A stretch of 64,000 nt of DNA. It comes from Chitinophagaceae bacterium (GTDB taxonomy: Bacteria; Bacteroidota; Bacteroidia; Chitinophagales; Chitinophagaceae). The DNA lies in contig JANINS010000004.1 in the NCBI GenBank assembly GCA_024508725.1, positions 700,163-764,162 of the forward strand, written 5' to 3'. Every line of letters begins with the position of its first letter. Position 1 is the stretch's first letter. The position numbers and the translations under genes were made by a program. The notes under the pieces were generated by a model. That model saw only the letters and a program-made list of their open reading frames with translations, was not told the origin of the DNA and made no database searches. Shown here in pieces: positions 1-64,000 of the stretch.

Positions 1-2
1 CG

Positions 3-287
3 GTAAGAACACGCATCAAACTTGAGGGTACAACTTTGAGACACGGCACCTGGAAGTATTACGACAACTATACAGGAGCATTGGTTAAAGTGGAGCAATG
101 GTATCTGAACAAGTTGGAAGATCCGAATGAAAAAAAGAAAGCCATATTAGCAACTACTACAGATAAAGCTGCATCAGACACTACCAAGCCTGCACCTAAA
201 GTGAAGCCTAAAGAAGTAATGGATTTTGAAAAGAAGAATAAAGGCAAAAAGAAGATCACTGTAAGAGATGGTCAAACAGGTGGTTAA
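3..287 (+). CDS. MORN/YwqK-like repeat protein, C-terminal fragment
   Basis: The reading frame is open to the left edge of the window, so only the last 94 codons are visible and the real start lies upstream. The first visible part (IKLEGTTLRHGTWKYYD) has the G-x-W-x-x-Y/F rhythm of MORN-like repeats found in YwqK-type proteins, which are often secreted or surface proteins in Bacteroidota. The remaining ~60 residues are a lysine-rich, low-complexity tail containing several KP and KK pairs. Its stop codon shares the palindrome TTAA (284-287) with the stop of the convergent small secreted protein. The repeat assignment rests on one partial unit; the molecular role is unknown. Confidence 0.55.
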   Translation, partial: VRTRIKLEGTTLRHGTWKYYDNYTGALVKVEQWYLNKLEDPNEKKKAILATTTDKAASDTTKPAPKVKPKEVMDFEKKNKGKKKITVRDGQTGG

Positions 288-667
288 CGTTCTTCCAGTT
301 TAGTAAATTTACCTTCCCAGCTTACACGTTTTACCGTAGCGGTATAAAATATATTGCTGCCTTCCACACGATTGATCTTAACATTGATCTCATCACCCGG
401 TGTATACATCATTCCCGGTGCATTTACTTTAGTAATGATGAGGCTATACTCACAATCTGTAAGCCAGTCGATCTGTGCTTTTACAAAATACTTTCCGTTC
501 TGGTATGATTCCATGAAGTTTGAATCGGCAATCGTAACGATCACCTCTTCATTATCGGACATATACTTAAACTTTCCATCGTGCATTAGCCTGCACTCAT
601 TCGATGGAAGGAATGAAGAGAAAGGAACCAGGAGTCCTAAAAACAAAAAGTTGCGTAATCGTTTCAT
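284..667 (-). CDS. small exported protein, unknown function
   Basis: This 127-residue protein begins with a positively charged MKRLRN followed by a hydrophobic stretch (FLFLGLLVPFSSFL), a probable Sec signal peptide, so the mature protein should be periplasmic or exported. The mature part starts with a Cys (NECRLMHDGKFKY) and contains WLTDCEYSL. A Cys-x5-6-G-x-F-x-Y start and a W-L-x-D-C-x-Y motif recur in many short exported Bacteroidota proteins of unknown function; I recognise that pattern only loosely. The two Cys could form a disulphide. The gene lies 23 bp downstream of the esterase gene on the same strand and may share its transcript. Confidence 0.7.
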   Translation of the reverse strand: MKRLRNFLFLGLLVPFSSFLPSNECRLMHDGKFKYMSDNEEVIVTIADSNFMESYQNGKYFVKAQIDWLTDCEYSLIITKVNAPGMMYTPGDEINVKINRVEGSNIFYTATVKRVSWEGKFTKLEER

Positions 668-690
668 CAGGGTGTAGTTGAAGTTTAAAG

Positions 691-1506
691 TTACCTGTTT
701 CGGTTGAAATATTCACGGAAGAACAGGAGTTGGTAACGAACAGCAGTATTCCAGTATTTCCAGTCATGTGCACCAGGCCTTTCAATATAATCGTGTGGAA
801 TTTTGAGCTTTAACATTTTCTCATGTGCATTGCGGCTCATCATCACAATAAAATCCTGCACACCGCAATCAATAATGATGGCAAGTGAATCTTTAGGATC
901 GTATTTCTCCAGCTGTGTAACTGCACTTAACTGAGTATAATAATTTTTATTAATGGATGTGTCGCCTAAGCGTTTCGATACATCATAACCCTGTTTAATA
1001 TAACTTATATCTAAAGCACCACTCATACTACCACAAGCACCAAAAGTATCTGTATGACGGAAGCCCAGGAAAATACCACCATGGCCACCCATGCTGAGTC
1101 CTGTGATGGCCCTGCCTTTGCGATTTTTGATCGTTTTATAATTCGCATCAATGTAAGCAGGTAATTCTGTAGCAGTAAATGTTTCATAACGGAAAGTTGT
1201 ATCTACCGGGCTATCGAAGTACCAGCTGCTGAACGCAGCATCAGGGCAAACGATGATCATCTGGTAAACATCTGCAAGGCTATCGATCACCGGAACTTTT
1301 TTGATCCAGTTAGAATAACTTCCGCTATAACCATGAAGCAGGTAAACCACCGGGAATTCGGATTTTGCTTTCTTGTGATTCTTTGGTGTTACAACCACAC
1401 ACTTAATGTTCTTATGCATTGCATTGCTGAATACCTCAACCGTATCAACACTCGCAAATGCGTTGAAAGAGAAAAGAGAAACAAGAAATACCAGTACAAG
1501 CTTCAT
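691..1506 (-). CDS. secreted esterase, alpha/beta-hydrolase fold (esterase D-like)
   Basis: A 271-residue serine hydrolase, probably exported. I chose the ATG at 1506 because it directly precedes a clear signal peptide (MKLVLVFLVSLFSFNAFAS); the frame runs further upstream but with no signal-like start. The nucleophile elbow is GLSMGGHGG (about residue 137), preceded by the oxyanion-type HGYSGSYSNW; DCGVQDF and PGAHDWKYW near the C-terminus supply the Asp and His of the triad. This arrangement is that of the esterase D / S-formylglutathione hydrolase / antigen-85-like family, which cleaves small acyl or feruloyl/acetyl esters. It follows the TreY-MalQ gene by 55 bp on the same strand, so removal of acyl groups from exported glycans is possible, but the substrate cannot be read from the sequence. 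Confidence 0.85.
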   Translation of the reverse strand: MKLVLVFLVSLFSFNAFASVDTVEVFSNAMHKNIKCVVVTPKNHKKAKSEFPVVYLLHGYSGSYSNWIKKVPVIDSLADVYQMIIVCPDAAFSSWYFDSPVDTTFRYETFTATELPAYIDANYKTIKNRKGRAITGLSMGGHGGIFLGFRHTDTFGACGSMSGALDISYIKQGYDVSKRLGDTSINKNYYTQLSAVTQLEKYDPKDSLAIIIDCGVQDFIVMMSRNAHEKMLKLKIPHDYIERPGAHDWKYWNTAVRYQLLFFREYFNRNR

Positions 1507-1561
1507 CGTAATAATTTGAAGCAAAATACTGGTAATTCCGGGTATTAGAAAATGAGTGTTG

Positions 1562-4500
1562 TTACCTGTTGAACATCCGTACAAGATGCTTCAATTTGTT
1601 CTCTACATCTTTATCTAATTGTTCATGGGTAAGTCGCCATGCCCAGTTGTTATTAGCAGATGCGGGAATATTCATTCTTGCTGATTCATCCAGGTTCAGT
1701 ACATCCTGCATTGGAAGAATAGCAATTTTAGCTACTGATGCGTAAGCCATTCTCGCTAACACCCAATGCACCTCTTCTTCAGAAACTTCTTTACCTGCAT
1801 ACTGATTCAATAGATCCTTTGTTTGCTGATCAGCATCTTTATACCAGCCACGGGTGGTGTTGTTATCGTGGGTTCCGGTATACACAATAAAATTATTCAA
1901 ATGATTATGCGGTATGTGAACGGATTGTGGCATATCTCCACCGAAAGCAAATTGCAACACCTTCATTCCCGGTAAAGCAAATTCATCCCGTAAGTTGAAG
2001 ACGGTATCATCTACATCACCCAGGTCTTCTGCTATGAAAGGAAGTTCACCCAATTCGTTTTGTATGGCTTTGAAGAAATCTGCACCCGGACCTTCTTTCC
2101 ATATTCCATTTTTAGCAGTAGTGTCACCAGAAGGCACTTCCCAGTAAGCAGCAAATGCACGGAAGTGATCGATGCGGATCACATCAAATAATTCACGATT
2201 GCGTTTGATGCGTTGCAACCACCAATCATAATTTCTTTCTTTCAATACATCCCACTTGAAAACAGGCATTCCCCAAAGCTGTCCATCTGCACTAAAAGCA
2301 TCTGGGGGCACTCCTGCAACTCCTGTAGCAGTTCCGTTTTCATCAATGGCAAATATTTCTCGATTGCTCCATACATCTGCTGAATCATAGCTTACGTAGA
2401 TCGGGAGATCACCGATCAGTGAAATATTTCTTTCGTTACAATAGGCTTTCAGTTCTTTCCATTGTTTGTTGAATATGTATTGCAACCACTTGATACGATA
2501 CAACTCATCGCTAAATTCTTCTTCCAGATTTTTTAATGCCGATGCATCTCGCAATTTGTACTCATCACTCCATTGGAACCACGGCTTACCTTTATTGTAT
2601 TGTTTCAAAAAGGAGAAGTAAGCAAAGTCATTCAACCAATAAGATTCTTTTTCACAGAATGTTTCGAACTCGGCTCTGTTATCGTTCTTTACGAATTGCC
2701 AGAAAGCCTTATTCAATAATTCTTCCTTCACTTTTTCAACTTCTGCATATGACACTTTGCTTTCGTTTGCAAGATGGTATTTGGATAATTCTTTTGCATC
2801 GATCAAACGTTCTTTCATTAGCTGCTCAGGACTGATAAGTAAAACATTTCCAGCCATAGCAGATACAGCAGAGTAAGGAGAGTGACCCTGCCCACCTTCT
2901 GTTGGATTCAAAGGCAACAACTGCCAGTACTTCTGTTTGCTGTTGTAAAGAAAATCTGCAAAGTGTCTGGCTTCTGTTCCCATATCACCAATTCCATAAT
3001 GCGATGGGAGCGAAGTGATGTGCAACAGGATTCCTGCACTTCTTTCTTTGATCTTTTGTTTTCCTTTCCAGATAAGGAATGGTCGTGCAGCAAAAGCTTC
3101 TGCTAACCGAACTTCACCTTTATATTTTTCTTCTGTTTCGGTGAAGATGTCGTCCCACTCAGCATCAACATCCTGTGGTAAAGCGATTCGTGTGTCTTCC
3201 CAGTCAAAGTTCAGCACATCTGCATCTGTAAAGATTTCTGCCGTGTGTAAAGGAGCAGTGATCATATATATATCCTGGCGAAACTTTCTTGCAAAAGCGA
3301 TGATATTGTCTTTGTATTTACCATGTATCTCCAAAGGAATGTATTCACCCTGTGCAAATAATTCAGGTTGTTGTTTTCTGAGGTTGAAAAGCTGATGCGT
3401 TAGCCAAAGTTTGATCTTACCTGGATAACGATCTTTCCATAGATCAGTAAAATCTATATTGTTGGACGTGATCTCATCTAACCATTTTGCTCTTTGCTCA
3501 TAGTCAACCGAACGACGGTTATCAGGATCAACAAAACTCAGATCCCAACCTTCACAACCCTGGTACACATCTGGAACTCCCGGACAGGTGAACTTCAATA
3601 ACACTTGCGTTAATGAATTGATGATGCCATGATCTGTTACCTGATTCAGCAGATCCTTGAAACTGTTCCAAAACGAAGTATCATTCTTTAAAAGATGAGC
3701 CACGAAATTTTTTACTGCGTTTTCATAATCTTCGTTTGGTTCAGTCCAGTTAGAATGTGTTTTGGCTTCCCTGAAGGCTTTCTGCAAATATTCATTCATC
3801 CGGTTCTCGAAGTCACTGTCGTCTTCACCAGGAAAAGGGTAGGAGCCAATAAGAGATTGATAAATGAAATACTCGTCATTATCATCTACAATACCTTTTG
3901 CTTCTTTGTTCAACCGTTGCCATTCTGAAACTTTGCTGAACCAAAGTTCCGGAACATCTGTAAGCACATTTAATCTTGCTCTTACATCTTCTCCTCGTTT
4001 TGTATCATGTGTTGAAGTGGCATTTTGCGAATAAGCCCATTGAATGGCTCGTGCTGCCATCGCATCATGAAAATGTTTTACCGGCATTCCAAATGATGAA
4101 GGCTGATCACCCACTTCACTGTGTGCAATAAAACGATTGTAAGTGTACATCAATGTGTCTTCAACACCTTTTGCCATTAACGGACCGGAAAACTGCATGC
4201 AACGTTTGTAGAAATGTGTTGCACGTTTGTTCCTTTCATCGTCACCTTGTGGTGGATTGTGCAGAATGGCTTGTTCTAATAAACCAATAGCACTGCTGAG
4301 ATCACTGTTGTTTGTTTTTATTTTATTGAAGATGTGCTGCACAGCTTCAGCTTCTTCATTACTTAATGGTAAGTTGTTGCCATAGAAACGATACACGGGA
4401 CAATGGATCAGGAACTCTGCTATTGCTTCTTTCAGATCATCCTGGCGAATCGTTGCAAATGCTCTTTTACTTACAATATTCGAGTCTTTGAATAAGTGAA

Positions 4501-5548
4501 ATAGATTATCCAGCTCACCTTGCATGTGGTTGTACAAAATGTAAGCTTTTTTATTCTGTACATGTAATTCCAGTGGACTGTAATCACCTGTGAGTTGCTG
4601 GTAAAATTCAGTGAACTGTTGTTCTGATCTTGTTTGTGTGAAAAGATTATTTACCAATGCCAGAAAATCATACCCGGTATTTCCATGTGATGCCCAGTAA
4701 TTTGGTAAGCCTTCGTTGGGTTGTAAGATCTTCTCAACAGTCACATACATATCATCACCAGCCAGATCTTTTAACTGCTGCAGGTAATTTGTCGGATCGT
4801 ATAAACCATCAATGTGATCAATTCTTAACCCATCGATGATACCTTCATCTATTAACTCTTTAATGAAACTGTGGTATTCATTGAAAACCTCATCGTTGTG
4901 AATGTTCAGGCAGATCAGACTATTGATCGTAAAGAATCTCCTGTAGTTGATCTTGCTATCTGTTTCTTTCCATGAGCAGAGGCGATAGTGCTGCTCCTCC
5001 AGAATTTTCTTCAGTGCTTCGCCGGAAGTTTTTTCATTCGCTTTTGTTCCTTCTTTTAAAGGATACCAACTGTCGTAGTAATTAATAACCGGTTTTCCAT
5101 CTTTGATTGAAACTTTCAGTTCATTGTTATTGATCACCTCTTCCAGTGTAGCACCAAGAAAAGGGACCATGATCTTTTCCCGCCAGTCGATATCAAAAAA
5201 CTTTGCATACTTAGATTGCTGCCCTTTCTCCAGTACATCCATCAACCATTTATTCTCCGAATGAAAACCCATGTGGTTCGGAACAATATCTTGCAACCAA
5301 TTAATGCCTGCAGATTTCAATTCGTTATTGATCTCCCGAAGTTGTTCCAGTGTTCCAATTTCAGGGTTGATCTCATGAGGATGCAATCCATCGTAACCAT
5401 GTGTGCTTCCCGGAACAGCTTTGAAAATAGGAGAGGCATACAAAGTAGCTACACCAAGTTTCTTCAGGTATTCGATCACCTGTTTCAACTTCTCGAAGTT
5501 GAAATCTTTATGAAACTGTATTCTGTATGTAGAGATAGGATTGATCAT
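1562..5548 (-). CDS. treY-malQ: malto-oligosyltrehalose synthase fused to 4-alpha-glucanotransferase (TreY-MalQ)
   Basis: One 1328-residue frame contains two complete enzymes. Residues ~1-800 are TreY (GH13), which isomerises the reducing-end alpha-1,4 bond of a maltodextrin to alpha,alpha-1,1: TYRIQFHKDF and IVPNHMG near the N-terminus, nucleophile Asp in GLRIDHIDG (~244), Glu in VTVEKIL (~271) and Asp in STHDTKRGED (~512). Residues ~830-1328 are MalQ (GH77), which transfers maltosyl units: GILLHITSLPS at its start, IRIDHFRAF (~1125), FIAEDLG (~1172) and GTHDNNTTRGW (~1229). Neither half is truncated and no frameshift is visible. It is the last amylase gene of the operon, 12 bp after glgX. 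MalQ could re-extend the short glucans left after trehalose release by TreY/TreZ. Both halves look cytoplasmic; there is no signal peptide. Confidence 0.95.
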   Translation of the reverse strand: MINPISTYRIQFHKDFNFEKLKQVIEYLKKLGVATLYASPIFKAVPGSTHGYDGLHPHEINPEIGTLEQLREINNELKSAGINWLQDIVPNHMGFHSENKWLMDVLEKGQQSKYAKFFDIDWREKIMVPFLGATLEEVINNNELKVSIKDGKPVINYYDSWYPLKEGTKANEKTSGEALKKILEEQHYRLCSWKETDSKINYRRFFTINSLICLNIHNDEVFNEYHSFIKELIDEGIIDGLRIDHIDGLYDPTNYLQQLKDLAGDDMYVTVEKILQPNEGLPNYWASHGNTGYDFLALVNNLFTQTRSEQQFTEFYQQLTGDYSPLELHVQNKKAYILYNHMQGELDNLFHLFKDSNIVSKRAFATIRQDDLKEAIAEFLIHCPVYRFYGNNLPLSNEEAEAVQHIFNKIKTNNSDLSSAIGLLEQAILHNPPQGDDERNKRATHFYKRCMQFSGPLMAKGVEDTLMYTYNRFIAHSEVGDQPSSFGMPVKHFHDAMAARAIQWAYSQNATSTHDTKRGEDVRARLNVLTDVPELWFSKVSEWQRLNKEAKGIVDDNDEYFIYQSLIGSYPFPGEDDSDFENRMNEYLQKAFREAKTHSNWTEPNEDYENAVKNFVAHLLKNDTSFWNSFKDLLNQVTDHGIINSLTQVLLKFTCPGVPDVYQGCEGWDLSFVDPDNRRSVDYEQRAKWLDEITSNNIDFTDLWKDRYPGKIKLWLTHQLFNLRKQQPELFAQGEYIPLEIHGKYKDNIIAFARKFRQDIYMITAPLHTAEIFTDADVLNFDWEDTRIALPQDVDAEWDDIFTETEEKYKGEVRLAEAFAARPFLIWKGKQKIKERSAGILLHITSLPSHYGIGDMGTEARHFADFLYNSKQKYWQLLPLNPTEGGQGHSPYSAVSAMAGNVLLISPEQLMKERLIDAKELSKYHLANESKVSYAEVEKVKEELLNKAFWQFVKNDNRAEFETFCEKESYWLNDFAYFSFLKQYNKGKPWFQWSDEYKLRDASALKNLEEEFSDELYRIKWLQYIFNKQWKELKAYCNERNISLIGDLPIYVSYDSADVWSNREIFAIDENGTATGVAGVPPDAFSADGQLWGMPVFKWDVLKERNYDWWLQRIKRNRELFDVIRIDHFRAFAAYWEVPSGDTTAKNGIWKEGPGADFFKAIQNELGELPFIAEDLGDVDDTVFNLRDEFALPGMKVLQFAFGGDMPQSVHIPHNHLNNFIVYTGTHDNNTTRGWYKDADQQTKDLLNQYAGKEVSEEEVHWVLARMAYASVAKIAILPMQDVLNLDESARMNIPASANNNWAWRLTHEQLDKDVENKLKHLVRMFNR

Positions 5549-5560
5549 GATGGTAAGTTG

Positions 5561-7684
5561 CTATTTGGGTTTTCTCAGAACAATGATCGAACGACTTTCT
5601 ACTGTGATAGAATCTTTCGCTTTGTATTCTTCACTTTCATCACCAACGAATGCATTGGTTGTATCCACCACTTTTATCCAATGCGTTCCATATTTGCGTG
5701 AAGGCAACTTAAATTCAAGTGGTTCGTGGTGAGCATTGAAGATGATGTAGAAACTATCGTCCACTATTTGATCACCTTTCGGTCCAACAGATCTTATACC
5801 TTGACCGTTCATAAATACAGCCATTGATTTGGCGAAATCCTGGTTCCAGTGTTCTTCTGTCATTTCGCTGCCATCCGGTTGAAACCAACCAATATCTTCC
5901 ACGCCAATTCCTTTTATAGGCTGTCCCTGAAACCAACGTCTTCTGCGAAATGTTGGATGTTTAGCCCTGAAGTGAATTAACTTCTTTGTGAACTGCATCA
6001 TCTCTTTATCAGCCTTAGCCCAATTGATCCACGATATCTCATTATCCTGGCAATAAGCATTGTTATTTCCATTCTGTGTTCGGCTTAGTTCATCTCCTGC
6101 AACCAACATAGGAACACCTTGTGATAAAAGAAGTGTGGTTAAGAAGTTTCTTTTTTGCCTTTGTCTTAATTGCAGTATTCCTTCATCGTCTGTTTCACCT
6201 TCTGCACCACAATTCCAGCTGCGGTTATGGCTTTCACCATCGTTATTATCTTCTCCGTTTGCTTCATTGTGTTTTTCATTGTACGAAACAAGATCGTTCA
6301 ATGTAAAACCATCGTGTGCTGTAACGAAGTTGATGCTGGCTGTAGGTAAACGATAATCATTTTTATAGAGATCGGAACTTCCGGTAAAGCGTTCTGCGAA
6401 TTCTGCCAACATGCTATCGGCACCTCTCCAATAATCTCTTATACAATCACGGTACTTACCATTCCATTCAGCCCAACCCGGCGGAAATTTTCCAACCTGG
6501 TAGCCACCTTCACCAATATCCCATGGCTCTGCAATGAGTTTTGTTTGAGAGATGAGCGGATCCTGGTGAATGATGTCGAAGAAAGATCCAAGTCGATCTA
6601 CTTCATGCAACTCCCTTGCAAGTGTTGCAGCAAGATCGAATCTGAATCCATCTACATGCATTTCGGTGATCCAATAGCGAAGACTATCCATGATCAGCTT
6701 TAACACACTTGGCATTTGTGCATTGAGTGTGTTACCTGTTCCGGTATAATCCATGTAATATCGCTTGTCTTCGGTAAGACGATAATAAGATGCATTATCA
6801 ATTCCACGGAAGGAAAGAGTAGGACCTAAATGATTTCCTTCGGCTGTGTGATTATACACAACGTCAAGAATCACTTCAATTCCTGCTTTATGCAGTTCTT
6901 TTACCATTGTTTTGAACTCAATTACCTGTTCACCCATGTAACCGGAACTTGAGTATTTAACTTCAGGTGCGAAGAAGCCAATGGTGTTGTATCCCCAATA
7001 ATTTGATAAGCCTTTATCGAGTAAAATTTTATCCTGCACAAAATGATGAACTGGCATTAACTCGATGGCTGTAATGCCAAGCTCTTTCAAATATTTGATT
7101 GAAACAGGATGAGCAATTCCTGCATAAGTTCCCCTAAGTTCTTCGGGAATCTCGGGATGTGTTTGCGTGAAGCCTTTTACCTGTGTTTCGTAGATAACGG
7201 TTTTGTAATAAGGGATCTTTAATTGCCGATCACCTTCCCAGTTAAAACGATCATCAACCACTACTGCTTTTGGAATGAAAGGAGCACTATCTGTATCACT
7301 AAAACTAATGTCTCCTTCAGGGTTTCCCATTTCATATCCAAACAATGCGTCATCCCATTCAACTCTTCCTGCAATGGCTTTTGCATAAGGATCTATCAAT
7401 ACTTTATTGGGATTGAAACGATGACCATTCTCCGGTTCATAAGGTCCGTAAACCCTGTAACCATACAATTGTCCTGGCTTAAGATCAGGAATGTAAACAT
7501 GCCATACCTGGTGTGTTACTTCTTTTATTTTGATCCGTGTTGTTTCAGATTTCCCGGTAGGAGCATCGAACAAACAGAGATCAACACCTGTTGCATTTTC
7601 TGCATACAAAGCGAAGTTCACTCCATTGCCATCCCATGTTGCTCCAAGTGGATGAGGGCTTCCAGGGTATATGATAATGTTCAT
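5561..7684 (-). CDS. glgX: glycogen debranching enzyme GlgX (isoamylase-type)
   Basis: A 707-residue cytoplasmic GH13 enzyme that hydrolyses alpha-1,6 branch points of limit-dextrin glycogen. The N-terminal ~100 residues (GSPHPLGATWDGNGVNFALYAENA) form a CBM48-type module typical of GlgX/TreX. Catalytic motifs are VVYNHTAEGN, GFRFDLAATL (nucleophile Asp), LIAEPWDIG (acid/base Glu) and FVTAHDGFTL (transition-state Asp). The length is normal for GlgX. It sits 29 bp after treZ and 12 bp before treY-malQ on the same strand. In trehalose pathways this debrancher supplies the linear chain ends used by TreY, which is why the family is also called TreX; the context fits that role. Confidence 0.94.
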   Translation of the reverse strand: MNIIIYPGSPHPLGATWDGNGVNFALYAENATGVDLCLFDAPTGKSETTRIKIKEVTHQVWHVYIPDLKPGQLYGYRVYGPYEPENGHRFNPNKVLIDPYAKAIAGRVEWDDALFGYEMGNPEGDISFSDTDSAPFIPKAVVVDDRFNWEGDRQLKIPYYKTVIYETQVKGFTQTHPEIPEELRGTYAGIAHPVSIKYLKELGITAIELMPVHHFVQDKILLDKGLSNYWGYNTIGFFAPEVKYSSSGYMGEQVIEFKTMVKELHKAGIEVILDVVYNHTAEGNHLGPTLSFRGIDNASYYRLTEDKRYYMDYTGTGNTLNAQMPSVLKLIMDSLRYWITEMHVDGFRFDLAATLARELHEVDRLGSFFDIIHQDPLISQTKLIAEPWDIGEGGYQVGKFPPGWAEWNGKYRDCIRDYWRGADSMLAEFAERFTGSSDLYKNDYRLPTASINFVTAHDGFTLNDLVSYNEKHNEANGEDNNDGESHNRSWNCGAEGETDDEGILQLRQRQKRNFLTTLLLSQGVPMLVAGDELSRTQNGNNNAYCQDNEISWINWAKADKEMMQFTKKLIHFRAKHPTFRRRRWFQGQPIKGIGVEDIGWFQPDGSEMTEEHWNQDFAKSMAVFMNGQGIRSVGPKGDQIVDDSFYIIFNAHHEPLEFKLPSRKYGTHWIKVVDTTNAFVGDESEEYKAKDSITVESRSIIVLRKPK

Positions 7685-7713
7685 TTAGTTGTGTTTAGAG
7701 TTTGCTTCATCAG

Positions 7714-9564
7714 TTAATCAATTTCCTTACCAAGTACTATCACGGATTTTGCAGGAATTACTACCTGTTCTCCGGCTTGTGATGAGATAGGAAACGTTTC
7801 CTGTTGTGAAGATTGGTTCGTTTCATTCCAGCGGTCTTCGGTTGAGTCAAGTATTTTTTTCCACGTGCCGTTATTTCCAGGTAAGAAATAATTGATCGGT
7901 GATTCGGAAACATTCATTAGTGCGATGAGTTCCTTCTTGCCGGTTTCATCTTTTCGATGGAGGATAATGCCATTTTCCTGTAGCGTTTCAGCCATGACTG
8001 ACTCTTTTAAATAATTTCGAAGAGCAGGATTTGTTTGCCTGAGTTGGATCAGTTCTTTATGCCAGTTCAATAATATTCTTCCACGAGCAGCATCTCTTTG
8101 CTGCCACTGAAGTTTTGATTGATTGAATATTTCTTCTGATTGCGGATCAGGAAATTCTTGTCCTGGTTTAACAAACTGCTTGAATTCTTCCTTTCTACCG
8201 TTTTGAACAGCTTTGATCAATTCAACATCAGAGTGACTGATGAAATAATAGAAAGGACTTTTATCACCATATTCTTCACCCATAAAAAGCATCGGAACAT
8301 AAGGAGCCAGCAACAACATTGCTGTAGCAATCTTGGAAAGATCCAGGTCGATCAACGTACAAAGTCTTGCTCCATCGATTCTATTACCAGCCTGGTCGTG
8401 ATTGTTGATGAATGCAACGAATTTATTTCCGGGAATACCTGCTGAAGTTTTACCAAACTTTCTCTTACGAAAAGTGACATATTCTCCTGAGTGAACAAAT
8501 CCTTCGCAATAGCCTTTCGCCAATTGCTGCATCTTGCCGAAACCGTGATAACGATCTTTTCCTTCTTTATCTAATAGTACATATATCGCATGATGAAAAT
8601 CATCAAGCCATTGTGCATTGAAGCCATAACCATTTTGTTCTACCGGTTGAATAACTCTTGGTGCATTCAGATCGCTTTCAGCTATTGTGTGATACAACCT
8701 GTTATTCTTCTTTTCCAGTTCACGGATCTTTTCATGTGCTAATTCCCAAAAATGCACCGCACCATAATCGTAGATAGCGTGGATAGCATCAAACCTTAAT
8801 CCATCAATATGAAATTCTCTTAACCAATACACTGCATTATCAGAATAGAATTCTCTTACACCATCACTTAGATCACCATCATAATTGATCGCTTTTCCCC
8901 ATGGCGTTTTATAATGATCAGTGAAATAGGGCGCAAATTGTTCGATGTAATTTCCTTCAGGTCCCTGGTGGTTGTACACTACATCTAAGAATACTGCAAT
9001 GCCTTTCTGATGAGCTGCATCCACCAACTTTTTCAAACCTTCCGGTCCGCCATATGAATTTTGAACTGCAAATGGAAATACACCATCATAGCCCCAGTTT
9101 CGATTGCCGGGGAATTGTGCTACAGGCATTATTTCAATGGCATTAATGCCTACTTCTTTCAGCAGATCAAGTTTTTCAATGGCTGATTCAAAAGTGCCTT
9201 GCTCTGTAAATGTTCCGATGTGTAATTCGTAAAGGATCGTTTCTTCAAAAGGAATTCCTTTCCAGTTGTTATCATTCCATCTAAAGGATGAATGATCAAC
9301 TACTTCTGACGGACCATGCACACCTTCGGGTTGATATTGTGATGCAGGATCAGGCAAACCCTTTTCTGCATCATCAATAATGTACAGATACTTTGTAGCG
9401 GCAGGTGTTTCTACTTCAATCGTAAAATAGCCTTCTTCATCTTTTTTCATCTGCACTTTTTGTTCGTTTGGATGAACAATGTGCAGTGTAATCTTTTCTT
9501 TTTCCGGAGCCCATACAGTAAACTGGCAACGACCGTTACCTAAATATTTTGCACCTGTTTGCAT
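7714..9564 (-). CDS. treZ: malto-oligosyltrehalose trehalohydrolase TreZ
   Basis: A 616-residue GH13 enzyme that cleaves the alpha-1,4 bond next to the trehalose end made by TreY, releasing free trehalose. The N-terminal beta domain (CQFTVWAPEKEKITLHI) is followed by YELHIGTFT, which is characteristic of TreZ, then VVYNHQGPEGNY, GLRFDAIHAI (nucleophile Asp), IAESDLN (Glu) and INNHDQAGNR (Asp). The phrase HDQAGNR in place of HDxxR of other amylases supports TreZ over GlgB. It begins 3 bp after the stop of the upstream alpha-glucosidase gene, so the two are almost certainly co-transcribed. No signal peptide; cytoplasmic. Confidence 0.94.
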   Translation of the reverse strand: MQTGAKYLGNGRCQFTVWAPEKEKITLHIVHPNEQKVQMKKDEEGYFTIEVETPAATKYLYIIDDAEKGLPDPASQYQPEGVHGPSEVVDHSSFRWNDNNWKGIPFEETILYELHIGTFTEQGTFESAIEKLDLLKEVGINAIEIMPVAQFPGNRNWGYDGVFPFAVQNSYGGPEGLKKLVDAAHQKGIAVFLDVVYNHQGPEGNYIEQFAPYFTDHYKTPWGKAINYDGDLSDGVREFYSDNAVYWLREFHIDGLRFDAIHAIYDYGAVHFWELAHEKIRELEKKNNRLYHTIAESDLNAPRVIQPVEQNGYGFNAQWLDDFHHAIYVLLDKEGKDRYHGFGKMQQLAKGYCEGFVHSGEYVTFRKRKFGKTSAGIPGNKFVAFINNHDQAGNRIDGARLCTLIDLDLSKIATAMLLLAPYVPMLFMGEEYGDKSPFYYFISHSDVELIKAVQNGRKEEFKQFVKPGQEFPDPQSEEIFNQSKLQWQQRDAARGRILLNWHKELIQLRQTNPALRNYLKESVMAETLQENGIILHRKDETGKKELIALMNVSESPINYFLPGNNGTWKKILDSTEDRWNETNQSSQQETFPISSQAGEQVVIPAKSVIVLGKEID

Positions 9565-9567
9565 AGT

Positions 9568-11175
9568 TTAGTTTTCAAGTTTTATGATCACACCTTCGTC
9601 GCCACTTAAATTGATATTGTTTCCAACTTTTTCTCCTTCCAGTTCAGGAATGGTAGCAAGAATGACCTCACCATTAATATGAATGTTTTTTGGTGAAAAA
9701 TAGCATGGCTTATGACTGAGATTTAATACAATGAGAAACCTGCTTTCACCTTCAGCTTCTCTTATGAAAGATATTACCTGTGGGTCTGCATGAACAGGAA
9801 CATAGTTTCCTGCTTTTAAAGAAATTTCCTGCTGTCGTAGTGCGATCAGTTTTTTATAGAAAGTGAGCATTGAATGGCTGTCATTCTTCTGCGCTTCCAC
9901 ATTAATGCGTTTATAACTTTTATCAACCCTTAACCAGGGTTTGGTTTGAGAGAAACCTGAATGATCACTTGCATCCCATTGCATTGGAGTTCTTGCCGGA
10001 TCACGGCTCAGGTTTTTATCAGGCATGTTTAATCCCTGCGGATCCTGCACTTCTTCAAAAGGAATAGGAACATCCGTCATCCCCAATTCATCTCCATAAT
10101 AAATCGTTGGTGTTCCTCTGAGTGTTAGCAACAACATTGCAGCAACTTTTGCCTGTTGCAAACCAACCCTGCTTGTGATCCTTGGCTGGTCATGATTTCC
10201 CAACACCCAGTTTGGCCATCCCTGGTCTGGAAGTGAGCCTTCGTATTGATCGATGGCGGCTCCGATCTCTCTTGCATTCCATTGAAGTGACAGCAATTGA
10301 AAATTAAAAGGAAGATGAGCACCGTTATTATCTGCACCATAATAAGCAACAAGCTTATGTATCGGCAGGTATATCTCACCGATCATCATTCGTTCATTGT
10401 AAGAGTCGAGCAGCTTACGCATTTTGTGAACGATGTCGTGTACTTCGGGCTGATCGGTAGAGTAGTAGGGAAGCAACTGTTCATAAGTTGCCATGTGTTG
10501 CTGGTAATCATGATTTGGCGGATTGTCTCTCAGCTTATCATCCTTGATCATGTGCCACATCACATCAATTCTAAATCCATCTACACCTTTGTCGAGCCAG
10601 AACTTCATCATGCTCAACATTGCTTCCTGTACTTCCGGGTTACGCCAGTTGAGGTCGGGTTGCTCTTTTAAAAAAGCGTGATAATAATATTGTTGAGTGT
10701 CTTCATCCCATTCCCATCCTGATCCACCAAAAACACTGAGCCAGTTGTTGGGTGGTGAACCATCATCTTTTGCATCTCTCCAGATGTACCAATCTCTTTT
10801 CGGATTTTCTTTTGATGATTTTGATTCTAAGAACCACGGATGTTGATCTGAAGTATGGTTGGGAACAAAATCAAGTATCAGTTTCATTCCACGGTTGTGT
10901 ACTTCTGTCAACAACCGGTCGAAGTCGGTCATGCTTCCGAACAATGGATGTATATCTATATAGTCCGAGATATCATAACCATAATCTGCCATTGGCGAAG
11001 GATAGATAGGAGAAATCCAAATCGCTGTGATGCCTAACCATTGCAGGTAATCCAATCGTTGCATGATGCCCTGCAAGTCTCCAATGCCGTCTCCGTTACT
11101 GTCTTGAAATGATCGTGGATAGATCTGGTAAATAACACCGTCCTGCCACCAAAGATGTTTTTTGTTGTCTTCCAT
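9568..11175 (-). CDS. GH13 alpha-glucosidase / oligo-1,6-glucosidase family
   Basis: A 535-residue GH13 enzyme and first gene of the trehalose/glycogen operon. I start it at the ATG at 11175 (MEDNKKHLWWQDGVIYQIYP), because the family begins at this WWQDGVIYQIYPRSF motif; a 16-codon upstream extension carries no recognisable signal. QDSNGDGIGDLQGI is the calcium-loop region of oligo-1,6-glucosidases and alpha-glucosidases. Catalytic motifs are FVPNHTSDQHPWF, GFRIDVMWHM (nucleophile Asp), IGEIYLP (Glu) and LGNHDQPRI (Asp). It probably hydrolyses malto- or isomalto-oligosaccharides. Trehalose synthase (TreS) or trehalose hydrolase are related alternatives, but the sequence reads more like alpha-glucosidase. 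Substrate specificity is inferred only. Confidence 0.85.
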   Translation of the reverse strand: MEDNKKHLWWQDGVIYQIYPRSFQDSNGDGIGDLQGIMQRLDYLQWLGITAIWISPIYPSPMADYGYDISDYIDIHPLFGSMTDFDRLLTEVHNRGMKLILDFVPNHTSDQHPWFLESKSSKENPKRDWYIWRDAKDDGSPPNNWLSVFGGSGWEWDEDTQQYYYHAFLKEQPDLNWRNPEVQEAMLSMMKFWLDKGVDGFRIDVMWHMIKDDKLRDNPPNHDYQQHMATYEQLLPYYSTDQPEVHDIVHKMRKLLDSYNERMMIGEIYLPIHKLVAYYGADNNGAHLPFNFQLLSLQWNAREIGAAIDQYEGSLPDQGWPNWVLGNHDQPRITSRVGLQQAKVAAMLLLTLRGTPTIYYGDELGMTDVPIPFEEVQDPQGLNMPDKNLSRDPARTPMQWDASDHSGFSQTKPWLRVDKSYKRINVEAQKNDSHSMLTFYKKLIALRQQEISLKAGNYVPVHADPQVISFIREAEGESRFLIVLNLSHKPCYFSPKNIHINGEVILATIPELEGEKVGNNINLSGDEGVIIKLEN

Positions 11176-11258
11176 GTTTTTGCAAAGCTTAAGCTTGAAG
11201 TTTGGCACGAGCATGTGCAACAAACCGGCTACTAGTGTGCAAAAACCAAACCGTTGAG

Positions 11259-11297
11259 AGAATTTGAAATTGGAGGTTTAGAATTTGAAATTAGAGG
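11259..11297. repeat. short direct repeat, AGAATTTGAAATTRGAGG x2
   Basis: Two 18-base copies differing at one position lie 21 bp apart (11259-11276 and 11280-11297) in the 256-bp gap between the GH13 gene and the CNNM gene. The 15-mer GTTTAGAATTTGAAA within it (11276-11290) recurs, reverse-complemented, at 53412-53426, also beside a copy of the dispersed repeat. Apart from these repeats I see nothing in this gap. Confidence 0.6.
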
Positions 11298-11343
11298 CTG
11301 ACATTTATGCTCGATGCCGGATCTTAAGCTGCTGATTGAAAAG

Positions 11344-11385
11344 TTGCAGTACAAGAGTGCGACGCAACGAAGTTGAAGAAGTGAA
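11344..11385 (+). repeat. dispersed intergenic repeat, copy 1 (GTGCGACGCAAC class)
   Basis: Contains GCAGTACAAGAGTGCGACGC followed by AACGAAGTTGAAGAAG. It shares the GTACAAG...GACrCAACGrAAG core with six other intergenic sites in the window (28103, 30661, 44755, 51006, 53446, 57349). It lies between the start of the GH13 gene and the end of the CNNM gene. Confidence 0.65.
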
Positions 11386-11431
11386 GAAGCTCGGACAATT
11401 TCAAATAAAAAATATCAAATGTCAAAATGGT

Positions 11432-12724
11432 TTAGTCCATGTTTTCTTTGATCTCTTCAGGAATGGTGACAAGTACTTTGTCGATCCGGTGACCATCCAT
11501 ATCCATGATCTCGAATTTTACTTCTTTCCATTCGAGTTTATCTCCCGGAGCCGGGATTCTTTGCATTTCGTGGAGAATAAAACCAGCGACAGTATCAAAA
11601 TCGCCTTCACCTTCATTCATCCATTCTGTTTTATTTAAACGGCTGAGCAGATCATAAAAAGGAAGCTGGCCGTCTACGAGATAAGTGCCATCTTCTCTTT
11701 CAACAATCTCATAATCTTCATCACCGGTTTCAGGAGTATCACCAACGATTGCTTCGAGAATATCGAAGAAAGTGATCATTCCTTCAACGCTTCCGTATTC
11801 ATCAACGATAAAGCAATAGTGTGCTTTTGTTTTTTTGAATAGTTCAAGTACCTGGTAAGCTGAGTTATTTTCAGGAACATACATTGCCGGTTTCATCACC
11901 TCGGCAATTGGCGTTTTAGGTTTCGCCAGATAAATATCTTTTATTGCAACAATTCCTTTTATGTTATCGATGTTGCCTTCACAAACAGGGTAAACAGTAT
12001 GTGTGTCTTCTGTAATGATTGGTCGTGCCTGTTCAACAGTGATGGTAGTATCGAGCCAGATGATATCACTCCGGTGCGTCATTAATGAAGTGATGTTCCT
12101 GTCGCCAAGATGAAAAACTCTTTCGATGATCTCCTGTTCCGCTTCTTCGATAGCACCATGTTCGGTTCCTTCGCTGATGATGGCTTTGATCTCTTCTTCA
12201 GTAACAGAGTTATCTGAGCCTTTAAGATTAAAGAGCTTGACAATAACGTTTGTTGATTTTGTGAGTAACCAGATAAAAGGATGTGTGAGCCATGATACGA
12301 CTCTCATTGGTTTCGCTACATTCTTTGCAATTTTTTCCGGACTGTTTAAACCGATCCTTTTGGGAAGCAGTTCACCTAAAACCAATGATAAGTAAGTAAC
12401 GAGAATAACTACGATGGCAGTTGATAATCCGCTACTGTATTGGGCAATAGCCGGGAATTGTTCCAGCCAGACTTTTATATCATCTGTGATTTTTTGTCCG
12501 GAATAAATACCCGTTAAAATACCGATGAGTGTTATTCCTATCTGAACAGTAGAAAGAAATGTATCGGGATGATTGGCAAGTTCAAGTGCTTCTTTTGCTT
12601 TTTGATCTCCTTTGGCAGCCTGCGTTTCCAGTCTTGCTTTCCTGGCAGATACGAGTGCAATCTCTGCCATTGAAAAAAGCCCGTTCAAAAGAATAAGTCC
12701 GATAATGATCAGTATCTCAGCCAT
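11432..12724 (-). CDS. CNNM/CorC-HlyC family membrane protein with CBS pair
   Basis: A 430-residue integral membrane protein with the domain order of the CNNM/TlyC/YtfL family. A DUF21 membrane domain (~1-185; MAEILIIIGLILLNGLFSMAEIALV and AIVVILVTYLSLVLGELLPKR) is followed by a CBS pair (~205-330; LMTHRSDIIWLD, VCEGNIDNIKGIVAIKDI, YCFIVDEYGSVEGMIT) and a C-terminal CorC_HlyC domain (~345-425; YLVDGQLPFYDL, VAGFILHEMQRIPAPGD). Members are called hemolysins for historical reasons, but are now linked to magnesium or other cation export and resistance. No operon partner is evident. Length is normal. Confidence 0.92.
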   Translation of the reverse strand: MAEILIIIGLILLNGLFSMAEIALVSARKARLETQAAKGDQKAKEALELANHPDTFLSTVQIGITLIGILTGIYSGQKITDDIKVWLEQFPAIAQYSSGLSTAIVVILVTYLSLVLGELLPKRIGLNSPEKIAKNVAKPMRVVSWLTHPFIWLLTKSTNVIVKLFNLKGSDNSVTEEEIKAIISEGTEHGAIEEAEQEIIERVFHLGDRNITSLMTHRSDIIWLDTTITVEQARPIITEDTHTVYPVCEGNIDNIKGIVAIKDIYLAKPKTPIAEVMKPAMYVPENNSAYQVLELFKKTKAHYCFIVDEYGSVEGMITFFDILEAIVGDTPETGDEDYEIVEREDGTYLVDGQLPFYDLLSRLNKTEWMNEGEGDFDTVAGFILHEMQRIPAPGDKLEWKEVKFEIMDMDGHRIDKVLVTIPEEIKENMD

Positions 12725-12815
12725 AAATAGTTATGCAAACATAGTTAATACAACAATTATGCTATCAGCTATTTACATTATGCTGCAGTTGTATTGCTTT
12801 TAAGAAGCATTTGAG

Positions 12816-14246
12816 TTATGATGTGGTTATGAGTCCGGTTTCTGCGATAACAGACATTTCCTGGTAGCTTTCATAATCGGTATTTACATTCCAGAGATCA
12901 TGACCGGCATTATTGAGAATGTTCTCTGCCGCAAGAATTCCCATCAATATAGAATGATCCTGGTTATTATACTTAAATGCTCCATAGCGACCAATGCAAT
13001 AAAGATTCGGAACTGATTTGAGGTAATCTATAACCGGTGCCAAAGCTTCTTTATAGCCTTTGTGATAAACAGGGTAGCAGCGAGGTACACGGTGGATATA
13101 ACTGTCAATGATCTTATGTCCTTGCAATAATCCCGTTTTCCTGATCTCTTTTGTAGCGAGTTTGGTGAGTGTTTCATCTGAGGCTGTCCAAACATCATCT
13201 TCATCATAACACCAATATTCCAATGTAAGGATTGTATTATTGCTGTCTTTATTGATATCAGGAATCCAGTTTCGGAAATTGGTGATCCGTCCCATTTGCA
13301 CATCAGGTTCCTGAACATACAACCAGTTATCTGGAAAAAGATGTGTTCCCTCAACATGCAGATACACCAGTATAGTATTTCTGAATTTTAACTGACTTAC
13401 TGCCTGCTTTACTTCTTCTGTTGCTGTTGGGAGTTGTTTCACCATCAACGTAAGCGGCATTGATGAAAGCACCAGGTCATACTCATGAAATGCTCCATCC
13501 ATGGTATATAAACCATTCACCGAGCCATGTTCATTTTGCGAAACCGCTTTTACAGGAGTACTTAAATAGATGTGGCTACCTTTTGCAAGAATAGCATCCT
13601 TCATCTTTTCATACACCATTCCTGTACCTTTTACAGGATAAGCGAATTTTGATACGAGTGTATTGTGTTTATTTTTTGGACGTGTGAAAGCATGTTTTAC
13701 AGCTTCACTTAAAGAGAACTTCTTGATGCGTTGTGCGGCAAAATCTGCATCAAGTTCATTACACGGAATGCCCCAAAGTTTTTCGCTATAGCTTTTGAAA
13801 AATATTTCGAACAAGCGTTTTCCAAACCTGCTGGTGACCCAGTATTCAAAAGAATTGTCGTTATGAGGAGGGGAGACACGTGTGCTAAAATAACTCTGCA
13901 TGGACCGAACTACCTCAAGAGCACCTAATTTTTTGAGCGCATCAGTAGCTTTGAGAGGATACTGGAAAAATTTTCCTTTATAATAGATCCTTGTAAGTCG
14001 GTCTACCAGTTTATAATCCTTACCCACTACTTCAAGCCATAATTCGTTGATCTGTTTATCCTGGCTAAAAAATCTATGTGGGCCAAGATCAACTAACTGA
14101 TCCCAGAGCTCAAGGGTTTTACACATTCCTCCAACTGCATCGGAAGCTTCGTATACATCAACCTGTTGACCATTTTTGGAAAGACAGTATGCAGCAGTTA
14201 ATCCGGCAGGTCCGGCTCCAATGATCGCAATTCTTTTACCGCTCAT
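12816..14246 (-). CDS. NAD(P)/FAD-dependent oxidoreductase (amine oxidase/UGM-like)
   Basis: A 476-residue flavoprotein. The start at 14246 (MSGKRIAIIGAGPAGLTAAY) places the FAD-binding GxGxxG Rossmann motif at the very N-terminus; an upstream in-frame Met adds six residues with no support. VGGMCKTLELWDQLVDLGPHRF resembles the FAD-contact region of the UDP-galactopyranose mutase / protoporphyrinogen-oxidase-like proteins common in polysaccharide clusters. GRYGAFKYNNQDHSILMGILAA near the C-terminus is the closing FAD motif of the family. It could rearrange or oxidise a nucleotide sugar or an isoprenoid, but the substrate cannot be told. It follows the REC-kinase gene by 41 bp on the same strand. 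Confidence 0.82.
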   Translation of the reverse strand: MSGKRIAIIGAGPAGLTAAYCLSKNGQQVDVYEASDAVGGMCKTLELWDQLVDLGPHRFFSQDKQINELWLEVVGKDYKLVDRLTRIYYKGKFFQYPLKATDALKKLGALEVVRSMQSYFSTRVSPPHNDNSFEYWVTSRFGKRLFEIFFKSYSEKLWGIPCNELDADFAAQRIKKFSLSEAVKHAFTRPKNKHNTLVSKFAYPVKGTGMVYEKMKDAILAKGSHIYLSTPVKAVSQNEHGSVNGLYTMDGAFHEYDLVLSSMPLTLMVKQLPTATEEVKQAVSQLKFRNTILVYLHVEGTHLFPDNWLYVQEPDVQMGRITNFRNWIPDINKDSNNTILTLEYWCYDEDDVWTASDETLTKLATKEIRKTGLLQGHKIIDSYIHRVPRCYPVYHKGYKEALAPVIDYLKSVPNLYCIGRYGAFKYNNQDHSILMGILAAENILNNAGHDLWNVNTDYESYQEMSVIAETGLITTS

Positions 14247-14287
14247 AAAGCGATAAAAATACAATCAGAAAGCATACACCCAACTTA

Positions 14288-15622
14288 TTATTGAGAGGCC
14301 ACTGTTTTTTGAGCCGGAGATTGAGGAACTTCATCCAGTTTAATACGTTCCGGAATGGTGATGGTGAAAGTTGAGCCTTCGTTCAAAGCACTTTCTGCAG
14401 TAATAAAGCCACTATGTTTTTCTATGATCTTTTTACAGATGGATAGGCCGATACCGGTTCCTTCAAAATCATGATAACTATGTAAGCGTTTGAATACTAC
14501 AAATATTTCTTTGGCATATTTGGGATCGAAGCCAATTCCATTGTCCCTGAAATTGATCTGGAAATAGCTATCGTTTGGCAGTTTTTTATTTAATCCAAAT
14601 ATTTCAGCACCAGAACGACGTGTGCCCGTAATAATGATCTGTGGAGGCACTCCATCTTTTGAAAACTTGAGCGAATTACTGATCAGGTTCTGGAAAACCT
14701 GCCTCATCTGGCTTGGAATGGCCCAAATGGTTGGCAAATTCTCTTCAATCTGTATGGTTGCATTTCGTTTTTGTACTTCCATCTCAACATCACTCAAAAC
14801 ATCTTTAAGAATATGGTTGAGATCTGTTTTTTCGAAGCCATAATTATCGTTGGTGTAACGGGAGAATTTAAGCAGGTCGTTGATCAACTGGTGCATTCGT
14901 TCAGATGATTTTACGATCTTCTGCAGGTATCCATCTGCTTCTTCGTTCAACACTGGTTTACAGTTCGTAGCCAGTTTATCACTGAAGATGAGGATCTTTC
15001 TTAAAGGCTCCTGCAAATCATGCGACGCAACGTAGGCAAACCTGTCCAATTCTTCAATCGTTGCTTTTAGCTGGTCGTTATTTTCGAGCAATTGAAGGTT
15101 AAGTTTTTTTATCTTCTGTTCAGAAAGTTTCCTGTCCTCCACCTCTTTTTGCAGATTGCGGTTCATGGAGATGAGCTTTCGCTCCTGCATCATCAGTTGA
15201 TAATTCTTCCTGTATAGCTCAGCAAACACACTTACTTTATACCGAAGCAGGTCTGGATCTATGGGTTTGTAGATATAATCCACACCACCCATTTTATAAC
15301 CTTCATAAGCCTGCTCTTCACCGTAATGATGTGCTGTGATGAAGATGATCGGGATATGTTTCAGCTTTTCTCTTTCATAGATAAGCGTAGCTGTTTCAAA
15401 ACCGTTCATTTCAGGCATCTGAACGTCCATAAGGATCAAACTAAAATCCCATTCAGCTAAAAGAATCTTTAAAGCTGCACGACCTGAATTCGCTTTTACT
15501 ATCTTATATCCATCTCTTTCCAGGATAGATTCGAGGGAGAACAAATTGTCCTCCCTGTCGTCTACTACAAGAATTTTCACGATCGAATTCAGATCTTTAT
15601 TATCAGTGTTATTCAACTCCAT
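14288..15622 (-). CDS. REC-histidine kinase hybrid
   Basis: A 444-residue soluble signalling protein with reversed order: an N-terminal receiver domain (~14-135; acidic pair VVDDRED, phospho-acceptor Asp66 in LILMDVQMPEM, Lys in YIYKPIDP), a coiled coil (~140-195), then a HisKA domain with His201 in YVASHDLQEPLRKI and an HATPase domain (~300-430; N box FQNLISNSLKFS, G1 FRDNGIGFDP, G2 GTGIGLSICKKI). With no membrane segment or sensor domain, it probably takes its signal by phosphorylation of its REC domain, plausibly from the giant hybrid kinase encoded 11 bp upstream. It has no DNA-binding output. The HDLQEPLRKI box is the phytochrome-like type of HisKA. Confidence 0.93.
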   Translation of the reverse strand: MELNNTDNKDLNSIVKILVVDDREDNLFSLESILERDGYKIVKANSGRAALKILLAEWDFSLILMDVQMPEMNGFETATLIYEREKLKHIPIIFITAHHYGEEQAYEGYKMGGVDYIYKPIDPDLLRYKVSVFAELYRKNYQLMMQERKLISMNRNLQKEVEDRKLSEQKIKKLNLQLLENNDQLKATIEELDRFAYVASHDLQEPLRKILIFSDKLATNCKPVLNEEADGYLQKIVKSSERMHQLINDLLKFSRYTNDNYGFEKTDLNHILKDVLSDVEMEVQKRNATIQIEENLPTIWAIPSQMRQVFQNLISNSLKFSKDGVPPQIIITGTRRSGAEIFGLNKKLPNDSYFQINFRDNGIGFDPKYAKEIFVVFKRLHSYHDFEGTGIGLSICKKIIEKHSGFITAESALNEGSTFTITIPERIKLDEVPQSPAQKTVASQ

Positions 15623-15633
15623 GTAATCCTATC

Positions 15634-18600
15634 TTATTTATACAGCCAAACTCTCATCAGCGATAACAACTGATCCATTTTCACTGGTTTAGTAATGTAA
15701 TCAGATGCACCTGCTTCGATACATTTTTCCCTGTCACCCTTCATCGCTTTCGCTGTTACGGCAATGATAGGAAGATTACTGTTCTTATGTTCACGTCTGA
15801 TCTTTCCGGTTGTTTCGTAACCATCCATTTCCGGCATCATGATATCCATCAGTACAATGTCGATTCCATCATTTTCCCTTAGGATATTGATCGCTTCCTG
15901 TCCACTTTCTGCTGTGATCGCTTTGATGTTATGACGCTCAAATGCAGTTGTTAATGCAAAGAGATTTCTTACATCATCATCCACTACAAGCACTGTTTTA
16001 TTCGCCAGCACATCTTCTCTTGATCTCAGATCTTCGATCAGTTTTCTCTTCTCCTGCGGAAGATCTTTATGACAAAGGTGCATGTGCAACACTGCTTCTT
16101 CGAGCAAGAGTTCAAGTGAGTTAACACTCTTCAGCAATATCCTGTTTGCATACTGCTTCAGTTGTGTTTTCTCTTTTGGATTGAAATCTTTTGCCGAGTA
16201 GATCAACACAGGTGTCATTGCTAATTTCTTCAGATCGTTGATCTGCGTTAAGAATTCCATTCCACCAATATCAGGTAGCATGTAATCTACGATGATACAA
16301 TCGTAAGAATTCTCTTTTAGTAATTCCAATCCATGCTGACCTGTAGAAGCGATCTGGATATCGATCTGGTCTGGAGCAGCCAGGATCTTTGCCATTTGTG
16401 ATGAATCGAGTTCGTTGTCTTCTACAAGCAACAGCTTCTTAGGTTTGCGGTTGTTGTAGTCAACGATATCATCAAACAGAACAGATAAGGCTTCATTCTT
16501 CAAAGGCTTCAGGTGGAAACTTCTAGCACCACGTTGCATTGCCAGTAACCTGTTCTCTTCACCGGAGATCAGGTGTACAGGAATGTGACGAAGGTTTACA
16601 TCATTTTTGAAGAGATCAAGTATCTTCCAGCCACTGGCATCAGGTAATTTAACGTCTAATGTTACAGCGATCGGACTAAAACGGTTGGTAAGTTCGAATA
16701 CTTCGCCGAAGTGTGTTGCTACCACGATCTTCAGCTCCATTTCATGAGCCTTTTCTACCATGATCTTCGCAAAACGAACATCATCTTCAACTACCAACAC
16801 CACTTTATCGCCACTGTTGATCATGTTTCTGTCGTCACCAACTTCATTAATGATCTCGTTGATGGCATCCAGGTCTCTTTCAGGCAATTTTACTGTTGGT
16901 ACAGATTGAATGGCTGAAGAGTCTGCAGTATCTAACTTATATTCTGTAACGGTTAAGCTGCTTTGCTTTTCTTTCTTAACGTTGTTTGGATTATAGTCGA
17001 TAGGGAGGAAGAGGGTAAACGTACTACCTCTGCCTGGCTCTGAATCAAGTTCGATAGATCCACCCAACAGGTCGGCAAGACCTCTTGAGATCGACAATCC
17101 AAGACCAGTACCACCATATTTTCTCGAAGTAGATCCTTCTGCTTGCTGGAATGCTTCGAAGATGATGTTTTGTTTGTCTTTAGAGATACCGATACCGGTG
17201 TCTTTGATCTCGAATGCAACGACACGGCCTGCATTATCAAGATTAGAATACAATCCTTTCCAGTTCTTGTTAGCCTCGTATATCCTGAGTTTTACTTCAC
17301 CTTTCTCAGTAAACTTGAATGCATTTGAAAGAAGGTTTTTCAGGATCTGGTTCAAACGCTGGATATCTGTTTCCAAACTATCCGGTAGGCTCTTATCCAT
17401 TTCAATGTTGAACTTGAGATTCTTATTTTCAGAAACGTGTTTGAAAGTAGTTTCTACGAAAGAAGTGATCTCGTTGAATCGAACATTGATAAAGTCTGTA
17501 GAGATATAACCAGATTCGATCTTACTTAAGTCGAGAATATCATTGATCAGTTGGATAAGGTCATCACCACAAGAGTGAATGGTTTTCGCATACCTGATCT
17601 GTTTCTCTGTTAAGTTACCTTCGTGGTTCTCATACAACTGCTGCGCAAGAATTAAGAGTGAGTTCAACGGAGTACGCAACTCATGCGACATGTTTGCAAG
17701 GAACTCAGACTTATACTTAGAAGTAAGTTGTAACTGCTCTGCTTTTTCTTCGAGTGAGCGACGAGCTTCTTCCACCTCTTTGTTCTTCGCTTCCACTTCT
17801 TCTTTTTGCTTAACAAGAAGGTGAGCTTTATCCTGTAACTCTTCATTGGTTCTTCTCAACTCATCTGTCAATGACTGAGACTGCTCGAGAAGTTCCTCTG
17901 TTCTTGAGTTGGTTTCGATCGTGTTCAATACGATACCGATAGACTCTGTCAACTGGCTTAAGAAGTCCAAGTGAATATCAGAGAACTGGCCAAACGATGC
18001 AAGTTCAATTACAGCTTTGATATCTGTTTCAAACAACACCGGAAGTACAATTACCGAAACCGGTGCAGCTTCACCCAAACCAGAACCGATCTTGATATAT
18101 TCTTTAGGAACGTTCGTTAATAGAATTCTTTCTTTTTCAACGGCACATTGTCCAACAAGACCCTGACCTAAGGCAAATTCCCTGTTTGCAACCTGCTCTT
18201 CACCATATGCATAAGATGAGAAGAGTTTGAGTTTTTTGTTCTCCAGATTTTCATCCTGCTCAAGAATGTAGAACATACCTTGTTGAGCGTTTACTACCTG
18301 TGCAAGCTCTGAAAGAATACGCCTTGTTACCGTTGAAAGATCTTTCTGACCCTGCAACATCTGCGTGAACTTCGCAAGGTTCGATTTCAACCAGTCCTGC
18401 TCCTGGTTACGGAGTGTTGTTTCTTTCAGGTTAGCGATCATCTGGTTGATGGTATCTTTCAATTCTTCCACCTCACCTTTCGCTTCCACACGGATCATCT
18501 GTGTAAGATCACCTTTTGTTACCGCTGATGCCACTTCAGAGATGGCACGTACCTGTGTAGTAAGGTTCTCTGCCAACTGGTTTACGTTCTCGGTAAGGTT

Positions 18601-21600
18601 TTTCCAGATACCGGATGCACCAGGTACAGAAGCCTGACCACCCAATCTTCCTTCAACACCCACCTCACGAGCCACGGTAGTTACCTGGTCTGCGAAAGTT
18701 GCCAGTGTATCGATCATCTCGTTGATGGTTTCTGTTAACTGTGCAACCTCACCACGAGAAACGATTGAAAGTTTTTGTTTCAGATTACCTGTTGCCACCG
18801 CAGTTACAACTTTTGCGATACCACGTACCTGGTTGGTAAGGTTAGATGCCATCATGTTTACCGAGTCGGTCAAATCTTTCCATGTACCAGCCACACCTTG
18901 TACCTCGGCCTGACCACCAAGCTTACCCTCAGTACCTACCTCTCTCGCCACACGGGTTACCTCGAATGCGAATGAATTCAGCTGATCCACCATCGTGTTG
19001 ATCGTATTCTTCAGGTCAAGGATCTCGCCCTTAACGTCTATCGTTACTTTCTTACTCAAGTCACCCGATGCTACCGCTTTTGTTACTTCGGCGATGTTAC
19101 GTACCTGGGCTGTAAGGTTACCGGTCATCTGGTTTACTGAGTCAGTCAGATCTTTCCACGTACCACCAACACCCGGTACGAAGGCTTGTCCACCCAATTT
19201 ACCATCGGTACCAACCTCTCTGGCTACCCTCGTTACCTCTGATGCAAAGGCACGAAGCTGATCCACCATCGTATTCAGCGTTTCTTTCAGCTGAAGGATC
19301 TCACCACGTACATCCACCGTAATTTTCTTAGACATGTCTCCGTTTGCCACGGCAATCGCAACTTCGGCGATGTTACGTACCTGACCGGTAAGGTTCGATG
19401 CCATCTGGTTTACTGAGTCGGTCAAATCCTTCCATGTACCGGCAACACCTGGTACGTGAGCCTGACCACCCAATTTACCTTCCGTACCTACCTCTCTAGC
19501 TACCCTCGTTACCTCAGAAGCGAAGGCACGAAGCTGATCCACCATCGTGTTGATCGTATTTTTCAACTCAAGGATCTCACCTTTAACGTCCACCTCAATT
19601 TTACGAGACAAGTCACCATTTGCCACGGCTGTTGTTACCTCGGCGATGTTACGTACCTGCCCGGTAAGGTTAGATGCCATTTTATTTACTGAGTCAGTCA
19701 AATCTTTCCAAAGACCTTCTACACCAGGTACATCGGCTTGTCCACCGAGTTTACCTTCAGAACCCACCTCACGAGCCACACGGAATACCTCAGATCCGAA
19801 GGCGTTCAACTGATCCACCATCGTGTTGATCGTATTCTTCAACTCAAGGATCTCACCACGTACATCCACCGTAATTTTTCTTGAAAGATCACCTTTTGCT
19901 ACCGCTGTTGTTACCTCGGCGATATTACGTACCTGGGCTGTAAGGTTAGATGCCATCTGGTTTACTGAGTCGGTCAAATCCTTCCATGTACCACCTACAT
20001 CCTGCACTTTCGCCTGACCACCGAGTTTACCTTCTGTACCTACCTCAAGTGCCACCCTTGTTACCTCTGATGCGAATGAGTTGAGCTGATCCACCATCGT
20101 GTTGATCGTATTCTTCAACTCAAGGATCTCACCCTGTACGTTTACCGTAATTTTCTTCGACAAGTCTCCATTTGCCACAGCCGTAGTCACCTCAGCGATG
20201 TTACGTACCTGGGCTGTAAGGTTACCCGCCATATTATTTACTGAGTCAGTCAAATCTTTCCAAGTACCACCAACTCCCTGCACTTTTGCCTGGCCACCAA
20301 GCTTTCCTTCAGTACCTACCTCAAGAGCCACACGGGTTACCTCGGAAGCGAAGGAGTTCAGCTGATCCACCATTCGGTTGATCACATCTTTGATCTGGAG
20401 GATCTCACCTCTTACATCCACCGTGATCTTCTGGGTTAAGTCACCATTCGCAATCGCTGTCGCAACTTTCGATACGTCACGAAGCTGAACGGTAAGGTTA
20501 CCTGCAAGAAGGTTTACGTTGTCTGTCAAATCTTTCCATACACCACCAACTCCTTTTACCGTAGCCTGACCACCAAGTTTACCTTCAGAACCCACCTCAC
20601 GAGCCACACGGCTCACCTCGGAAGAGAAGGAGTTAAGCTGATCCACCATCGTATTGATCGTGTTCTTCAATTCAAGGATCTCACCTTTTACGTCCACCGT
20701 GATCTTTCTACTCAAATCACCTCTCGCTACCGCTGTTGTTACCTCGGCGATGTTACGTACCTGTCCCGTAAGGTTAGATGCCATCTGGTTTACAGAGTCA
20801 GTCAAATCTTTCCAAGTACCGGCAACACCAGGTACTTCGGCTTGTCCACCCAGTTTACCTTCGGTACCCACCTCACGAGCCACACGGGTTACCTCTGATG
20901 AGAAGGAGTTGAGCTGATCCACCATCGTATTGATCGTGTTTTTCAACTCAAGAATTTCTCCCTGTACATCCACAGTGATCTTCTTAGATAGGTTTCCATT
21001 AGCAACGGCTGTTGTTACCTCGGCGATGTTACGTACCTGGGCAGTAAGATTACCTGCCATCTGGTTTACCGAGTCAGTCAGATCTTTCCATACACCGGCA
21101 ACACCTTTTACACGAGCCTGACCACCCAATTTACCTTCAGAACCCACCTCACGGGCCACACGGGTCACCTCCATAGAGAAGAGGTTCAACTGCTTCACCA
21201 TGTCGTTTACCTCACGGGCAATACGCTGGAACTCACCTTGCAAAACGTGATCTCCAATTTGTAGTGGCATCTCCTGGCTAAGATTTCCTTTCGCCACAGA
21301 ACCAATTACGTGTGCTATTTCAATAGTAGGGTGTACCAGATCTGATATCAATCCATTTATCGCATCAACACCTGAACTCCAGGCACCACGGGCATGACGT
21401 GGAAGTTCTATACGGTGTGTCAGATTTCCTTTTTTACCGATCGTTTGTCCTGCACGGGTCAACTCCGTCATCAGGATCTCGTTCATGGTAATGATTTCGT
21501 TAAGGGTATCGCAGATTTTGCCTTCAAAACCAACCTGGTCAATGGGCATCCGGACAGCGAAATTTCCATTTTTTACTTCTGAAAGAACTCTTAACAGCTC

Positions 21601-21774
21601 CTTCATATCTAAAGTAGTGTCACCATTCCTGCTGGTAGGTGAGAAGGTTTCCCCATTTTGGGGAAAATCTGGGATAGTTTGTTCCATTGGTGCTAAGGAT
21701 TTTGCTATTTCTGGTGAAATAGGTAATGGCGCTGGTTTCACAGTTCCATTGGATTTACCACGTTTTGTAGCCAT
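15634..21774 (-). CDS. giant soluble poly-HAMP hybrid histidine kinase with three receiver domains
   Basis: A 2046-residue protein without membrane segments. After ~200 residues of divergent HAMP-like sequence come ten consecutive ~92-residue units (residues ~213-1090), each with [10 protein letters not shown], [17 protein letters not shown] and [16 protein letters not shown]; each unit corresponds to a HAMP domain plus a HAMP-like linker. Then a GAF domain (~1140-1280), a coiled coil, HisKA (His1364 in [14 protein letters not shown]), HATPase ([20 protein letters not shown]) and three REC domains with acceptors Asp1707, Asp1830 and Asp1977. The plan matches fungal group III osmosensing kinases (Nik1/Os-1), which have about five such units and one REC. 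It probably senses an intracellular or osmotic state by HAMP conversion. It heads an operon with the REC-kinase and is divergent from a lone response regulator. Confidence 0.95.
18400..21150 (-). repeat. ~276-bp tandem DNA repeat (x10) encoding HAMP units
   Basis: The poly-HAMP part of the kinase gene is a tandem repeat at the DNA level. The string GATCTTTCCAnGTACC or a close variant (TGGAAAGAT on this strand) and ATCCACCATCGT recur about every 276 bp from ~18600 to ~21130. Ten units can be counted, spaced 92 codons apart with no out-of-frame length change. Inner units are more alike than the last two toward the 3' end, as expected from recombinational expansion in the middle of the array. 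Confidence 0.9.
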
Positions 21775-21815
21775 TATCGAGGTGTTAGAAGTTTTGAATT
21801 GGGGTTTTTCATTTA

Positions 21816-22382
21816 TTGGAAAGAACTAATTCTTCAAATAGTGTGCTAATTAGTGGCGAAATTTCTACTGAAAATTTCTACACTTTACAAGCAGCAGACA
21901 GAGAATACAAATCCAAAACAATACCTTCGAACCGATTAAAGACCAATAGTTTGAAGGGAGATCTACATATTAATAACAAGCTTACAGTGTTTTTGGCTGA
22001 AGATGATGCTGATGATCAGGAGATGTTGATGGAAATGATGAAAGCTGAAGATGAGCGATTGACTTTTGTTACAGCATCAACCGGCAGTAAAGCCGTTGAT
22101 ATTTTGAGAAAAATGGAAAATGATCAGCTTCCGTGCCTTATTATTTTGGATTACAATCTTCCTGAGATGAGTGGTGCTGAAATATTAGCCAAACTTATAG
22201 ATGAGCCTCGTTACAAAGACACCGTCAAAATCGTTTGGAGTACTTCTAACTCACCCATTTACCAGAAAAAATGCATGGAGCTTGGTGCTCAATCTTATAT
22301 TGTAAAGCCAACCGGAATTGCTGGTATCAAAGCTATCGCAAAACAATTAGTGGAATTGTGCCTCAAGACACAAACTTCTTAG
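21816..22382 (+). CDS. single-domain response regulator
   Basis: A receiver-only protein: acidic pair FLAEDDADD, phospho-acceptor Asp in IILDYNLPEMSG, the Thr/Ser switch in IVWSTSNSP and Lys in YIVKPTG. The C-terminus ends with the receiver fold, so there is no output domain and it should act by protein contact or as a phosphate sink. The start is uncertain. The longest frame begins with TTG at 21816, while GTG at 21843 and TTG at 21951 are also possible; no ATG precedes the receiver domain, and the first ~45 residues look unstructured. It is divergent from the giant poly-HAMP kinase, 41 bp from its start codon, which makes that kinase its likely partner. The last 20 bp overlap the end of the convergent PAP2 gene. 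Confidence 0.8.
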   Translation: MERTNSSNSVLISGEISTENFYTLQAADREYKSKTIPSNRLKTNSLKGDLHINNKLTVFLAEDDADDQEMLMEMMKAEDERLTFVTASTGSKAVDILRKMENDQLPCLIILDYNLPEMSGAEILAKLIDEPRYKDTVKIVWSTSNSPIYQKKCMELGAQSYIVKPTGIAGIKAIAKQLVELCLKTQTS

Positions 22383-22977
22383 AATAATGTAAAACAGGTT
22401 GAGATCTGAAGATCCAGGCCATTGCATATCCGATTCCGCATCCTAAAATTCCACCTCCGATCACATCCAAAGGATAATGTACACCTACGTATACTTGTCC
22501 ATAACAGATCGTTGCTGCCCAAACGAAAAATAACTTACCCGCTTTCCCAAAAACATCTTTCATTGTTAAATAGATAAACATCGCCAGTCCGAAGTGATTG
22601 GTGGCATGTGAAGAAGTAAAACTTCCGCTGGTAGGGCAGCGATTTAACAGTAAATGAATATGTCCAACAAGAGATGGATCACCACAAGGACGAACACGAC
22701 CGATCCAGTCTTTGATCAATCCACTGCTGATCTGGTCACAAATACCGGCAGTTACACCAACAAAGAGCATCCAGAATATCGATCTCCAGCCAAAATTCAG
22801 GATCATAAACATGAAAAGAAAAAAATACAGTGGTATCCAAACATCAGAATGTCGGTACACAGGAAAGATGGAATCAAAGAAAGAATTCGACCAGTCGCTA
22901 TTAATTTTTATAAGCAGCCAACGATCAAATTCAATGATCCGATCAAGTAAACCGTCTTTCAGCAGGGCATTTAACAT
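22363..22977 (-). CDS. PAP2-family membrane phosphatase
   Basis: A 204-residue membrane protein with about five hydrophobic segments and the three PAP2 motifs: KDWIGRVRP (motif 1, KX6RP), GSFTSSHATNH (motif 2, PSGH-like) and GQVYVGVHYPLDVIGG (motif 3, with the catalytic His and Asp). The usual Arg of motif 3 (SRxxxxxH) is replaced by Gln, a change I have seen in Bacteroidota members. The family dephosphorylates lipid phosphates such as undecaprenyl pyrophosphate or phosphatidic/phosphatidylglycerol phosphate. It is divergent from two LTA-synthase-like genes, so a shared role in phospholipid or polyprenyl turnover is reasonable but unproven. Confidence 0.9.
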   Translation of the reverse strand: MLNALLKDGLLDRIIEFDRWLLIKINSDWSNSFFDSIFPVYRHSDVWIPLYFFLFMFMILNFGWRSIFWMLFVGVTAGICDQISSGLIKDWIGRVRPCGDPSLVGHIHLLLNRCPTSGSFTSSHATNHFGLAMFIYLTMKDVFGKAGKLFFVWAATICYGQVYVGVHYPLDVIGGGILGCGIGYAMAWIFRSQPVLHYSKKFVS

Positions 22978-23030
22978 ATTAAAGATGGCTTAGCAAAGAA
23001 GGTGAGCCTTTTATCAGGTTGTCAATTTGT

Positions 23031-23038
23031 TACCTTTG
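23031..23038 (+). promoter_or_regulatory. candidate -7 element TACCTTTG
   Basis: Matches the Bacteroidota -7 consensus TAnnTTTG and lies 8 bp before the ATG of the first LTA-synthase-like gene (23047), implying a very short or absent 5' leader. A convincing -33 element is not visible. Confidence 0.4.
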
Positions 23039-23046
23039 CCACCCCC

Positions 23047-25020
23047 ATGCAAAAATTGAAAGTGCCAAGATACATACAATGGATTTTCCTTACCGGGTTA
23101 ATTTTCCTTTTGATCATGACCGTATTGAGGCTGATGGTCACGTGGTTCTTTCCAACACAAGGGTTTAGCTTCGGTCATTTATTACCCTCGTTTGTTTTAG
23201 GTATCAGGTATGATCTAAGGATCATTTGCATTGTTTCATTGGTGCTGTTTCTGATTGGAAGTATTCGTTTCTTACATCCATTAAACAAAAAAGCGGGAAG
23301 AAGAACAGCTCTGATATTATGGATGATCTTCATCCTCATCTTTATCTTTTTTTATCTCATCGACTTTACCAACTACGCATATCTTTCTCAGCGAATGAAT
23401 GCCAATCTGCTCAATTATCTTGAAGATGCAGGCATTTCTTTAAAGATGATGTGGCAGAGTTATCCTGTGATATGGATGATCATTGGAATTCTTGGTGGTG
23501 CTGCTTTATTGATCTGGATCGTAAAGTCTACGTACAATCATGTACTCTCCAAACCGATCGTTGCAACAAAAAGATCGAGGATCGCATGGGGAATTGCATT
23601 TTTTCTTTTGTTGGCACTTGGCATATTCGGCAGAGTGGGGCAATATCCTTTACGTTGGAGTGATGCTTATGGTTTGGGAAATGATTATGAAGCCAATCTT
23701 GCGTTGAATCCTTTTCAATCATTTTTCAGTTCGCTCAAATTCAGGCATTCATCTTACGATCCAAAAAAGTTGAAACAAGGTTATGGGTGGATCAGTCAAT
23801 ATCTACAAGTAGATCAACCCGACAGCAATAAATTTTCATTTGAAAGAACATTTACTGCAAAGTCACATCCCAATGCTCCTCAGAATATCGTTGTGGTGAT
23901 CTGTGAATCTTTCAGCGGATATAAAAGTTCGATGTATGGCAATCCACTCAACACTACTCCATATTTCGCTGAGTTAACTAAGCAGGGATTGTTTTACGAA
24001 AGATGTTTCACTCCTCTTTATGGAACAGCAAGAGGTGTTTGGGCAACGATCACATCTGTTCCTGATGTTTCATTAACCAAAACTGCCAGCCGAAATCCTG
24101 CAGCTGTGGATCAGCGAACCATCATCAACGATTTTAAAGACAAAGAGAAGTTCTATTTTATTGGAGGAAGTACAAGCTGGGCAAACATCAGGGGATTGCT
24201 TACGAATAACATACAGGGATTGCATCTTTATGAAGAACAGGATTACAAAGCTCCAAAGATCGACGTGTGGGGTATCAGCGATAAACATTTGTTCTTAGAA
24301 GCCAATGATATTCTTGCTAAACAACAGAAACCATTTTTTGCCGTAATACAAACAGCAGGTAATCATCGTCCATATACTATTCCTGAAGAAGACCTGAAAG
24401 AATTTCAAAAGAAGAACATTCCGCATGACTCACTGGTGAAGTTTGGTTTTGCTTCAGTTGAAGAATATAATGCATTCCGTTATACTGATTACACTTTCAG
24501 AAAGTTCATGGAAGCTGCAGCGAAAGAAAAATATTTTGAAAACACGTTGTTCGTTTTTGTAGGAGATCATGGCATTCGTGGTGATGCCGGAAATATGTTT
24601 CCAAGATCATGGACCGAACAAGGATTAACTACTGTTCATGTGCCACTGTTGTTTTATTATCCAAAAGCATTGCAACCACAACGTTTAAATATCCCAGCTT
24701 CGCAGTTAGATATCATGCCAACCATTGCATCGATAGCTGGTATACCATATACCAACACAGGTATTGGAATGGATCTTACATCTGCAACGCAACCGAAATA
24801 TGCATTTATCATGGATCCAGATGTACGACAGATCGGTGTGGTAGATAGCATGTATTATTACAACTACAAGTTGAATTCCAGGCAGGAATCCATCACTTAT
24901 CTCAACAGCAACCAACCGGTTCAGGCAGATAAAAATATGCTGAACCGTTATAAGAATATAACTAACGCTTTTTATGAGTCATCAAGATTTTTATTGCTGA
25001 ATAATAAAAAGAAGAAATAA
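23047..25020 (+). CDS. LTA synthase family protein (sulfatase-fold phosphoglycerol transferase), copy 1
   Basis: A 657-residue membrane enzyme. I use the ATG at 23047 (MQKLKVPRYIQWIFLTGLI) because it immediately precedes the first membrane helix; a GTG 45 bp upstream is less likely. The N-terminal ~210 residues hold five hydrophobic segments; the rest is an alkaline-phosphatase/sulfatase-fold domain: NIVVVICESFSGYKS (metal-binding Glu), NTTPYF, FTPLYGTARGVWAT with the probable nucleophile Thr, AGNHRPYTIP and VFVGDHGIRGD (Asp-His metal ligands). Relatives transfer phosphoglycerol from phosphatidylglycerol to lipids or glycans (LtaS, OpgB). In a Gram-negative the acceptor is unknown. It overlaps the next gene by 1 bp (TAATG). 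Confidence 0.88.
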   Translation: MQKLKVPRYIQWIFLTGLIFLLIMTVLRLMVTWFFPTQGFSFGHLLPSFVLGIRYDLRIICIVSLVLFLIGSIRFLHPLNKKAGRRTALILWMIFILIFIFFYLIDFTNYAYLSQRMNANLLNYLEDAGISLKMMWQSYPVIWMIIGILGGAALLIWIVKSTYNHVLSKPIVATKRSRIAWGIAFFLLLALGIFGRVGQYPLRWSDAYGLGNDYEANLALNPFQSFFSSLKFRHSSYDPKKLKQGYGWISQYLQVDQPDSNKFSFERTFTAKSHPNAPQNIVVVICESFSGYKSSMYGNPLNTTPYFAELTKQGLFYERCFTPLYGTARGVWATITSVPDVSLTKTASRNPAAVDQRTIINDFKDKEKFYFIGGSTSWANIRGLLTNNIQGLHLYEEQDYKAPKIDVWGISDKHLFLEANDILAKQQKPFFAVIQTAGNHRPYTIPEEDLKEFQKKNIPHDSLVKFGFASVEEYNAFRYTDYTFRKFMEAAAKEKYFENTLFVFVGDHGIRGDAGNMFPRSWTEQGLTTVHVPLLFYYPKALQPQRLNIPASQLDIMPTIASIAGIPYTNTGIGMDLTSATQPKYAFIMDPDVRQIGVVDSMYYYNYKLNSRQESITYLNSNQPVQADKNMLNRYKNITNAFYESSRFLLLNNKKKK

Positions 25021-26996
25021 TGCTGATCAGGTGGAAAGTACCAAAGACGATTCAATGGGTGGTGAAGTTGTTCTTCATCATGTTACTGGTATTTACAATT
25101 TTTAGATTATCTACTTACATCGCTTTTCATCCTGAATCTATAACCATCATAGATGCACTTCCATCATTTGCACTTGGTGTTGCATTTGATATTCGCTGGA
25201 TATGTTTCCTGTTGTTGCCGATCGTTCTGTTTAGTTATATACCAAAGTTTTCTCCTTACAGTTCTGATCTCGCAAAAAAAATATGGACAGGTTACCTTGC
25301 TGCAGCAACTTTTATCGTGATCTTTTTCTTTGGAGCAGATTACGGTCACTTTGCTTACGTAAGCACAAGGCTTAACGCAAGTGCCCTCAACTTCGCAGAA
25401 GATGCGAAAATATCTGCTGAGATGTTGTGGGAGTCTTATCCATTGCTGTGGATGTTACTCGGACTTTTGATCGTTGGTTACATCTTTTATTATTTGTACA
25501 ACAGAACACACCAGCGTGTAGAAAAAGTAAACAGCCATAAACAAATTGATTACCGAAGGAACTGGTACCTGCTTGTAACTTTTTGCATGGCTTTAGGTGT
25601 GTATGGAAGTTTTTCTTTTCAACCTTTAAAGAGAGATGATGCTTTTGTTCTGCGGGATAATTTCAAAGCTTACCTGGCGTTAAATCCTTTGCAGAATTTT
25701 TTCACCACACTTCGTTTCAGGCAGCCACAGGTTAAAGATTTGAAAGCAAAAGATTATTATCCATTAATGAGTGAGTTTCTGCAACTCGACAGGAAAAATG
25801 CAGAAGGTTTCTCAAGAACAGTTTTGCCTGGCAGCCGATCATTAGAAAGTAAGCCCAACATCGTTCTGGTTGTTTGTGAGTCGTTCAGCATGTATAAAAC
25901 AAGCATGAGCAGTAATCCGTTGAACACGACTCCATACTTCAATCAAATGACAAAACAGGGAGTTTTCTTCAACCGTTGTTTTACTCCTCACTTTGCAACA
26001 GCAAGAGGCATGTTTGCAACGCTTACGGGTATTCCTGATGTTCAAATGTCGAAATTCTCCACCAGAAATGAAGAGTCATTAGATCAACATACGATCATTA
26101 ACAGCTTCGAAGATTACGACAAACATTATTTTATTGGTGGAAGCAGTGAGTTCAATAATTATCGTGGATTGATCGGAAATATCAACAACGTTAAGATACA
26201 TGAGGAAGGCAGTTTTAAATCACCAAAAGTGAATGTATGGGGCATCAGCGATAAAGATCTTTTTCTTGAGGCGAACCAGGCTTTTACAAAAGAACAGAAA
26301 CCTTTCTTTGCTGTGATACAAACAGCCGGTAATCATCGTCCGTATACGATTCCTGAAACGGATAAGGATTTTCAGCATAAAGAAATACCGCAGGATACTT
26401 TGTTGAAGTATGGATTTTTATCTTCTGAAGAATATAATGCGATGCGTTATTTCGATTATTCATTCCAGCATTTTATTGAAGCAGCTAAGAAGGAGCAATA
26501 CTTTCACAATACGATCTTTGTTTTTGTAGGTGACCATGGAATTGCAGGTAATGCAAGAGCGGTCTATCCAAATGTGTGGACAGATCAGCGTTTGAGTGAT
26601 GAGCATGTTCCTTTGCTTTTGTATGCACCGTCTTTACTGCTTCCGCAACAAAGAACAGAAGTGGTTTCACAGATAGATGTATTGCCAACCATTGCAGGAT
26701 TGGTTCATCAACCTTATACCAACACTACACTTGGAAGAAACCTGCTCGATCCGCAGAAAAAGAATAATGCAGCTTTTGTGATCTATCATGACGAAGAAAA
26801 GATCGGATGGGTAACAGATTCGTTTTACTATATGAAGAGCCTGCGGTTTGCTGACGAAGCGATCTATCCGCTTAACAGCAATCACTCACCATGGACCAAA
26901 GAGCAGGAAACTGCCATGAAACAGAAAGCTTCTGCCATGGTTTCCGGTTTTTATGAAACGGCAAAGTGGATGCTCGTGAACAATAAAAAACGTTAG
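25020..26996 (+). CDS. LTA synthase family protein, copy 2
   Basis: A 658-residue paralogue of the preceding gene with the same plan: a five-helix membrane part (~1-205) and a periplasmic sulfatase-fold domain with NIVLVVCESFSMYKTS, FTPHFATARGMFAT, FIGGSSEFNNYRG, VWGISDKDLFLEAN, AGNHRPYTIP and VFVGDHGIAGN. Large blocks are identical to copy 1 (for example KPFFAVIQTAGNHRPYTIP), so the pair arose by tandem duplication. Divergence is greatest in the membrane helices and the C-terminal tail. The start codon overlaps the preceding stop codon (TAATG), a translational-coupling arrangement suggesting that the two are made in similar amounts. The substrates are not known. Confidence 0.88.
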   Translation: MLIRWKVPKTIQWVVKLFFIMLLVFTIFRLSTYIAFHPESITIIDALPSFALGVAFDIRWICFLLLPIVLFSYIPKFSPYSSDLAKKIWTGYLAAATFIVIFFFGADYGHFAYVSTRLNASALNFAEDAKISAEMLWESYPLLWMLLGLLIVGYIFYYLYNRTHQRVEKVNSHKQIDYRRNWYLLVTFCMALGVYGSFSFQPLKRDDAFVLRDNFKAYLALNPLQNFFTTLRFRQPQVKDLKAKDYYPLMSEFLQLDRKNAEGFSRTVLPGSRSLESKPNIVLVVCESFSMYKTSMSSNPLNTTPYFNQMTKQGVFFNRCFTPHFATARGMFATLTGIPDVQMSKFSTRNEESLDQHTIINSFEDYDKHYFIGGSSEFNNYRGLIGNINNVKIHEEGSFKSPKVNVWGISDKDLFLEANQAFTKEQKPFFAVIQTAGNHRPYTIPETDKDFQHKEIPQDTLLKYGFLSSEEYNAMRYFDYSFQHFIEAAKKEQYFHNTIFVFVGDHGIAGNARAVYPNVWTDQRLSDEHVPLLLYAPSLLLPQQRTEVVSQIDVLPTIAGLVHQPYTNTTLGRNLLDPQKKNNAAFVIYHDEEKIGWVTDSFYYMKSLRFADEAIYPLNSNHSPWTKEQETAMKQKASAMVSGFYETAKWMLVNNKKR

Positions 26997-27004
26997 TACG
27001 TTTG
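26997..27004 (+). promoter_or_regulatory. candidate -7 element TACGTTTG
   Basis: Exact TAnnTTTG match just after the stop of LTA-synthase copy 2 and 4 bp before the ATG of the M48 gene. If it is used, the transcript would start at or inside the start-codon region, so it may be fortuitous. No -33 element is seen. Confidence 0.25.
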
Positions 27005-27008
27005 ATCT

Positions 27009-28100
27009 ATGATGGATCCAGTAACTCTATACCGGAAAACTGCTTACGATACACCTGTAGAAGTGAAGATACTTTTGTACCAGGAAGCGATCCACATGTA
27101 CGACCTGCATACAAGTGTATTTATTGATTCTATTCCATTAAAGCAGCTTTCTCATCTAACAACAGCAGGTGAAACTGTAACGATACATTTTAAACACAGT
27201 GATGATGTTAAGTTGATACTGGAAGATGATCATCCAGTGTTACCAGAGATCCGTAAAGCTGAGAGGAAGCCTTTTCTAAAGCCTGGTGGAAAGGTATTTG
27301 TGCTTACGATATTTGTAATTGCAGGTGTATTGTTGCTGAATGTTTTGTTCAGTTCTATTGTAGCAAGTATTGGTTTAAGCGTGATCTCACCTGAATATGA
27401 AAAGCAGTTGGGTGATCAGATGTTTAACTCAACTGTTCCGCAAACGCTGGTGGATGAAAGACGAACAGCAACATTACAAACCTTTGCAGATAAACTGCAG
27501 TTGAGCAATAATTACAAGATCAAAGTAACTGTTTTAAGAGCCAGGGAAGTGAATGCTTATGCCATTCCGGGTGGAAATATCGTGATCTATACCGGTTTGC
27601 TGGATAAGATGGAAAACTATGATGAGCTGGTTGCATTACTTGGGCATGAAGCATCTCATATTAACGAACGGCATACAACAAGGTCGATACTGAAAGAAGT
27701 TTCTACAAAACTGTTCCTTATTTTCTTTATGGATGTTTCGCAGATAGGCAGTATTCTTTTATTGAATGCAGATAAGTTAAGAGGTCTCTCATATTCCCGC
27801 AGCCTTGAAACCGAAGCCGATGAAAAAGTACTGGAGATCATGCAACGAAATAAAGTGGATGTGAATGGAATGCTGAGAATGTTTGATCGTTTGAAAGAAG
27901 CGGATACTTTAGGTACAGCAGAGTTTTTGAATACACATCCATTAACCGATAAGCGGATCAGGTATACGAAAAAGAATATTGAAAAGATCGGTCAGCAAAA
28001 GCCTGTTACCGATCCTGCATTACTGGAGTTATGGGTAAACCTGCAGAAGAAAGAAGAAGAAGCGGTTGAAGTAAGTTCAGATGATGACATTGTTGAATAG
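27009..28100 (+). CDS. M48 family zinc metalloprotease, membrane-anchored
   Basis: A 363-residue protein with an N-terminal soluble domain of ~95 residues that I do not recognise, one membrane segment (~100-122; VFVLTIFVIAGVLLLNVLF) and an M48 peptidase domain. The zinc site is LLGHEASHINERH (His213, Glu214, His217), with the third ligand in SRSLETEADEKV (~263). NAYAIPGGNIVIYTGLLDKM is the typical substrate-cleft strand of M48. The family (HtpX, BepA, LoiP) degrades misfolded envelope proteins. It begins 12 bp after LTA-synthase copy 2, possibly in the same operon. Two adjacent ATGs (27009, 27012) could serve as the start. The C-terminus is acidic and probably disordered. Confidence 0.9.
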   Translation: MMDPVTLYRKTAYDTPVEVKILLYQEAIHMYDLHTSVFIDSIPLKQLSHLTTAGETVTIHFKHSDDVKLILEDDHPVLPEIRKAERKPFLKPGGKVFVLTIFVIAGVLLLNVLFSSIVASIGLSVISPEYEKQLGDQMFNSTVPQTLVDERRTATLQTFADKLQLSNNYKIKVTVLRAREVNAYAIPGGNIVIYTGLLDKMENYDELVALLGHEASHINERHTTRSILKEVSTKLFLIFFMDVSQIGSILLLNADKLRGLSYSRSLETEADEKVLEIMQRNKVDVNGMLRMFDRLKEADTLGTAEFLNTHPLTDKRIRYTKKNIEKIGQQKPVTDPALLELWVNLQKKEEEAVEVSSDDDIVE

Positions 28101-28102
28101 GA

Positions 28103-28136
28103 TTGTTGCAGTACAAGTGAGTGACACAACGAAAGC
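28103..28136 (+). repeat. dispersed intergenic repeat, copy 2 (GAGTGACACAAC class)
   Basis: GTTGCAGTACAAG followed by TGAGTGACACAACGAAAGC, directly behind the stop of the M48 gene and before the convergent sugar-transferase gene. A tail resembling TTAGCTGG follows at ~28150, as in copies 6 and 7, where it reads GCTGGCT. Confidence 0.65.
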
Positions 28137-28164
28137 AAAATAGTATTCCTTAGCTGGTAAATAA

Positions 28165-29580
28165 TTACTTTCCCTTTCCTGTAAATATGATCCTTAAAGT
28201 GTGCAGCATGATCTTGAAATCGAGCAGGAGAGAAGCATTCTCAATGTAGATGAGATCGTATTTCATTCTTTCGATCATTTCTTCTACGCTGGAGGCATAA
28301 CCAAATTTCACCATTCCCCACGAGGTTAGTCCGGGTTTTACTCTAAGCAGGTAGCGATAGTAACTTGTTTGCTGCAGGATTTTATCAATGTAAAACTTAC
28401 GTTCTGGTCGTGGGCCAACAAGGCTCATTTCGCCTTTTAAAATATTCCAGAGCTGTGGTAATTCATCTAACCTCCATTTACGCATGATCTTACCCCATGA
28501 AGTGATACGTGGATCATCATCACTCGATAATAACGGACCATTCTTTTCAGCATCAGCATACATGCTGCGGAATTTATAAATAGTGAAAGGCGTTCCTTTA
28601 TAACCGATCCTTTCCTGTTTGTAAAATATTCCACCGTTTGATGATAATGCTGTTCTGATGATCACGAAAATCAATAGGGGAGAAAGTAAGATCAAACCAG
28701 AAACACCAACGATCACATCGATCAACCGCTTGATGTTTTGCTGCCATAGCGGTAGTAAATTGCTGTTCACATCGATCAGTGTCGCACCAAAAACGTTCGC
28801 TGTTTTTACTGATCCTGTTACAATATCAAGTGTACTTGCAATAAGTTTGATATCTACATCTTTTTCGATCAGCCTGTTCACCACAGTTTCGGCTTTATCA
28901 TTTTCGGTTCTGTCAAGGGCAACGATAACATTCTTGATATGGTGTTGATCGATCACCGATTCCATATCATCGAGATTGCCAAGTTTTGGAATGAACCTTC
29001 CCAGGTTGTTCTTCTGATGAGGTTCGTCAGCATCAACAAAACCTACCGGGTTAAATCCCAGGTAAACGAAATGCTGGTTGATATCCTGGTAAACTTTTAA
29101 AGCATTTGCATTATTACCCACGAACAATGTGGCAAAGGACACAGACCCTTTTTTTAGATGCTTCTTTGATATGGTTAACAATATCATTCGACCGATCAAA
29201 ACGAGAACAAACTGTAAAATGAACAGCGTGAAAAACACATTGTAGTAATAAGTGTAAGTGCTTTTCTTGTCGTCGATAAACAGGAAGAAGAAAAGAATGA
29301 TGCTGCCGATAAGGGTGATGATCAACGTATGAGTGATCTCGTTGAGCCTCGATTTCTTGTAGAGCGACATAGAATAACTTCCCGTTAGCAGGTAAAGCAT
29401 GATCCAGCCCAGCGGCCCGAAAACGCTGCTGAATATCAGGAACGGATATGGCATGTCTAACAGCAGCTCTTCACCCAGTAAATTTTCCCGGTGCAATGAG
29501 AATAGAAACCATGCCAGCAGCGAAAGCACATAATCACTGATCACATACCAGCTAATATGTAAGTATGGGTGCTTTCTCAT
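28165..29580 (-). CDS. exopolysaccharide polyprenyl glycosylphosphotransferase (WcaJ/CpsE type)
   Basis: A 471-residue membrane enzyme that starts surface-glycan synthesis by transferring a sugar-1-phosphate to undecaprenyl phosphate. Four N-terminal hydrophobic segments (~1-135) are followed by a Rossmann-like CoA-binding-type domain (~145-270; NNANALKVYQDI, VGFVDADEP) and the catalytic domain (~275-471): KRLIDVIVGVSGLILLSPLL, FYKQERIGYKGTPFTIYKFR, RKWRLDELPQLWNILKGEMS, LVGPRPERKFY and VKPGLTSWGMV. These are the signature blocks of the family. It is 6 bp after the dehydrogenase gene on the same strand, so the two are probably co-transcribed. Confidence 0.94.
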   Translation of the reverse strand: MRKHPYLHISWYVISDYVLSLLAWFLFSLHRENLLGEELLLDMPYPFLIFSSVFGPLGWIMLYLLTGSYSMSLYKKSRLNEITHTLIITLIGSIILFFFLFIDDKKSTYTYYYNVFFTLFILQFVLVLIGRMILLTISKKHLKKGSVSFATLFVGNNANALKVYQDINQHFVYLGFNPVGFVDADEPHQKNNLGRFIPKLGNLDDMESVIDQHHIKNVIVALDRTENDKAETVVNRLIEKDVDIKLIASTLDIVTGSVKTANVFGATLIDVNSNLLPLWQQNIKRLIDVIVGVSGLILLSPLLIFVIIRTALSSNGGIFYKQERIGYKGTPFTIYKFRSMYADAEKNGPLLSSDDDPRITSWGKIMRKWRLDELPQLWNILKGEMSLVGPRPERKFYIDKILQQTSYYRYLLRVKPGLTSWGMVKFGYASSVEEMIERMKYDLIYIENASLLLDFKIMLHTLRIIFTGKGK

Positions 29581-29586
29581 CAGGAG

Positions 29587-30561
29587 TTATACAGCAAGGT
29601 TTGTATTGCCGATCTTATCAAGTATCTGGTGGGCTACTTCCATAGCGAGATAACCATCGATCTCGGTTACTGCAGTGGGTTTATTATTGATGATGGAATC
29701 AACAAAGCTTTCCAATTCCATTTTGATCGCATTGCCATCTTCGATCTGCGGATTGGCTACTGCAATTGTTTTTTTACCTGCAGGTGTTTCAAGATCGAAC
29801 TGGAAAGCGCCTTTATCTGCTTCACCGGCAAGTCTGATGATCTCGGTTTTTTTATCAAGGAAATCGATTCCCAGGTAAGCATCTTTCTGGAACATCCGCA
29901 TCTTTCGCATTTTCTTCATGCTGATGCGGCTGCTCGTTAAATTGGCAACACAACCATTGTTGAATTCGATACGAACGTTGGCAATATCCGGAGTTTCGGT
30001 CATCACTGCAACGCCGCTGGCTGATATCTGCTTTACATCGCTCGGTACAAGACTTAAGATGATGTCGATGTCGTGGATCATCAGATCGAGGATCACACTC
30101 ACTTCTGTTCCTCTTGGATTGAACTGAGCAAGCCTGTGCACTTCGATGAACATTGGATTCAATTGCATGTCTTTCACAGCCAGGTAAGCCGGGTTGAACC
30201 GTTCAACATGACCTACCTGCATTTTTATATTGGCTTCTCTTACCATTTCCACCAGTTTCTTTCCCTCTTCTATGGTATTGGCCAAAGGCTTTTCAACAAA
30301 AACGTGTTTCCCTTTCCTGATCGCTCTTTCGCATAATTCAAAATGAAAATTCGTTGGAGCAACAATGTCAACTGCATCGCAGCTTTCCACCAGTTTATCC
30401 GGATCGGTAAAACGCTTTAAACCATAATGTGCAGCAACTTCTTTTGCATTTGCTTCGTTCGGATCGTAAAATCCAACCAGCTTTACGCCTTCGATCTCTT
30501 TCCAGTTATTTAAATGGTATTTACCCAAATGTCCAACACCAAAAACACCCACTTTTAGCAT
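29587..30561 (-). CDS. Gfo/Idh/MocA family oxidoreductase
   Basis: A 324-residue NAD(P)-dependent sugar dehydrogenase. The N-terminal Rossmann motif is VGVFGVGHLGKYHLNNW, followed by CDAVDIVAPTNFHFELCERA and VEKPLANTIEEGKKL, the conserved E-K-P box that contacts cofactor and substrate. The C-terminal alpha/beta domain contains LDLMIHDIDIILSL. Proximity to the polyprenyl sugar transferase suggests a role in nucleotide-sugar formation (for example WlbA-like C3 oxidation), but the family has many substrates and this is inference. A TATCTTTG promoter motif lies 17 bp upstream of the start codon. Confidence 0.88.
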   Translation of the reverse strand: MLKVGVFGVGHLGKYHLNNWKEIEGVKLVGFYDPNEANAKEVAAHYGLKRFTDPDKLVESCDAVDIVAPTNFHFELCERAIRKGKHVFVEKPLANTIEEGKKLVEMVREANIKMQVGHVERFNPAYLAVKDMQLNPMFIEVHRLAQFNPRGTEVSVILDLMIHDIDIILSLVPSDVKQISASGVAVMTETPDIANVRIEFNNGCVANLTSSRISMKKMRKMRMFQKDAYLGIDFLDKKTEIIRLAGEADKGAFQFDLETPAGKKTIAVANPQIEDGNAIKMELESFVDSIINNKPTAVTEIDGYLAMEVAHQILDKIGNTNLAV

Positions 30562-30577
30562 CTATCGTCAGTTTTGC

Positions 30578-30585
30578 CAAAGATA
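30578..30585 (-). promoter_or_regulatory. candidate -7 element TATCTTTG
   Basis: On the minus strand this matches TAnnTTTG and lies 16 bp before the ATG of the Gfo/Idh/MocA gene (30561), a plausible distance for a transcription start 5-7 bp downstream. No clear TTTG is found 19-21 bp further upstream. Confidence 0.45.
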
Positions 30586-30660
30586 GCATTCCTGTAATCC
30601 ATTGGCGGCAGTAGTTAACAGGTGTGAAGAATTAGGTTGCAGGCTGTAGAGTTTCATGGC

Positions 30661-30699
30661 ATCGCCGGTTGTGTCACTCACTTGTACGTTCGGAACTTT
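30661..30699 (-). repeat. dispersed intergenic repeat, copy 3 (GAGTGACACAAC class)
   Basis: Read on the minus strand: AAGTTCCGAACGTACAAGTG, then AGTGACACAACCGGCGATGC. Copies 3 and 5 share the extra flanks AAGTTC-G and GATGCnATGAAA, so they form a subgroup. It sits in the 333-bp gap between the dehydrogenase gene and the L,D-transpeptidase gene. Besides this repeat, a promoter motif and a terminator, I see nothing in that gap. Confidence 0.65.
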
Positions 30700-30839
30700 G
30701 CGGAACGGAGAGAGGATGCTAGATACTGGTCTGTTGAAACGCCATTCATGATGACTACGAATGAAAATTCCTTAATGCTTAGGTTTTGTAATAGTGGTGC
30801 TCTTTTAATGTCAAGAAACCAGCATCTAGCATCCAGTCA

Positions 30840-30870
30840 CTAAATGAAAAAGCCTCCATAACAGAGGCTT
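30840..30870 (-). terminator. Rho-independent terminator of the L,D-transpeptidase gene
   Basis: Perfect 7-bp arms AAGCCTC/GAGGCTT (30850-30856 and 30864-30870) with a 7-base loop. On the minus strand the hairpin is followed by a T-run (GAGGCTTTTTCATTTA). It lies 24 bp past the stop of the minus-strand L,D-transpeptidase gene. Confidence 0.8.
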
Positions 30871-30894
30871 CAAGATAGCGTAGGATAAAAATTC

Positions 30895-31632
30895 TTATTT
30901 CACAGCAAGCGTTGTCTCAGACAAATAGCTCTGCTGCGGACTATAAATAAACAAACAAGATCCATTTCCAACAGCATTAATGATCTGCTCATTTACTTCC
31001 GGACTAACGGCAGGGCATCCCCAACTTCTCCCGATAAAACCTCTTGACTTAGCAAATCCCTCACTTACATAATCAGCAGCATGCATTACAATAGCTCTTT
31101 CTCTTGCTCTGCTGTTGCTTTTTTCCATGCCATCCAATCTCATTGAAAGGCCATGCTTTCCCATATATTTTTCAGCGGTAACATAAAAACCAAGGCTGCT
31201 TTGATTTGATTCAGCGACATTGGAAAAGTTCTTTGCCATCAGTTCGCCACTGTTCTTTCCATGAGCCACCATGGTATTAAACAGCAGTTGTTTAGATGCA
31301 AAATCAATCACATACAATCTCTTCTTTGTGCTTGCCTGGCTAAAATCAACGATGCTCAATTTGTTATTGCTGATCTTTCCGGCAGCAGTAAGCTTGTTGT
31401 AACCAGCAACAGCAAGATCATAGGTTTCACGGCTCAGGCCTTTCGCTTCAAGTCCTAAAGAGTCATACAGATTGTTTAGATCTGAAGTGTTTGAATCCTG
31501 CGTTAGTACCTCAGCAAAAGGAGCAGATTGCAGGCTGGCAGATATCTTTTTGGCCTTAGAAAGTTCCGGTAGAAAAAAGAAACTGATAGCTACTAATACT
31601 GCCGGAATGATTGCAAAGCGGATTTTTTTCAT
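30895..31632 (-). CDS. murein L,D-transpeptidase catalytic domain protein, exported
   Basis: A 245-residue protein with a signal peptide (MKKIRFAIIPAVLVAISFFF) and a C-terminal YkuD-like domain of the variant called murein L,D-transpeptidase catalytic domain. SKKRLYVIDFASKQLLFNTMVAHG, then MVAHGKNSG, SLGFYVTAEKYMGKHGLSMR and IVMHAADYVSEGFAKSRGFI lead to the active-site RSWGCPAVS with Cys206 as nucleophile. Such enzymes form 3-3 crosslinks in peptidoglycan or attach proteins to it. The length is usual for Bacteroidota members. It is monocistronic, with its own terminator, in the periplasmic maintenance context of this region. Confidence 0.9.
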   Translation of the reverse strand: MKKIRFAIIPAVLVAISFFFLPELSKAKKISASLQSAPFAEVLTQDSNTSDLNNLYDSLGLEAKGLSRETYDLAVAGYNKLTAAGKISNNKLSIVDFSQASTKKRLYVIDFASKQLLFNTMVAHGKNSGELMAKNFSNVAESNQSSLGFYVTAEKYMGKHGLSMRLDGMEKSNSRARERAIVMHAADYVSEGFAKSRGFIGRSWGCPAVSPEVNEQIINAVGNGSCLFIYSPQQSYLSETTLAVK

Positions 31633-31856
31633 AGGTAATGTGATCTAGATGAATAAAAACGTGGAATGTGCCTTTCTCTTACCGAAATTAGCCACAGATA
31701 TGTGAGGATAATGTAAAAGTGAGAAGCATTTTACACGTAGAACGACAGTAGTTTTTATAACATACTGAAGCCTATAAAGATCTACCGCCAAATTAATTCA
31801 CAGGCCAGTTTATGTTAGTAAAAGTTTAATAGCAGGCTTTTAACAATACTAAAGAA

Positions 31857-31885
31857 AACACCCAATGCTGCTTGCATCGGGTGTT
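31857..31885 (-). terminator. Rho-independent terminator after cysK
   Basis: Long hairpin with outer arms AACACCC/GGGTGTT and inner ATGC/GCAT (31857-31885). On the minus strand it begins 8 bp after the cysK stop and ends in TTTTCTTT. An A-run on the other side (31886-31892) gives the reverse strand a T-run too, but there is no plus-strand gene upstream. Confidence 0.8.
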
Positions 31886-31893
31886 TAAAAAAA

Positions 31894-32805
31894 CTATTCA
31901 AATAATCCCTCAATAGAAAGATATCTTTCTCCTGTGTCGTAATTATAAGTGAGTACTCTTGCACCTTTTGGAAGTTCTGCCAGTTTTTTTGCCGTTGCAG
32001 CAAGTGCAGCACCTGTTGATATGCCACCTAAAATGCCTTCTTCTCTCGCCAATCGTTTTGCAAAATTGAATGCTTCTTCCTTTCCTGCAGTGATAATTCC
32101 ATCCAAAGCACTTGTATTTAAAATGGAAGGAACGAAGCCTGCTCCCAATCCCTGTAACGGGTGAGGTGAAGGAGCACCACCGCTCAACACCGGTGAAAGT
32201 TCCGGCTCAACAGCAAATACTTTTAACGAAGGGAACTTTTCTTTTACTACTTCTGCGATAGCAGTAATATGCCCACCTGTTCCCACACCAGTGATCACAT
32301 AATCTAATCCCTCAGGAAAATCGTTAATGATCTCCTGTGCCGTTGTTTTCCTGTGTACTTCAGTATTTGCCTGGTTATCGAATTGTTGTGGTATCCATGC
32401 ATTCGGAGTAGATTGTGCAAGCTCGTTTGCTTTTTCGATCGCACCTTTCATTCCTTTTTCTCTTGGTGTAAGTACAAACTCAGCTCCATAAATGCTCATC
32501 AATCTTCTTCGTTCGATACTCATGCTTTCGGGCATCACCAATATCAGCTTATAACCTTTTACCGCTGCTACTAGTGCCAATCCAATTCCTGTGTTACCGG
32601 ATGTAGGCTCAATGATCACACTGTCTTTATTCAATATGCCTTTTGCTTCTGCATCTTCGATCATTGCCAAAGCAATTCGGTCTTTAATGCTGGCACCGGG
32701 GTTTTGCCTTTCCAGTTTGATCCAAACTTCATGATCTGGAAAAAGTTTGCTTAACCTAACATGAGGTGTGTTACCAATGATCTCTAAAATGTTGCTTGCT
32801 CTCAT
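31894..32805 (-). CDS. cysK: cysteine synthase (O-acetylserine sulfhydrylase)
   Basis: A 303-residue PLP enzyme that makes L-cysteine from O-acetylserine and sulfide. I start it at the ATG at 32805 ([18 protein letters not shown]); an in-frame extension of 39 codons runs back into cysE and is not homologous to the family. Motifs: PLP lysine in [12 protein letters not shown], substrate loop [12 protein letters not shown], phosphate-binding [10 protein letters not shown] and the C-terminal [10 protein letters not shown]. The C-terminal YLSIEGLFE corresponds to the end of CysK/CysM. It lies 11 bp downstream of cysE, forming a two-gene cysteine operon, and is followed by a strong terminator. Confidence 0.95.
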
Positions 32806-32816
32806 AGTTGTTGCTT

Positions 32817-33626
32817 TTATATGATGAAGTTTAACGGTTCTGCAAATGGGTTTTTGTCTTTTATCCTGATCTCGCTGGTATGATACACGATCGATTCTGA
32901 AGGAACAGATTGCGTAAGCCATACGTTACCACCAATAATACTGCCTTTGCCTACGATCGTGTTTCCACCTAAAATGGTTGCATTGGAATAGATCACTACA
33001 TCATCTTCAATAGTAGGGTGGCGTTTACTTTTGGCTAGAGCTTTATCAACATTCAAGGCTCCAAGCGTTACACCCTGGTATATTTTCACATTATTACCAA
33101 CTATTGAAGTTTCCCCTATCACAATACCTGTTCCATGATCGATAGCAAAACCATGACCAATGGCAGCTCCCGGATGAATGTCAATCCCAGTTTTACTATG
33201 AGCATATTCGCTTAATAATCTTGGTAAGATGCGAAGCTCCTGCAGCCATAACTGGTGCGATAACCGGTAAACAACAGTAGCGAAGAACCCGGGATAAGCG
33301 ATCAATACTTCGGTAATATTCTTTGCGGCAGGATCGGAGAGTAAAATGGCATTGGCATCTTCCAGCAAACTTTTGTAGATCGCAGGTAATGCAGCAAAGA
33401 ATGTTTGACTATGATCTTCTGCATCATCTAAACTGCTGAGTAGTTCAGTTAACCTTTTCGTGAGTTGCTGAACAAGCAGTTTCAATTCATCTTCACTCAC
33501 TCTCTTCTCACCAAATAAAAAATCAAATACATCATCCACCCAGGCAGTTGCTTGTTGCTTTGCTGGGAACTCCAGCAGGTTAGCGTTTCTTGTATTCGCC
33601 AGTTGTATAATGAAACTTTCTTCCAT
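32817..33626 (-). CDS. cysE: serine O-acetyltransferase
   Basis: A 269-residue enzyme acetylating L-serine with acetyl-CoA, the first step of cysteine synthesis. An alpha-helical N-terminal domain (~1-145) is followed by the left-handed beta-helix with hexapeptide repeats: [20 protein letters not shown] (catalytic His/Asp region), [20 protein letters not shown] and [28 protein letters not shown] is also typical. The N-terminal part is longer than in E. coli CysE and resembles the EpsC-like type. It precedes cysK by 11 bp in the same direction. A palindrome upstream (33645-33658) may be an operator. Confidence 0.94.
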
Positions 33627-33644
33627 TCTGTTAAATTAGAATTG

Positions 33645-33658
33645 ATCACCTGGGTGAT
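33645..33658. promoter_or_regulatory. palindrome ATCACC-TG-GGTGAT upstream of cysE
   Basis: Perfect 6-bp arms with a 2-bp centre, 18 bp upstream of the cysE start codon, in the position expected for an operator. A link to a sulfur-responsive regulator is only a guess; no regulator gene is nearby. The rest of the 194-bp gap up to the TerC-like gene shows no other signal. Confidence 0.35.
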
Positions 33659-33820
33659 AGAATGGCCGCCATCGTTGAGTAGAACCGTTAGTAAATGTAT
33701 TTAGCAAACACCTAATAAAAATGAAATTTTCTATAGCCGGTGATTTTCTTCTAAAATCGAAAGTATCAGCAAACGATTGAAGTAAACAGTTTCCTCTGTT
33801 TATTTGCACAAATTAGTTGT

Positions 33821-34576
33821 ATGGAAGTGGTGATTGCTTTAGTAACGTTGATCTTGCTGGAAGTTGTTTTGGGACTGGATAATGTGATCTTCATTTCTAT
33901 CGTAGCAGCCAAGTTGCCAGAGCATCAGCAAAAGAAAGCACGACGTTTAGGATTGATACTTGCCATGTTCATGAGGCTGGGTTTACTCGGCATTATTTCC
34001 CTGATACTAAAACTTGAAGGAAACCTCTTTACCATTTTTGATAAGGGCTTCTCAGGAAAAGATCTTATACTAATACTGGGTGGATTATTTCTCATCTACA
34101 AAAGTGCTACAGAGATCTATCACAAAATGGAAGGAGAGGAGGGTGATACTTCTAAGAATATTAAAGCAACCAGTTTTAAAAGTGTTATTATCCAGATTCT
34201 GATCTTAGACCTCGTTTTCTCTGTTGATTCTATCATTACAGCAGTAGGTATGGTGAAGGAGCTTTGGGTAATGTATGCTGCAGTGATCGTAACGGTGGGA
34301 ATTATGTTGTTTGCATCAGAACCCATTAGCAAGTTTGTAAATAATCACCCGGCATTTAAAATGCTTGCATTGAGCTTTCTTTTACTCATCGGTGTTTCTT
34401 TGATTGCAGAAGGAATGGAATTTCACATTCCAAAAGGTTATATCTACTTCTCTATGGCTTTTGCATTATTGGTAGACGTACTTCAAATGAAGATGAAAGG
34501 TTCGAAAAGTAAACCTGTGCAAACGCATGAACATTATTTACCGGGAGAAGATAAGATTGATAAAGACGCTATTTAA
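33821..34576 (+). CDS. TerC family integral membrane protein
   Basis: A 251-residue protein with about seven hydrophobic segments. The two signature motifs with acidic residues inside membrane helices are present: EVVLGLDNVIFISIVAAKL near the N-terminus and LDLVFSVDSIITAVGMV near residue 140. TerC proteins (for example Alx, MeeF/MeeY) export manganese or other divalent cations, often to metallate exported proteins. LLLIGVSLIAEGMEFHIPKGY is the usual C-terminal helix region. The tail is charged and cytoplasmic. It appears to be transcribed alone. Metal specificity cannot be read from the sequence. Confidence 0.9.
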   Translation: MEVVIALVTLILLEVVLGLDNVIFISIVAAKLPEHQQKKARRLGLILAMFMRLGLLGIISLILKLEGNLFTIFDKGFSGKDLILILGGLFLIYKSATEIYHKMEGEEGDTSKNIKATSFKSVIIQILILDLVFSVDSIITAVGMVKELWVMYAAVIVTVGIMLFASEPISKFVNNHPAFKMLALSFLLLIGVSLIAEGMEFHIPKGYIYFSMAFALLVDVLQMKMKGSKSKPVQTHEHYLPGEDKIDKDAI

Positions 34577-34629
34577 ATGTCGTAAACAACCCTCAGATTG
34601 ACGGAGGCCACCCTTTACTAAGTCGATGT

Positions 34630-34637
34630 TACGTTTG
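34630..34637 (+). promoter_or_regulatory. candidate -7 element TACGTTTG
   Basis: Exact TAnnTTTG motif 25 bp before the ATG of the SRPBCC gene (34663), which implies a leader of roughly 18-20 nt. The same octamer stands before the beta-barrel receptor gene (44922). A -33 element is not evident. Confidence 0.45.
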
Positions 34638-34662
34638 ATCTTTGTATGATAAAAACACAGCT

Positions 34663-35109
34663 ATGTCAAACGAAGTTTCTCTGCACAGGGTTTTAAAAGC
34701 ATCACCCGAAAAAGTGTTCAGGGCTTTTACAGAAGCCAATGCCATTGCTTCATGGTTGCCTCCTTATGGTTTTTTATGCACTGTTCATGAAATGGATGTG
34801 AAAGAAGGTGGTACATTCAGAATGTCTTTTCACAACTTCACTACCGGCAACGGGCATTCGTTTGGCGGAAAATATATTGAAGTAAAGCCCAACGAGTTTT
34901 TAAAATATACAGATGCATTTGATGATCCTAATCTGCCCGGCGAAATGACGACTTCTGTATGGCTCAAAAAAGTTTCAGTAGGCACAGAGATCAAAGTTGT
35001 ACAGGAAAATATACCGGCACTCATCCCTGCAGAAATGTGTTATCTCGGCTGGCAGGAGTCTTTAGAGAAACTTGCTAAACTGGTTGAACCGAATATCCCG
35101 GATGCCTGA
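34663..35109 (+). CDS. SRPBCC / AHSA1-type domain protein
   Basis: A 148-residue single-domain protein of the START/Bet v1-like superfamily, AHSA1 type: VSLHRVLKASPEKVFRAFTEANAIASWLPP is the classic N-terminal signature, followed by VHEMDVKEGGTFRMSF and ITP-like C-terminal helix residues (GWQESLEKLAKLVE). I use the ATG at 34663 (MSNEVSLHRV), since the 7-codon upstream extension begins with TTG inside the promoter region. These domains bind small hydrophobic ligands or act as co-chaperone-like modules; the bacterial stand-alone versions mostly have no known function. It is cytoplasmic and appears monocistronic. Confidence 0.85.
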   Translation: MSNEVSLHRVLKASPEKVFRAFTEANAIASWLPPYGFLCTVHEMDVKEGGTFRMSFHNFTTGNGHSFGGKYIEVKPNEFLKYTDAFDDPNLPGEMTTSVWLKKVSVGTEIKVVQENIPALIPAEMCYLGWQESLEKLAKLVEPNIPDA

Positions 35110-35325
35110 AACGTTCATTTTATTGAATTAGTTATCCCGGTATTTATCGAAAGATGGCTTTATCATAAACAGCGATCGTACAGGTTGTTTGCATTTCAAT
35201 ACTTAAATATCTTACAACCGGCCCAGATGCTTCGACACCTTCAAACGCTGGTTGAAGATCAGCGTTAGCCAGCCTTTCCCAGGCTCAAGCCGAGCTGTTG
35301 CCGGGTGTAGTTTTTCCTTTAACAT

Positions 35326-35576
35326 CTATAGTTGACCTTTTGTAACCCATAGTTGACTTTTCGTGACCTATAGTTAATCATTCGTAACCTCCAGTTTTGC
35401 CAAATTGACTTGCGAAAACCCAGCTATAGCTCACGACAACTCAACTATAGATGGAAAAATGTCGGCTTGTCATGGAAAATGTTCAACTATAGCTTACGAC
35501 AACACAACTAGAGCCTGCACCGCTTCAACTACAGGTCACAGAAACTTAACTATAGCCGGAAAAATCCCTTCTCAAG
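35326..35576. repeat. inverted array of 21-bp repeats (about 12 units, two orientations)
   Basis: In the 552-bp gap before the duplicated helical protein gene, three to four units in one direction (35326, 35347, 35368, 35389; each starting with CTATAGTTGA or a variant and ending CGTAAC/CGTGAC) meet eight units in the opposite direction (35409, 35430, 35451, 35472, 35493, 35514, 35535, 35556; each ending CAACTATAG or a variant). Units are exactly 21 bp long with no spacers and differ from one another at many positions. Period 21 is two DNA helical turns and also seven codons. The left half has stops in every plus frame, so the array as a whole is not coding on that strand. The rest of the gap (35110-35325) shows no feature I can name. 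Confidence 0.85.
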
Positions 35577-35661
35577 GCTTGCAAAACTCAAACAGGCGTT
35601 TTATCTTACTAACCAGAACATACGAATACCTACAGTATTTTATCACCCCTAAATAAATCGT

Positions 35662-36354
35662 ATGGCACAACAACCTAAACGCCAGTACAATTTCAGCGAC
35701 GGCACGCTACGTCAATTTGCCGATCAGCTTAAGATCAATGTTACAAGAGATGCAGCAGATTTTACTCCCCGAGGTATTACTGCTACCAGCCTCACCAGCC
35801 TGCAAACCCTCATCGATGGTTTTGATGGCATCACGACCGATGAAGAATTGCTGGGTCGTGTAACAACAGCTACCGAACAGAAAGAAGCCGCAAGAGAAAC
35901 ACTCGTCAGGCAACTCCGTGCCATTCGTGGTATTGCCGATGTTGCTTACAACGGCAAAGGCATGTACAAAAGTTTTGGCTTTGAAGACATGACTAAAGCC
36001 AATGATGCTGATCTCTACCGTATGGCTGTTCGTGTACACCGTGTAGCTACAGAAGAACTTACTGTGTTAACTCCTCACGGGCTTACCACAGCAATGCTCA
36101 CTGATCTGCAGTCTGCCTGTACAGACTTTGATCAGAAGTTAGACAAACAGGTTACTGCAATGAACAATCGTGACATTGCAAAGCAGGAACGTATTGCTGC
36201 AGGCAACAACCTGTTTACCGAAGTGAGTCGCATTATTAAAATAGGTAAAGCCATTTACCAGGCTAATGATGCTGCCCGATACAATGATTATATTCTGCCT
36301 GCTGCAACGATTGGCGGTGGAGTAGAAGAGAAGCCGGAAGAACCGGCGAGTTAA
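35662..36354 (+). CDS. unrecognised helical protein with internal duplication
   Basis: I do not recognise this 230-residue cytoplasmic protein. It consists of two related ~85-residue halves: FTPRGITATSLTSLQTLIDGF (~35-55) aligns with LTPHGLTTAMLTDLQSACTDF (~137-157), and IRGIADVAYNGKGMYKSFG with VSRIIKIGKAIYQANDAAR. Each half is predicted to be mostly helical with a charged middle helix (EQKEAARETLVRQLRAI / NRDIAKQERIAAGNNLFTEV). The tail is Pro/Glu-rich. It has no signal peptide or membrane segment. The start codon lies 86 bp after the 21-bp repeat array, and a strong terminator follows the stop, so it is a single-gene unit. The role is unknown; a link to the array is only positional. Confidence 0.8.
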   Translation: MAQQPKRQYNFSDGTLRQFADQLKINVTRDAADFTPRGITATSLTSLQTLIDGFDGITTDEELLGRVTTATEQKEAARETLVRQLRAIRGIADVAYNGKGMYKSFGFEDMTKANDADLYRMAVRVHRVATEELTVLTPHGLTTAMLTDLQSACTDFDQKLDKQVTAMNNRDIAKQERIAAGNNLFTEVSRIIKIGKAIYQANDAARYNDYILPAATIGGGVEEKPEEPAS

Positions 36355-36384
36355 ATTGTTTTCTTGTTATGCATTCTTCCCCTG

Positions 36385-36411
36385 GCCCTGTCTGTTTAGA
36401 TGGGGCTTTTT
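36385..36411 (+). terminator. Rho-independent terminator after the duplicated helical gene
   Basis: Nine-base-pair stem GCCCTGTCT/AGATGGGGC (two G-T wobbles) with a GTTT loop, followed by TTTTT. It begins 31 bp after the stop codon. The remaining gap to 36577 holds only a weak -7-like TACTTTTA at 36564. Confidence 0.8.
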
Positions 36412-36576
36412 GCTTGATGAAGTTGGCAACTTTACCACAGTTATTGAAGTTTTTTAAATTCAACCAAATTCTATGGCGATGCATGTATGATCAAAGGTCG
36501 GCGTGCGGCATACTTACCTAGCCGGGTATAAAAACTTTAAGTATATCTACCCGTAAAGTTTGTTACTTTTAAAGGT

Positions 36577-37080
36577 ATGCTGGCTTCTATTTATATCAAT
36601 GCCCGTAACGAGGCTGAAGAAATGTTGCAAAAAGGTTATGAAAGAACCGAGATACTAACGCTCCTGGTAAATGCTGCAGAACAGGCGGCAGGTTCTGAAG
36701 CTGTCGTATCAATACTCGTCCTGGATAATGAAGGACTTCTTCGTAATGGGGCCTCACCTAAGCTTCCCGCAGATTATTTAAAGGCGATCGATGGTATAAA
36801 ACCTGATGCAAATGTTGGCACCTGTGCTGCAGCAGCGGCAACCGGTAAAATGGTGATCACTCCAAGTTTTTATGCCGATAATAAATGGTCTGAATTAAGG
36901 CATCTGCCTACAGCGATCGGCTTTGTTGGTGCATGGAGTATGCCTATTATTAAAGCCGACAAAGTGCTGGGTACGTTTGGTACTTATTTCCGGCAACACA
37001 GAGAACCTTCGTTTGAAGAGATCAACGGGGTAAGATTACTTGCCGAAACCGCAGCCCTCGTTCTTATGGCTGAAAACTAA
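36577..37080 (+). CDS. stand-alone GAF domain protein
   Basis: A 167-residue protein consisting of one GAF domain: VVSILVLDNEGLLRNGASPKLPADYLKAIDG, then PDANVGTCAAAAATGKMVI, GFVGAWSMPIIKADKVLGTFGTYF and a closing helix (LLAETAALVLMAEN). This sub-type, with the LRNGASP-LP--Y--AIDG motif, is usually fused N-terminally to histidine kinases or PAS proteins as a redox or ligand sensor; here nothing is fused. The single Cys in VGTC is not enough to call free-methionine sulfoxide reductase, which has a different three-Cys pattern. It could act as a small-molecule sensor in trans. It is followed after 59 bp by the exported partner of the CHAT protein in the same direction. Confidence 0.82.
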   Translation: MLASIYINARNEAEEMLQKGYERTEILTLLVNAAEQAAGSEAVVSILVLDNEGLLRNGASPKLPADYLKAIDGIKPDANVGTCAAAAATGKMVITPSFYADNKWSELRHLPTAIGFVGAWSMPIIKADKVLGTFGTYFRQHREPSFEEINGVRLLAETAALVLMAEN

Positions 37081-37139
37081 CCGGTACAGTTGTGTAATAA
37101 TCTCCTGTTGCACATCATTCCATTCAAGAAACATAACGT

Positions 37140-38009
37140 ATGCGATATTTATGTTCATTGCTATTGGTGTGTTTAGTAGTTGCTGCCGGATCATGTTTTG
37201 GTCAGCAGGCAAAAGTGATCGGTGCTTACAATGCATTTAAACTGGAAAACACTGCTGTTAAACTTTTGAAAACCGGCGATTCGCTTGCACTCACTGATGC
37301 CATTCGATTAGAAGATAATGGACGTTTGTATTTTGTATATGACCATACCAGTATTGGTGTGATACATGGTAAAGGGGATGGCCAGGTTCAGCATTTATTG
37401 ACCAACAAACTTCAATACTTACCACATTCAGCTTATTACTTAGAGAAGTTCATGTTGAAAATGGTGTATGATTTTCCATCCAAAGCCGGGTACACTGCTA
37501 CAAGTTTGATGATTCCCATACAAGCAGATACCGTGATGGTATTTGAAGGTGATAATCAATTTTACCATAACCTCGATTCATTTGATATTAAGCAAATCGC
37601 TATTACCTATCCAAACTGGGATACTGCATCTATTCCATATCGCATTAGTAATAGCAAGATCAACATTGCAGTTGCAAATGAAGAAGTGTTCAATTTTTCT
37701 TATTCAGGCGAAAGCCACATGATGGTAAGAGATCAGCAAAAGGAAATGAACTTGCAGAAGAAACTGGAAGCTGTTCGTAAGGAATATACCAACAGGCTTA
37801 TCAATAATTACCTGCATCAATTGGTGATCATGTGTGTGTATGCCGATGAAAAATATTTTGGTAAAGCTGTTGAAACACTTGCAGCTTATTCTCCATTCAG
37901 ACGAAGAGAACCTGTTGCTGTAGCAATGGTAGATCGGTTTCTTATGTTTTCAGGCTTTGAAATACGAGAGGATTTGATGTATAAAGTGCTGTTTACAACG
38001 GGTAAATAA
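37140..38009 (+). CDS. exported protein of unknown function, next to the CHAT gene
   Basis: I do not recognise this 289-residue protein. It has a signal peptide (MRYLCSLLLVCLVVAAGSCF) with the Cys of AAGSC in a possible lipobox, so it may be a lipoprotein. An N-terminal part (AFKLENTAVKLLKTGDSLALTD) resembles beta-sheet modules with small-molecule or surface roles, and LEDNGRLYFVYDHTSIGVIH follows. The C-terminal ~100 residues are helical (DQQKEMNLQKKLEAVRKEY). It lies 29 bp upstream of the TPR-CHAT gene in the same direction, so they form a probable two-gene unit. A role as sensor, substrate or inhibitor of the CHAT domain is speculative. Confidence 0.75.
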   Translation: MRYLCSLLLVCLVVAAGSCFGQQAKVIGAYNAFKLENTAVKLLKTGDSLALTDAIRLEDNGRLYFVYDHTSIGVIHGKGDGQVQHLLTNKLQYLPHSAYYLEKFMLKMVYDFPSKAGYTATSLMIPIQADTVMVFEGDNQFYHNLDSFDIKQIAITYPNWDTASIPYRISNSKINIAVANEEVFNFSYSGESHMMVRDQQKEMNLQKKLEAVRKEYTNRLINNYLHQLVIMCVYADEKYFGKAVETLAAYSPFRRREPVAVAMVDRFLMFSGFEIREDLMYKVLFTTGK

Positions 38010-38038
38010 GAAAATGGTAAATTCGATAGGTCCGAACC

Positions 38039-40978
38039 ATGAAACAGATACTACTAACTGCACTTACAGGTCTGCTGGTCTTTGCAAGTATTGCTCAGCA
38101 CAAGAATGCTGATACCTGGAGAGACAGCGCTAATTACTGGGTAAAGCAAAAAGAATTTCTTAAAGCCATGCCTTATCTTGACTCACTGGCGGCTGACGAT
38201 CCTGATGATATACAGTTATTCAACGTTATACAGTATGTAAGAAGTGAGTTAAAACAATATGATAAAGCTTTAGAAGCTTCTCAACAGCTGATAAGGCTTG
38301 AACCAAAGGAAGCAGGACATTATTCTAATGCAGGGTGGTATGCACTGCTTACAAGATCTGACTCGAAAGCCAAATATTACCTGCTAAAAGCGATCAGTTT
38401 AAATCCGAATAGCTATTCAGCTTATCTCAACCTGGGTCATGTATATGCATACCAGCAGGTGTTTGATAAGATGTTTTATTATTACCAGTATGCAGTTGAG
38501 TATTTCCCTAATAAAGAAAAAGTTGAATCAGCAGCGATTGCCGATCTGAGGTTGTTGAAGCAAATGAAACTGATCGCATTCGATACTACGGAGATTATGG
38601 ATGAAATGCGGACTGTTGCTGCGGAATACGATGATAATACTGCAGCCACTGAAATACTGGATTCGATCTACAGATCTGTAACCTGGTATAACCAACATCC
38701 TTACAGCAAAGAGATCATTGATCTGAAAAGAGAGTTCTGTCGATTAGAAACAAAAAATAAAATATCCCGTTATCATGTATTAAGTGATTTCTATTATGAT
38801 ATTGGAGTGTATGAAGTGGATCAGCGAAATCAGCTCAAAGGCTTTCGGGACTACATTGTTACATCTTTTAAATATGCATTTGCAACCAATGATACAGTTT
38901 CTTTATTGAAGAAATGGGTTGAGTTTGGTCAATATGGAGCAGATCCATTCGATCAATTATTAGACAGTGCTATTGATTTGGCAAAAGCCTCACACGAACG
39001 TGTGTGGTTACTAAAAAGCTATTGGGCCAAAGCTGATGTATTTAAGTCACGTTATAAATGGGATAGTGTTCTTTATTATGCCGGGCTTGCCTATGATCTG
39101 GCCAATCAACTGACTTATAGTGAAGCCGACGAGTTTGAACACAATAAAGAATATGCAATAGCTGCCTGTGCCGAAAAGTTATATGATGCTTACCTCGTAA
39201 AGCGAAAATGTGACTCTGCGTTTCACTTCTTCGATATCAGCAGCAGTTTTTTTCTTAAATATCATCCCGGTATTGATAATGAATTTGAAACAGCACACAA
39301 TAAAGCTGTTGGATTATATAAGTGTGGTAATTATGACGAAAGTATAAAAGTCGCCATCAAAGCATACGAAGACAACAAGTCATACAGGAGACAAATCAAC
39401 TTTTATGATCTGCTTGAGTTGATTGGAATTAATTATTATTCGCAGCGGAAGTTTTCAGAGGCAGAAAAATACTTTCGTCTGGCTATTGAAACCTATAAAC
39501 GATTTACTGAAGAAGCTGAGAATAAAAAAGGATTGATGGTATTGAATGCGAAATGTGAAGATGCTTTTGAATACCTGAAAAAGATCGGTGTAAACAAAGG
39601 TGATGCAGAAATTTTGTTTTCGCTTACTGAAGAAGCGAAGCTAAGTATCATGTATCATACAATAGGGAATACGTATTACCCTAAGGGGATAAAAACCTTG
39701 GCCGATGTTCGAAAATCATTGACAGCCGAGGAGGCAGTATTGTCTTACAGCACCTCCGGAAGAATGAGTTGGGGATATGGAATTGGTTTCGATATTAATA
39801 ATACACTTGTCCTTAAAGAAGATATTCAGCAATTCAATTCCCTGTTAAATGATACACGCCTGTCAGCATTTAGAGATAAACTCAATAAAATGGCTGATGC
39901 GGTTATAAAGAATACAGGCAATACTAAAAAAATTGATGAAGATGTCGCTACTGCTAAGATGGGATTGTTATCACTTATATTCAACATGAATACAGGTGGT
40001 TCCAGGTTTACACGAGGGTTCACAGTGAAAGTTAAGAATAATGACATCTCTGCAGCCGAGGCCGAGCTAAATGCAATGAATGATCTGCTATATTCTTTTT
40101 TTGTTGCTCCATTTGAAACATTATTGGCAGGCAAAAAGACAATTTATATTTCTGCAGAGCAGGCAACTAATTTCTTTCCTTTTGAAATACTGAAGAATAA
40201 ACAAGGCAAATACCTGGGAGAATTGTACAATATTGTTTATGTACCGTCTTTCACTATAAAACATCTGATACAACAAAGAGTAGAATCAGACTCGGTAAAA
40301 AAGAACTTGCTTGCTTTTGGCAATCCGGTATATAACAGTTTCGATGTTAAAGAAATGAATGGCAGGGCTTACGATATGACTGCTTTTGGTTTTGATAGCT
40401 GGAGTGATCTGCCAGGAACTGAGGCTGAGCTGCAAAGTTTGCAACAGGTAAATGCTTCTGCCGAAGTTATACAGGGAAATAAAGTGACAGAATCAGCGAT
40501 CAAACAATTAAGTGAAAAAGGGAAACTGAAAGAATATCAATACCTGCATTTTGCTACACATGGTATGAGTAAGATCGATAATTATGAAGATAATGCGCTG
40601 ATCTTAACTGAACCGGTCGGAGGCAGGAATGATGGATTTCTTCAGTTCTGGGAAATAGCAAACCTTGATGTTGATGCGAGGCTCGTTTGTCTTTCTGCCT
40701 GCGAAACGGCAATGAGTGGTTTTGTAAAAAACAACGAACTGAATTTACCGCTGGCTTTTATCATGGCTGGTGCAAGATCGGTTATTGCTTCTTCATGGAA
40801 GATCGATGATAAGGCTACAGGAATTTTTATGTCTTCGTTATACAGAAAGATTTTTGATGAAAAGAAAACACCATCAGAAGCTTTGTCGCTAACCCGGAAA
40901 GAATTTATCACAGGAGTTTATGGAAACCAATATAAAGCACCAATGTATTGGGGAGCTTTCAAGTATATAGGCTACTAA
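38039..40978 (+). CDS. exported TPR-CHAT protein (caspase-like domain)
   Basis: A 979-residue protein with a signal peptide (MKQILLTALTGLLVFASIAQ), a long TPR region (~25-500; for example YSNAGWYALLTRSDSKAKYYLLKAI, YSAYLNLGHVYAYQQVFDKM, NYYSQRKFSEAEKYFRLAIE) and a C-terminal CHAT domain (~640-979). The caspase-type dyad is complete: His841 in YLHFATHGMS and Cys888 in LVCLSACETAMSG. AFIMAGARSVIASSWKIDD and SLYRKIFDEKKTPSEAL complete the domain. CHAT domains are clan CD proteases; TPR-CHAT proteins are known as effectors in type III-E CRISPR and other immune settings, but those are cytoplasmic. The signal peptide here predicts a periplasmic or surface location, so an ordinary envelope function is just as possible. 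Its last 4 bp overlap the stop of dapF. Confidence 0.9.
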   Translation: MKQILLTALTGLLVFASIAQHKNADTWRDSANYWVKQKEFLKAMPYLDSLAADDPDDIQLFNVIQYVRSELKQYDKALEASQQLIRLEPKEAGHYSNAGWYALLTRSDSKAKYYLLKAISLNPNSYSAYLNLGHVYAYQQVFDKMFYYYQYAVEYFPNKEKVESAAIADLRLLKQMKLIAFDTTEIMDEMRTVAAEYDDNTAATEILDSIYRSVTWYNQHPYSKEIIDLKREFCRLETKNKISRYHVLSDFYYDIGVYEVDQRNQLKGFRDYIVTSFKYAFATNDTVSLLKKWVEFGQYGADPFDQLLDSAIDLAKASHERVWLLKSYWAKADVFKSRYKWDSVLYYAGLAYDLANQLTYSEADEFEHNKEYAIAACAEKLYDAYLVKRKCDSAFHFFDISSSFFLKYHPGIDNEFETAHNKAVGLYKCGNYDESIKVAIKAYEDNKSYRRQINFYDLLELIGINYYSQRKFSEAEKYFRLAIETYKRFTEEAENKKGLMVLNAKCEDAFEYLKKIGVNKGDAEILFSLTEEAKLSIMYHTIGNTYYPKGIKTLADVRKSLTAEEAVLSYSTSGRMSWGYGIGFDINNTLVLKEDIQQFNSLLNDTRLSAFRDKLNKMADAVIKNTGNTKKIDEDVATAKMGLLSLIFNMNTGGSRFTRGFTVKVKNNDISAAEAELNAMNDLLYSFFVAPFETLLAGKKTIYISAEQATNFFPFEILKNKQGKYLGELYNIVYVPSFTIKHLIQQRVESDSVKKNLLAFGNPVYNSFDVKEMNGRAYDMTAFGFDSWSDLPGTEAELQSLQQVNASAEVIQGNKVTESAIKQLSEKGKLKEYQYLHFATHGMSKIDNYEDNALILTEPVGGRNDGFLQFWEIANLDVDARLVCLSACETAMSGFVKNNELNLPLAFIMAGARSVIASSWKIDDKATGIFMSSLYRKIFDEKKTPSEALSLTRKEFITGVYGNQYKAPMYWGAFKYIGY

Positions 40979-41757
40979 TCGTTCAATTCGATCTCACCTT
41001 TGAAAACAAAAGTAGCAGGGCCACAAAGCCAGATGTTGGTGAAGTGCTCATCATCATGTTTGTCGAATTCTACAGCCAGCTTGCCGCCTAAAGTTTCTAC
41101 TTCAACACGATTGAAGCCTCTGTCGTTGTGAGCACTTACAATTGCTGCTGCCGTAACTCCGGTACCGCAACTTAAAGTTTCGTCTTCTACACCTCGTTCG
41201 TACGTACGAACAAAAATATGATCGTCTTCCTGCTGAACAAAGTTGACGTTGATGCCTTCTTTCTCAAATGATTTACTGTAACGAATATCTCTGCCTTCGT
41301 TATAAACATTCAAACCACGGATATCATTTACCGGTTTTACATAATGCGGAGAACCGGTGTTTAATATAGAATCGCCCCAGCGTTCTTCGATCTTATCTAC
41401 GTCAACCATTTTAAGGTTTACCCATCCATCGTCGTCTATATCTGCTTCATGATCTCCATCAATTGCAATGAATTTGTAGTCGCTTTTCCTGATGCCGATA
41501 TCATAAGCAAATTTTACCAGGCACCTTCCTCCATTACCACACATCGTACTTTCTCTGCCGTCAGAATTATAGTACTTCATTTCAAAATCATACCCGGGTT
41601 TGGTATTTAGCAGCATCAGCCCATCTGCTCCAATACCAAATCTCCTGTCGCAAAGAAACTTTACCTGTTTACGGGTGAGTTCGACTTCGTCGTTACGATT
41701 ATCAATGATCACAAAATCATTTCCTGTACCATGGTATTTGTAGAATGTAATTTTCAT
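40975..41757 (-). CDS. dapF: diaminopimelate epimerase
   Basis: A 260-residue enzyme converting LL- to meso-diaminopimelate for lysine and peptidoglycan synthesis. N-terminal FYKYHGTGNDFVIID and the two catalytic cysteine motifs, STMCGNGGRC and ETLSCGTGVTAAA, are intact. FGIGADGLMLL and RTYERGVEDETL are other family blocks. The pseudo-symmetric two-domain length is normal. The 3' end shares the stop palindrome CTAA with the convergent CHAT gene. pyrR lies 2 bp upstream on the same strand, so the two are probably co-transcribed, although their pathways are unrelated. Confidence 0.96.
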   Translation of the reverse strand: MKITFYKYHGTGNDFVIIDNRNDEVELTRKQVKFLCDRRFGIGADGLMLLNTKPGYDFEMKYYNSDGRESTMCGNGGRCLVKFAYDIGIRKSDYKFIAIDGDHEADIDDDGWVNLKMVDVDKIEERWGDSILNTGSPHYVKPVNDIRGLNVYNEGRDIRYSKSFEKEGINVNFVQQEDDHIFVRTYERGVEDETLSCGTGVTAAAIVSAHNDRGFNRVEVETLGGKLAVEFDKHDDEHFTNIWLCGPATFVFKGEIELND

Positions 41758-41759
41758 GT

Positions 41760-42284
41760 TCAGATAAGGACTACTTCGTTTCGTTCATCTTTTTCTTTCC
41801 AGTTTACTTTTACTTTTTGAGAAGCAAAAGTGTCTATTGCTCTGCCACAATAATCAGGCTGAATAGGTAACTCACGGCTAAATCTCCTGTCTATCAAAAC
41901 ACAGAGCTCTACTTTAGAAGGCCTGCCAAAATCCAGCAAAGCATCTAGTGCAGCCCTTATTGTTCTGCCGGTGAATAAGACATCATCAATCAAAATCACT
42001 TGTTTGTTTTCTATACTGAAAGGGATATCAGTTTTATTGGCTACATGCAATTCTTTCCTAACATCATCCCTGTAAAAAGTAATATCCAGTTTTCCATATT
42101 GAACAGGATCCTTGCACAGTTGCTTTAACTCTGCAACGATCTTGTCGCTTAGAAAAATGCCTCTTGGCTGTAAACCGATGATAGTTGTATCCTTAAGTTC
42201 CAGGTGGTTTTCGTAGATATGACGAGCCAGCCGCTTTACAGTGATCGCTACCTGTTCTTCTGTAAGAATTGATTTCAATCCCAA
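41760..42284 (-). CDS. pyrR: PyrR-type phosphoribosyltransferase
   Basis: A 174-residue type I phosphoribosyltransferase. The PRPP loop is VILIDDVLFTGRTIRAALDA, preceded by IIGLQPRGIFLSDKI and DITFYRDDVRK, the combination characteristic of PyrR. In Gram-positives PyrR attenuates pyr operons by binding mRNA and has weak uracil phosphoribosyltransferase activity; whether it regulates here is unclear, as no pyr genes or attenuator are visible. It is the first gene of a pyrR-dapF unit (2-bp gap). Confidence 0.92.
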   Translation of the reverse strand: MGLKSILTEEQVAITVKRLARHIYENHLELKDTTIIGLQPRGIFLSDKIVAELKQLCKDPVQYGKLDITFYRDDVRKELHVANKTDIPFSIENKQVILIDDVLFTGRTIRAALDALLDFGRPSKVELCVLIDRRFSRELPIQPDYCGRAIDTFASQKVKVNWKEKDERNEVVLI

Positions 42285-42327
42285 AGATTTAAGTAGTAAA
42301 TGTAAACCAGTACAGTCACTTAAAAAA

Positions 42328-42723
42328 TTATTCAGCCGAAGGTTTGATGTTAAGCTTTGGAAGAACAGACATTACCAGCATTACAGCTGAAAATGCAACG
42401 AGAAGATAAAGTGCCACTTGTTTTACCGGGCATTCACCCATCAGGCAACTGGCAACAAGAATATAGTTCCTGATGCTCCAAGCAAAGTTGAATATGGTTA
42501 CAAAAACATTTGTTCGTTTGGCCCAAACCCTTGGTATGGCAAATAAGATAATGCTGGCAGAAGAAACAATAATGTTCATTAAGCCGGGTCTTCCGAAATT
42601 GGTGTCGGGTGCATGCATTCCATAGATCACCATATTATTACTTTCTATGATCGTCCAGGGAAAATAGCACACAATGATCACTGCGATTGCAGACACAATT
42701 CCGATCAACTGGGAGTACTTCAT
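42328..42723 (-). CDS. small four-helix membrane protein, unknown
   Basis: A 131-residue protein with four hydrophobic segments: IGIVSAIAVIIVCYFPWTII, MNIIVSSASIILFAIP, TIFNFAWSIRNYILVAS and VALYLLVAFSAVMLVMSVLP. A loop with HAPDTNFGRPGL links segments 1 and 2. I do not recognise the family. It may be co-transcribed with pyrR, which starts 43 bp downstream. Its start codon lies only 11 bp beyond the T-run of the tRNA-Cys terminator. Confidence 0.75.
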   Translation of the reverse strand: MKYSQLIGIVSAIAVIIVCYFPWTIIESNNMVIYGMHAPDTNFGRPGLMNIIVSSASIILFAIPRVWAKRTNVFVTIFNFAWSIRNYILVASCLMGECPVKQVALYLLVAFSAVMLVMSVLPKLNIKPSAE

Positions 42724-42734
42724 TACTGTAAGTT

Positions 42735-42762
42735 AAAAGACCCTGAAGTAGCCTTCAAGGTC
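42735..42762 (-). terminator. terminator of tRNA-Cys
   Basis: Stem GACCTTGAAG/CTTCAGGGTC (10 pairs with one wobble, loop GCTA) on the minus strand, 42739-42762, followed by TTTT. It lies 9 bp beyond the 3' end of tRNA-Cys, separating it from the small membrane-protein gene downstream. Confidence 0.8.
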
Positions 42763-42771
42763 TTGTTTCAG

Positions 42772-42842
42772 AGGTCCCGAGCGGATTCGAACCGCTGTAG
42801 AAGCTTTTGCAGAGCTCTGCCTAGCCACTCGGCCACAGGACC
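42772..42842 (-). tRNA. tRNA-Cys (anticodon GCA)
   Basis: The 71-nt cloverleaf folds completely on the minus strand: acceptor GGTCCTG/CGGGACC, D stem GCC/GGC with loop GAGTGGCTA, anticodon stem GAGCT/AGCTT with loop CTGCAAA (anticodon GCA), and T stem AGCGG/CCGCT with loop TTCGAAT. The discriminator base is T, as required for cysteine tRNA. The 3' CCA is not encoded. A promoter and a terminator flank it, so it is transcribed alone. Confidence 0.97.
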
Positions 42843-42922
42843 AAAAAATTTAAATTTAAACGGAGCTTTTGCTTCTCTGTCTATCCGATAGTTAGCGAAT
42901 AGAGGACCGTTATAAATCGCTG

Positions 42923-42953
42923 CGAAAATAGTACAAACAGCCTAATAAGCAAA
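42923..42953 (-). promoter_or_regulatory. candidate promoter of tRNA-Cys
   Basis: On the minus strand TTTG (42950-42953) and TATTTTCG (42923-42930) are 19 bp apart, close to the Bacteroidota TTTG-N19-21-TAnnTTTG layout. It would give a leader of ~75 nt before the tRNA. In the 199-bp gap up to the phosphorylase gene I see nothing else. Confidence 0.4.
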
Positions 42954-43041
42954 TTCAAAAATTTGATTTATAAAAACCACTGCTGATAATCAGAATATTC
43001 ATCTTTACATTTTCATATTTTCACAGGCTAATTGAAATGTT

Positions 43042-43914
43042 ATGAACAGAATTGCAGAAAGTGAGTTGATCATTACAAATCGTGGATCTATCTATCATAT
43101 TGACCTGAGACCTGAAGAACTGGCTGACACCGTTATCACTGTTGGTGATCCTGATCGTGTGGCTGAAGTGAGTAAATATTTTGATACAGTTGAAGTAAAA
43201 CGTCAGCACAGGGAGTTCATTGCACATACAGGTTTGATCGGGAAGAAAAGATTGACTGTTATTTCAAGTGGTATCGGGCCGGATAATATTGATATTGTTT
43301 TAAATGAACTGGATGCTGTTGCAAATATTGATTTTGAAACAAGGACGGTAAGGCCTAACCTGAGATCGTTAACAATCATCAGGATGGGAACCTGTGGAGC
43401 TTTGCAAGCCGATATTCCTGTAGATAGTTTTGTGGCAGGAACGCATGGAATTGGTTTTGACAATCTTTTACATTATTACAGGCTCGAGAATAACCAGGAG
43501 GAAAGAGAGATACTTCAGAATTTTGTTACGCATACACAATTACAGGGAGCTGTAACACCTTATATCGCCAGTTGCAGTTCGCATGTTATTAAACATTTTG
43601 TTGATGGCTTTCACCAGGGAATTACGGTGACTTGTCCTGGTTTTTATGGACCACAGGGTAGGGTATTGAGACTTGGTTTGGCAAATCCTTTATTGATCGA
43701 CAGGCTGGAGCATTTCCGTTTTGGTAATCATCGCATCGCCAATTTTGAGATGGAAACAAGTGCTATTTATGGATTAGGAAAACTGTTGGGGCACCAATGT
43801 TTGAGTGTGAATGTTATTGTTGCCAACAGGGTAAGAAAAGAATTTAGTAAAGATGGAAAAGCTGCGGTGGAAGGTTTGATTAAGAAAGGGTTGGAGGTGA
43901 TTGAAAAAATATGA
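43042..43914 (+). CDS. nucleoside phosphorylase (uridine phosphorylase-like)
   Basis: A 290-residue PNP/UDP family enzyme that cleaves nucleosides with phosphate. ITVGDPDRVAEVSKYFD is the phosphate-binding start, VISSGIGPDNIDIVLNELDA and IIRMGTCGALQADIPV are the ribose/phosphate motifs, and NFEMETSAIYGLGKLLGH is the base/ribose-binding M-E-x-x-x motif of uridine phosphorylases. Pyrimidine nucleoside salvage is likely and would fit with pyrR nearby, although that gene is on the other strand. Purine activity cannot be ruled out. No signal peptide. Confidence 0.9.
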   Translation: MNRIAESELIITNRGSIYHIDLRPEELADTVITVGDPDRVAEVSKYFDTVEVKRQHREFIAHTGLIGKKRLTVISSGIGPDNIDIVLNELDAVANIDFETRTVRPNLRSLTIIRMGTCGALQADIPVDSFVAGTHGIGFDNLLHYYRLENNQEEREILQNFVTHTQLQGAVTPYIASCSSHVIKHFVDGFHQGITVTCPGFYGPQGRVLRLGLANPLLIDRLEHFRFGNHRIANFEMETSAIYGLGKLLGHQCLSVNVIVANRVRKEFSKDGKAAVEGLIKKGLEVIEKI

Positions 43915-43917
43915 TTC

Positions 43918-44325
43918 ATGAAAAACACTCACATCTTAGTTGCATTAATTTGTTTATTGATAAGTTCAAGCTTCATCGATAGTCAGAATAAAACGGAGGT
44001 CTATCTTTTAAATTGCCCCTGTTCTTTTGGAATGAATGTACATCCACCTGGTTTTTGGGCTTTGCCTGAATATATTGACACAGTCGAAATCAAAGGGGCA
44101 AACCTTCAAAATTTAATAGATGATCAGTTGTCGAAATTGAAAGATACCTCTAATGCTCCTGTTCATACACTGATTGCAATTGTGCGAGTGAGAAATGAGG
44201 TAAGGGATACTTTCTATTCGGAGCCATTGTTCAAGTATTGGCATAAAGGAGATAAAAGCTATGTAGATACAACTGGCTTCTTTAGTAGAGCATTTTCCTT
44301 GTTTCTTACTGATTGGTATAAATAA
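43918..44325 (+). CDS. small exported protein, unknown
   Basis: A 135-residue protein with a signal peptide (MKNTHILVALICLLISSSFI). The mature part contains two close cysteines (LNCPCSFGM), VHPPGFWALPEYIDTVEIKG and an alpha/beta-like remainder (HTLIAIVRVRNEVRDTFYSE). I do not recognise it. The gene starts 3 bp after the nucleoside phosphorylase stop, so it is probably co-transcribed with it, without an obvious functional reason. Confidence 0.7.
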   Translation: MKNTHILVALICLLISSSFIDSQNKTEVYLLNCPCSFGMNVHPPGFWALPEYIDTVEIKGANLQNLIDDQLSKLKDTSNAPVHTLIAIVRVRNEVRDTFYSEPLFKYWHKGDKSYVDTTGFFSRAFSLFLTDWYK

Positions 44326-44326
44326 C

Positions 44327-44704
44327 TCACTTCTTTACTTTCTTTTCTACCAATTCACGTCTCTTCATCCATTTGTTGATGGGTTCCGGATACACGGTAA
44401 GTTTTCCTTTCGCATTCACCAGGCCGGAAGATTTCATTAATGCCGTACTTAAGTCTGTAAGTTTTTTGCTGCGGGATTTTTTAATGTACTTAGATTCAAA
44501 TACAGATATACTGAATTTGATGACCCGCAATTCATCTTTAGGCTGGCGAAGTTTGCGATAGATGATCATTAGCCTTTTGTAAGGATGTTCATCCAATGGT
44601 TTGGATCGGATCACGTGTTCATACAGCTTAGCGGCTTCGTCTAAATTGCCTTCTTGCTCTAATTGTTCTGCATGCTTAACTTCTGATATTACTGCCAGGT
44701 TCAT
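44327..44704 (-). CDS. small TPR-like protein
   Basis: A 125-residue basic, helical protein. The N-terminal half has one TPR-like helix pair (HAEQLEQEGNLDEAAKLYEHVIRSKP, cut here at its conserved P) and a second degenerate one (HPYKRLMIIYRKLRQ). The C-terminal half is lysine-rich, with a short motif VNAKGKLTVYPEPINKWMKR. There is no signal peptide. It probably acts as a protein-interaction adaptor. The stop is 1 bp from that of the convergent exported protein gene. Confidence 0.65.
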   Translation of the reverse strand: MNLAVISEVKHAEQLEQEGNLDEAAKLYEHVIRSKPLDEHPYKRLMIIYRKLRQPKDELRVIKFSISVFESKYIKKSRSKKLTDLSTALMKSSGLVNAKGKLTVYPEPINKWMKRRELVEKKVKK

Positions 44705-44754
44705 GCAAACGTTACTTCAAACTGCCTGCCATCACTGCTTCATATTGTTCTGAA

Positions 44755-44800
44755 AGTACAAGGGTGCGACGCAACGGAAGTTCAATAGAAATACTGCTGT
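44755..44800 (+). repeat. dispersed intergenic repeat, copy 4 (GTGCGACGCAAC class)
   Basis: AGTACAAGGGTGCGACGCAA followed by CGGAAGTTCAATAGAAAT, in the 249-bp gap between the divergent TPR-like and receptor genes. The inner TGCG-A-CGCA is itself a small palindrome, as in copies 1 and 6. Confidence 0.65.
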
Positions 44801-44921
44801 TCGTATCATAAAAATCCCGGTTTGTATAACTAAACTGTTGAGAAGCATTGCAGAAACCTGCTTTTTGTCCATCCTAAAAGCCTGTTGGTGTATCATTTTT
44901 CCGGCTTTTTATTCCTGATTT

Positions 44922-44929
44922 TACGTTTG
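44922..44929 (+). promoter_or_regulatory. candidate -7 element TACGTTTG
   Basis: Exact TAnnTTTG motif 24 bp before the chosen ATG of the receptor gene (44954). It supports that start over an upstream GTG-like extension (44885) that would include the promoter itself. Confidence 0.45.
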
Positions 44930-44953
44930 TGCTATCAAAAATCGAAAAGCGAA

Positions 44954-47422
44954 ATGTCAAAACTAAATATTATGAGAAAGCTGCTCCTCTTAATGCTGGC
45001 TCCTTTGCTTGCGTTTGCTGCCAACGCACAATTGCAAGGTAAAGTAGCCGATGCCGATGGTAAACCGTTGAGTGGTGTTACGATCAGTTTATTAAAAGAT
45101 TCTGCTGTTATTAAACTGGCTGTTACTAAAGAAACCGGTGCATACAGTTTCAGCGGAATAAAAGAAGGCACTTACCGTGTCAGTGCATCGCATGTGGGAT
45201 TTACACCATCTGTTTCTGCTCCGTTCAATGTTTCAGTTAGTGAAGTGAACATTCCGGAGATCAGGTTAGTAAGAATGCAAAGTAATCTACAGGATGTAAC
45301 GGTTACAGCCAAGAAACCTTTGGTTGAAATGAAAGCCGATAAAACGATACTGAATGTTGAAGGAACGATCAACGCAACCGGTTCAGATGCATTGGAATTA
45401 CTGAGAAAAGCACCAGGTGTTTCGGTAGATAAGGATGACAACTTAAGCGTTGCTGGTAAAAACGGTGTGCAGGTATATATTGATGGCAGGCCAAGTCCGT
45501 TGAGCGGTTCTGATCTTGCTACTTATTTAAAAACGATCCAATCTGCACAGATCGAATCGATCGAGATCATCACCAATCCTTCTGCTAAATATGAAGCTGC
45601 AGGTAATGCAGGCATCATCAACATCCGTTTTAAAAAGAACAAAGCTCTTGGTACAAATGGTTCTGCCAATGCAGGTTGGAACATTGGGACTTATGCAAAA
45701 TACAATGCAGGTATTAACCTGAATCATAGAAATGCCAAAATGAATATTTATGGTAGCTACAACTACAACAATTCAAAGAACGAAGCCATTATGGATATTT
45801 ACCGTACTGTTGGCGATACTCTTTTTGATCAGAAAGGAAGAAATGTTTTCAGCGTCAGATCGCACAACTTCAAAGCAGGAATTGACTACACCCTCAACAA
45901 ACAATCATCCATTGGTGCCATCGTTAACGGTAGTTTATCAGAGCCTGCGTTAGCAACAAGCAGTTCTACACCGATCATTTATCGTCCTACCAATACAGTT
46001 GATAGAATTTTAAAAGCGACCAATAATTCAGAGTTGAAAAGAGATAATATCAATCTTAACCTGAACTATAATTATACTGCGAAAGATGGCAAAAGCCTGG
46101 TGTTGAATGCAGATCATGGTTATTATGATATGAACACGAATCAATACCAGCCGAACGAATACTATACTGCCAATGGAACAAAACTAAGTAGTGTTGCTTA
46201 CAGGATGATCACTCCAACAACTATCAACATCTCATCTTTTAAAGCCGATTACGAACAGAATTTTATAAAAGGGAAATTGGGAATAGGAGGAAAGACTGCA
46301 TTCGTAACAACGGATAATGATTTCAGGCGCTACAGTGTAACATCTGGTGGGGATGTATATGATAAAGACCGCAGTAACAGGTTTAAATACAAAGAGAACA
46401 TCAATGCTTTATATGTGAATTACAACAGGGCATGGAAAGGTGTGATGTTGCAAGCAGGTGTTCGTGCTGAAAATACAGTGGCTGAAGGAACATCTACCGG
46501 GCTAAAAAATAATGGTGGTGTGTATGATGCAACACAATCAGTATTCAAGAGAGATTATATCGATTTCTTCCCAAGTGCTGCGATCACTTTCAATAAAAAT
46601 CCAATGAAGCAATGGAGTTTCAGCTATAGCAGGAGAATTGACAGACCTGCTTACCAGGATCTGAATCCTTTTGAAATGAAACTGGATGAGTATACTTTCC
46701 AGAAAGGAAACACACAGCTAAGACCTCAGTACACTAACAGTTTTGGCATTACGCATACTTATAAATACAAATTGAATATTGGATTGAACTACAGTCATGT
46801 AAAAGACATCTTTACACAATTGCTCGATACAGCTGAAGTTTCCAAAACATTTATCTCAAAACAAAACCTGGCGAAACAGGATATCATCAGCCTGAACGTG
46901 AGCTACCCGATCATGTATAAAAATTTTATGTCGTTCGTAAACGTTAGTTCAAATTACTCGATGTATAAAGCAAATTTTGGTACCGGTCGTAAGATAGATG
47001 TAGATGCGTTTGGTTTAACTGCATTCAGCCAGAACAGCCTGAAGTTTGGTAAAACAAAAATGTGGACAGCAGAGATGACAGCTTTCTACAGTGCACCAAC
47101 CATTTACCAGGCTGCATTCAAAGGCAAATCACTTTGGTCAGTTGATCTTGGAATGCAAAAGCAGTTGATGCAGGGAAAAGCAACTGTAAAAGCTAGTGTA
47201 AGTGATGTGTTCAACAGTCTTCGTTTCAGAGGCACACAAGATTTTGCTGCACAGCATTCAGAGTTTAGATCAAAGTGGGAGAGTCGCCAGTTTAAGTTGG
47301 CTTTTACTTTCAGGTTTGGTAGCAATACTGTGAAAGCTGCCAAACAAAAATCTGGTGGAGCAGAAGATGAGTTGAAAAGAGCACAGCAAAATGGTGGTGG
47401 CGGAATTGGAATCGGACAATAA
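44954..47422 (+). CDS. outer-membrane beta-barrel family protein (TonB-dependent receptor-like)
   Basis: An 822-residue exported protein. The signal peptide (MRKLLLLMLAPLLAFAANA, Met7 of this start) is followed by a carboxypeptidase-regulatory-like domain (~25-110; LQGKVADADGKPLSGVTISL, TYRVSASHVGF), a plug-like domain (~120-220; LRKAPGVSVDKDDNLSVAG, VQVYIDGRPSPLSG, ITNPSAKYEAAGNAGIINI) and a C-terminal barrel of the OMP_b-brl_3 type rich in alternating aromatic strands (WSFSYSRRIDRPAYQDLNPF). The tail is Gly/Gln-rich, which is unusual, and does not end in Phe. No TonB box is evident. These proteins are widespread in Bacteroidota and mostly unassigned. A GNRA-loop terminator follows. Confidence 0.9.
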   Translation: MSKLNIMRKLLLLMLAPLLAFAANAQLQGKVADADGKPLSGVTISLLKDSAVIKLAVTKETGAYSFSGIKEGTYRVSASHVGFTPSVSAPFNVSVSEVNIPEIRLVRMQSNLQDVTVTAKKPLVEMKADKTILNVEGTINATGSDALELLRKAPGVSVDKDDNLSVAGKNGVQVYIDGRPSPLSGSDLATYLKTIQSAQIESIEIITNPSAKYEAAGNAGIINIRFKKNKALGTNGSANAGWNIGTYAKYNAGINLNHRNAKMNIYGSYNYNNSKNEAIMDIYRTVGDTLFDQKGRNVFSVRSHNFKAGIDYTLNKQSSIGAIVNGSLSEPALATSSSTPIIYRPTNTVDRILKATNNSELKRDNINLNLNYNYTAKDGKSLVLNADHGYYDMNTNQYQPNEYYTANGTKLSSVAYRMITPTTINISSFKADYEQNFIKGKLGIGGKTAFVTTDNDFRRYSVTSGGDVYDKDRSNRFKYKENINALYVNYNRAWKGVMLQAGVRAENTVAEGTSTGLKNNGGVYDATQSVFKRDYIDFFPSAAITFNKNPMKQWSFSYSRRIDRPAYQDLNPFEMKLDEYTFQKGNTQLRPQYTNSFGITHTYKYKLNIGLNYSHVKDIFTQLLDTAEVSKTFISKQNLAKQDIISLNVSYPIMYKNFMSFVNVSSNYSMYKANFGTGRKIDVDAFGLTAFSQNSLKFGKTKMWTAEMTAFYSAPTIYQAAFKGKSLWSVDLGMQKQLMQGKATVKASVSDVFNSLRFRGTQDFAAQHSEFRSKWESRQFKLAFTFRFGSNTVKAAKQKSGGAEDELKRAQQNGGGGIGIGQ

Positions 47423-47440
47423 ACCCTTGATGATAGACAG

Positions 47441-47471
47441 TGAGAGGAGGTGCGAACCTTCTCTCATTTTT
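47441..47471 (+). terminator. terminator after the beta-barrel receptor
   Basis: An 11-bp stem (TGAGAGGAGGT/ACCTTCTCTCA, one G-T wobble) with a GCGA tetraloop, followed by TTTTT. It separates the receptor gene from the LytS gene, whose start is 29 bp further on. Confidence 0.85.
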
Positions 47472-47499
47472 CGTTTTATGTAAAATCCATATCTTGATC

Positions 47500-48600
47500 A
47501 TGTTTAAAACGTACCAATTGGAAAGAAAAAGACGATTCAGGTTCTGGAGAGTATTCTGGGTAGTGTTAGCCGTTTACATTCTGCTGATCTTATTCGGAGT
47601 GCTGGCATATTATTTTACTCCGGCTACTGATAAAAATGTGAAGGTGTCGATCAATAATATGTTCAGCACCCGGCACATCATCAGCCAGGTCATCAGTTTT
47701 TTATTCATAGTGTTCTATTACTATTTCACACTGAATATTTTTTATCGGCTGATGCAGCAGAAAAAAGCATTTATCCATTACCTTAAAACCTGTGTGATCA
47801 TTTTCTTTGTATTGATTGCTTATTACGTTTTCTCCTGGCTTTGTTTAACAGAGAAAAAAGACATGGAGAAACTCACGTTTGGTTTAATGGTATTTTCTTA
47901 TACCATCGCAACATTCTTATACATTGGTTTTAGTTTGCTGGTGTCTTATTTCTTTTTCTTGTGGGATGAGCGAAAGCAGCGAAAAGTTTTGGAAGAACAA
48001 AAGATGCAATTAGAAGTAGAGAAATCAACGGCTAATTTCAATTTTCTCAAAGCACAGATCAATCCGCACTTCTTACACAATACGTTGAACTTTCTATATG
48101 CGAAATCATTGCCTTATTCCGAAGAATTGTCTGAAGGAATTCTAACACTCAGTGATATTATGCGTTATGCATTGAGTGAGGGCAACGCAAAAGATGGCAA
48201 AGCCCCGCTGAAAGATGAAATAGAACATGTGCGGAATGTGATCAAGATCAACCAGCTTCGTTTCAGCAATAAACTGAATGTACAATTTGATGTGGAAGGT
48301 GTGGTGAATGGTGCTATGATCATTCCATTTGTATTGATCACTTTGGTTGAAAATGCATTTAAACATGGTGATCTGAAAAGTACTGATGACCCAATAGATA
48401 TCAAGCTGAAAATTGAAAGCAATAAACTTTATTTCTACTGCCGCAACAGGAAGAAATCCGGGCCAAAAGAACTATCAACCGGAATTGGTTTAGAGAATAT
48501 CAAGAAACGACTCGATCTTGCATATGGAAACGATTATCTTTTCAACGTAAAAGACGAAGCAGATTTCTACACAACCGAACTAACTATTTATAAGCTATGA
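47500..48600 (+). CDS. LytS-family sensor histidine kinase
   Basis: A 366-residue membrane kinase. The ATG at 47500 (MFKTYQLERKRRFRFWRVFW) fits best, because the upstream extension lies within the terminator. Four hydrophobic segments (~15-160) are followed by a coiled coil and the His_kinase domain: LKAQINPHFLHNTLNFLYAK contains the phospho-accepting His, and LITLVENAFKHG and GIGLENIKKRLDLAYG are the ATP-binding N and G boxes. There is no obvious periplasmic sensor domain; short loops only. Its stop overlaps the start of the LytTR regulator by 4 bp (ATGA), so the two form a two-component system. Confidence 0.93.
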   Translation: MFKTYQLERKRRFRFWRVFWVVLAVYILLILFGVLAYYFTPATDKNVKVSINNMFSTRHIISQVISFLFIVFYYYFTLNIFYRLMQQKKAFIHYLKTCVIIFFVLIAYYVFSWLCLTEKKDMEKLTFGLMVFSYTIATFLYIGFSLLVSYFFFLWDERKQRKVLEEQKMQLEVEKSTANFNFLKAQINPHFLHNTLNFLYAKSLPYSEELSEGILTLSDIMRYALSEGNAKDGKAPLKDEIEHVRNVIKINQLRFSNKLNVQFDVEGVVNGAMIIPFVLITLVENAFKHGDLKSTDDPIDIKLKIESNKLYFYCRNRKKSGPKELSTGIGLENIKKRLDLAYGNDYLFNVKDEADFYTTELTIYKL

Positions 48601-49313
48601 TGAATTGCATTATTGTAGATGATGAACAGCATGCAATAGATATACTCGTGCATTATGTAAGCCAGGTACCGCATTTAAAACTCGTGAGTACTTCTACCAA
48701 CCCTATGGAAGCATTGCAAACAGTAGCTTCTCAAAAGATCGATCTCGTTTTTTTAGATGTGCAAATGCCTGAACTTTCAGGTATTGACTTTATAAAAGCG
48801 ATCAATGGCAAAGCGAAGGTAATTCTTACCACCGCTTACAGCGAGTTTGCTTTGGAAGGATATGATCTTGATGTGGTTGATTATTTATTAAAGCCGATCC
48901 GATTTCCACGATTCTTACAGGCTGTTCAAAAAGCAACAGCATTAACTGAAACCAGCACACCACAACCAACACAGGAAGAAGATGATTACATCTTCGTAAA
49001 AACAGAATCAAAAGGAAAATATTTAAAGATCAACCTGGCAGATATAGACTATGTAGAAGGAATGAAAAACTATGTTGCCATTCATTGTGGTGCTAAAAAA
49101 ATACTGGTGCTTACCAGCATGAAGGAACTGGAAGAAAGATTACCCAAAAACCAGTTCATGCGGATTCATAAATCATTCATCATTGCGATCAACAGAATAA
49201 CCGGTATAGAAGGTAACCAGGTTTTACTGAAAGATGTGAACGCAGAAATATTGATAGGTGATAGTTATAAGCCAGAATTAATGGAGCTGGTAAAAAATAA
49301 AATGATTCAATAA
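48597..49313 (+). CDS. LytTR-family response regulator
   Basis: A 238-residue transcription factor: an N-terminal receiver domain (~1-120; CIIVDDEQHAIDIL, acceptor Asp in LVFLDVQMPELSG, Lys in DYLLKPIRF) and a C-terminal LytTR DNA-binding domain (~135-238; DDYIFVKTESKGKYLKINL, YVEGMKNYVAIH, MKELEERLPKNQFMRIHKSF). It is co-transcribed with, and overlaps, the LytS-type kinase. Targets are not evident, but the receptor gene immediately upstream is a candidate. Confidence 0.95.
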   Translation: MMNCIIVDDEQHAIDILVHYVSQVPHLKLVSTSTNPMEALQTVASQKIDLVFLDVQMPELSGIDFIKAINGKAKVILTTAYSEFALEGYDLDVVDYLLKPIRFPRFLQAVQKATALTETSTPQPTQEEDDYIFVKTESKGKYLKINLADIDYVEGMKNYVAIHCGAKKILVLTSMKELEERLPKNQFMRIHKSFIIAINRITGIEGNQVLLKDVNAEILIGDSYKPELMELVKNKMIQ

Positions 49314-49325
49314 CTAAACAATAAA

Positions 49326-49376
49326 GAAGGAAAAGAGAACTGTTTATGTATCTCTTTTATCTCCTTCACTCTTTTT
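49326..49376. terminator. probable bidirectional terminator between convergent genes
   Basis: AAAAGAGA (49331-49338) pairs with TCTCTTTT (49351-49358), and GAAGG with CCTTC further out with a small bulge. A T-rich stretch (CTCTTTTTATCTC) follows on the plus strand. It lies between the LytTR gene and the convergent metallophosphoesterase gene. Confidence 0.5.
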
Positions 49377-49385
49377 ATCTCTTAA

Positions 49386-50126
49386 CTACACCTCAAACAC
49401 ATAAAACGGATACTGGTATCCCATTTTCAGCAATATCGGTACAGCTACATTAAACACCTTAACCCCACCTGCCACTTCGCCTTCTAACACACCAATATGT
49501 GCATGACCATGAAAACAAGCCTGCACATTTCTTCTTGTAAGAGGTTCTGCCAAACGGGAACAACCTAAGAATGGAAAGATCGCTTCGGGTTCACCAACAA
49601 CAGTTGCTTTAGCCGGAGAATAGTGCAATACAGCGATCTTTTTTATCTGGTCGTGTTCCTGGTCCAGTCTTGCCAAAGCCCGGTCAAGTCTTAAAGCTTC
49701 ATCTACTGCTTCCTGCACAAACGCTTTCATTGCACCTTCCCCAAACATGGAAAGTTGATGATTATCAAATCCACCACCAAAACCTTTGATCCCGGCAAAT
49801 CCAACACCATTGATCACTATGCTTTCTCCATCCAGGATATGAACATGCTCATTCTGCAGTATTTGTCTTATCAGCTTATGCCTTCCTTTTTCAAAATCAT
49901 GATTTCCCAATACCATCACTACAGGAATATTGCAGCTTCGCAATTCCTCACTCAGCACCTGTGCTTCACCTTCATCACCAGTATCGGTTAGGTCTCCACA
50001 TATCACTAATATATCAGCCTGCCGACTCACTTCTTTAAAATACTCTACCCACTTGCCTTTATCTGTTTCCTTAACATGAATATCGGCAACAGCAGCGATG
50101 CGTACTTTTTGTTCTCCTTCCTGCAT
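49386..50126 (-). CDS. calcineurin-like metallophosphoesterase
   Basis: A 246-residue hydrolase with all five metal-binding blocks: AAVADIHVKE (D-x-H), ICGDLTDTGD (GDxxD), VLGNHDFEKGR (GNHD), AVLHYSPAKA and CFHGHAHIGVLEG (GHxH). I use the ATG at 50126 (MQEGEQKVRIAAVADIHV), which lies 1 bp after the upstream gene's stop; a longer frame would run into that gene. LVICGDL and the short loops are like those of small phosphodiesterases acting on nucleotides or nucleic acids. It is tightly coupled with a nucleotidyltransferase gene, suggesting that the two act on the same substrate. No signal peptide. Specific substrate unknown. Confidence 0.88.
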   Translation of the reverse strand: MQEGEQKVRIAAVADIHVKETDKGKWVEYFKEVSRQADILVICGDLTDTGDEGEAQVLSEELRSCNIPVVMVLGNHDFEKGRHKLIRQILQNEHVHILDGESIVINGVGFAGIKGFGGGFDNHQLSMFGEGAMKAFVQEAVDEALRLDRALARLDQEHDQIKKIAVLHYSPAKATVVGEPEAIFPFLGCSRLAEPLTRRNVQACFHGHAHIGVLEGEVAGGVKVFNVAVPILLKMGYQYPFYVFEV

Positions 50127-50127
50127 A

Positions 50128-50871
50128 CTAAACCGTTTTAATGGTAGTTGCTTTATAATCCCATTCTTTAATATCGATGGCGTATTGTGTTTGATCGATG
50201 ATCGGGCCTCTGCAAACTTTCTCCCACGGAGAAGGCATGTCATATTGTTCTTTGGCCCTGTTCATCAGTTCATCGAACAACCATTTGGGAATAATATCCA
50301 TGAACTCTGATGGATAAGTGAACTGGAACATGATAATGGCCGATAACAACAAATGCCAGTGCGGATCCATTCTTTTTAATATCCACTTCCAATCCATCTT
50401 TTTACCATATCGAACAAGCAAATGGTTAATATCTGCTCCATCAAATCTTTCCCTGTTCTGTACATATACTTTACACCAGAACAATTCTTCTGCTGGAATG
50501 AATTTCACTTTATGCTCTGCGAATAAACCTTCCGGAGCTCTCTCGTACCATGAATCATCCACCCGGCAAATATTATTCACCGTATCCCAGATGATATCTA
50601 TAAAATAATCGCCATTGAAGACTTTGGCCAGCCAGCGAACATCGTATAACTGGGTTTTAAAACCTTTATCCTGGAAATACTTAAGAATCTTGGGATACTC
50701 AGTCGGCTTGCAGAATACATCCAGGTCTTTCGTGTCACGGTAAATTCCAGTGTAATGAAACATGGAAAATGCACCACCCAACATATATTGTGCACCACTT
50801 TCATCCAGTAATTGCAAAGCCTGCTGGTAAAATGCATGGGCTTCTTTCTTTTGTTCTTCTGTAACTACCAT
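50128..50871 (-). CDS. nucleotidyltransferase-fold protein
   Basis: A 247-residue protein of the Pol-beta nucleotidyltransferase superfamily. YMLGGAFSMFHYTGIYRDTK is followed by DLDVF, which fits the hG[GS]...DhDh pattern, and YFIDIIWD supplies the third acidic residue. The catalytic triad therefore seems complete. The C-terminal ~100 residues are helical and Trp-rich (DWKWILKRMDPHWHLLLSAI). The role could be that of a toxin-like, antibiotic-modifying or RNA-modifying transferase; I cannot choose. It overlaps nothing, but its stop is 1 bp before the phosphoesterase start, so they are one transcription and translation unit. Confidence 0.78.
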   Translation of the reverse strand: MVVTEEQKKEAHAFYQQALQLLDESGAQYMLGGAFSMFHYTGIYRDTKDLDVFCKPTEYPKILKYFQDKGFKTQLYDVRWLAKVFNGDYFIDIIWDTVNNICRVDDSWYERAPEGLFAEHKVKFIPAEELFWCKVYVQNRERFDGADINHLLVRYGKKMDWKWILKRMDPHWHLLLSAIIMFQFTYPSEFMDIIPKWLFDELMNRAKEQYDMPSPWEKVCRGPIIDQTQYAIDIKEWDYKATTIKTV

Positions 50872-51005
50872 ATTACCAGAACATTAATAAAAGCTGTGCC
50901 AATAAGCTGGTGGCAATACAGGCATGTTAATTCTATCCTTTTAAATGATCCATTGGGTAAAAAAATAAGCAGAAGAAGTCTTTTTTAGCCGGCTTCGGTT
51001 TTTCA

Positions 51006-51050
51006 TAGCATCGGCTGTTGTGTCACTCACTTGTACGTCCCGAACTTTAA
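51006..51050 (-). repeat. dispersed intergenic repeat, copy 5 (GAGTGACACAAC class)
   Basis: On the minus strand: AAGTTCGGGACGTACAAGTG, then AGTGACACAACAGCCGATGC. It is nearly identical to copy 3, including the flanks. It lies in the 278-bp gap between the divergent nucleotidyltransferase and trxB genes; nothing else is seen there. Confidence 0.65.
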
Positions 51051-51149
51051 TGAGCTTTTGCGGACCAGCAATCATCGGTAATATCCACAATAGTAAGGTT
51101 GTGGAAAATTAAACGACTATAGTAGCAGCATACCCTTCAAATTTGCGTT

Positions 51150-52091
51150 ATGGAAATTGCAGAGAAAGTTCATTTATTAATTATTGGTTCAGGACCAGCA
51201 GGATATACAGCAGCTATTTATGCCGCAAGGGCAAATATGAACCCTGTTTTGTACCAGGGAATTCAGCCTGGCGGACAATTAACCATTACGACCGAAGTAG
51301 AAAACTATCCCGGTTTTCCGGATGGAGTACAGGGACCTGAAATGATGGTTCATTTTGAGAAGCAGGCAAAACGTATGGGAGCTGATATTCGTTACGGCCT
51401 GGCGACAAAAGTTGATTTTTCTTCCCAGCCGTATAAAGTGCAGATAGATGAAGAGAAATGGATCGAGGCTGATGCTGTGATCATCTCAACTGGTGCTTCT
51501 GCCAAATGGCTGAATATTCCAAGTGAACAAAGACTCAATGGCTTTGGTGTGAGTGCCTGTGCAGTTTGCGATGGTTTCTTTTTCAGAAATAAAGAAGTTG
51601 CGATTGTTGGAGCAGGAGATACTGCAGCAGAAGAAGCATTGTATCTTTCTAAACTTTGCACTACTGTTCACATGATCGTTCGTCGTGATGAGATGAGAGC
51701 CAGTAAGGTGATGCAGGAAAGAGTAAAGAACACACCGAACATCAAAATATACTGGAACAGTGAAACGGATGAGATCTTAGGTGAAGACAGGGTTTCCGGC
51801 GTTCGTATCAGGAATAACAAAACAAACGAAACACAGGAAGTGCCGATCAGTGGTTTCTTTGTTGCGATTGGTCATACACCAAACAGCGATATCTTCAAAG
51901 GGTTTATCGATATGGATGAAACAGGTTATATCAAAACCATTGCAGGAACATCGAAGACTAATCTCGAAGGTGTATTTGCAGCAGGAGATGTGCAGGATAA
52001 AATTTATCGCCAGGCCGTTACAGCTGCAGGCAGTGGATGTATGGCTGCATTAGATGCTGAAAGATACTTAGCTGCAAAAGGTCATATCTAA
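51150..52091 (+). CDS. trxB: thioredoxin-disulfide reductase
   Basis: A 313-residue flavoenzyme reducing thioredoxin with NADPH. FAD motif IIGSGPAGYTAAIYAARA near the N-terminus, redox-active Cys137 and Cys140 in SACAVCDGFFF, NADPH motif VAIVGAGDTAAEEALYLSKL and the C-terminal FAD motif GVFAAGDVQDKIYRQAVTAA. The length and motif order are those of the low-molecular-weight type. hutI follows after 9 bp in the same direction, so the two probably share a transcript. Confidence 0.97.
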   Translation: MEIAEKVHLLIIGSGPAGYTAAIYAARANMNPVLYQGIQPGGQLTITTEVENYPGFPDGVQGPEMMVHFEKQAKRMGADIRYGLATKVDFSSQPYKVQIDEEKWIEADAVIISTGASAKWLNIPSEQRLNGFGVSACAVCDGFFFRNKEVAIVGAGDTAAEEALYLSKLCTTVHMIVRRDEMRASKVMQERVKNTPNIKIYWNSETDEILGEDRVSGVRIRNNKTNETQEVPISGFFVAIGHTPNSDIFKGFIDMDETGYIKTIAGTSKTNLEGVFAAGDVQDKIYRQAVTAAGSGCMAALDAERYLAAKGHI

Positions 52092-52100
52092 AAAACAAGG

Positions 52101-53336
52101 ATGACCACACTTATCACTAACATCAAGTTACTCGTTAACACAAGAGAAAGCAATGCTTTACTTCGAGGTAAGGAATTGTCTGATCTGCCTTGTATTGAAG
52201 ATGCTTACCTAATTCTTCAAGATGGAAGGATTGATGAATTTGGGAAGTTAACAAATCTGTCAACTGAAAACCGTCAACTGTCAACTATTGATGCAGAAGG
52301 AGCAACAGTTTTGCCAACATGGTGTGATTCTCATACTCACTTAGTTTTTGCTGCAAGCCGTGAAGAAGAATTTGTCTATAAGCTTAAAGGAATGAGCTAC
52401 GCTGATATTGCTGCAAAAGGTGGTGGTATCTTGAACTCAGCACGAAAGCTGAATGCCATGAGTGAAGATGAACTGTATAATCTTGCATGGCAAAGATTAC
52501 AGGAAGTGATGAAATTGGGAACCGGTGCAATTGAAATAAAAAGTGGTTACGGACTTACTGTAGAAGGAGAGTTAAAGATGCTGAGAGTGATCAAACGATT
52601 GAAAGAAACTGCACCGATACCTGTTAAAGCAACATTCTTAGGAGCACATACTTATCCGGTTGAATACAAAGAGAATCATCAAGGTTATATTGACCTGATC
52701 ATAAATGAAATGCTGCCGGTAATTGCAAATGAAAAACTCGCTGATTATATTGATGTGTTTTGTGAAGATGGATTCTTTTCTGCTGAAGAAACGGAGATCA
52801 TCTGTAAAGCAGGAATGCAATACGGGTTGAAACCAAAGATCCACGCCAATCAATTGAATCTTTCTGGTGGAGTGCAAACAGGTGTGAAGCTGAATGCAAT
52901 TTCTGTAGACCATCTTGAAACAATGGATGATGGTACAATCCAAACTTTAGCAAACTCAAATACAATAGGAACACTACTTCCTTCTGCTGCATTCTTTTTA
53001 CGAATGCCTTTTCAACCTGCAAGAAAGATCATCGATAGCGGTTGTGCTGTTGCTTTGGCTACAGATTTTAATCCTGGTTCTTCACCAAGCGGTAATATGA
53101 ATTTGGTTGTTGCCATGAGTTGCATTGGTATGAAAATGTTACCGGAAGAAGCCATCAATGCTGCTACGATAAACGGAGCTTATGCAATGGAACTGCAAGA
53201 CGAGGTTGGTAGTATTACTGTTGGGAAAAAAGCCAATCTTATTTTTACAAAGCCTGTTTCTTCACTGGCTTATTTGCCTTATTCGTTTGGAAGTAATCTT
53301 GTCGATAAGGTGATGATCAATGGAGAATTTCTGTAA
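52101..53336 (+). CDS. hutI: imidazolonepropionase
   Basis: A 411-residue amidohydrolase cleaving imidazolonepropionate to formiminoglutamate in histidine degradation. WCDSHTHLVFAASREEEF holds the metal-binding HxH; IEIKSGYGLTVEGELKML, FLGAHTYPVEY, PKIHANQLNLSGGVQTGV and ALATDFNPGSSPSGNM are the family blocks. The linker before the metal motif (LSTENRQLSTIDAEG) contains three GTCAAC words at the DNA level (52259-52285). hutH and hutU are not in the window. It is followed, after a gap with repeats, by a formimidoylglutamase-like gene of the same pathway. Confidence 0.95.
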   Translation: MTTLITNIKLLVNTRESNALLRGKELSDLPCIEDAYLILQDGRIDEFGKLTNLSTENRQLSTIDAEGATVLPTWCDSHTHLVFAASREEEFVYKLKGMSYADIAAKGGGILNSARKLNAMSEDELYNLAWQRLQEVMKLGTGAIEIKSGYGLTVEGELKMLRVIKRLKETAPIPVKATFLGAHTYPVEYKENHQGYIDLIINEMLPVIANEKLADYIDVFCEDGFFSAEETEIICKAGMQYGLKPKIHANQLNLSGGVQTGVKLNAISVDHLETMDDGTIQTLANSNTIGTLLPSAAFFLRMPFQPARKIIDSGCAVALATDFNPGSSPSGNMNLVVAMSCIGMKMLPEEAINAATINGAYAMELQDEVGSITVGKKANLIFTKPVSSLAYLPYSFGSNLVDKVMINGEFL

Positions 53337-53390
53337 CACGAATTATACGAGGAAGCGAATTGCACGAATTTCACGAATTAAGGCGTGAAA
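53337..53390. repeat. CACGAATT-type low-complexity repeat
   Basis: The stretch just after the hutI stop contains ACACGAATTATACGAGGAAG, then GCGAATTGCACGAATTTCAC and GAATTAAGG, i.e. about four imperfect copies of CACGAATT. Similar intergenic words are common in Bacteroidota genomes. Copy 6 of the dispersed repeat follows. Confidence 0.5.
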
Positions 53391-53445
53391 ATCTGATTAC
53401 CTTTTCTAAAGTTTCAAATTCTAAACTGTCTAATAAAGTACTATC

Positions 53446-53496
53446 TGTACAAGTGTGCGACGCAACGGAAGTTTAATTGATGTACATCAGCTGGCT
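53446..53496 (+). repeat. dispersed intergenic repeat, copy 6 (longest copy)
   Basis: CTGTACAAGTGTGCGACGCA, then ACGGAAGTTTAATTGATGTA and CATCAGCTGGCT. It includes the 3' extension (GATGTnCA...GCTGGCT) that is also present in copy 7, so the full element is about 50 bp. It lies between hutI and the formimidoylglutamase-like gene. Confidence 0.7.
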
Positions 53497-53536
53497 CAAT
53501 AATAATCTTGTTTATATTTAGAAAAAATATGTTGTT

Positions 53537-54604
53537 ATGAATCATTTCAGGTTCTACACGAAACAAGATGTGCTGAATCTTACTCATATCAGAAGATTTG
53601 AAACAAAGCTGGGAGAAAGAATTCAGATCGTTAGCAATGTTGCAGAACTTGAAAAGAGTTTACAAACTTCTACAGCAAAAATGGTGTTGCTGGGTGTACC
53701 TGAAGATATTGGTGTGAAGGCGAATCTTGGTGTAGGCGGAACGGATTCTGCATGGTTGTCTTTCCTGCAATCATTCCTGAATATTCAGAGCAATGACTTT
53801 TTAGATGGCAGTGAAATTTTGCTGTTAGGTGCTTTTGATTTTTCAGACATGGCTGGTTTGATCGATCGCAATGCATATGATAAAGAAGAACAGGTACAGG
53901 CTTATCGTCATGCTGTGAATACGATCGACGATGAAGTGGAGCAACTTATTCATCTGATCACACAGAACAGGAAATTACCGATCGTAATTGGTGGTGGACA
54001 TAATAATTCTTATCCCTGCATAAAGGGTGCGGCAAAAGGTTGGCATAAAGCCGGAGTGATTCCGCTTGCACAGATCAATGCGATCAATTTAGATGCACAT
54101 CCTGATTTCAGACCAATGGAAGGAAGGCACAGCGGTAATGGATTCACTTATGCTGAAGAAGATGGTTACCTGGAGAAATATTGTGTGATCGGTATTCACG
54201 AAAATTATATTCCGCAGAATGTTTGGGTGGATATGGTGAACAATCCTTTTGTTGACCTGATCACTTATGAGGATATTTTCTTACACGAGAAAAGAAACTT
54301 TATACAGGCAGTGGCACATGCAACAGGATTTACTGATGATACGCTTTGCGGAATCGAATTAGACCTTGATTGCATACAAGGAACATTGAGCAGTGCAAGT
54401 TCTCCAAGTGGAATTACTGCATTGCATGCAAGACAGTACCTGAATTTTGCTACCATCGATTCGAAGCCTGCTTACCTGCACATTTGTGAAGGAGCCACAG
54501 AATTGAGCGATGGCAGGAGGGATGCTTCTACAGGAAAACTCATCAGCTATTTGGTGAGTGATTTTGTAAAAGCATTGAATCAATGTTTGCCAAAGAAAGC
54601 TTAA
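53537..54604 (+). CDS. arginase-family hydrolase, probably formimidoylglutamase
   Basis: A 355-residue ureohydrolase. The manganese-binding motifs are present: IVIGGGHNNSYPCI, INLDAHPDFRPMEGRHSGNG and GIELDLDCIQG. An N-terminal extension of ~60 residues and the length are typical for Bacteroidota formimidoylglutamases. Next to hutI the likely reaction is hydrolysis of N-formimino-glutamate to glutamate and formamide (HutG). Agmatinase or arginase activity cannot be excluded from sequence alone. It ends on TTAA shared with the convergent ABC-F gene. A TATATTTA motif 18 bp upstream is a weak promoter candidate. Confidence 0.88.
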   Translation: MNHFRFYTKQDVLNLTHIRRFETKLGERIQIVSNVAELEKSLQTSTAKMVLLGVPEDIGVKANLGVGGTDSAWLSFLQSFLNIQSNDFLDGSEILLLGAFDFSDMAGLIDRNAYDKEEQVQAYRHAVNTIDDEVEQLIHLITQNRKLPIVIGGGHNNSYPCIKGAAKGWHKAGVIPLAQINAINLDAHPDFRPMEGRHSGNGFTYAEEDGYLEKYCVIGIHENYIPQNVWVDMVNNPFVDLITYEDIFLHEKRNFIQAVAHATGFTDDTLCGIELDLDCIQGTLSSASSPSGITALHARQYLNFATIDSKPAYLHICEGATELSDGRRDASTGKLISYLVSDFVKALNQCLPKKA

Positions 54605-56595
54605 GCACCACCTTCCATTTCCATGATCTTTTCAAAGAGCTTCTCATAATCTGAGGTAGCTGTAGCAAGATCCTGCATCACTTTCTTGTATTCAGCTTCG
54701 AGTGAAACGAACTTCTGGTGATCTGAATAATTTTCTGGTTTACCTAATTCAATTTCCAATTCAGCTTTGCGTTTATTCTTTTTATTTACTTCTTCTTCCG
54801 CTTTCTGAAACTGGCGTTGGATCTTTTGAAGTTCTTTCTTTTGATCACGATCCAAGTGGACGGTTGACGGTTGACTGTTGACAGGTGGTTCCTGGACTTT
54901 GACTTCTTCTTTTTTTATTACCTGTTCCTTGTTCTTCTGTTCACCAGCTTTCCTGTCATCTATTGACTGTGATCTGTCATCTTTTCTCTTCTGCTTCTCC
55001 ATTCTTTCCTTCCACTCAACATATTCCTGGTACGATCCTTTGAACTCTTTGATCTTATGATCTTCGATTTCCCAGATTTTATTAGCTGTTTTGGAAATAA
55101 AGAAACGATCGTGGCTTACGAGAAGATAACTTCCTTCGTAATTATTGAGTGCTTCGGCCAGTAACTCCACCGAATGCATATCAAGGTGGTTAGTAGGCTC
55201 ATCCAGTAAGAGGAAGTTGGCTTTGCTTACGATTACTTTTGCCAGGGCAACTCTTGCTTTCTCACCTCCGCTTAAAACTTTAATTCGTTTATCAACATCA
55301 TCACCGCTAAAAAGAAAAGCCCCCAATAAAGAACGAAGCTCAAGATCATTTTTACCACTTCTCGCTGCTTTCATTTCTTCGAGAAGATCATTCTCTAAAT
55401 GCAAAGCTTCTAACTGGTGCTGGGCATAAAAGCTTTCATCTACGTTATGTCCCCAATTTCTTTCGCCGGAATAAGGTTCTGTTCCTGCAACAATTCGCAG
55501 AACGGTTGATTTACCTTTTCCATTTGCACCGATCAAAGCGATCTTATCACCACGATTTATTTCTGCATCAGCAGCATCAAGAATGATATTCTCACCGAAA
55601 GCTTTGCTTACATTCTTCAGTTCGCAAATGATCTTTCCGGGTTGCTTATCAATGCTGAAGTTGATTTTCAGGTTAGGTCTTATCAGTTCCGGCTCTTCAA
55701 TTCTGTCAAGCTTATCTAATTTTTTCATTAAGCTTTGGGCCATTGCTGCTTTACTGGCTTTGGCTCTGAAACGTTCTACCAGTCTTTCATTCTGACGAAT
55801 ATAATCCTGTTGATTTTCGTAAGCTTTCTGTTGCAGATCTACTCTTACCGCTTTTTCCTGCTCATAAAAATCATAGTTGCCGGAATAGATATGTAATCGT
55901 TGCTGATATAACTCAACGATTTTATTCACCATCCTGTTAAGGAAATATTTATCGTGGCTAACGATCACAACAGAACCCTGGTAATGAAGCAGGTATTTCT
56001 CGAGCCATTCGATGGAAGGAAGATCCAAGTGGTTAGTAGGCTCATCCAGTAATAAAACATCGGGTTGTTGCAAGATCATTTTTGCCAGCAGCACCCTCAT
56101 TCGCCAACCTCCGCTGAACTCTTTGTAAGGCCTGTTCATGTCTGCAGTTTCAAAACCAAGACCATGAAGCACTTCTTCTGTTCGGTGGTGAATGGTGTAA
56201 CCACCCAGCACTTCTAGTTCATGCAGTTTATCGGAATAATCGTGCAGTAGTTTTTCATCTGATGAATTTTCAAGAATGTTTCCGAGTTCCTCGATTTCTT
56301 TTTCGAGTTGCTTGATCTTTTCAAAAGCACCCATTGCTACTTCCAGGATCGATTCGTTGGTATCAAAGCTCAACAGATCCTGGTGGAGGTAGCCGATAGT
56401 TGTCTCTTTGCTTTTTTCAACAGTTCCCACAGAGGGAGTGTATTGGCCAACCAGCACCTTCAGCAAAGTAGATTTACCGGTTCCGTTGTAACCGATCAAA
56501 CCAATTCTTTCTCCCGGATGAATATGCCAGGTGGCTTCTTCCACAATAACCCTTGCACCAAACTCAAACGTCACATTTTGTAAACCTATTAACAT
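54601..56595 (-). CDS. ABC-F family ATPase (Uup/EttA-like)
   Basis: A 664-residue soluble protein with two ABC domains and no membrane part. Domain 1: Walker A GYNGTGKSTLLK, signature FSGGWRMRV, Walker B LLLDEPTNHLDLPS. Domain 2: GANGKGKSTVLR, VLSGGEKARVALAK, LLLDEPTNHLDMHS. Between them is the linker of the P-site interaction type (~245-300; FRAKASKAAMAQSLMKKLDK). The C-terminal ~100 residues form a lysine/glutamate-rich coiled coil (QKKELQKIQRQFQKAEEEV), as in Uup. Such proteins act on ribosomes. The segment before the coil (54840-54990) is built from short DNA repeats (GTTGAC x3, TGTCATC x2), probably a late insertion in a disordered linker. Confidence 0.93.
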   Translation of the reverse strand: MLIGLQNVTFEFGARVIVEEATWHIHPGERIGLIGYNGTGKSTLLKVLVGQYTPSVGTVEKSKETTIGYLHQDLLSFDTNESILEVAMGAFEKIKQLEKEIEELGNILENSSDEKLLHDYSDKLHELEVLGGYTIHHRTEEVLHGLGFETADMNRPYKEFSGGWRMRVLLAKMILQQPDVLLLDEPTNHLDLPSIEWLEKYLLHYQGSVVIVSHDKYFLNRMVNKIVELYQQRLHIYSGNYDFYEQEKAVRVDLQQKAYENQQDYIRQNERLVERFRAKASKAAMAQSLMKKLDKLDRIEEPELIRPNLKINFSIDKQPGKIICELKNVSKAFGENIILDAADAEINRGDKIALIGANGKGKSTVLRIVAGTEPYSGERNWGHNVDESFYAQHQLEALHLENDLLEEMKAARSGKNDLELRSLLGAFLFSGDDVDKRIKVLSGGEKARVALAKVIVSKANFLLLDEPTNHLDMHSVELLAEALNNYEGSYLLVSHDRFFISKTANKIWEIEDHKIKEFKGSYQEYVEWKERMEKQKRKDDRSQSIDDRKAGEQKNKEQVIKKEEVKVQEPPVNSQPSTVHLDRDQKKELQKIQRQFQKAEEEVNKKNKRKAELEIELGKPENYSDHQKFVSLEAEYKKVMQDLATATSDYEKLFEKIMEMEGGA

Positions 56596-56648
56596 GCTGC
56601 CCTGCTTTTTTGAGGCTGCAAAACTATGGTTTAGCTTTAGTTTTTGCT

Positions 56649-56656
56649 TAGTTTTG
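56649..56656 (+). promoter_or_regulatory. candidate -7 element TAGTTTTG
   Basis: Matches TAnnTTTG and lies 16 bp before the ATG of the DUF3347 lipoprotein gene, in the short gap between it and the divergent ABC-F gene. No good -33 element is visible. Confidence 0.45.
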
Positions 56657-56672
56657 TATCAAATCTCATCGA

Positions 56673-57278
56673 ATGAAAAAAGTAGTGGTATTTCTGCCTT
56701 TTTTGGTGTTAATGGCTTGTGGCAATAAAGACCAAAAGGCAAATGCAGATGGAACAAAACCTCAACCAGAAGCGCCGGCTCCTTTGGCAAAAAGTGCAAA
56801 CTCAGAAGCATTTAATACATCATTCCAGCAACTGCTGGACAGTTATTATAGTTTGAAAGATGGACTGGTGAAATCAACAAAAGCAGTTGATGCAAGTGTT
56901 GATCCTGCTGCGAATGCTTTGGTGAAGAGTGCTGATAGTTTGAAGTTAACTGAATTGAAAGCAGATCAGTCGATTGTAGATCTTGCAAAAGATTATATGC
57001 AGTCTATTTCTGCTGATGCGAAAGGTTTGGTGGGAGAGAAAGATCTGGAAGCTAAAAGAAAATCATTTCAAACGATCAGCGACAATTTATATAACCTGAT
57101 GAGAACAGTTAGGTATGACAGACAGGTAAGCTATTATCAATATTGCCCGATGGCTTTCAACAACCAGGGTGCTTATTGGTTGAGTAAACAATCGGAAATA
57201 AGGAATCCTTATTTCGGAGATAAGATGTTGGATTGCGGCGAAACAAAAGAGACCCTGGATTTCACTCCGAAACAATAA
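56673..57278 (+). CDS. DUF3347-type lipoprotein
   Basis: A 201-residue protein with a lipoprotein signal: MKKVVVFLPFLVLMACGNKD, in which LMAC is the lipobox. The mature part starts with a low-complexity Pro/Ala stretch and continues as a helical domain (NTSFQQLLDSYYSLKDGLVK, then AKDYMQSISADAKGLVGEKD and FQTISDNLYNLMRTV). YYQYCPMAFNNQGAYWLSKQ and NPYFGDKMLDCGETKETLDF are the signature end of the DUF3347 family, often found in copper-related or CusB-like contexts; the function is not established. It is monocistronic, with its own terminator. Confidence 0.85.
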   Translation: MKKVVVFLPFLVLMACGNKDQKANADGTKPQPEAPAPLAKSANSEAFNTSFQQLLDSYYSLKDGLVKSTKAVDASVDPAANALVKSADSLKLTELKADQSIVDLAKDYMQSISADAKGLVGEKDLEAKRKSFQTISDNLYNLMRTVRYDRQVSYYQYCPMAFNNQGAYWLSKQSEIRNPYFGDKMLDCGETKETLDFTPKQ

Positions 57279-57298
57279 TAAAGTGTAAATATTTATAG

Positions 57299-57329
57299 AA
57301 ACGCAGATCATTAAGGTCTGCGTTTTTTT
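57299..57329 (+). terminator. terminator of the DUF3347 gene
   Basis: Stem AACGCAGATC/GGTCTGCGTT (one mismatch) with loop ATTAA, followed by seven T. It begins 21 bp after the stop codon. Confidence 0.88.
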
Positions 57330-57348
57330 GTTGAATGAAGAACAGAAC

Positions 57349-57398
57349 CCTGAAGTGAGTGACACAACGAAAGTTGAGTGATGTTCAATTGCTGGCTA
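57349..57398 (+). repeat. dispersed intergenic repeat, copy 7 (GAGTGACACAAC class)
   Basis: CCTGAAGTGAGTGACACAAC, then GAAAGTTGAGTGATGTTCAA and TTGCTGGCT. The 5' GTACAAG part is degenerate, whereas the 3' extension matches copy 6. It lies right after the terminator of the DUF3347 gene. Confidence 0.65.
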
Positions 57399-57444
57399 AA
57401 AAATAACATATTACATGTGATGTATGTTCTTAGTTGTAAATGGA

Positions 57445-57452
57445 TAAATTTG
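57445..57452 (+). promoter_or_regulatory. candidate -7 element TAAATTTG
   Basis: Exact TAnnTTTG match 17 bp before the ATG at 57470. It lies downstream of the alternative ATG at 57440 and so supports the shorter protein. Confidence 0.45.
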
Positions 57453-57469
57453 TAAGAAATACCTACCAC

Positions 57470-57838
57470 ATGAAACTATTTCTCACTTTGATTTTTGCAA
57501 CTATTGGCAGTATGGCATTTTCACAGGTAGAAGTTAAAACACCTGCTGAGTTGAAGGGCCATGTTGGTGATTCGATTAAATATTGTGGTAAGGTAGCTTC
57601 TGCAAGATTGATGGACAGAAGTTTTAATGCACCCACTTTTCTGAATATAGATAATCCATATCCCAATCAAACTTTTACAGTAGTTATATGGAAATGGGAC
57701 AGGGAGAATTTCCAGGAGAAACCTGAAAAATTTTATTTAGATAAGAATGTTTGTATCTATGGAAAGCTGGAGCTTTTTAAAGAAACACAACTACAGGTAA
57801 CGATCCATTCAGAGGCCCAGATCGTTATTCAGCAATAA
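57470..57838 (+). CDS. small exported protein, possibly OB-fold
   Basis: A 122-residue protein. Start 57470 gives a clean signal peptide (MKLFLTLIFATIGSMAFSQ). The mature part (VEVKTPAELKGHVGDSIKYC, GKVASARLMDRSF, TFLNIDNPYPNQTFTVVIW, VCIYGKLELFKETQLQVTIH) has the strand order and glycine placement of an OB-fold such as those found in exported nucleic-acid-binding proteins. I know no named family for it. The two Cys may pair in the periplasm. Short spacing to the next gene (52 bp) allows co-transcription. Confidence 0.7.
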   Translation: MKLFLTLIFATIGSMAFSQVEVKTPAELKGHVGDSIKYCGKVASARLMDRSFNAPTFLNIDNPYPNQTFTVVIWKWDRENFQEKPEKFYLDKNVCIYGKLELFKETQLQVTIHSEAQIVIQQ

Positions 57839-57890
57839 TTATTATAGTTAAACGTATATAGTACAGGCAGTATTAATTAGTGATTATTTA

Positions 57891-58133
57891 ATGCTGCTCC
57901 AGGATTTTATTGTGCAACTTGCAACCGCAATCCACAATATGAAAGACCTATTATCTGATCGTGTAAAAAAGATACCATCAGAAACCTACATCGAATTCTT
58001 AACAAGCGCATTGGGTGCTTCTAAAGAAGAAGTACTGGAAGTTGTAAAAAGATCGGGCATTAGCACAAGACGAATCGCAGAGTTTCTTGTGAACAGGAAA
58101 AATCTTTCTGAACAAATACTAGACGATGAGTAG
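57891..58133 (+). CDS. small cytoplasmic helical protein, unknown
   Basis: An 80-residue protein, mostly helical, with a possible helix-turn-helix-like end: TSALGASKEEVLEVVKRSGI, then STRRIAEFLVNRKNLSEQ. The ATG at 57891 is the longest start; a second ATG at 57939 (MKDLLSDRV) would give 64 residues. Neither has an evident ribosome binding site. Too little is known to assign a function; a DNA- or protein-binding role is a guess. Confidence 0.55.
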   Translation: MLLQDFIVQLATAIHNMKDLLSDRVKKIPSETYIEFLTSALGASKEEVLEVVKRSGISTRRIAEFLVNRKNLSEQILDDE

Positions 58134-58196
58134 TTCATCAATTAACAATTCCTAATAATTTTCTTAAATATCTTGTTCGTATCAAATAACCTGAAC

Positions 58197-58712
58197 ATGA
58201 GATTGTTTTTTGTGCTTTGCATAACGATAGCCAGTTTGTCTATGAGAAATGCGAATGAGACTGGTTCTGCTATCACACAAAAAGATGCCAGGACGGCTAT
58301 CGAATTTCATAATAAAGCTAGGAAAGAAGTTGGTTCGCCAGAATTAAAGTGGTCGAATGAGCTTGCAACTTTTGCCCAACAATGGGCAGATCATCTGGCA
58401 GCGGATTGTAAGATGCAGCATCGTCCAAGAACCGGAAAGTGGACACAGAAGTATGGTGAAAATATATTTTGGGGAAGCAGTTCAGTTTATACTGTAACAG
58501 ATGCTTGTAAAAGCTGGTATAGTGAAAAAGAGGATTTTACAGGACCCATATTTACAGGACATGAAGAAAAAGTTGTTGGGCATTACACACAAATGGTTTG
58601 GAAGAAAACAACAAAGCTGGGAATTGGTATTGCAAAATGTAGTGGAGGAGGAGTGATCATTGTTGCGAATTATGATCCTCCGGGAAATTACCTTGGAGAG
58701 AATGCTTATTAA
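58197..58712 (+). CDS. exported CAP (SCP/PR1) domain protein
   Basis: A 171-residue protein with a short signal peptide (MRLFFVLCITIASLSMRNAN). The ATG at 58197 is preferred to a TTG 24 bp upstream. CAP motifs: ARTAIEFHNKARKEVGSPEL, WSNELATFAQQWADHLA, CKMQHRPRTGK with the first conserved His, KYGENIFWGSS with Glu, GHYTQMVWKKTTKLGIGIA with the second His, and VANYDPPGNYLGE at the end. The cavity residues (His, Glu, His) are complete. Bacterial members are exported with mostly unknown roles (possibly lipid or peptidoglycan binding). It shares TTAA with the convergent hddC-like gene. Confidence 0.92.
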   Translation: MRLFFVLCITIASLSMRNANETGSAITQKDARTAIEFHNKARKEVGSPELKWSNELATFAQQWADHLAADCKMQHRPRTGKWTQKYGENIFWGSSSVYTVTDACKSWYSEKEDFTGPIFTGHEEKVVGHYTQMVWKKTTKLGIGIAKCSGGGVIIVANYDPPGNYLGENAY

Positions 58713-59395
58713 GCTAATTCTGTTTGTGCTCGTTGATAGTCTTCCGGAATTCCGATGTCGATGAAATATTGATCTTGGACTGAACCGAAAATTTTTCTTG
58801 CGGTATAAAATTTTTCGAGGTAATCTGTTTCAAAAGAGAATTTCTCAGGCAGTAATTCATTTAAAAAACTTTCCCGGTTGATGGCATAGAACCCACCATT
58901 GATCAAACCGGTTTCATAATATGTTTTCTCTTTAAACGAGATCACTCTTTGAGTGGAATCTAATTCCACTACACCGTACCTGCTGAAATCTTTCATTGGT
59001 TTGAGTGAAAGTGTGCAGTCTGAATTTTTTTGGTGATGCGTTTTTGATAATAGGTCAACATCAACTTTAAAAAGGGTATCTCCATTAGTAACGATCACAT
59101 CTGTTGCGGATGATTGAGACAATGCCAGTTTGATGGCGCCACCGGTTCCTAAAGGTTCATCTTCAATTGAAATCTTGTAGTTGATATCTACCGATGAAAG
59201 AAAAGCATCAAAGGCTTCGCTTTTGTATCCTAGTGCGAAAAGGAAATTTGTGATTCCCTGCTTTTGTAAATGATCAACAACATGCCAGATGAAAGGTTTA
59301 CCATTTACTGGAGCCATGCATTTGGGTAGTTCGGGAACAGCGTTACGTAATCTTGTTCCTAAGCCTCCTGCAAGAATGATAGCTTCGTTGATCAT
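58709..59395 (-). CDS. hddC: nucleotidyltransferase, probably D-glycero-alpha-D-manno-heptose-1-phosphate guanylyltransferase
   Basis: A 228-residue NTP-transferase: AIILAGGLGTRLRNAVPELP followed by KCMAPVNGKPF is the nucleotide-binding signature, and VTNGDTLFKVDVDLL holds the metal-binding Asp. The start at 59395 (MINEAIILAGG) overlaps the stop of gmhA by 4 bp (ATGA). Adjacent gmhA and hddA make GDP-heptose activation the likely reaction; UDP-glucose- or mannose-1-phosphate-type enzymes are similar, so this relies on context. It is the last gene of the heptose unit. Confidence 0.85.
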   Translation of the reverse strand: MINEAIILAGGLGTRLRNAVPELPKCMAPVNGKPFIWHVVDHLQKQGITNFLFALGYKSEAFDAFLSSVDINYKISIEDEPLGTGGAIKLALSQSSATDVIVTNGDTLFKVDVDLLSKTHHQKNSDCTLSLKPMKDFSRYGVVELDSTQRVISFKEKTYYETGLINGGFYAINRESFLNELLPEKFSFETDYLEKFYTARKIFGSVQDQYFIDIGIPEDYQRAQTELA

Positions 59396-59967
59396 TCGCC
59401 AAAGATTTCTGCTTCTACTAACTGGCAAATGATATGTCCGATCATGATGTGACTTTCCTGGATTCGAGGTGTATCATTAGAAGGAACATTCAACAATACA
59501 TCCGAAACATCTTTCATCTTTCCGCCAGTTGCTCCGGTAAATCCAATCGTTTTTACACCTTTTTCTTTTGAGACTTCAAATGCTTTAAGAATGTTTCCTG
59601 AATTGCCGGAAGTACTCAATCCCACCAATACATCACCTTCATTCCCGATACCATCAATTATTCGTGAATAGATCGAATCATAGCTGTAATCGTTTGCTAC
59701 AGCAGTTAAATAAGATGTATTGCAATGCAATGCTTCTGAAGGAAGTGCTTTACGGTCTTTATAAAATCTACCGGAGAATTCTGCGGCAAGATGTTGAGCA
59801 TCTGCGGCACTGCCTCCATTTCCGCAAAACAAAACTTTATTACCTGCTCTGAAAGCAGCAACGATAACATCAATACATTCCTGTATTTTTTGCTGAAACA
59901 GTTCATCGGCAACGATCTGCTGCTTAACATCTATCGAAGCTTGTATAATGTTTTTTATTTTACTCAT
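59392..59967 (-). CDS. gmhA: sedoheptulose-7-phosphate isomerase
   Basis: A 191-residue SIS-domain enzyme converting sedoheptulose 7-phosphate to D-glycero-D-manno-heptose 7-phosphate. KVLFCGNGGSAADAQHLAAE with the SIS phosphate-binding loop, FSGRFYKDRKALPSEAL, and LVGLSTSGNSGNILKAFEVS are typical of GmhA, as are IQESHIMIGHIICQLVE and its catalytic His. I start at 59967 (MSKIKNIIQAS); 5 codons of upstream extension would overlap hddA. It lies between hddA (2 bp away) and hddC (4-bp overlap). Confidence 0.93.
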   Translation of the reverse strand: MSKIKNIIQASIDVKQQIVADELFQQKIQECIDVIVAAFRAGNKVLFCGNGGSAADAQHLAAEFSGRFYKDRKALPSEALHCNTSYLTAVANDYSYDSIYSRIIDGIGNEGDVLVGLSTSGNSGNILKAFEVSKEKGVKTIGFTGATGGKMKDVSDVLLNVPSNDTPRIQESHIMIGHIICQLVEAEIFGE

Positions 59968-59969
59968 AT

Positions 59970-60995
59970 CTATTGTGAACACCAGGTTCTTAATCCATTT
60001 TTTGTAAACTGATATTGTTTGATCTCACCACCAAAATTATTGAGCGTTTCGATCACTTTATATCTTGTATTTCCCGGGCAATAAAAGAACATAAATCCAC
60101 CACCACCGGCACCACTTATCTTTCCACCACTGGCTCCTGCTTTTTTTGCAGCATTATATATCTCATCTAACTGATCGTTAGAAATATTGGCCGCCATTTG
60201 TCTTTTTTGTTTAAAGCCATAATCCAGTATCTCACCGATCTCATGCAATCTACCTTTCAGCAAAGCTTCTTTCATCATCTGCGATTGTTCTTTCAAATGG
60301 TGCATTGCTTCGATCGATTTTTCATTTCGCTGCAATACATTTTTTTGTTGTTCTTTGATGATGGTTGCTGATTCTCTGCTGGTTGAAGTAAAGTACAGCA
60401 CAAGATTATTTTCCAGTTCATTAAGATATTCCTGCCTGATACGTAAGGGATTTACGATCACTTTATCATTGGTATAGAATTCCATAAAATTAACACCACC
60501 AAAAGTTGCTGCATATTGATCTTGTTTTCCTCCGGCAAGATTCAGATCTTTTCTTTCAATCTCATAAGCATAATGAGCAATATCGTAATCACCCAAAGGC
60601 AACTTCAACATTTCAGTAAAAGCACCAAGAATAGCCACAACGAGAGTGGAAGAGGTTCCCAAACCGCTACCGGCAGGTGCATCAACATAAGTTGTGATCC
60701 TGAAATTAGTTAATGGAAGTCCATAATCTTTTTGTATCCTGTTGTAAACACCTTTTACAAGGTCAAGCTTACCATCGATGGGTAATTCATTATTCCAATC
60801 AAATCTTTGTTCTTCTTTTCTATCGGCAGCTTGTATAATGATCCCATTCTCTTCCAATGGTTCAATCGTAGCGTAAGCGTAAAGCGATATTGTTGCATTG
60901 AGGATAGCACCACCGAATTCATCACTGTACGGACTAACGTCTGTGCCACCACCGGCAAGTCCTAAACGAAGAGGGGCTTTACTCCTGTAAATCAT
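59970..60995 (-). CDS. hddA: D-glycero-alpha-D-manno-heptose-7-phosphate kinase (GHMP family)
   Basis: A 341-residue GHMP kinase. The substrate motif SKAPLRLGLAGGGTDVSPY near the N-terminus is diagnostic of HddA-like sugar kinases. The ATP motif is DAPAGSGLGTSSTLVVAIL, and the C-terminal motif AGASGGKISGAGGGGFMFFY is complete. With gmhA and hddC it forms the GDP-D-glycero-alpha-D-manno-heptose pathway: isomerise, phosphorylate at C1, dephosphorylate at C7 (GmhB) and activate with GTP. GmhB is not in the window. Such GDP-heptose feeds S-layer or surface glycans. 2-bp spacing on both sides indicates one operon. Confidence 0.92.
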   Translation of the reverse strand: MIYRSKAPLRLGLAGGGTDVSPYSDEFGGAILNATISLYAYATIEPLEENGIIIQAADRKEEQRFDWNNELPIDGKLDLVKGVYNRIQKDYGLPLTNFRITTYVDAPAGSGLGTSSTLVVAILGAFTEMLKLPLGDYDIAHYAYEIERKDLNLAGGKQDQYAATFGGVNFMEFYTNDKVIVNPLRIRQEYLNELENNLVLYFTSTSRESATIIKEQQKNVLQRNEKSIEAMHHLKEQSQMMKEALLKGRLHEIGEILDYGFKQKRQMAANISNDQLDEIYNAAKKAGASGGKISGAGGGGFMFFYCPGNTRYKVIETLNNFGGEIKQYQFTKNGLRTWCSQ

Positions 60996-60997
60996 GT

Positions 60998-62146
60998 TTA
61001 CGAAGATAAAGAAGCCAGCTGAAGTATTTTCTGCACCAGAATCTGCCAGCTATATTTCTTTTTTTCTTCCTGTAATCCGTTAATGAAGTGTTGTTCGCCT
61101 AACTGGTAGAGTTCAAGAATTCCTTCGGCGATAGATGCAGGATTTGGTGCGGTAACAATTCCGGCTTTTTTATCCGGCACCATGTCTGCCAGACCGCCAA
61201 CATTTGTTACCAGCATTGGTTTTTCAAAATGATAGGCTAGAGGAGTTACACCACTCTGGGTTGCATCTCGGTAAGGCTGGATCACAAAATCTGCGGCGCT
61301 TAAATAATATCGTACTTCACTGTCGGCGATAAAATCAGTTCTTAAATAGAGTTGATCTTTTATTTGAAGCTGATCGATAAGATCATCATATTGTTTTTTA
61401 TTCTCATAGAATTCTCCGGCAATTAAGAGTTTTATGCCAGCCGATCTCAATCGTTCATCAGCCATTGCATTTAGCAGGATATCAAGCCCTTTATAATGCC
61501 TGATGAAACCAAAGAAGAGAATGATCTTTTCATCAGTAGGTAAGCCGATCTTTTGTCTTGCATCCTGTTTCTTTAGTCTCTCACCAAAATTGTCGTACAA
61601 AGGATGCACTGCAACTTCGCCGGGCTTTTGCGTGAAGCATCTCAGATCTTTCATCACTTTCTGGCTCATAGTGATGAAAGCATGAACAGAACTGATGAAG
61701 TATTTGGTTAGCTGATTATCTCCAATATGTTTTTCATGTGGAATAATATTGTCTGCAATACAAACGATCTTTGAGAACCTGTTTTTTCTTACTCTTTTTA
61801 GAATCGTACCTAAAGCTGGAGCCATAAAAGGAAGCCAGTAACGAACAACAATAAGATCAGGCTTATTATTCTTCAATTCGTTTCCAATCTGGATCCAATT
61901 AACTGGGTTGATCGAATTGATACAGACTTTAATGTTTAGATCATTTGGCTTTGGCTCAGAAGAATATTGTGTTTTACCCGGGAAAAGAAAATTGGGATAC
62001 TGTAAAGAGAAAGTATAGATCGTTACATCAAAACCATCCTGCTGAAATTGCCTTGCCAGTCGTTCATTAAAAGATGCCAGTCCACCACGTAATGGGTGCG
62101 CCGGACCAATAATAACAACCTTTTTAGATGGGAACACAGATGCCAC
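60998..62146 (-). CDS. glycosyltransferase family 4 protein
   Basis: A 382-residue GT-B enzyme: N-terminal VVIIGPAHPLRGGLASFNER contains the glycine-rich loop for acceptor binding, and the C-terminal half has ILFFGFIRHYKGLDILLNAM, LLIAGEFYENK and the donor-binding FVIQPYRDATQSGVTPLAYH (E-x7-E replaced by D-x-T-Q-S type). It probably adds a sugar to a surface glycan. The start is unusual: GTG at 62146 (or GTG at 62137), with both inside the left inverted repeat that borders the GxxExxY gene, and no ATG before residue ~100. An insertion may have replaced the original start. Confidence 0.88.
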   Translation of the reverse strand: MASVFPSKKVVIIGPAHPLRGGLASFNERLARQFQQDGFDVTIYTFSLQYPNFLFPGKTQYSSEPKPNDLNIKVCINSINPVNWIQIGNELKNNKPDLIVVRYWLPFMAPALGTILKRVRKNRFSKIVCIADNIIPHEKHIGDNQLTKYFISSVHAFITMSQKVMKDLRCFTQKPGEVAVHPLYDNFGERLKKQDARQKIGLPTDEKIILFFGFIRHYKGLDILLNAMADERLRSAGIKLLIAGEFYENKKQYDDLIDQLQIKDQLYLRTDFIADSEVRYYLSAADFVIQPYRDATQSGVTPLAYHFEKPMLVTNVGGLADMVPDKKAGIVTAPNPASIAEGILELYQLGEQHFINGLQEEKKKYSWQILVQKILQLASLSS

Positions 62147-62163
62147 GGATTAAAACAGATTTA
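62131..62163. repeat. left inverted repeat of the GxxExxY cassette
   Basis: GGAACACAGATGCCACGGAT, then TAAAACAGATTTA. It matches imperfectly the reverse complement of 62550-62580 (GGAACACGGATAACACCGAT, then CAATCGATTA). It contains the start codon of the glycosyltransferase gene 60998-62146. Confidence 0.6.
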
Positions 62164-62538
62164 CTATTTATTGCTATTACTAAAAATCTTTCTCTTGAAT
62201 TCCGGCTTTTTGCCGAAGTTCAAAAGTAAACCAACTTCGAAATTTGTAGCCTTTAAATAGTTTAACAGCTGTATCTCATGCTCTTTACAAAGACAATCCG
62301 CAGCTTTTATTTCAATAATCACTTTATTGTTAACTGTTAAATCAGCAAAATAATTTCCTACAACTATATCATTGTATAAAACAGGAATTGAGACCTGTTT
62401 GAAACAATCTAAACCATGAGTTTTCAATTCGATTTCCAGTGAGTTTTCATAAACCCTCTCCAGGAATCCATATCCAAGTGTATTGTAGACAGTGTAAAAG
62501 CTACTCAGAATTTTATCAGTTATTTCCTGGTAAAGCAA
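62164..62538 (-). CDS. GxxExxY protein
   Basis: A 124-residue protein of the GxxExxY family (named for GFLERVY here: GYGFLERVYENSLEIEL). Other blocks are LDCFKQVSIPVLYNDIVVGN, FADLTVNNKVIIEIKAADCL and ATNFEVGLLLNFGKKPEFKR. The E-I-K within VIIEIKA is like the PD-(D/E)xK nuclease core, so a nuclease-like fold is plausible. The family occurs in many copies per genome in Bacteroidota and related phyla, and its function is unknown. Here it lies between two glycosyltransferase genes, bracketed by imperfect inverted repeats, as if inserted. Confidence 0.88.
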   Translation of the reverse strand: MLYQEITDKILSSFYTVYNTLGYGFLERVYENSLEIELKTHGLDCFKQVSIPVLYNDIVVGNYFADLTVNNKVIIEIKAADCLCKEHEIQLLNYLKATNFEVGLLLNFGKKPEFKRKIFSNSNK

Positions 62539-62549
62539 TTTGCCTAGGT

Positions 62550-62580
62550 TTAATCGATTGATCGGTGTTATCCGTGTTCC
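62550..62580. repeat. right inverted repeat of the GxxExxY cassette
   Basis: Reverse complement reads GGAACACGGATAACACCGAT, then CAATCGATTAA. Its first G is the last base of the stop codon (TAG) of the GT2 gene. See the left repeat at 62131-62163. Confidence 0.6.
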
Positions 62581-63524
62581 TATAAAATGCCTATTTTCTT
62601 TTCAATGAGATAAGAGTTTCTTTCAGGTGCATTTCTTGAAACGAGTTCTGCAACAAAACCTGCGAGGAAAAGTTGCATACCAATGATCATCGTTGTTAAA
62701 GCAATATAAAATGCAGGTCTGTTGGTTAAGCTAAAATCAGATTCTACAAATTTTGCAATGATGAGTGATAATATGGAGATAGTTCCGATAGCGAAGAATA
62801 GCATTCCGTATAATCCGAAGAAGTGCATGGGTCGTTTTCCAAACTTGCTCACAAAACTGATGGTTGCAAGATCAAGAAATCCATTTACGAAACGTTGCCA
62901 TCCGAATTTTGTAACGCCATATTTTCTTGCACGATGCTCTACCACTTTCTCACCGATCTTTCTAAAACCAGCCCATTTTGCCAACACCGGAATATAGCGA
63001 TGCATCTCACCGTACACTTCAATGCTCTTGACCACTTTATTCTTGTACGCTTTCAATCCACAGTTGAAGTCGTGCAGTTTTATGCCACTGCTTTTTCTGG
63101 CTGCAGCATTAAATACTTTTGATGGCAGATTCTTGGTGAGTTTATTATCGAATCTTTTTTTCTTCCATCCACTCACAAGATCATATCCACCTTCTATGAT
63201 CATTTTCCTGAGTTCAGGAATTTCATCAGGCGAATCCTGCATATCCGCATCCATTGTTATTACAACATCACCTTTGGCTGCTTTGAAACCTTCGTTCAAT
63301 GCTGCCGATTTTCCGTAATTACGTTGGAACTTGATTCCTTTAAAACGGGAATCAGCGTCAGAGATACTTTCAATCACTTCCCAGCTATTATCTAAACTTC
63401 CATCATCTATAATGATCGCTTCAAAGCTCAGGTTATGTTCTGTGCATACACGTTTGATCCATTCGGTTAATTCCGGCAGAGATTCTGATTCGTCGTAAGA
63501 TGGTATAACTATCGAAATATCCAT
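62580..63524 (-). CDS. glycosyltransferase family 2 (DPM1/ArnC-like)
   Basis: A 314-residue membrane-bound GT-A enzyme. Start 63524 (MDISIVIPSYDESESLPEL) places the GT2 signature at the N-terminus; 40 codons of upstream frame overlap the DUF4199 gene. DGSLDNSW and GDVVITMDADMQDSPDEIPE hold the metal-binding DxD; FNCGLKAYKNKVVKSIEVY is the acceptor region of dolichyl/polyprenyl-phosphate hexose synthases. Two C-terminal membrane segments (GLYGMLFFAIGTISILSLII and YIALTTMIIGMQLFLAGFVA) fit ArnC/GtrB-like proteins. It probably charges polyprenyl phosphate with a sugar for surface glycan assembly. Confidence 0.92.
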   Translation of the reverse strand: MDISIVIPSYDESESLPELTEWIKRVCTEHNLSFEAIIIDDGSLDNSWEVIESISDADSRFKGIKFQRNYGKSAALNEGFKAAKGDVVITMDADMQDSPDEIPELRKMIIEGGYDLVSGWKKKRFDNKLTKNLPSKVFNAAARKSSGIKLHDFNCGLKAYKNKVVKSIEVYGEMHRYIPVLAKWAGFRKIGEKVVEHRARKYGVTKFGWQRFVNGFLDLATISFVSKFGKRPMHFFGLYGMLFFAIGTISILSLIIAKFVESDFSLTNRPAFYIALTTMIIGMQLFLAGFVAELVSRNAPERNSYLIEKKIGIL

Positions 63525-63529
63525 GAAGA

Positions 63530-64000
63530 TCAAAAAGGATTTGTTGGTTGAGGATTTTTCTTGGCAACAGCTGCTCCAATTAAAGAAGCAATACAACCCA
63601 TGAAAAGATATGCCAACAAAATACCGCCTATGATAAATACCCAAAACATTTTACTGAAAATTTGCATCGATTGATCAATCTGCTCTTCTGTAGCAGTACC
63701 TTTTGCTGCCTGGGTACGGGCATTTTCTATCATTTCTTCCTTCATCTGTGGCATCACCATTAAGAGGATCACCATAAATAAAATGGTAAGGCAAGTAACA
63801 ACTGCTGTGGTTTTAAATCCGTTCGCAAACACATTTCCAAAAGTTACATTATGATTCATCTGGTTGCTGAACATAATGCAAGAGATTATGATTCCTGCAA
63901 TCAATATACCGTAGCTGAGCCATGCAAACCATGATTCGTACTGCAGGTTAGTCATACGACCCACAAAGCCGATTATGATCAATATCAGAGCGATCAACAA
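63530..64000 (-). CDS. DUF4199 membrane protein (5' end outside window)
   Basis: The frame is open at the right edge, so the N-terminus is missing; 156 residues are visible. Four hydrophobic segments (ALILIIIGFVG, WLSYGILIAGIIISCIMF, TTAVVTCLTILFMVILLMVM, FWVFIIGGILLAYLFMGCIA) and the phrase NVTFGNVFANGFKTTA are typical of DUF4199, a Bacteroidota membrane-protein family of unknown role, often encoded directly before a GT2 gene, as here. The C-terminus ends KKNPQPTNPF. It stops 5 bp before the GT2 start. Confidence 0.85.
   Translation of the reverse strand: MLIALILIIIGFVGRMTNLQYESWFAWLSYGILIAGIIISCIMFSNQMNHNVTFGNVFANGFKTTAVVTCLTILFMVILLMVMPQMKEEMIENARTQAAKGTATEEQIDQSMQIFSKMFWVFIIGGILLAYLFMGCIASLIGAAVAKKNPQPTNPF

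Follow-up and report, generated by a model that had tools for sequence, protein, structure and literature searches.

The array and its downstream gene

The window, that is, the whole analyzed stretch of 64,000 nucleotides, lies in a 1.39-Mb contig of a Chitinophagaceae bacterium and contains a gene for a 230-aa protein (35662..36354, + strand) preceded by an array of short repeats at 35326-35577. As the sequence-only reading had described, this array consists of 12 directly abutting 21-bp units, four in one direction and eight in the other, and each step between units is 21 bp. The left half (35326..35409, + strand) comprises four units of the CTATAGTTGACCTTTCGTAAC type, starting at 35326, 35347, 35368 and 35389, the fourth of which is degenerate; a possible extra unit, weak or degenerate and beginning GTGTAGTT, adjoins it on the left (35305..35325, + strand). 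The right half (35410..35577, – strand) comprises eight opposed units, with CTATAG-like cores at 35424, 35445, 35487, 35508, 35529 and 35550 and degenerate in-register units at 35466 and 35571. Altogether, three of the 12 units are degenerate and nine contain a CTATAG-like core. The halves are inverted copies of each other (46-nt arms at 35318-35363 and 35413-35458, 74% complementary), and by arithmetic on the CTATAG centers the orientation flip is out of helical phase (98 bp, or 9.33 turns).

Autocorrelation confirmed the array and its period. Over the whole array, lag-21 identity was 0.52 (0.625 in the left part and 0.507 in the right part), and lag-42 identity was 0.47. In the best 250 nt of the array the lag-21 identity reached 0.53, 7 sd above what 250-nt segments average across the window (0.284, sd 0.034). 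When such segments of the window were ranked by periodicity (periods 10-60), the top 20 all fell within the array. TRF found 3.1 units, in the left half only. In CRISPR loci the repeats are split by unique spacers, whereas here degenerate units abut without any, and the array is accordingly not a CRISPR.

The array had also been placed just upstream of a single unrecognized gene, and the 230-aa protein indeed had no match in Pfam. PHROGs gave nothing for it under an E-value of 0.1, and it had no match in PADLOC-DB either, where two of four other proteins gave weak matches only (E = 0.046 and 0.0072). The NCBIfam model NF052641 (‘PQLLE family protein’) scored 27.3 bits against it and thus did not reach the curated cut-off of 80. 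At E ≤ 1, the window protein and six of eight other scanned homologues (L012, L013, L014, L015, L011 and L084) matched this model weakly or better. The cut-off was passed by four loci in three genomes (G382, G407 and G562); each of the four is preceded by an array, although for L069 this depends on the chosen start codon. The name ‘PQLLE family’ was absent from the literature searched, which mostly excludes subscription journals.

The protein is predicted, with low confidence, to be all-helical. A structure model from two sequences was all-helical with a pLDDT of 52, and a PDB fold search with it returned generic helical bundles, which may mean nothing for such a model; the best match by sequence to solved structures (E = 0.05) was not convincing. 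A scan of nine proteins revealed no convincing DNA-binding domain. Of 57 homologues, 36 have an acidic product, with a pI below 7 (overall range 4.5-10.0; 5.4 for the window protein). The C-terminus varies among homologues, and that of L012 carries a carboxypeptidase-regulatory-like domain. A viral or plasmid origin found no support: viral contigs contained no relative of the window protein, of L010, of L094 or of the Lewinella protein, and plasmids and phages contained none of the window protein.

Downstream of the gene lies a terminator-like hairpin with a T tail (36384..36407, + strand), a consensus match only; two were found where shuffles give 1.2. Neighboring genes in the window include those for AHSA1, GAF and CHAT proteins, and the third gene downstream encodes a 979-aa TPR-CHAT protein (38039-40978, + strand). 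Further away, a 2046-aa hybrid histidine kinase (15634-21774, – strand) contains 10-11 HAMP stretches, and its gene includes 276-bp DNA repeats (18823-21171, 8.5 copies).

Arrays upstream of homologous genes

The sequence-only reading had proposed a search for such arrays before homologues of the 230-residue protein, and we searched for homologues on protein sequence only. A protein search of 59 genomes yielded eight places in four genomes, most of which were preceded by a 21-bp period with other letters. A profile built on these eight gave 42 places, spread over 14 of the 147 genomes searched in the taxonomic family; the NF052641 search gave 27 places across 11 of 296 genomes of the phylum, mostly outside the class of the source genome. 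We entered 59 loci: L011, L012, L067, 30 of the 42 profile places and 26 of the 27 NF052641 places. The 12 profile places left out were mostly weak or later matches of the same genomes, and L074 was left out as the window gene again; L064 and L072 had too short an upstream stretch, which left 57 evaluable homologues. An array was counted when a 126-nt segment no more than 700 nt upstream reached a lag-21 or lag-42 identity of 0.5 or higher. Because the start codon was taken as the furthest in-frame ATG, some upstream stretches are displaced.

By this definition, an upstream array was present in 46 of the 57 homologues, whereas 1477 control genes from stretches of 20 genomes included 29 with one (Fisher's exact test, P = 2e-57), and 21 of 27 genomes had at least one array-preceded homologue. 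When the comparison was restricted to the same 13 genomes and to controls with an upstream gap of at least 250 nt, the difference persisted (25/30 versus 23/475, P = 3e-24). Thresholds of 0.45, 0.55 and 0.6 gave 47, 39 and 31 positive homologues out of 57. Among periods of 10-60, the top period of the 46 positives was 21 in 28 cases and 42 in 18. These positives include L075 and L083, although the strong 42-bp array of L075 looks like a different repeat. In the window itself, only one of 38 gene upstreams passed the 0.5 threshold, namely that of the 230-aa gene, and of 76 tiles taken elsewhere in genomes of the taxonomic family a single one passed (lag 21 only).

The 11 homologues lacking an upstream array were L011, L041, L047, L048, L061, L067, L073 (0.49), L085, L086, L092 and L093. 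In L041 and L092 an array lies downstream instead. L011 and L067 (the latter from Lewinella sp. IMCC34191), both without an upstream array, encode proteins that are 60% identical. The proteins of L093 and L094 are 96% identical; only L094 has the array, and the DNA similarity ends at the gene. A fixed distance between array and start codon was rejected, since it varied widely under a stricter definition of the array edge. The source genome has a second member of the gene family (L054, at G000:C4 1373832-1374506), which has a 21-bp array of unrelated letters; the next gene looks, by eye, like one for an ATP-binding protein.

The motif itself was not shared. The sequence-only reading had suggested looking for arrays of the same 9-mer in relatives, but pairs of CTATAGTT at 21-bp spacing (at most one mismatch), found in 55 of 294 genomes of the taxonomic family, were rarer overall than a reversed control pattern, and a family defined by this motif was rejected. 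In the source genome, such pairs occurred at five places versus one for the control. One candidate relative, L021 (G219), proved to be a separate 21-bp array with a chance match. Close paralogues apart, the upstream regions of homologues showed short matches only. On this sequence comparison, the CTATAG motif appears to be private to the window locus, and relatives have the period and the gene in common with it but a different sequence. These results suggest that a two-turn DNA spacing, and not a sequence, is what is kept.

To describe arrays elsewhere, we sampled stretches that were partly chosen on contigs with gene-family members, so the densities given here are not those of a random sample. 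In the 858,606 bases sampled from the source genome (22% of it, picked so that both family members were covered), the periodicity threshold was passed by ten stretches, and only two of the non-coding ones had a period of 21 or 42, each before a family member. On contigs picked for holding family members, G071 had 11 distinct arrays in 120 kb, three of which precede family members, and G021 had seven in 175 kb. Six other family-positive genomes (G002, G025, G032, G106, G134 and G148) had none or one per 20-60 kb sample, G093 had one in 440 kb, and seven genomes with no family match yielded one weak array in 400 kb. Our impression is that array density tracks the number of gene-family copies per genome. 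Positions in G093, G068, G071 and G021 (26 rows, representing 25 arrays) were tandem-intergenic in 13 cases, divergent in six, convergent in three, coding in two and at an edge in two. As arrays adjoin other genes in array-rich genomes, the linkage is strong from gene to array but is not exclusive from array to gene.

Such arrays could be a by-product of a minisatellite- or MITE-like process, in which duplication in 21-bp steps seeds intergenic arrays and the gene family travels along with a functionless array. This would account for how often they adjoin other genes in G021 and G071, for L052 and L059, where array and gene are common as a copy of about 1.2 kb and were thus duplicated as one piece, and for the paralogues L075 and L083, which differ in the number and place of the repeats. 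However, the gene linkage extends beyond the class of the source genome, upstream regions have little in common outside close paralogues, and register and helical conservation are held through heavy divergence, as described below. We consider this explanation rather improbable. Two details of these loci are worth recording. In L052, a short dispersed repeat with 45 matches in G093 flanks the duplicated piece on both sides (1022-1131 and 2248-2347); in G420, the paralogues L075 and L083 (87% identical) have the same 42-bp repeat, which precedes one gene in 7.6 copies and follows the other in 2.9.

Spacing and conservation within the arrays

We compared 67 distinct arrays, comprising the 46 upstream arrays and 21 others, in which the window locus was represented by 188 nt (its left half plus the first part of the right one). 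Lag-21 identity was 0.543 for upstream arrays and 0.515 for the others. At lag 168, identity was still 0.446 and 0.404, respectively, and it fell to 0.255-0.288 when the lag was one to three bases off. At a distance of three units, 60 of 67 arrays had zero as their best offset; at five units 51 of 61 did, and at seven 43 of 54. Thus, neighboring units match at only about 54% of positions, yet register holds over eight units; the sequence has drifted far and the spacing has been kept. TRF with lenient penalties reported a mean of 3% indels and none in 28 of 64 arrays (a set still including two repeated arrays), and selection by fixed-lag identity disfavors arrays with indels, so we describe the spacing as near-strict, not absolute.

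Conservation over the 21 columns of the unit was strongest at two cycles per unit, which corresponds to 10.5 bp. This harmonic accounted for a share of 0.192 of the conservation power, compared with an expected 0.1 (P = 5e-6), and exceeded its two neighbors (P = 4e-4); with close paralogues removed (63 arrays) the share was 0.191 (P = 0.001). Base composition had no such signal, the share for A/T being 0.136 (P = 0.16).

The period of 21 also equals seven codons, and several arrays have one open frame, as an active or relict coding sequence with seven-residue repeats would. However, the 3-bp harmonic was not raised in the 67 arrays (share 0.080), and the open frame varies in strand and phase. 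Coding heptads were accordingly rejected, and we regard this origin as highly improbable.

Dyad symmetry exceeded a z-score of 2 in 18 of the 67 arrays (P = 0.002 against column-permuted controls). In L091 this arises from a flip in the middle of the array, like that of the window, and in others from a near-palindromic unit. The sequence-only reading had emphasized an inverted architecture; this is true of the array in the window, whose halves are inverted, but flips were seen in only two other loci, L055 (a 66-nt inverted self-match of 80%) and L091. By a generic inversion score, computed on the set that still included two repeated arrays, neither L055 nor the window stretch stood out.

These dyads could be hairpins of a transcribed array, the repeats of which would bind the neighboring protein, either in the manner of a type III toxin-antitoxin system or as an RNA sponge. 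The toxins of type III systems are of the ToxN/CptN/TenpN kind. The array stands directly before a single gene, and as RNA the window array folds better than shuffles (z = –3.97), which is expected because its halves are inverted. However, no toxin of this kind was matched by Pfam in nine proteins, PADLOC-DB was blank for the window protein and weak for two of four others, and Rfam gave no match. Moreover, flips within arrays would reverse the RNA, and 10.5 bp is a number that belongs to DNA. We consider a putative repeat RNA improbable.

A structural element that is blind to sequence is another explanation: the array would curve or wrap DNA by phase alone, for nucleoid architecture or promoter bending, with no need for a specific binder. 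Arrays of differing sequence and identical period, and their occurrence next to other genes in array-rich genomes, would be compatible with this. Curvature in a wedge model was above that of phase-broken copies (P = 2e-10; 69 arrays, two of which were repeats of others). Compared with column-permuted arrays of the same 21-bp period, however, the excess was marginal (P = 0.03). In addition, a period of 10/11 or 31/32 bp should serve equally well, yet only isolated examples turned up, with one 11-bp array apiece in G016, G069 and G127 and one 32-bp array in G068, and a recognizable core is kept in many loci. On balance, a purely structural role seems unlikely.

A proposed DNA platform and its relation to known repeats

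We propose that the array is a helically phased, one-faced and orientation-tolerant DNA platform for a putative protein assembly, which would probably control the downstream gene; we assign this reading a probability of about 0.45. With a repeat of two turns, a site would recur about ten times on the same face of the helix, and if the unit is intrinsically bent, its bends would sum along the array. A protein assembly could dock along that face; it would require the spacing, together with a core specific to each locus, and would tolerate either orientation. The two-turn spacing, the contacts implied at every turn, the freedom of the letters, the tolerance of orientation and the lack of a codon signal all fit a protein-DNA assembly on one face, and a location in front of a single gene would suit regulation, most likely as an operator or activator array for that gene. 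The dyad symmetry, the modeled curvature above phase-broken copies, the orientation flips and the joint duplication of array and gene in L052 and L059 also speak for it. Of the roles that the sequence-only reading had listed, a multi-site binding platform is the one best supported by the comparative data, and the check for arrays before homologues that it had proposed gave a positive answer, but its CTATAG motif is private to the locus. No hint of a recombination focus emerged from these comparisons. By eye, the array consensus differs from locus to locus within one genome, and a single sequence-specific binder would therefore not explain the arrays; the binder might be the gene product or a shared DNA-binding protein. 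Against the platform stand the acidic product with no convincing DNA-binding domain, the variable distance between array and start, the 11 of 57 homologues without an upstream array (one of them from a 96%-identical pair), the arrays beside other genes, and the indels that TRF reports in some arrays of a set selected by fixed-lag identity.

A more speculative extension, which we think unlikely, is that array and helical protein form a cognate two-part module across the phylum, in which each protein or a paralogue-specific partner reads the core of its own locus and the two-turn, one-face layout is common to all. If so, a genome could hold many mutually insulated copies, addressed through a fixed geometry with freely diversifying letters.

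Iterons of plasmids are direct repeats, each spanning roughly two turns, that lie immediately ahead of a gene. The array has this spacing and position, and iterons had been put forward for it, but in the strict sense they are not supported: neither Pfam nor NCBIfam gave a match to a Rep initiator in the adjacent gene, the contig is 1.39 Mb long, and loci are unrelated in sequence and number several per genome in some relatives.

The closest known elements are the repeats described by Subirana and Messeguer (PMC8161180, 2021; earlier survey, PMC6749651). In the passages considered here, these repeats keep a unit length of 20-21 nt while their sequence varies; the passages concern Bacillus, with mention of Cyanobacteria and Actinobacteria, and link no gene family to the repeats. 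They are mostly non-coding, with no sequence common to families and a short core kept, and the arrays studied here likewise have a fixed 20-21-nt unit, unconserved sequence between arrays and a short core within them. The authors also remark on the two helical turns and suggest a protein that requires constant spacing, the function of their repeats being unknown. By comparison with those passages, the present arrays differ in that they occur in Bacteroidota, are more degenerate, are sometimes inverted, and are linked to a helical protein family. The gene linkage and the helical-face signature are thus what is added here. Among titles and abstracts on 21-bp intergenic arrays, we found none tied to a gene family; this search mostly excluded subscription journals and does not imply absence from print. 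Constant-size, free-sequence tandem repeats of bacteria have so far been described with no known function or partner, and a gene family that accompanies them beyond one class, together with helical-face conservation, makes this open puzzle testable.

Other intergenic arrays include the TAACTGA repeats (PMC4679880) and BrickBuilt, a minisatellite/MITE of Porphyromonas gingivalis (PMC4596501). BrickBuilt elements, which may be functionless by-products of the kind considered above, also consist of short spacerless tandem units and are always intergenic, and their segments have promoter activity in both directions. Unlike the present arrays, they have 23-nt units of one repeated sequence. They are flanked by a leader and tail with inverted ends, and their abstract mentions no linked gene family. 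A single unit sequence in all copies was not found here, as the letters differ by locus.

Two arrays adjoin genes whose proteins have no detectable homology to the 230-aa family. The one array from the seven family-negative genomes (L179 17966-18123, in G137) has palindromic units, lies about 400 nt before the gene for a 207-aa protein and may be a REP-like cluster. The 21-bp array at L021 (1366-1700, in G219) lies upstream of a gene for a protein with a weak Fn3 match, and other protein families may share the array-gene arrangement in this way.
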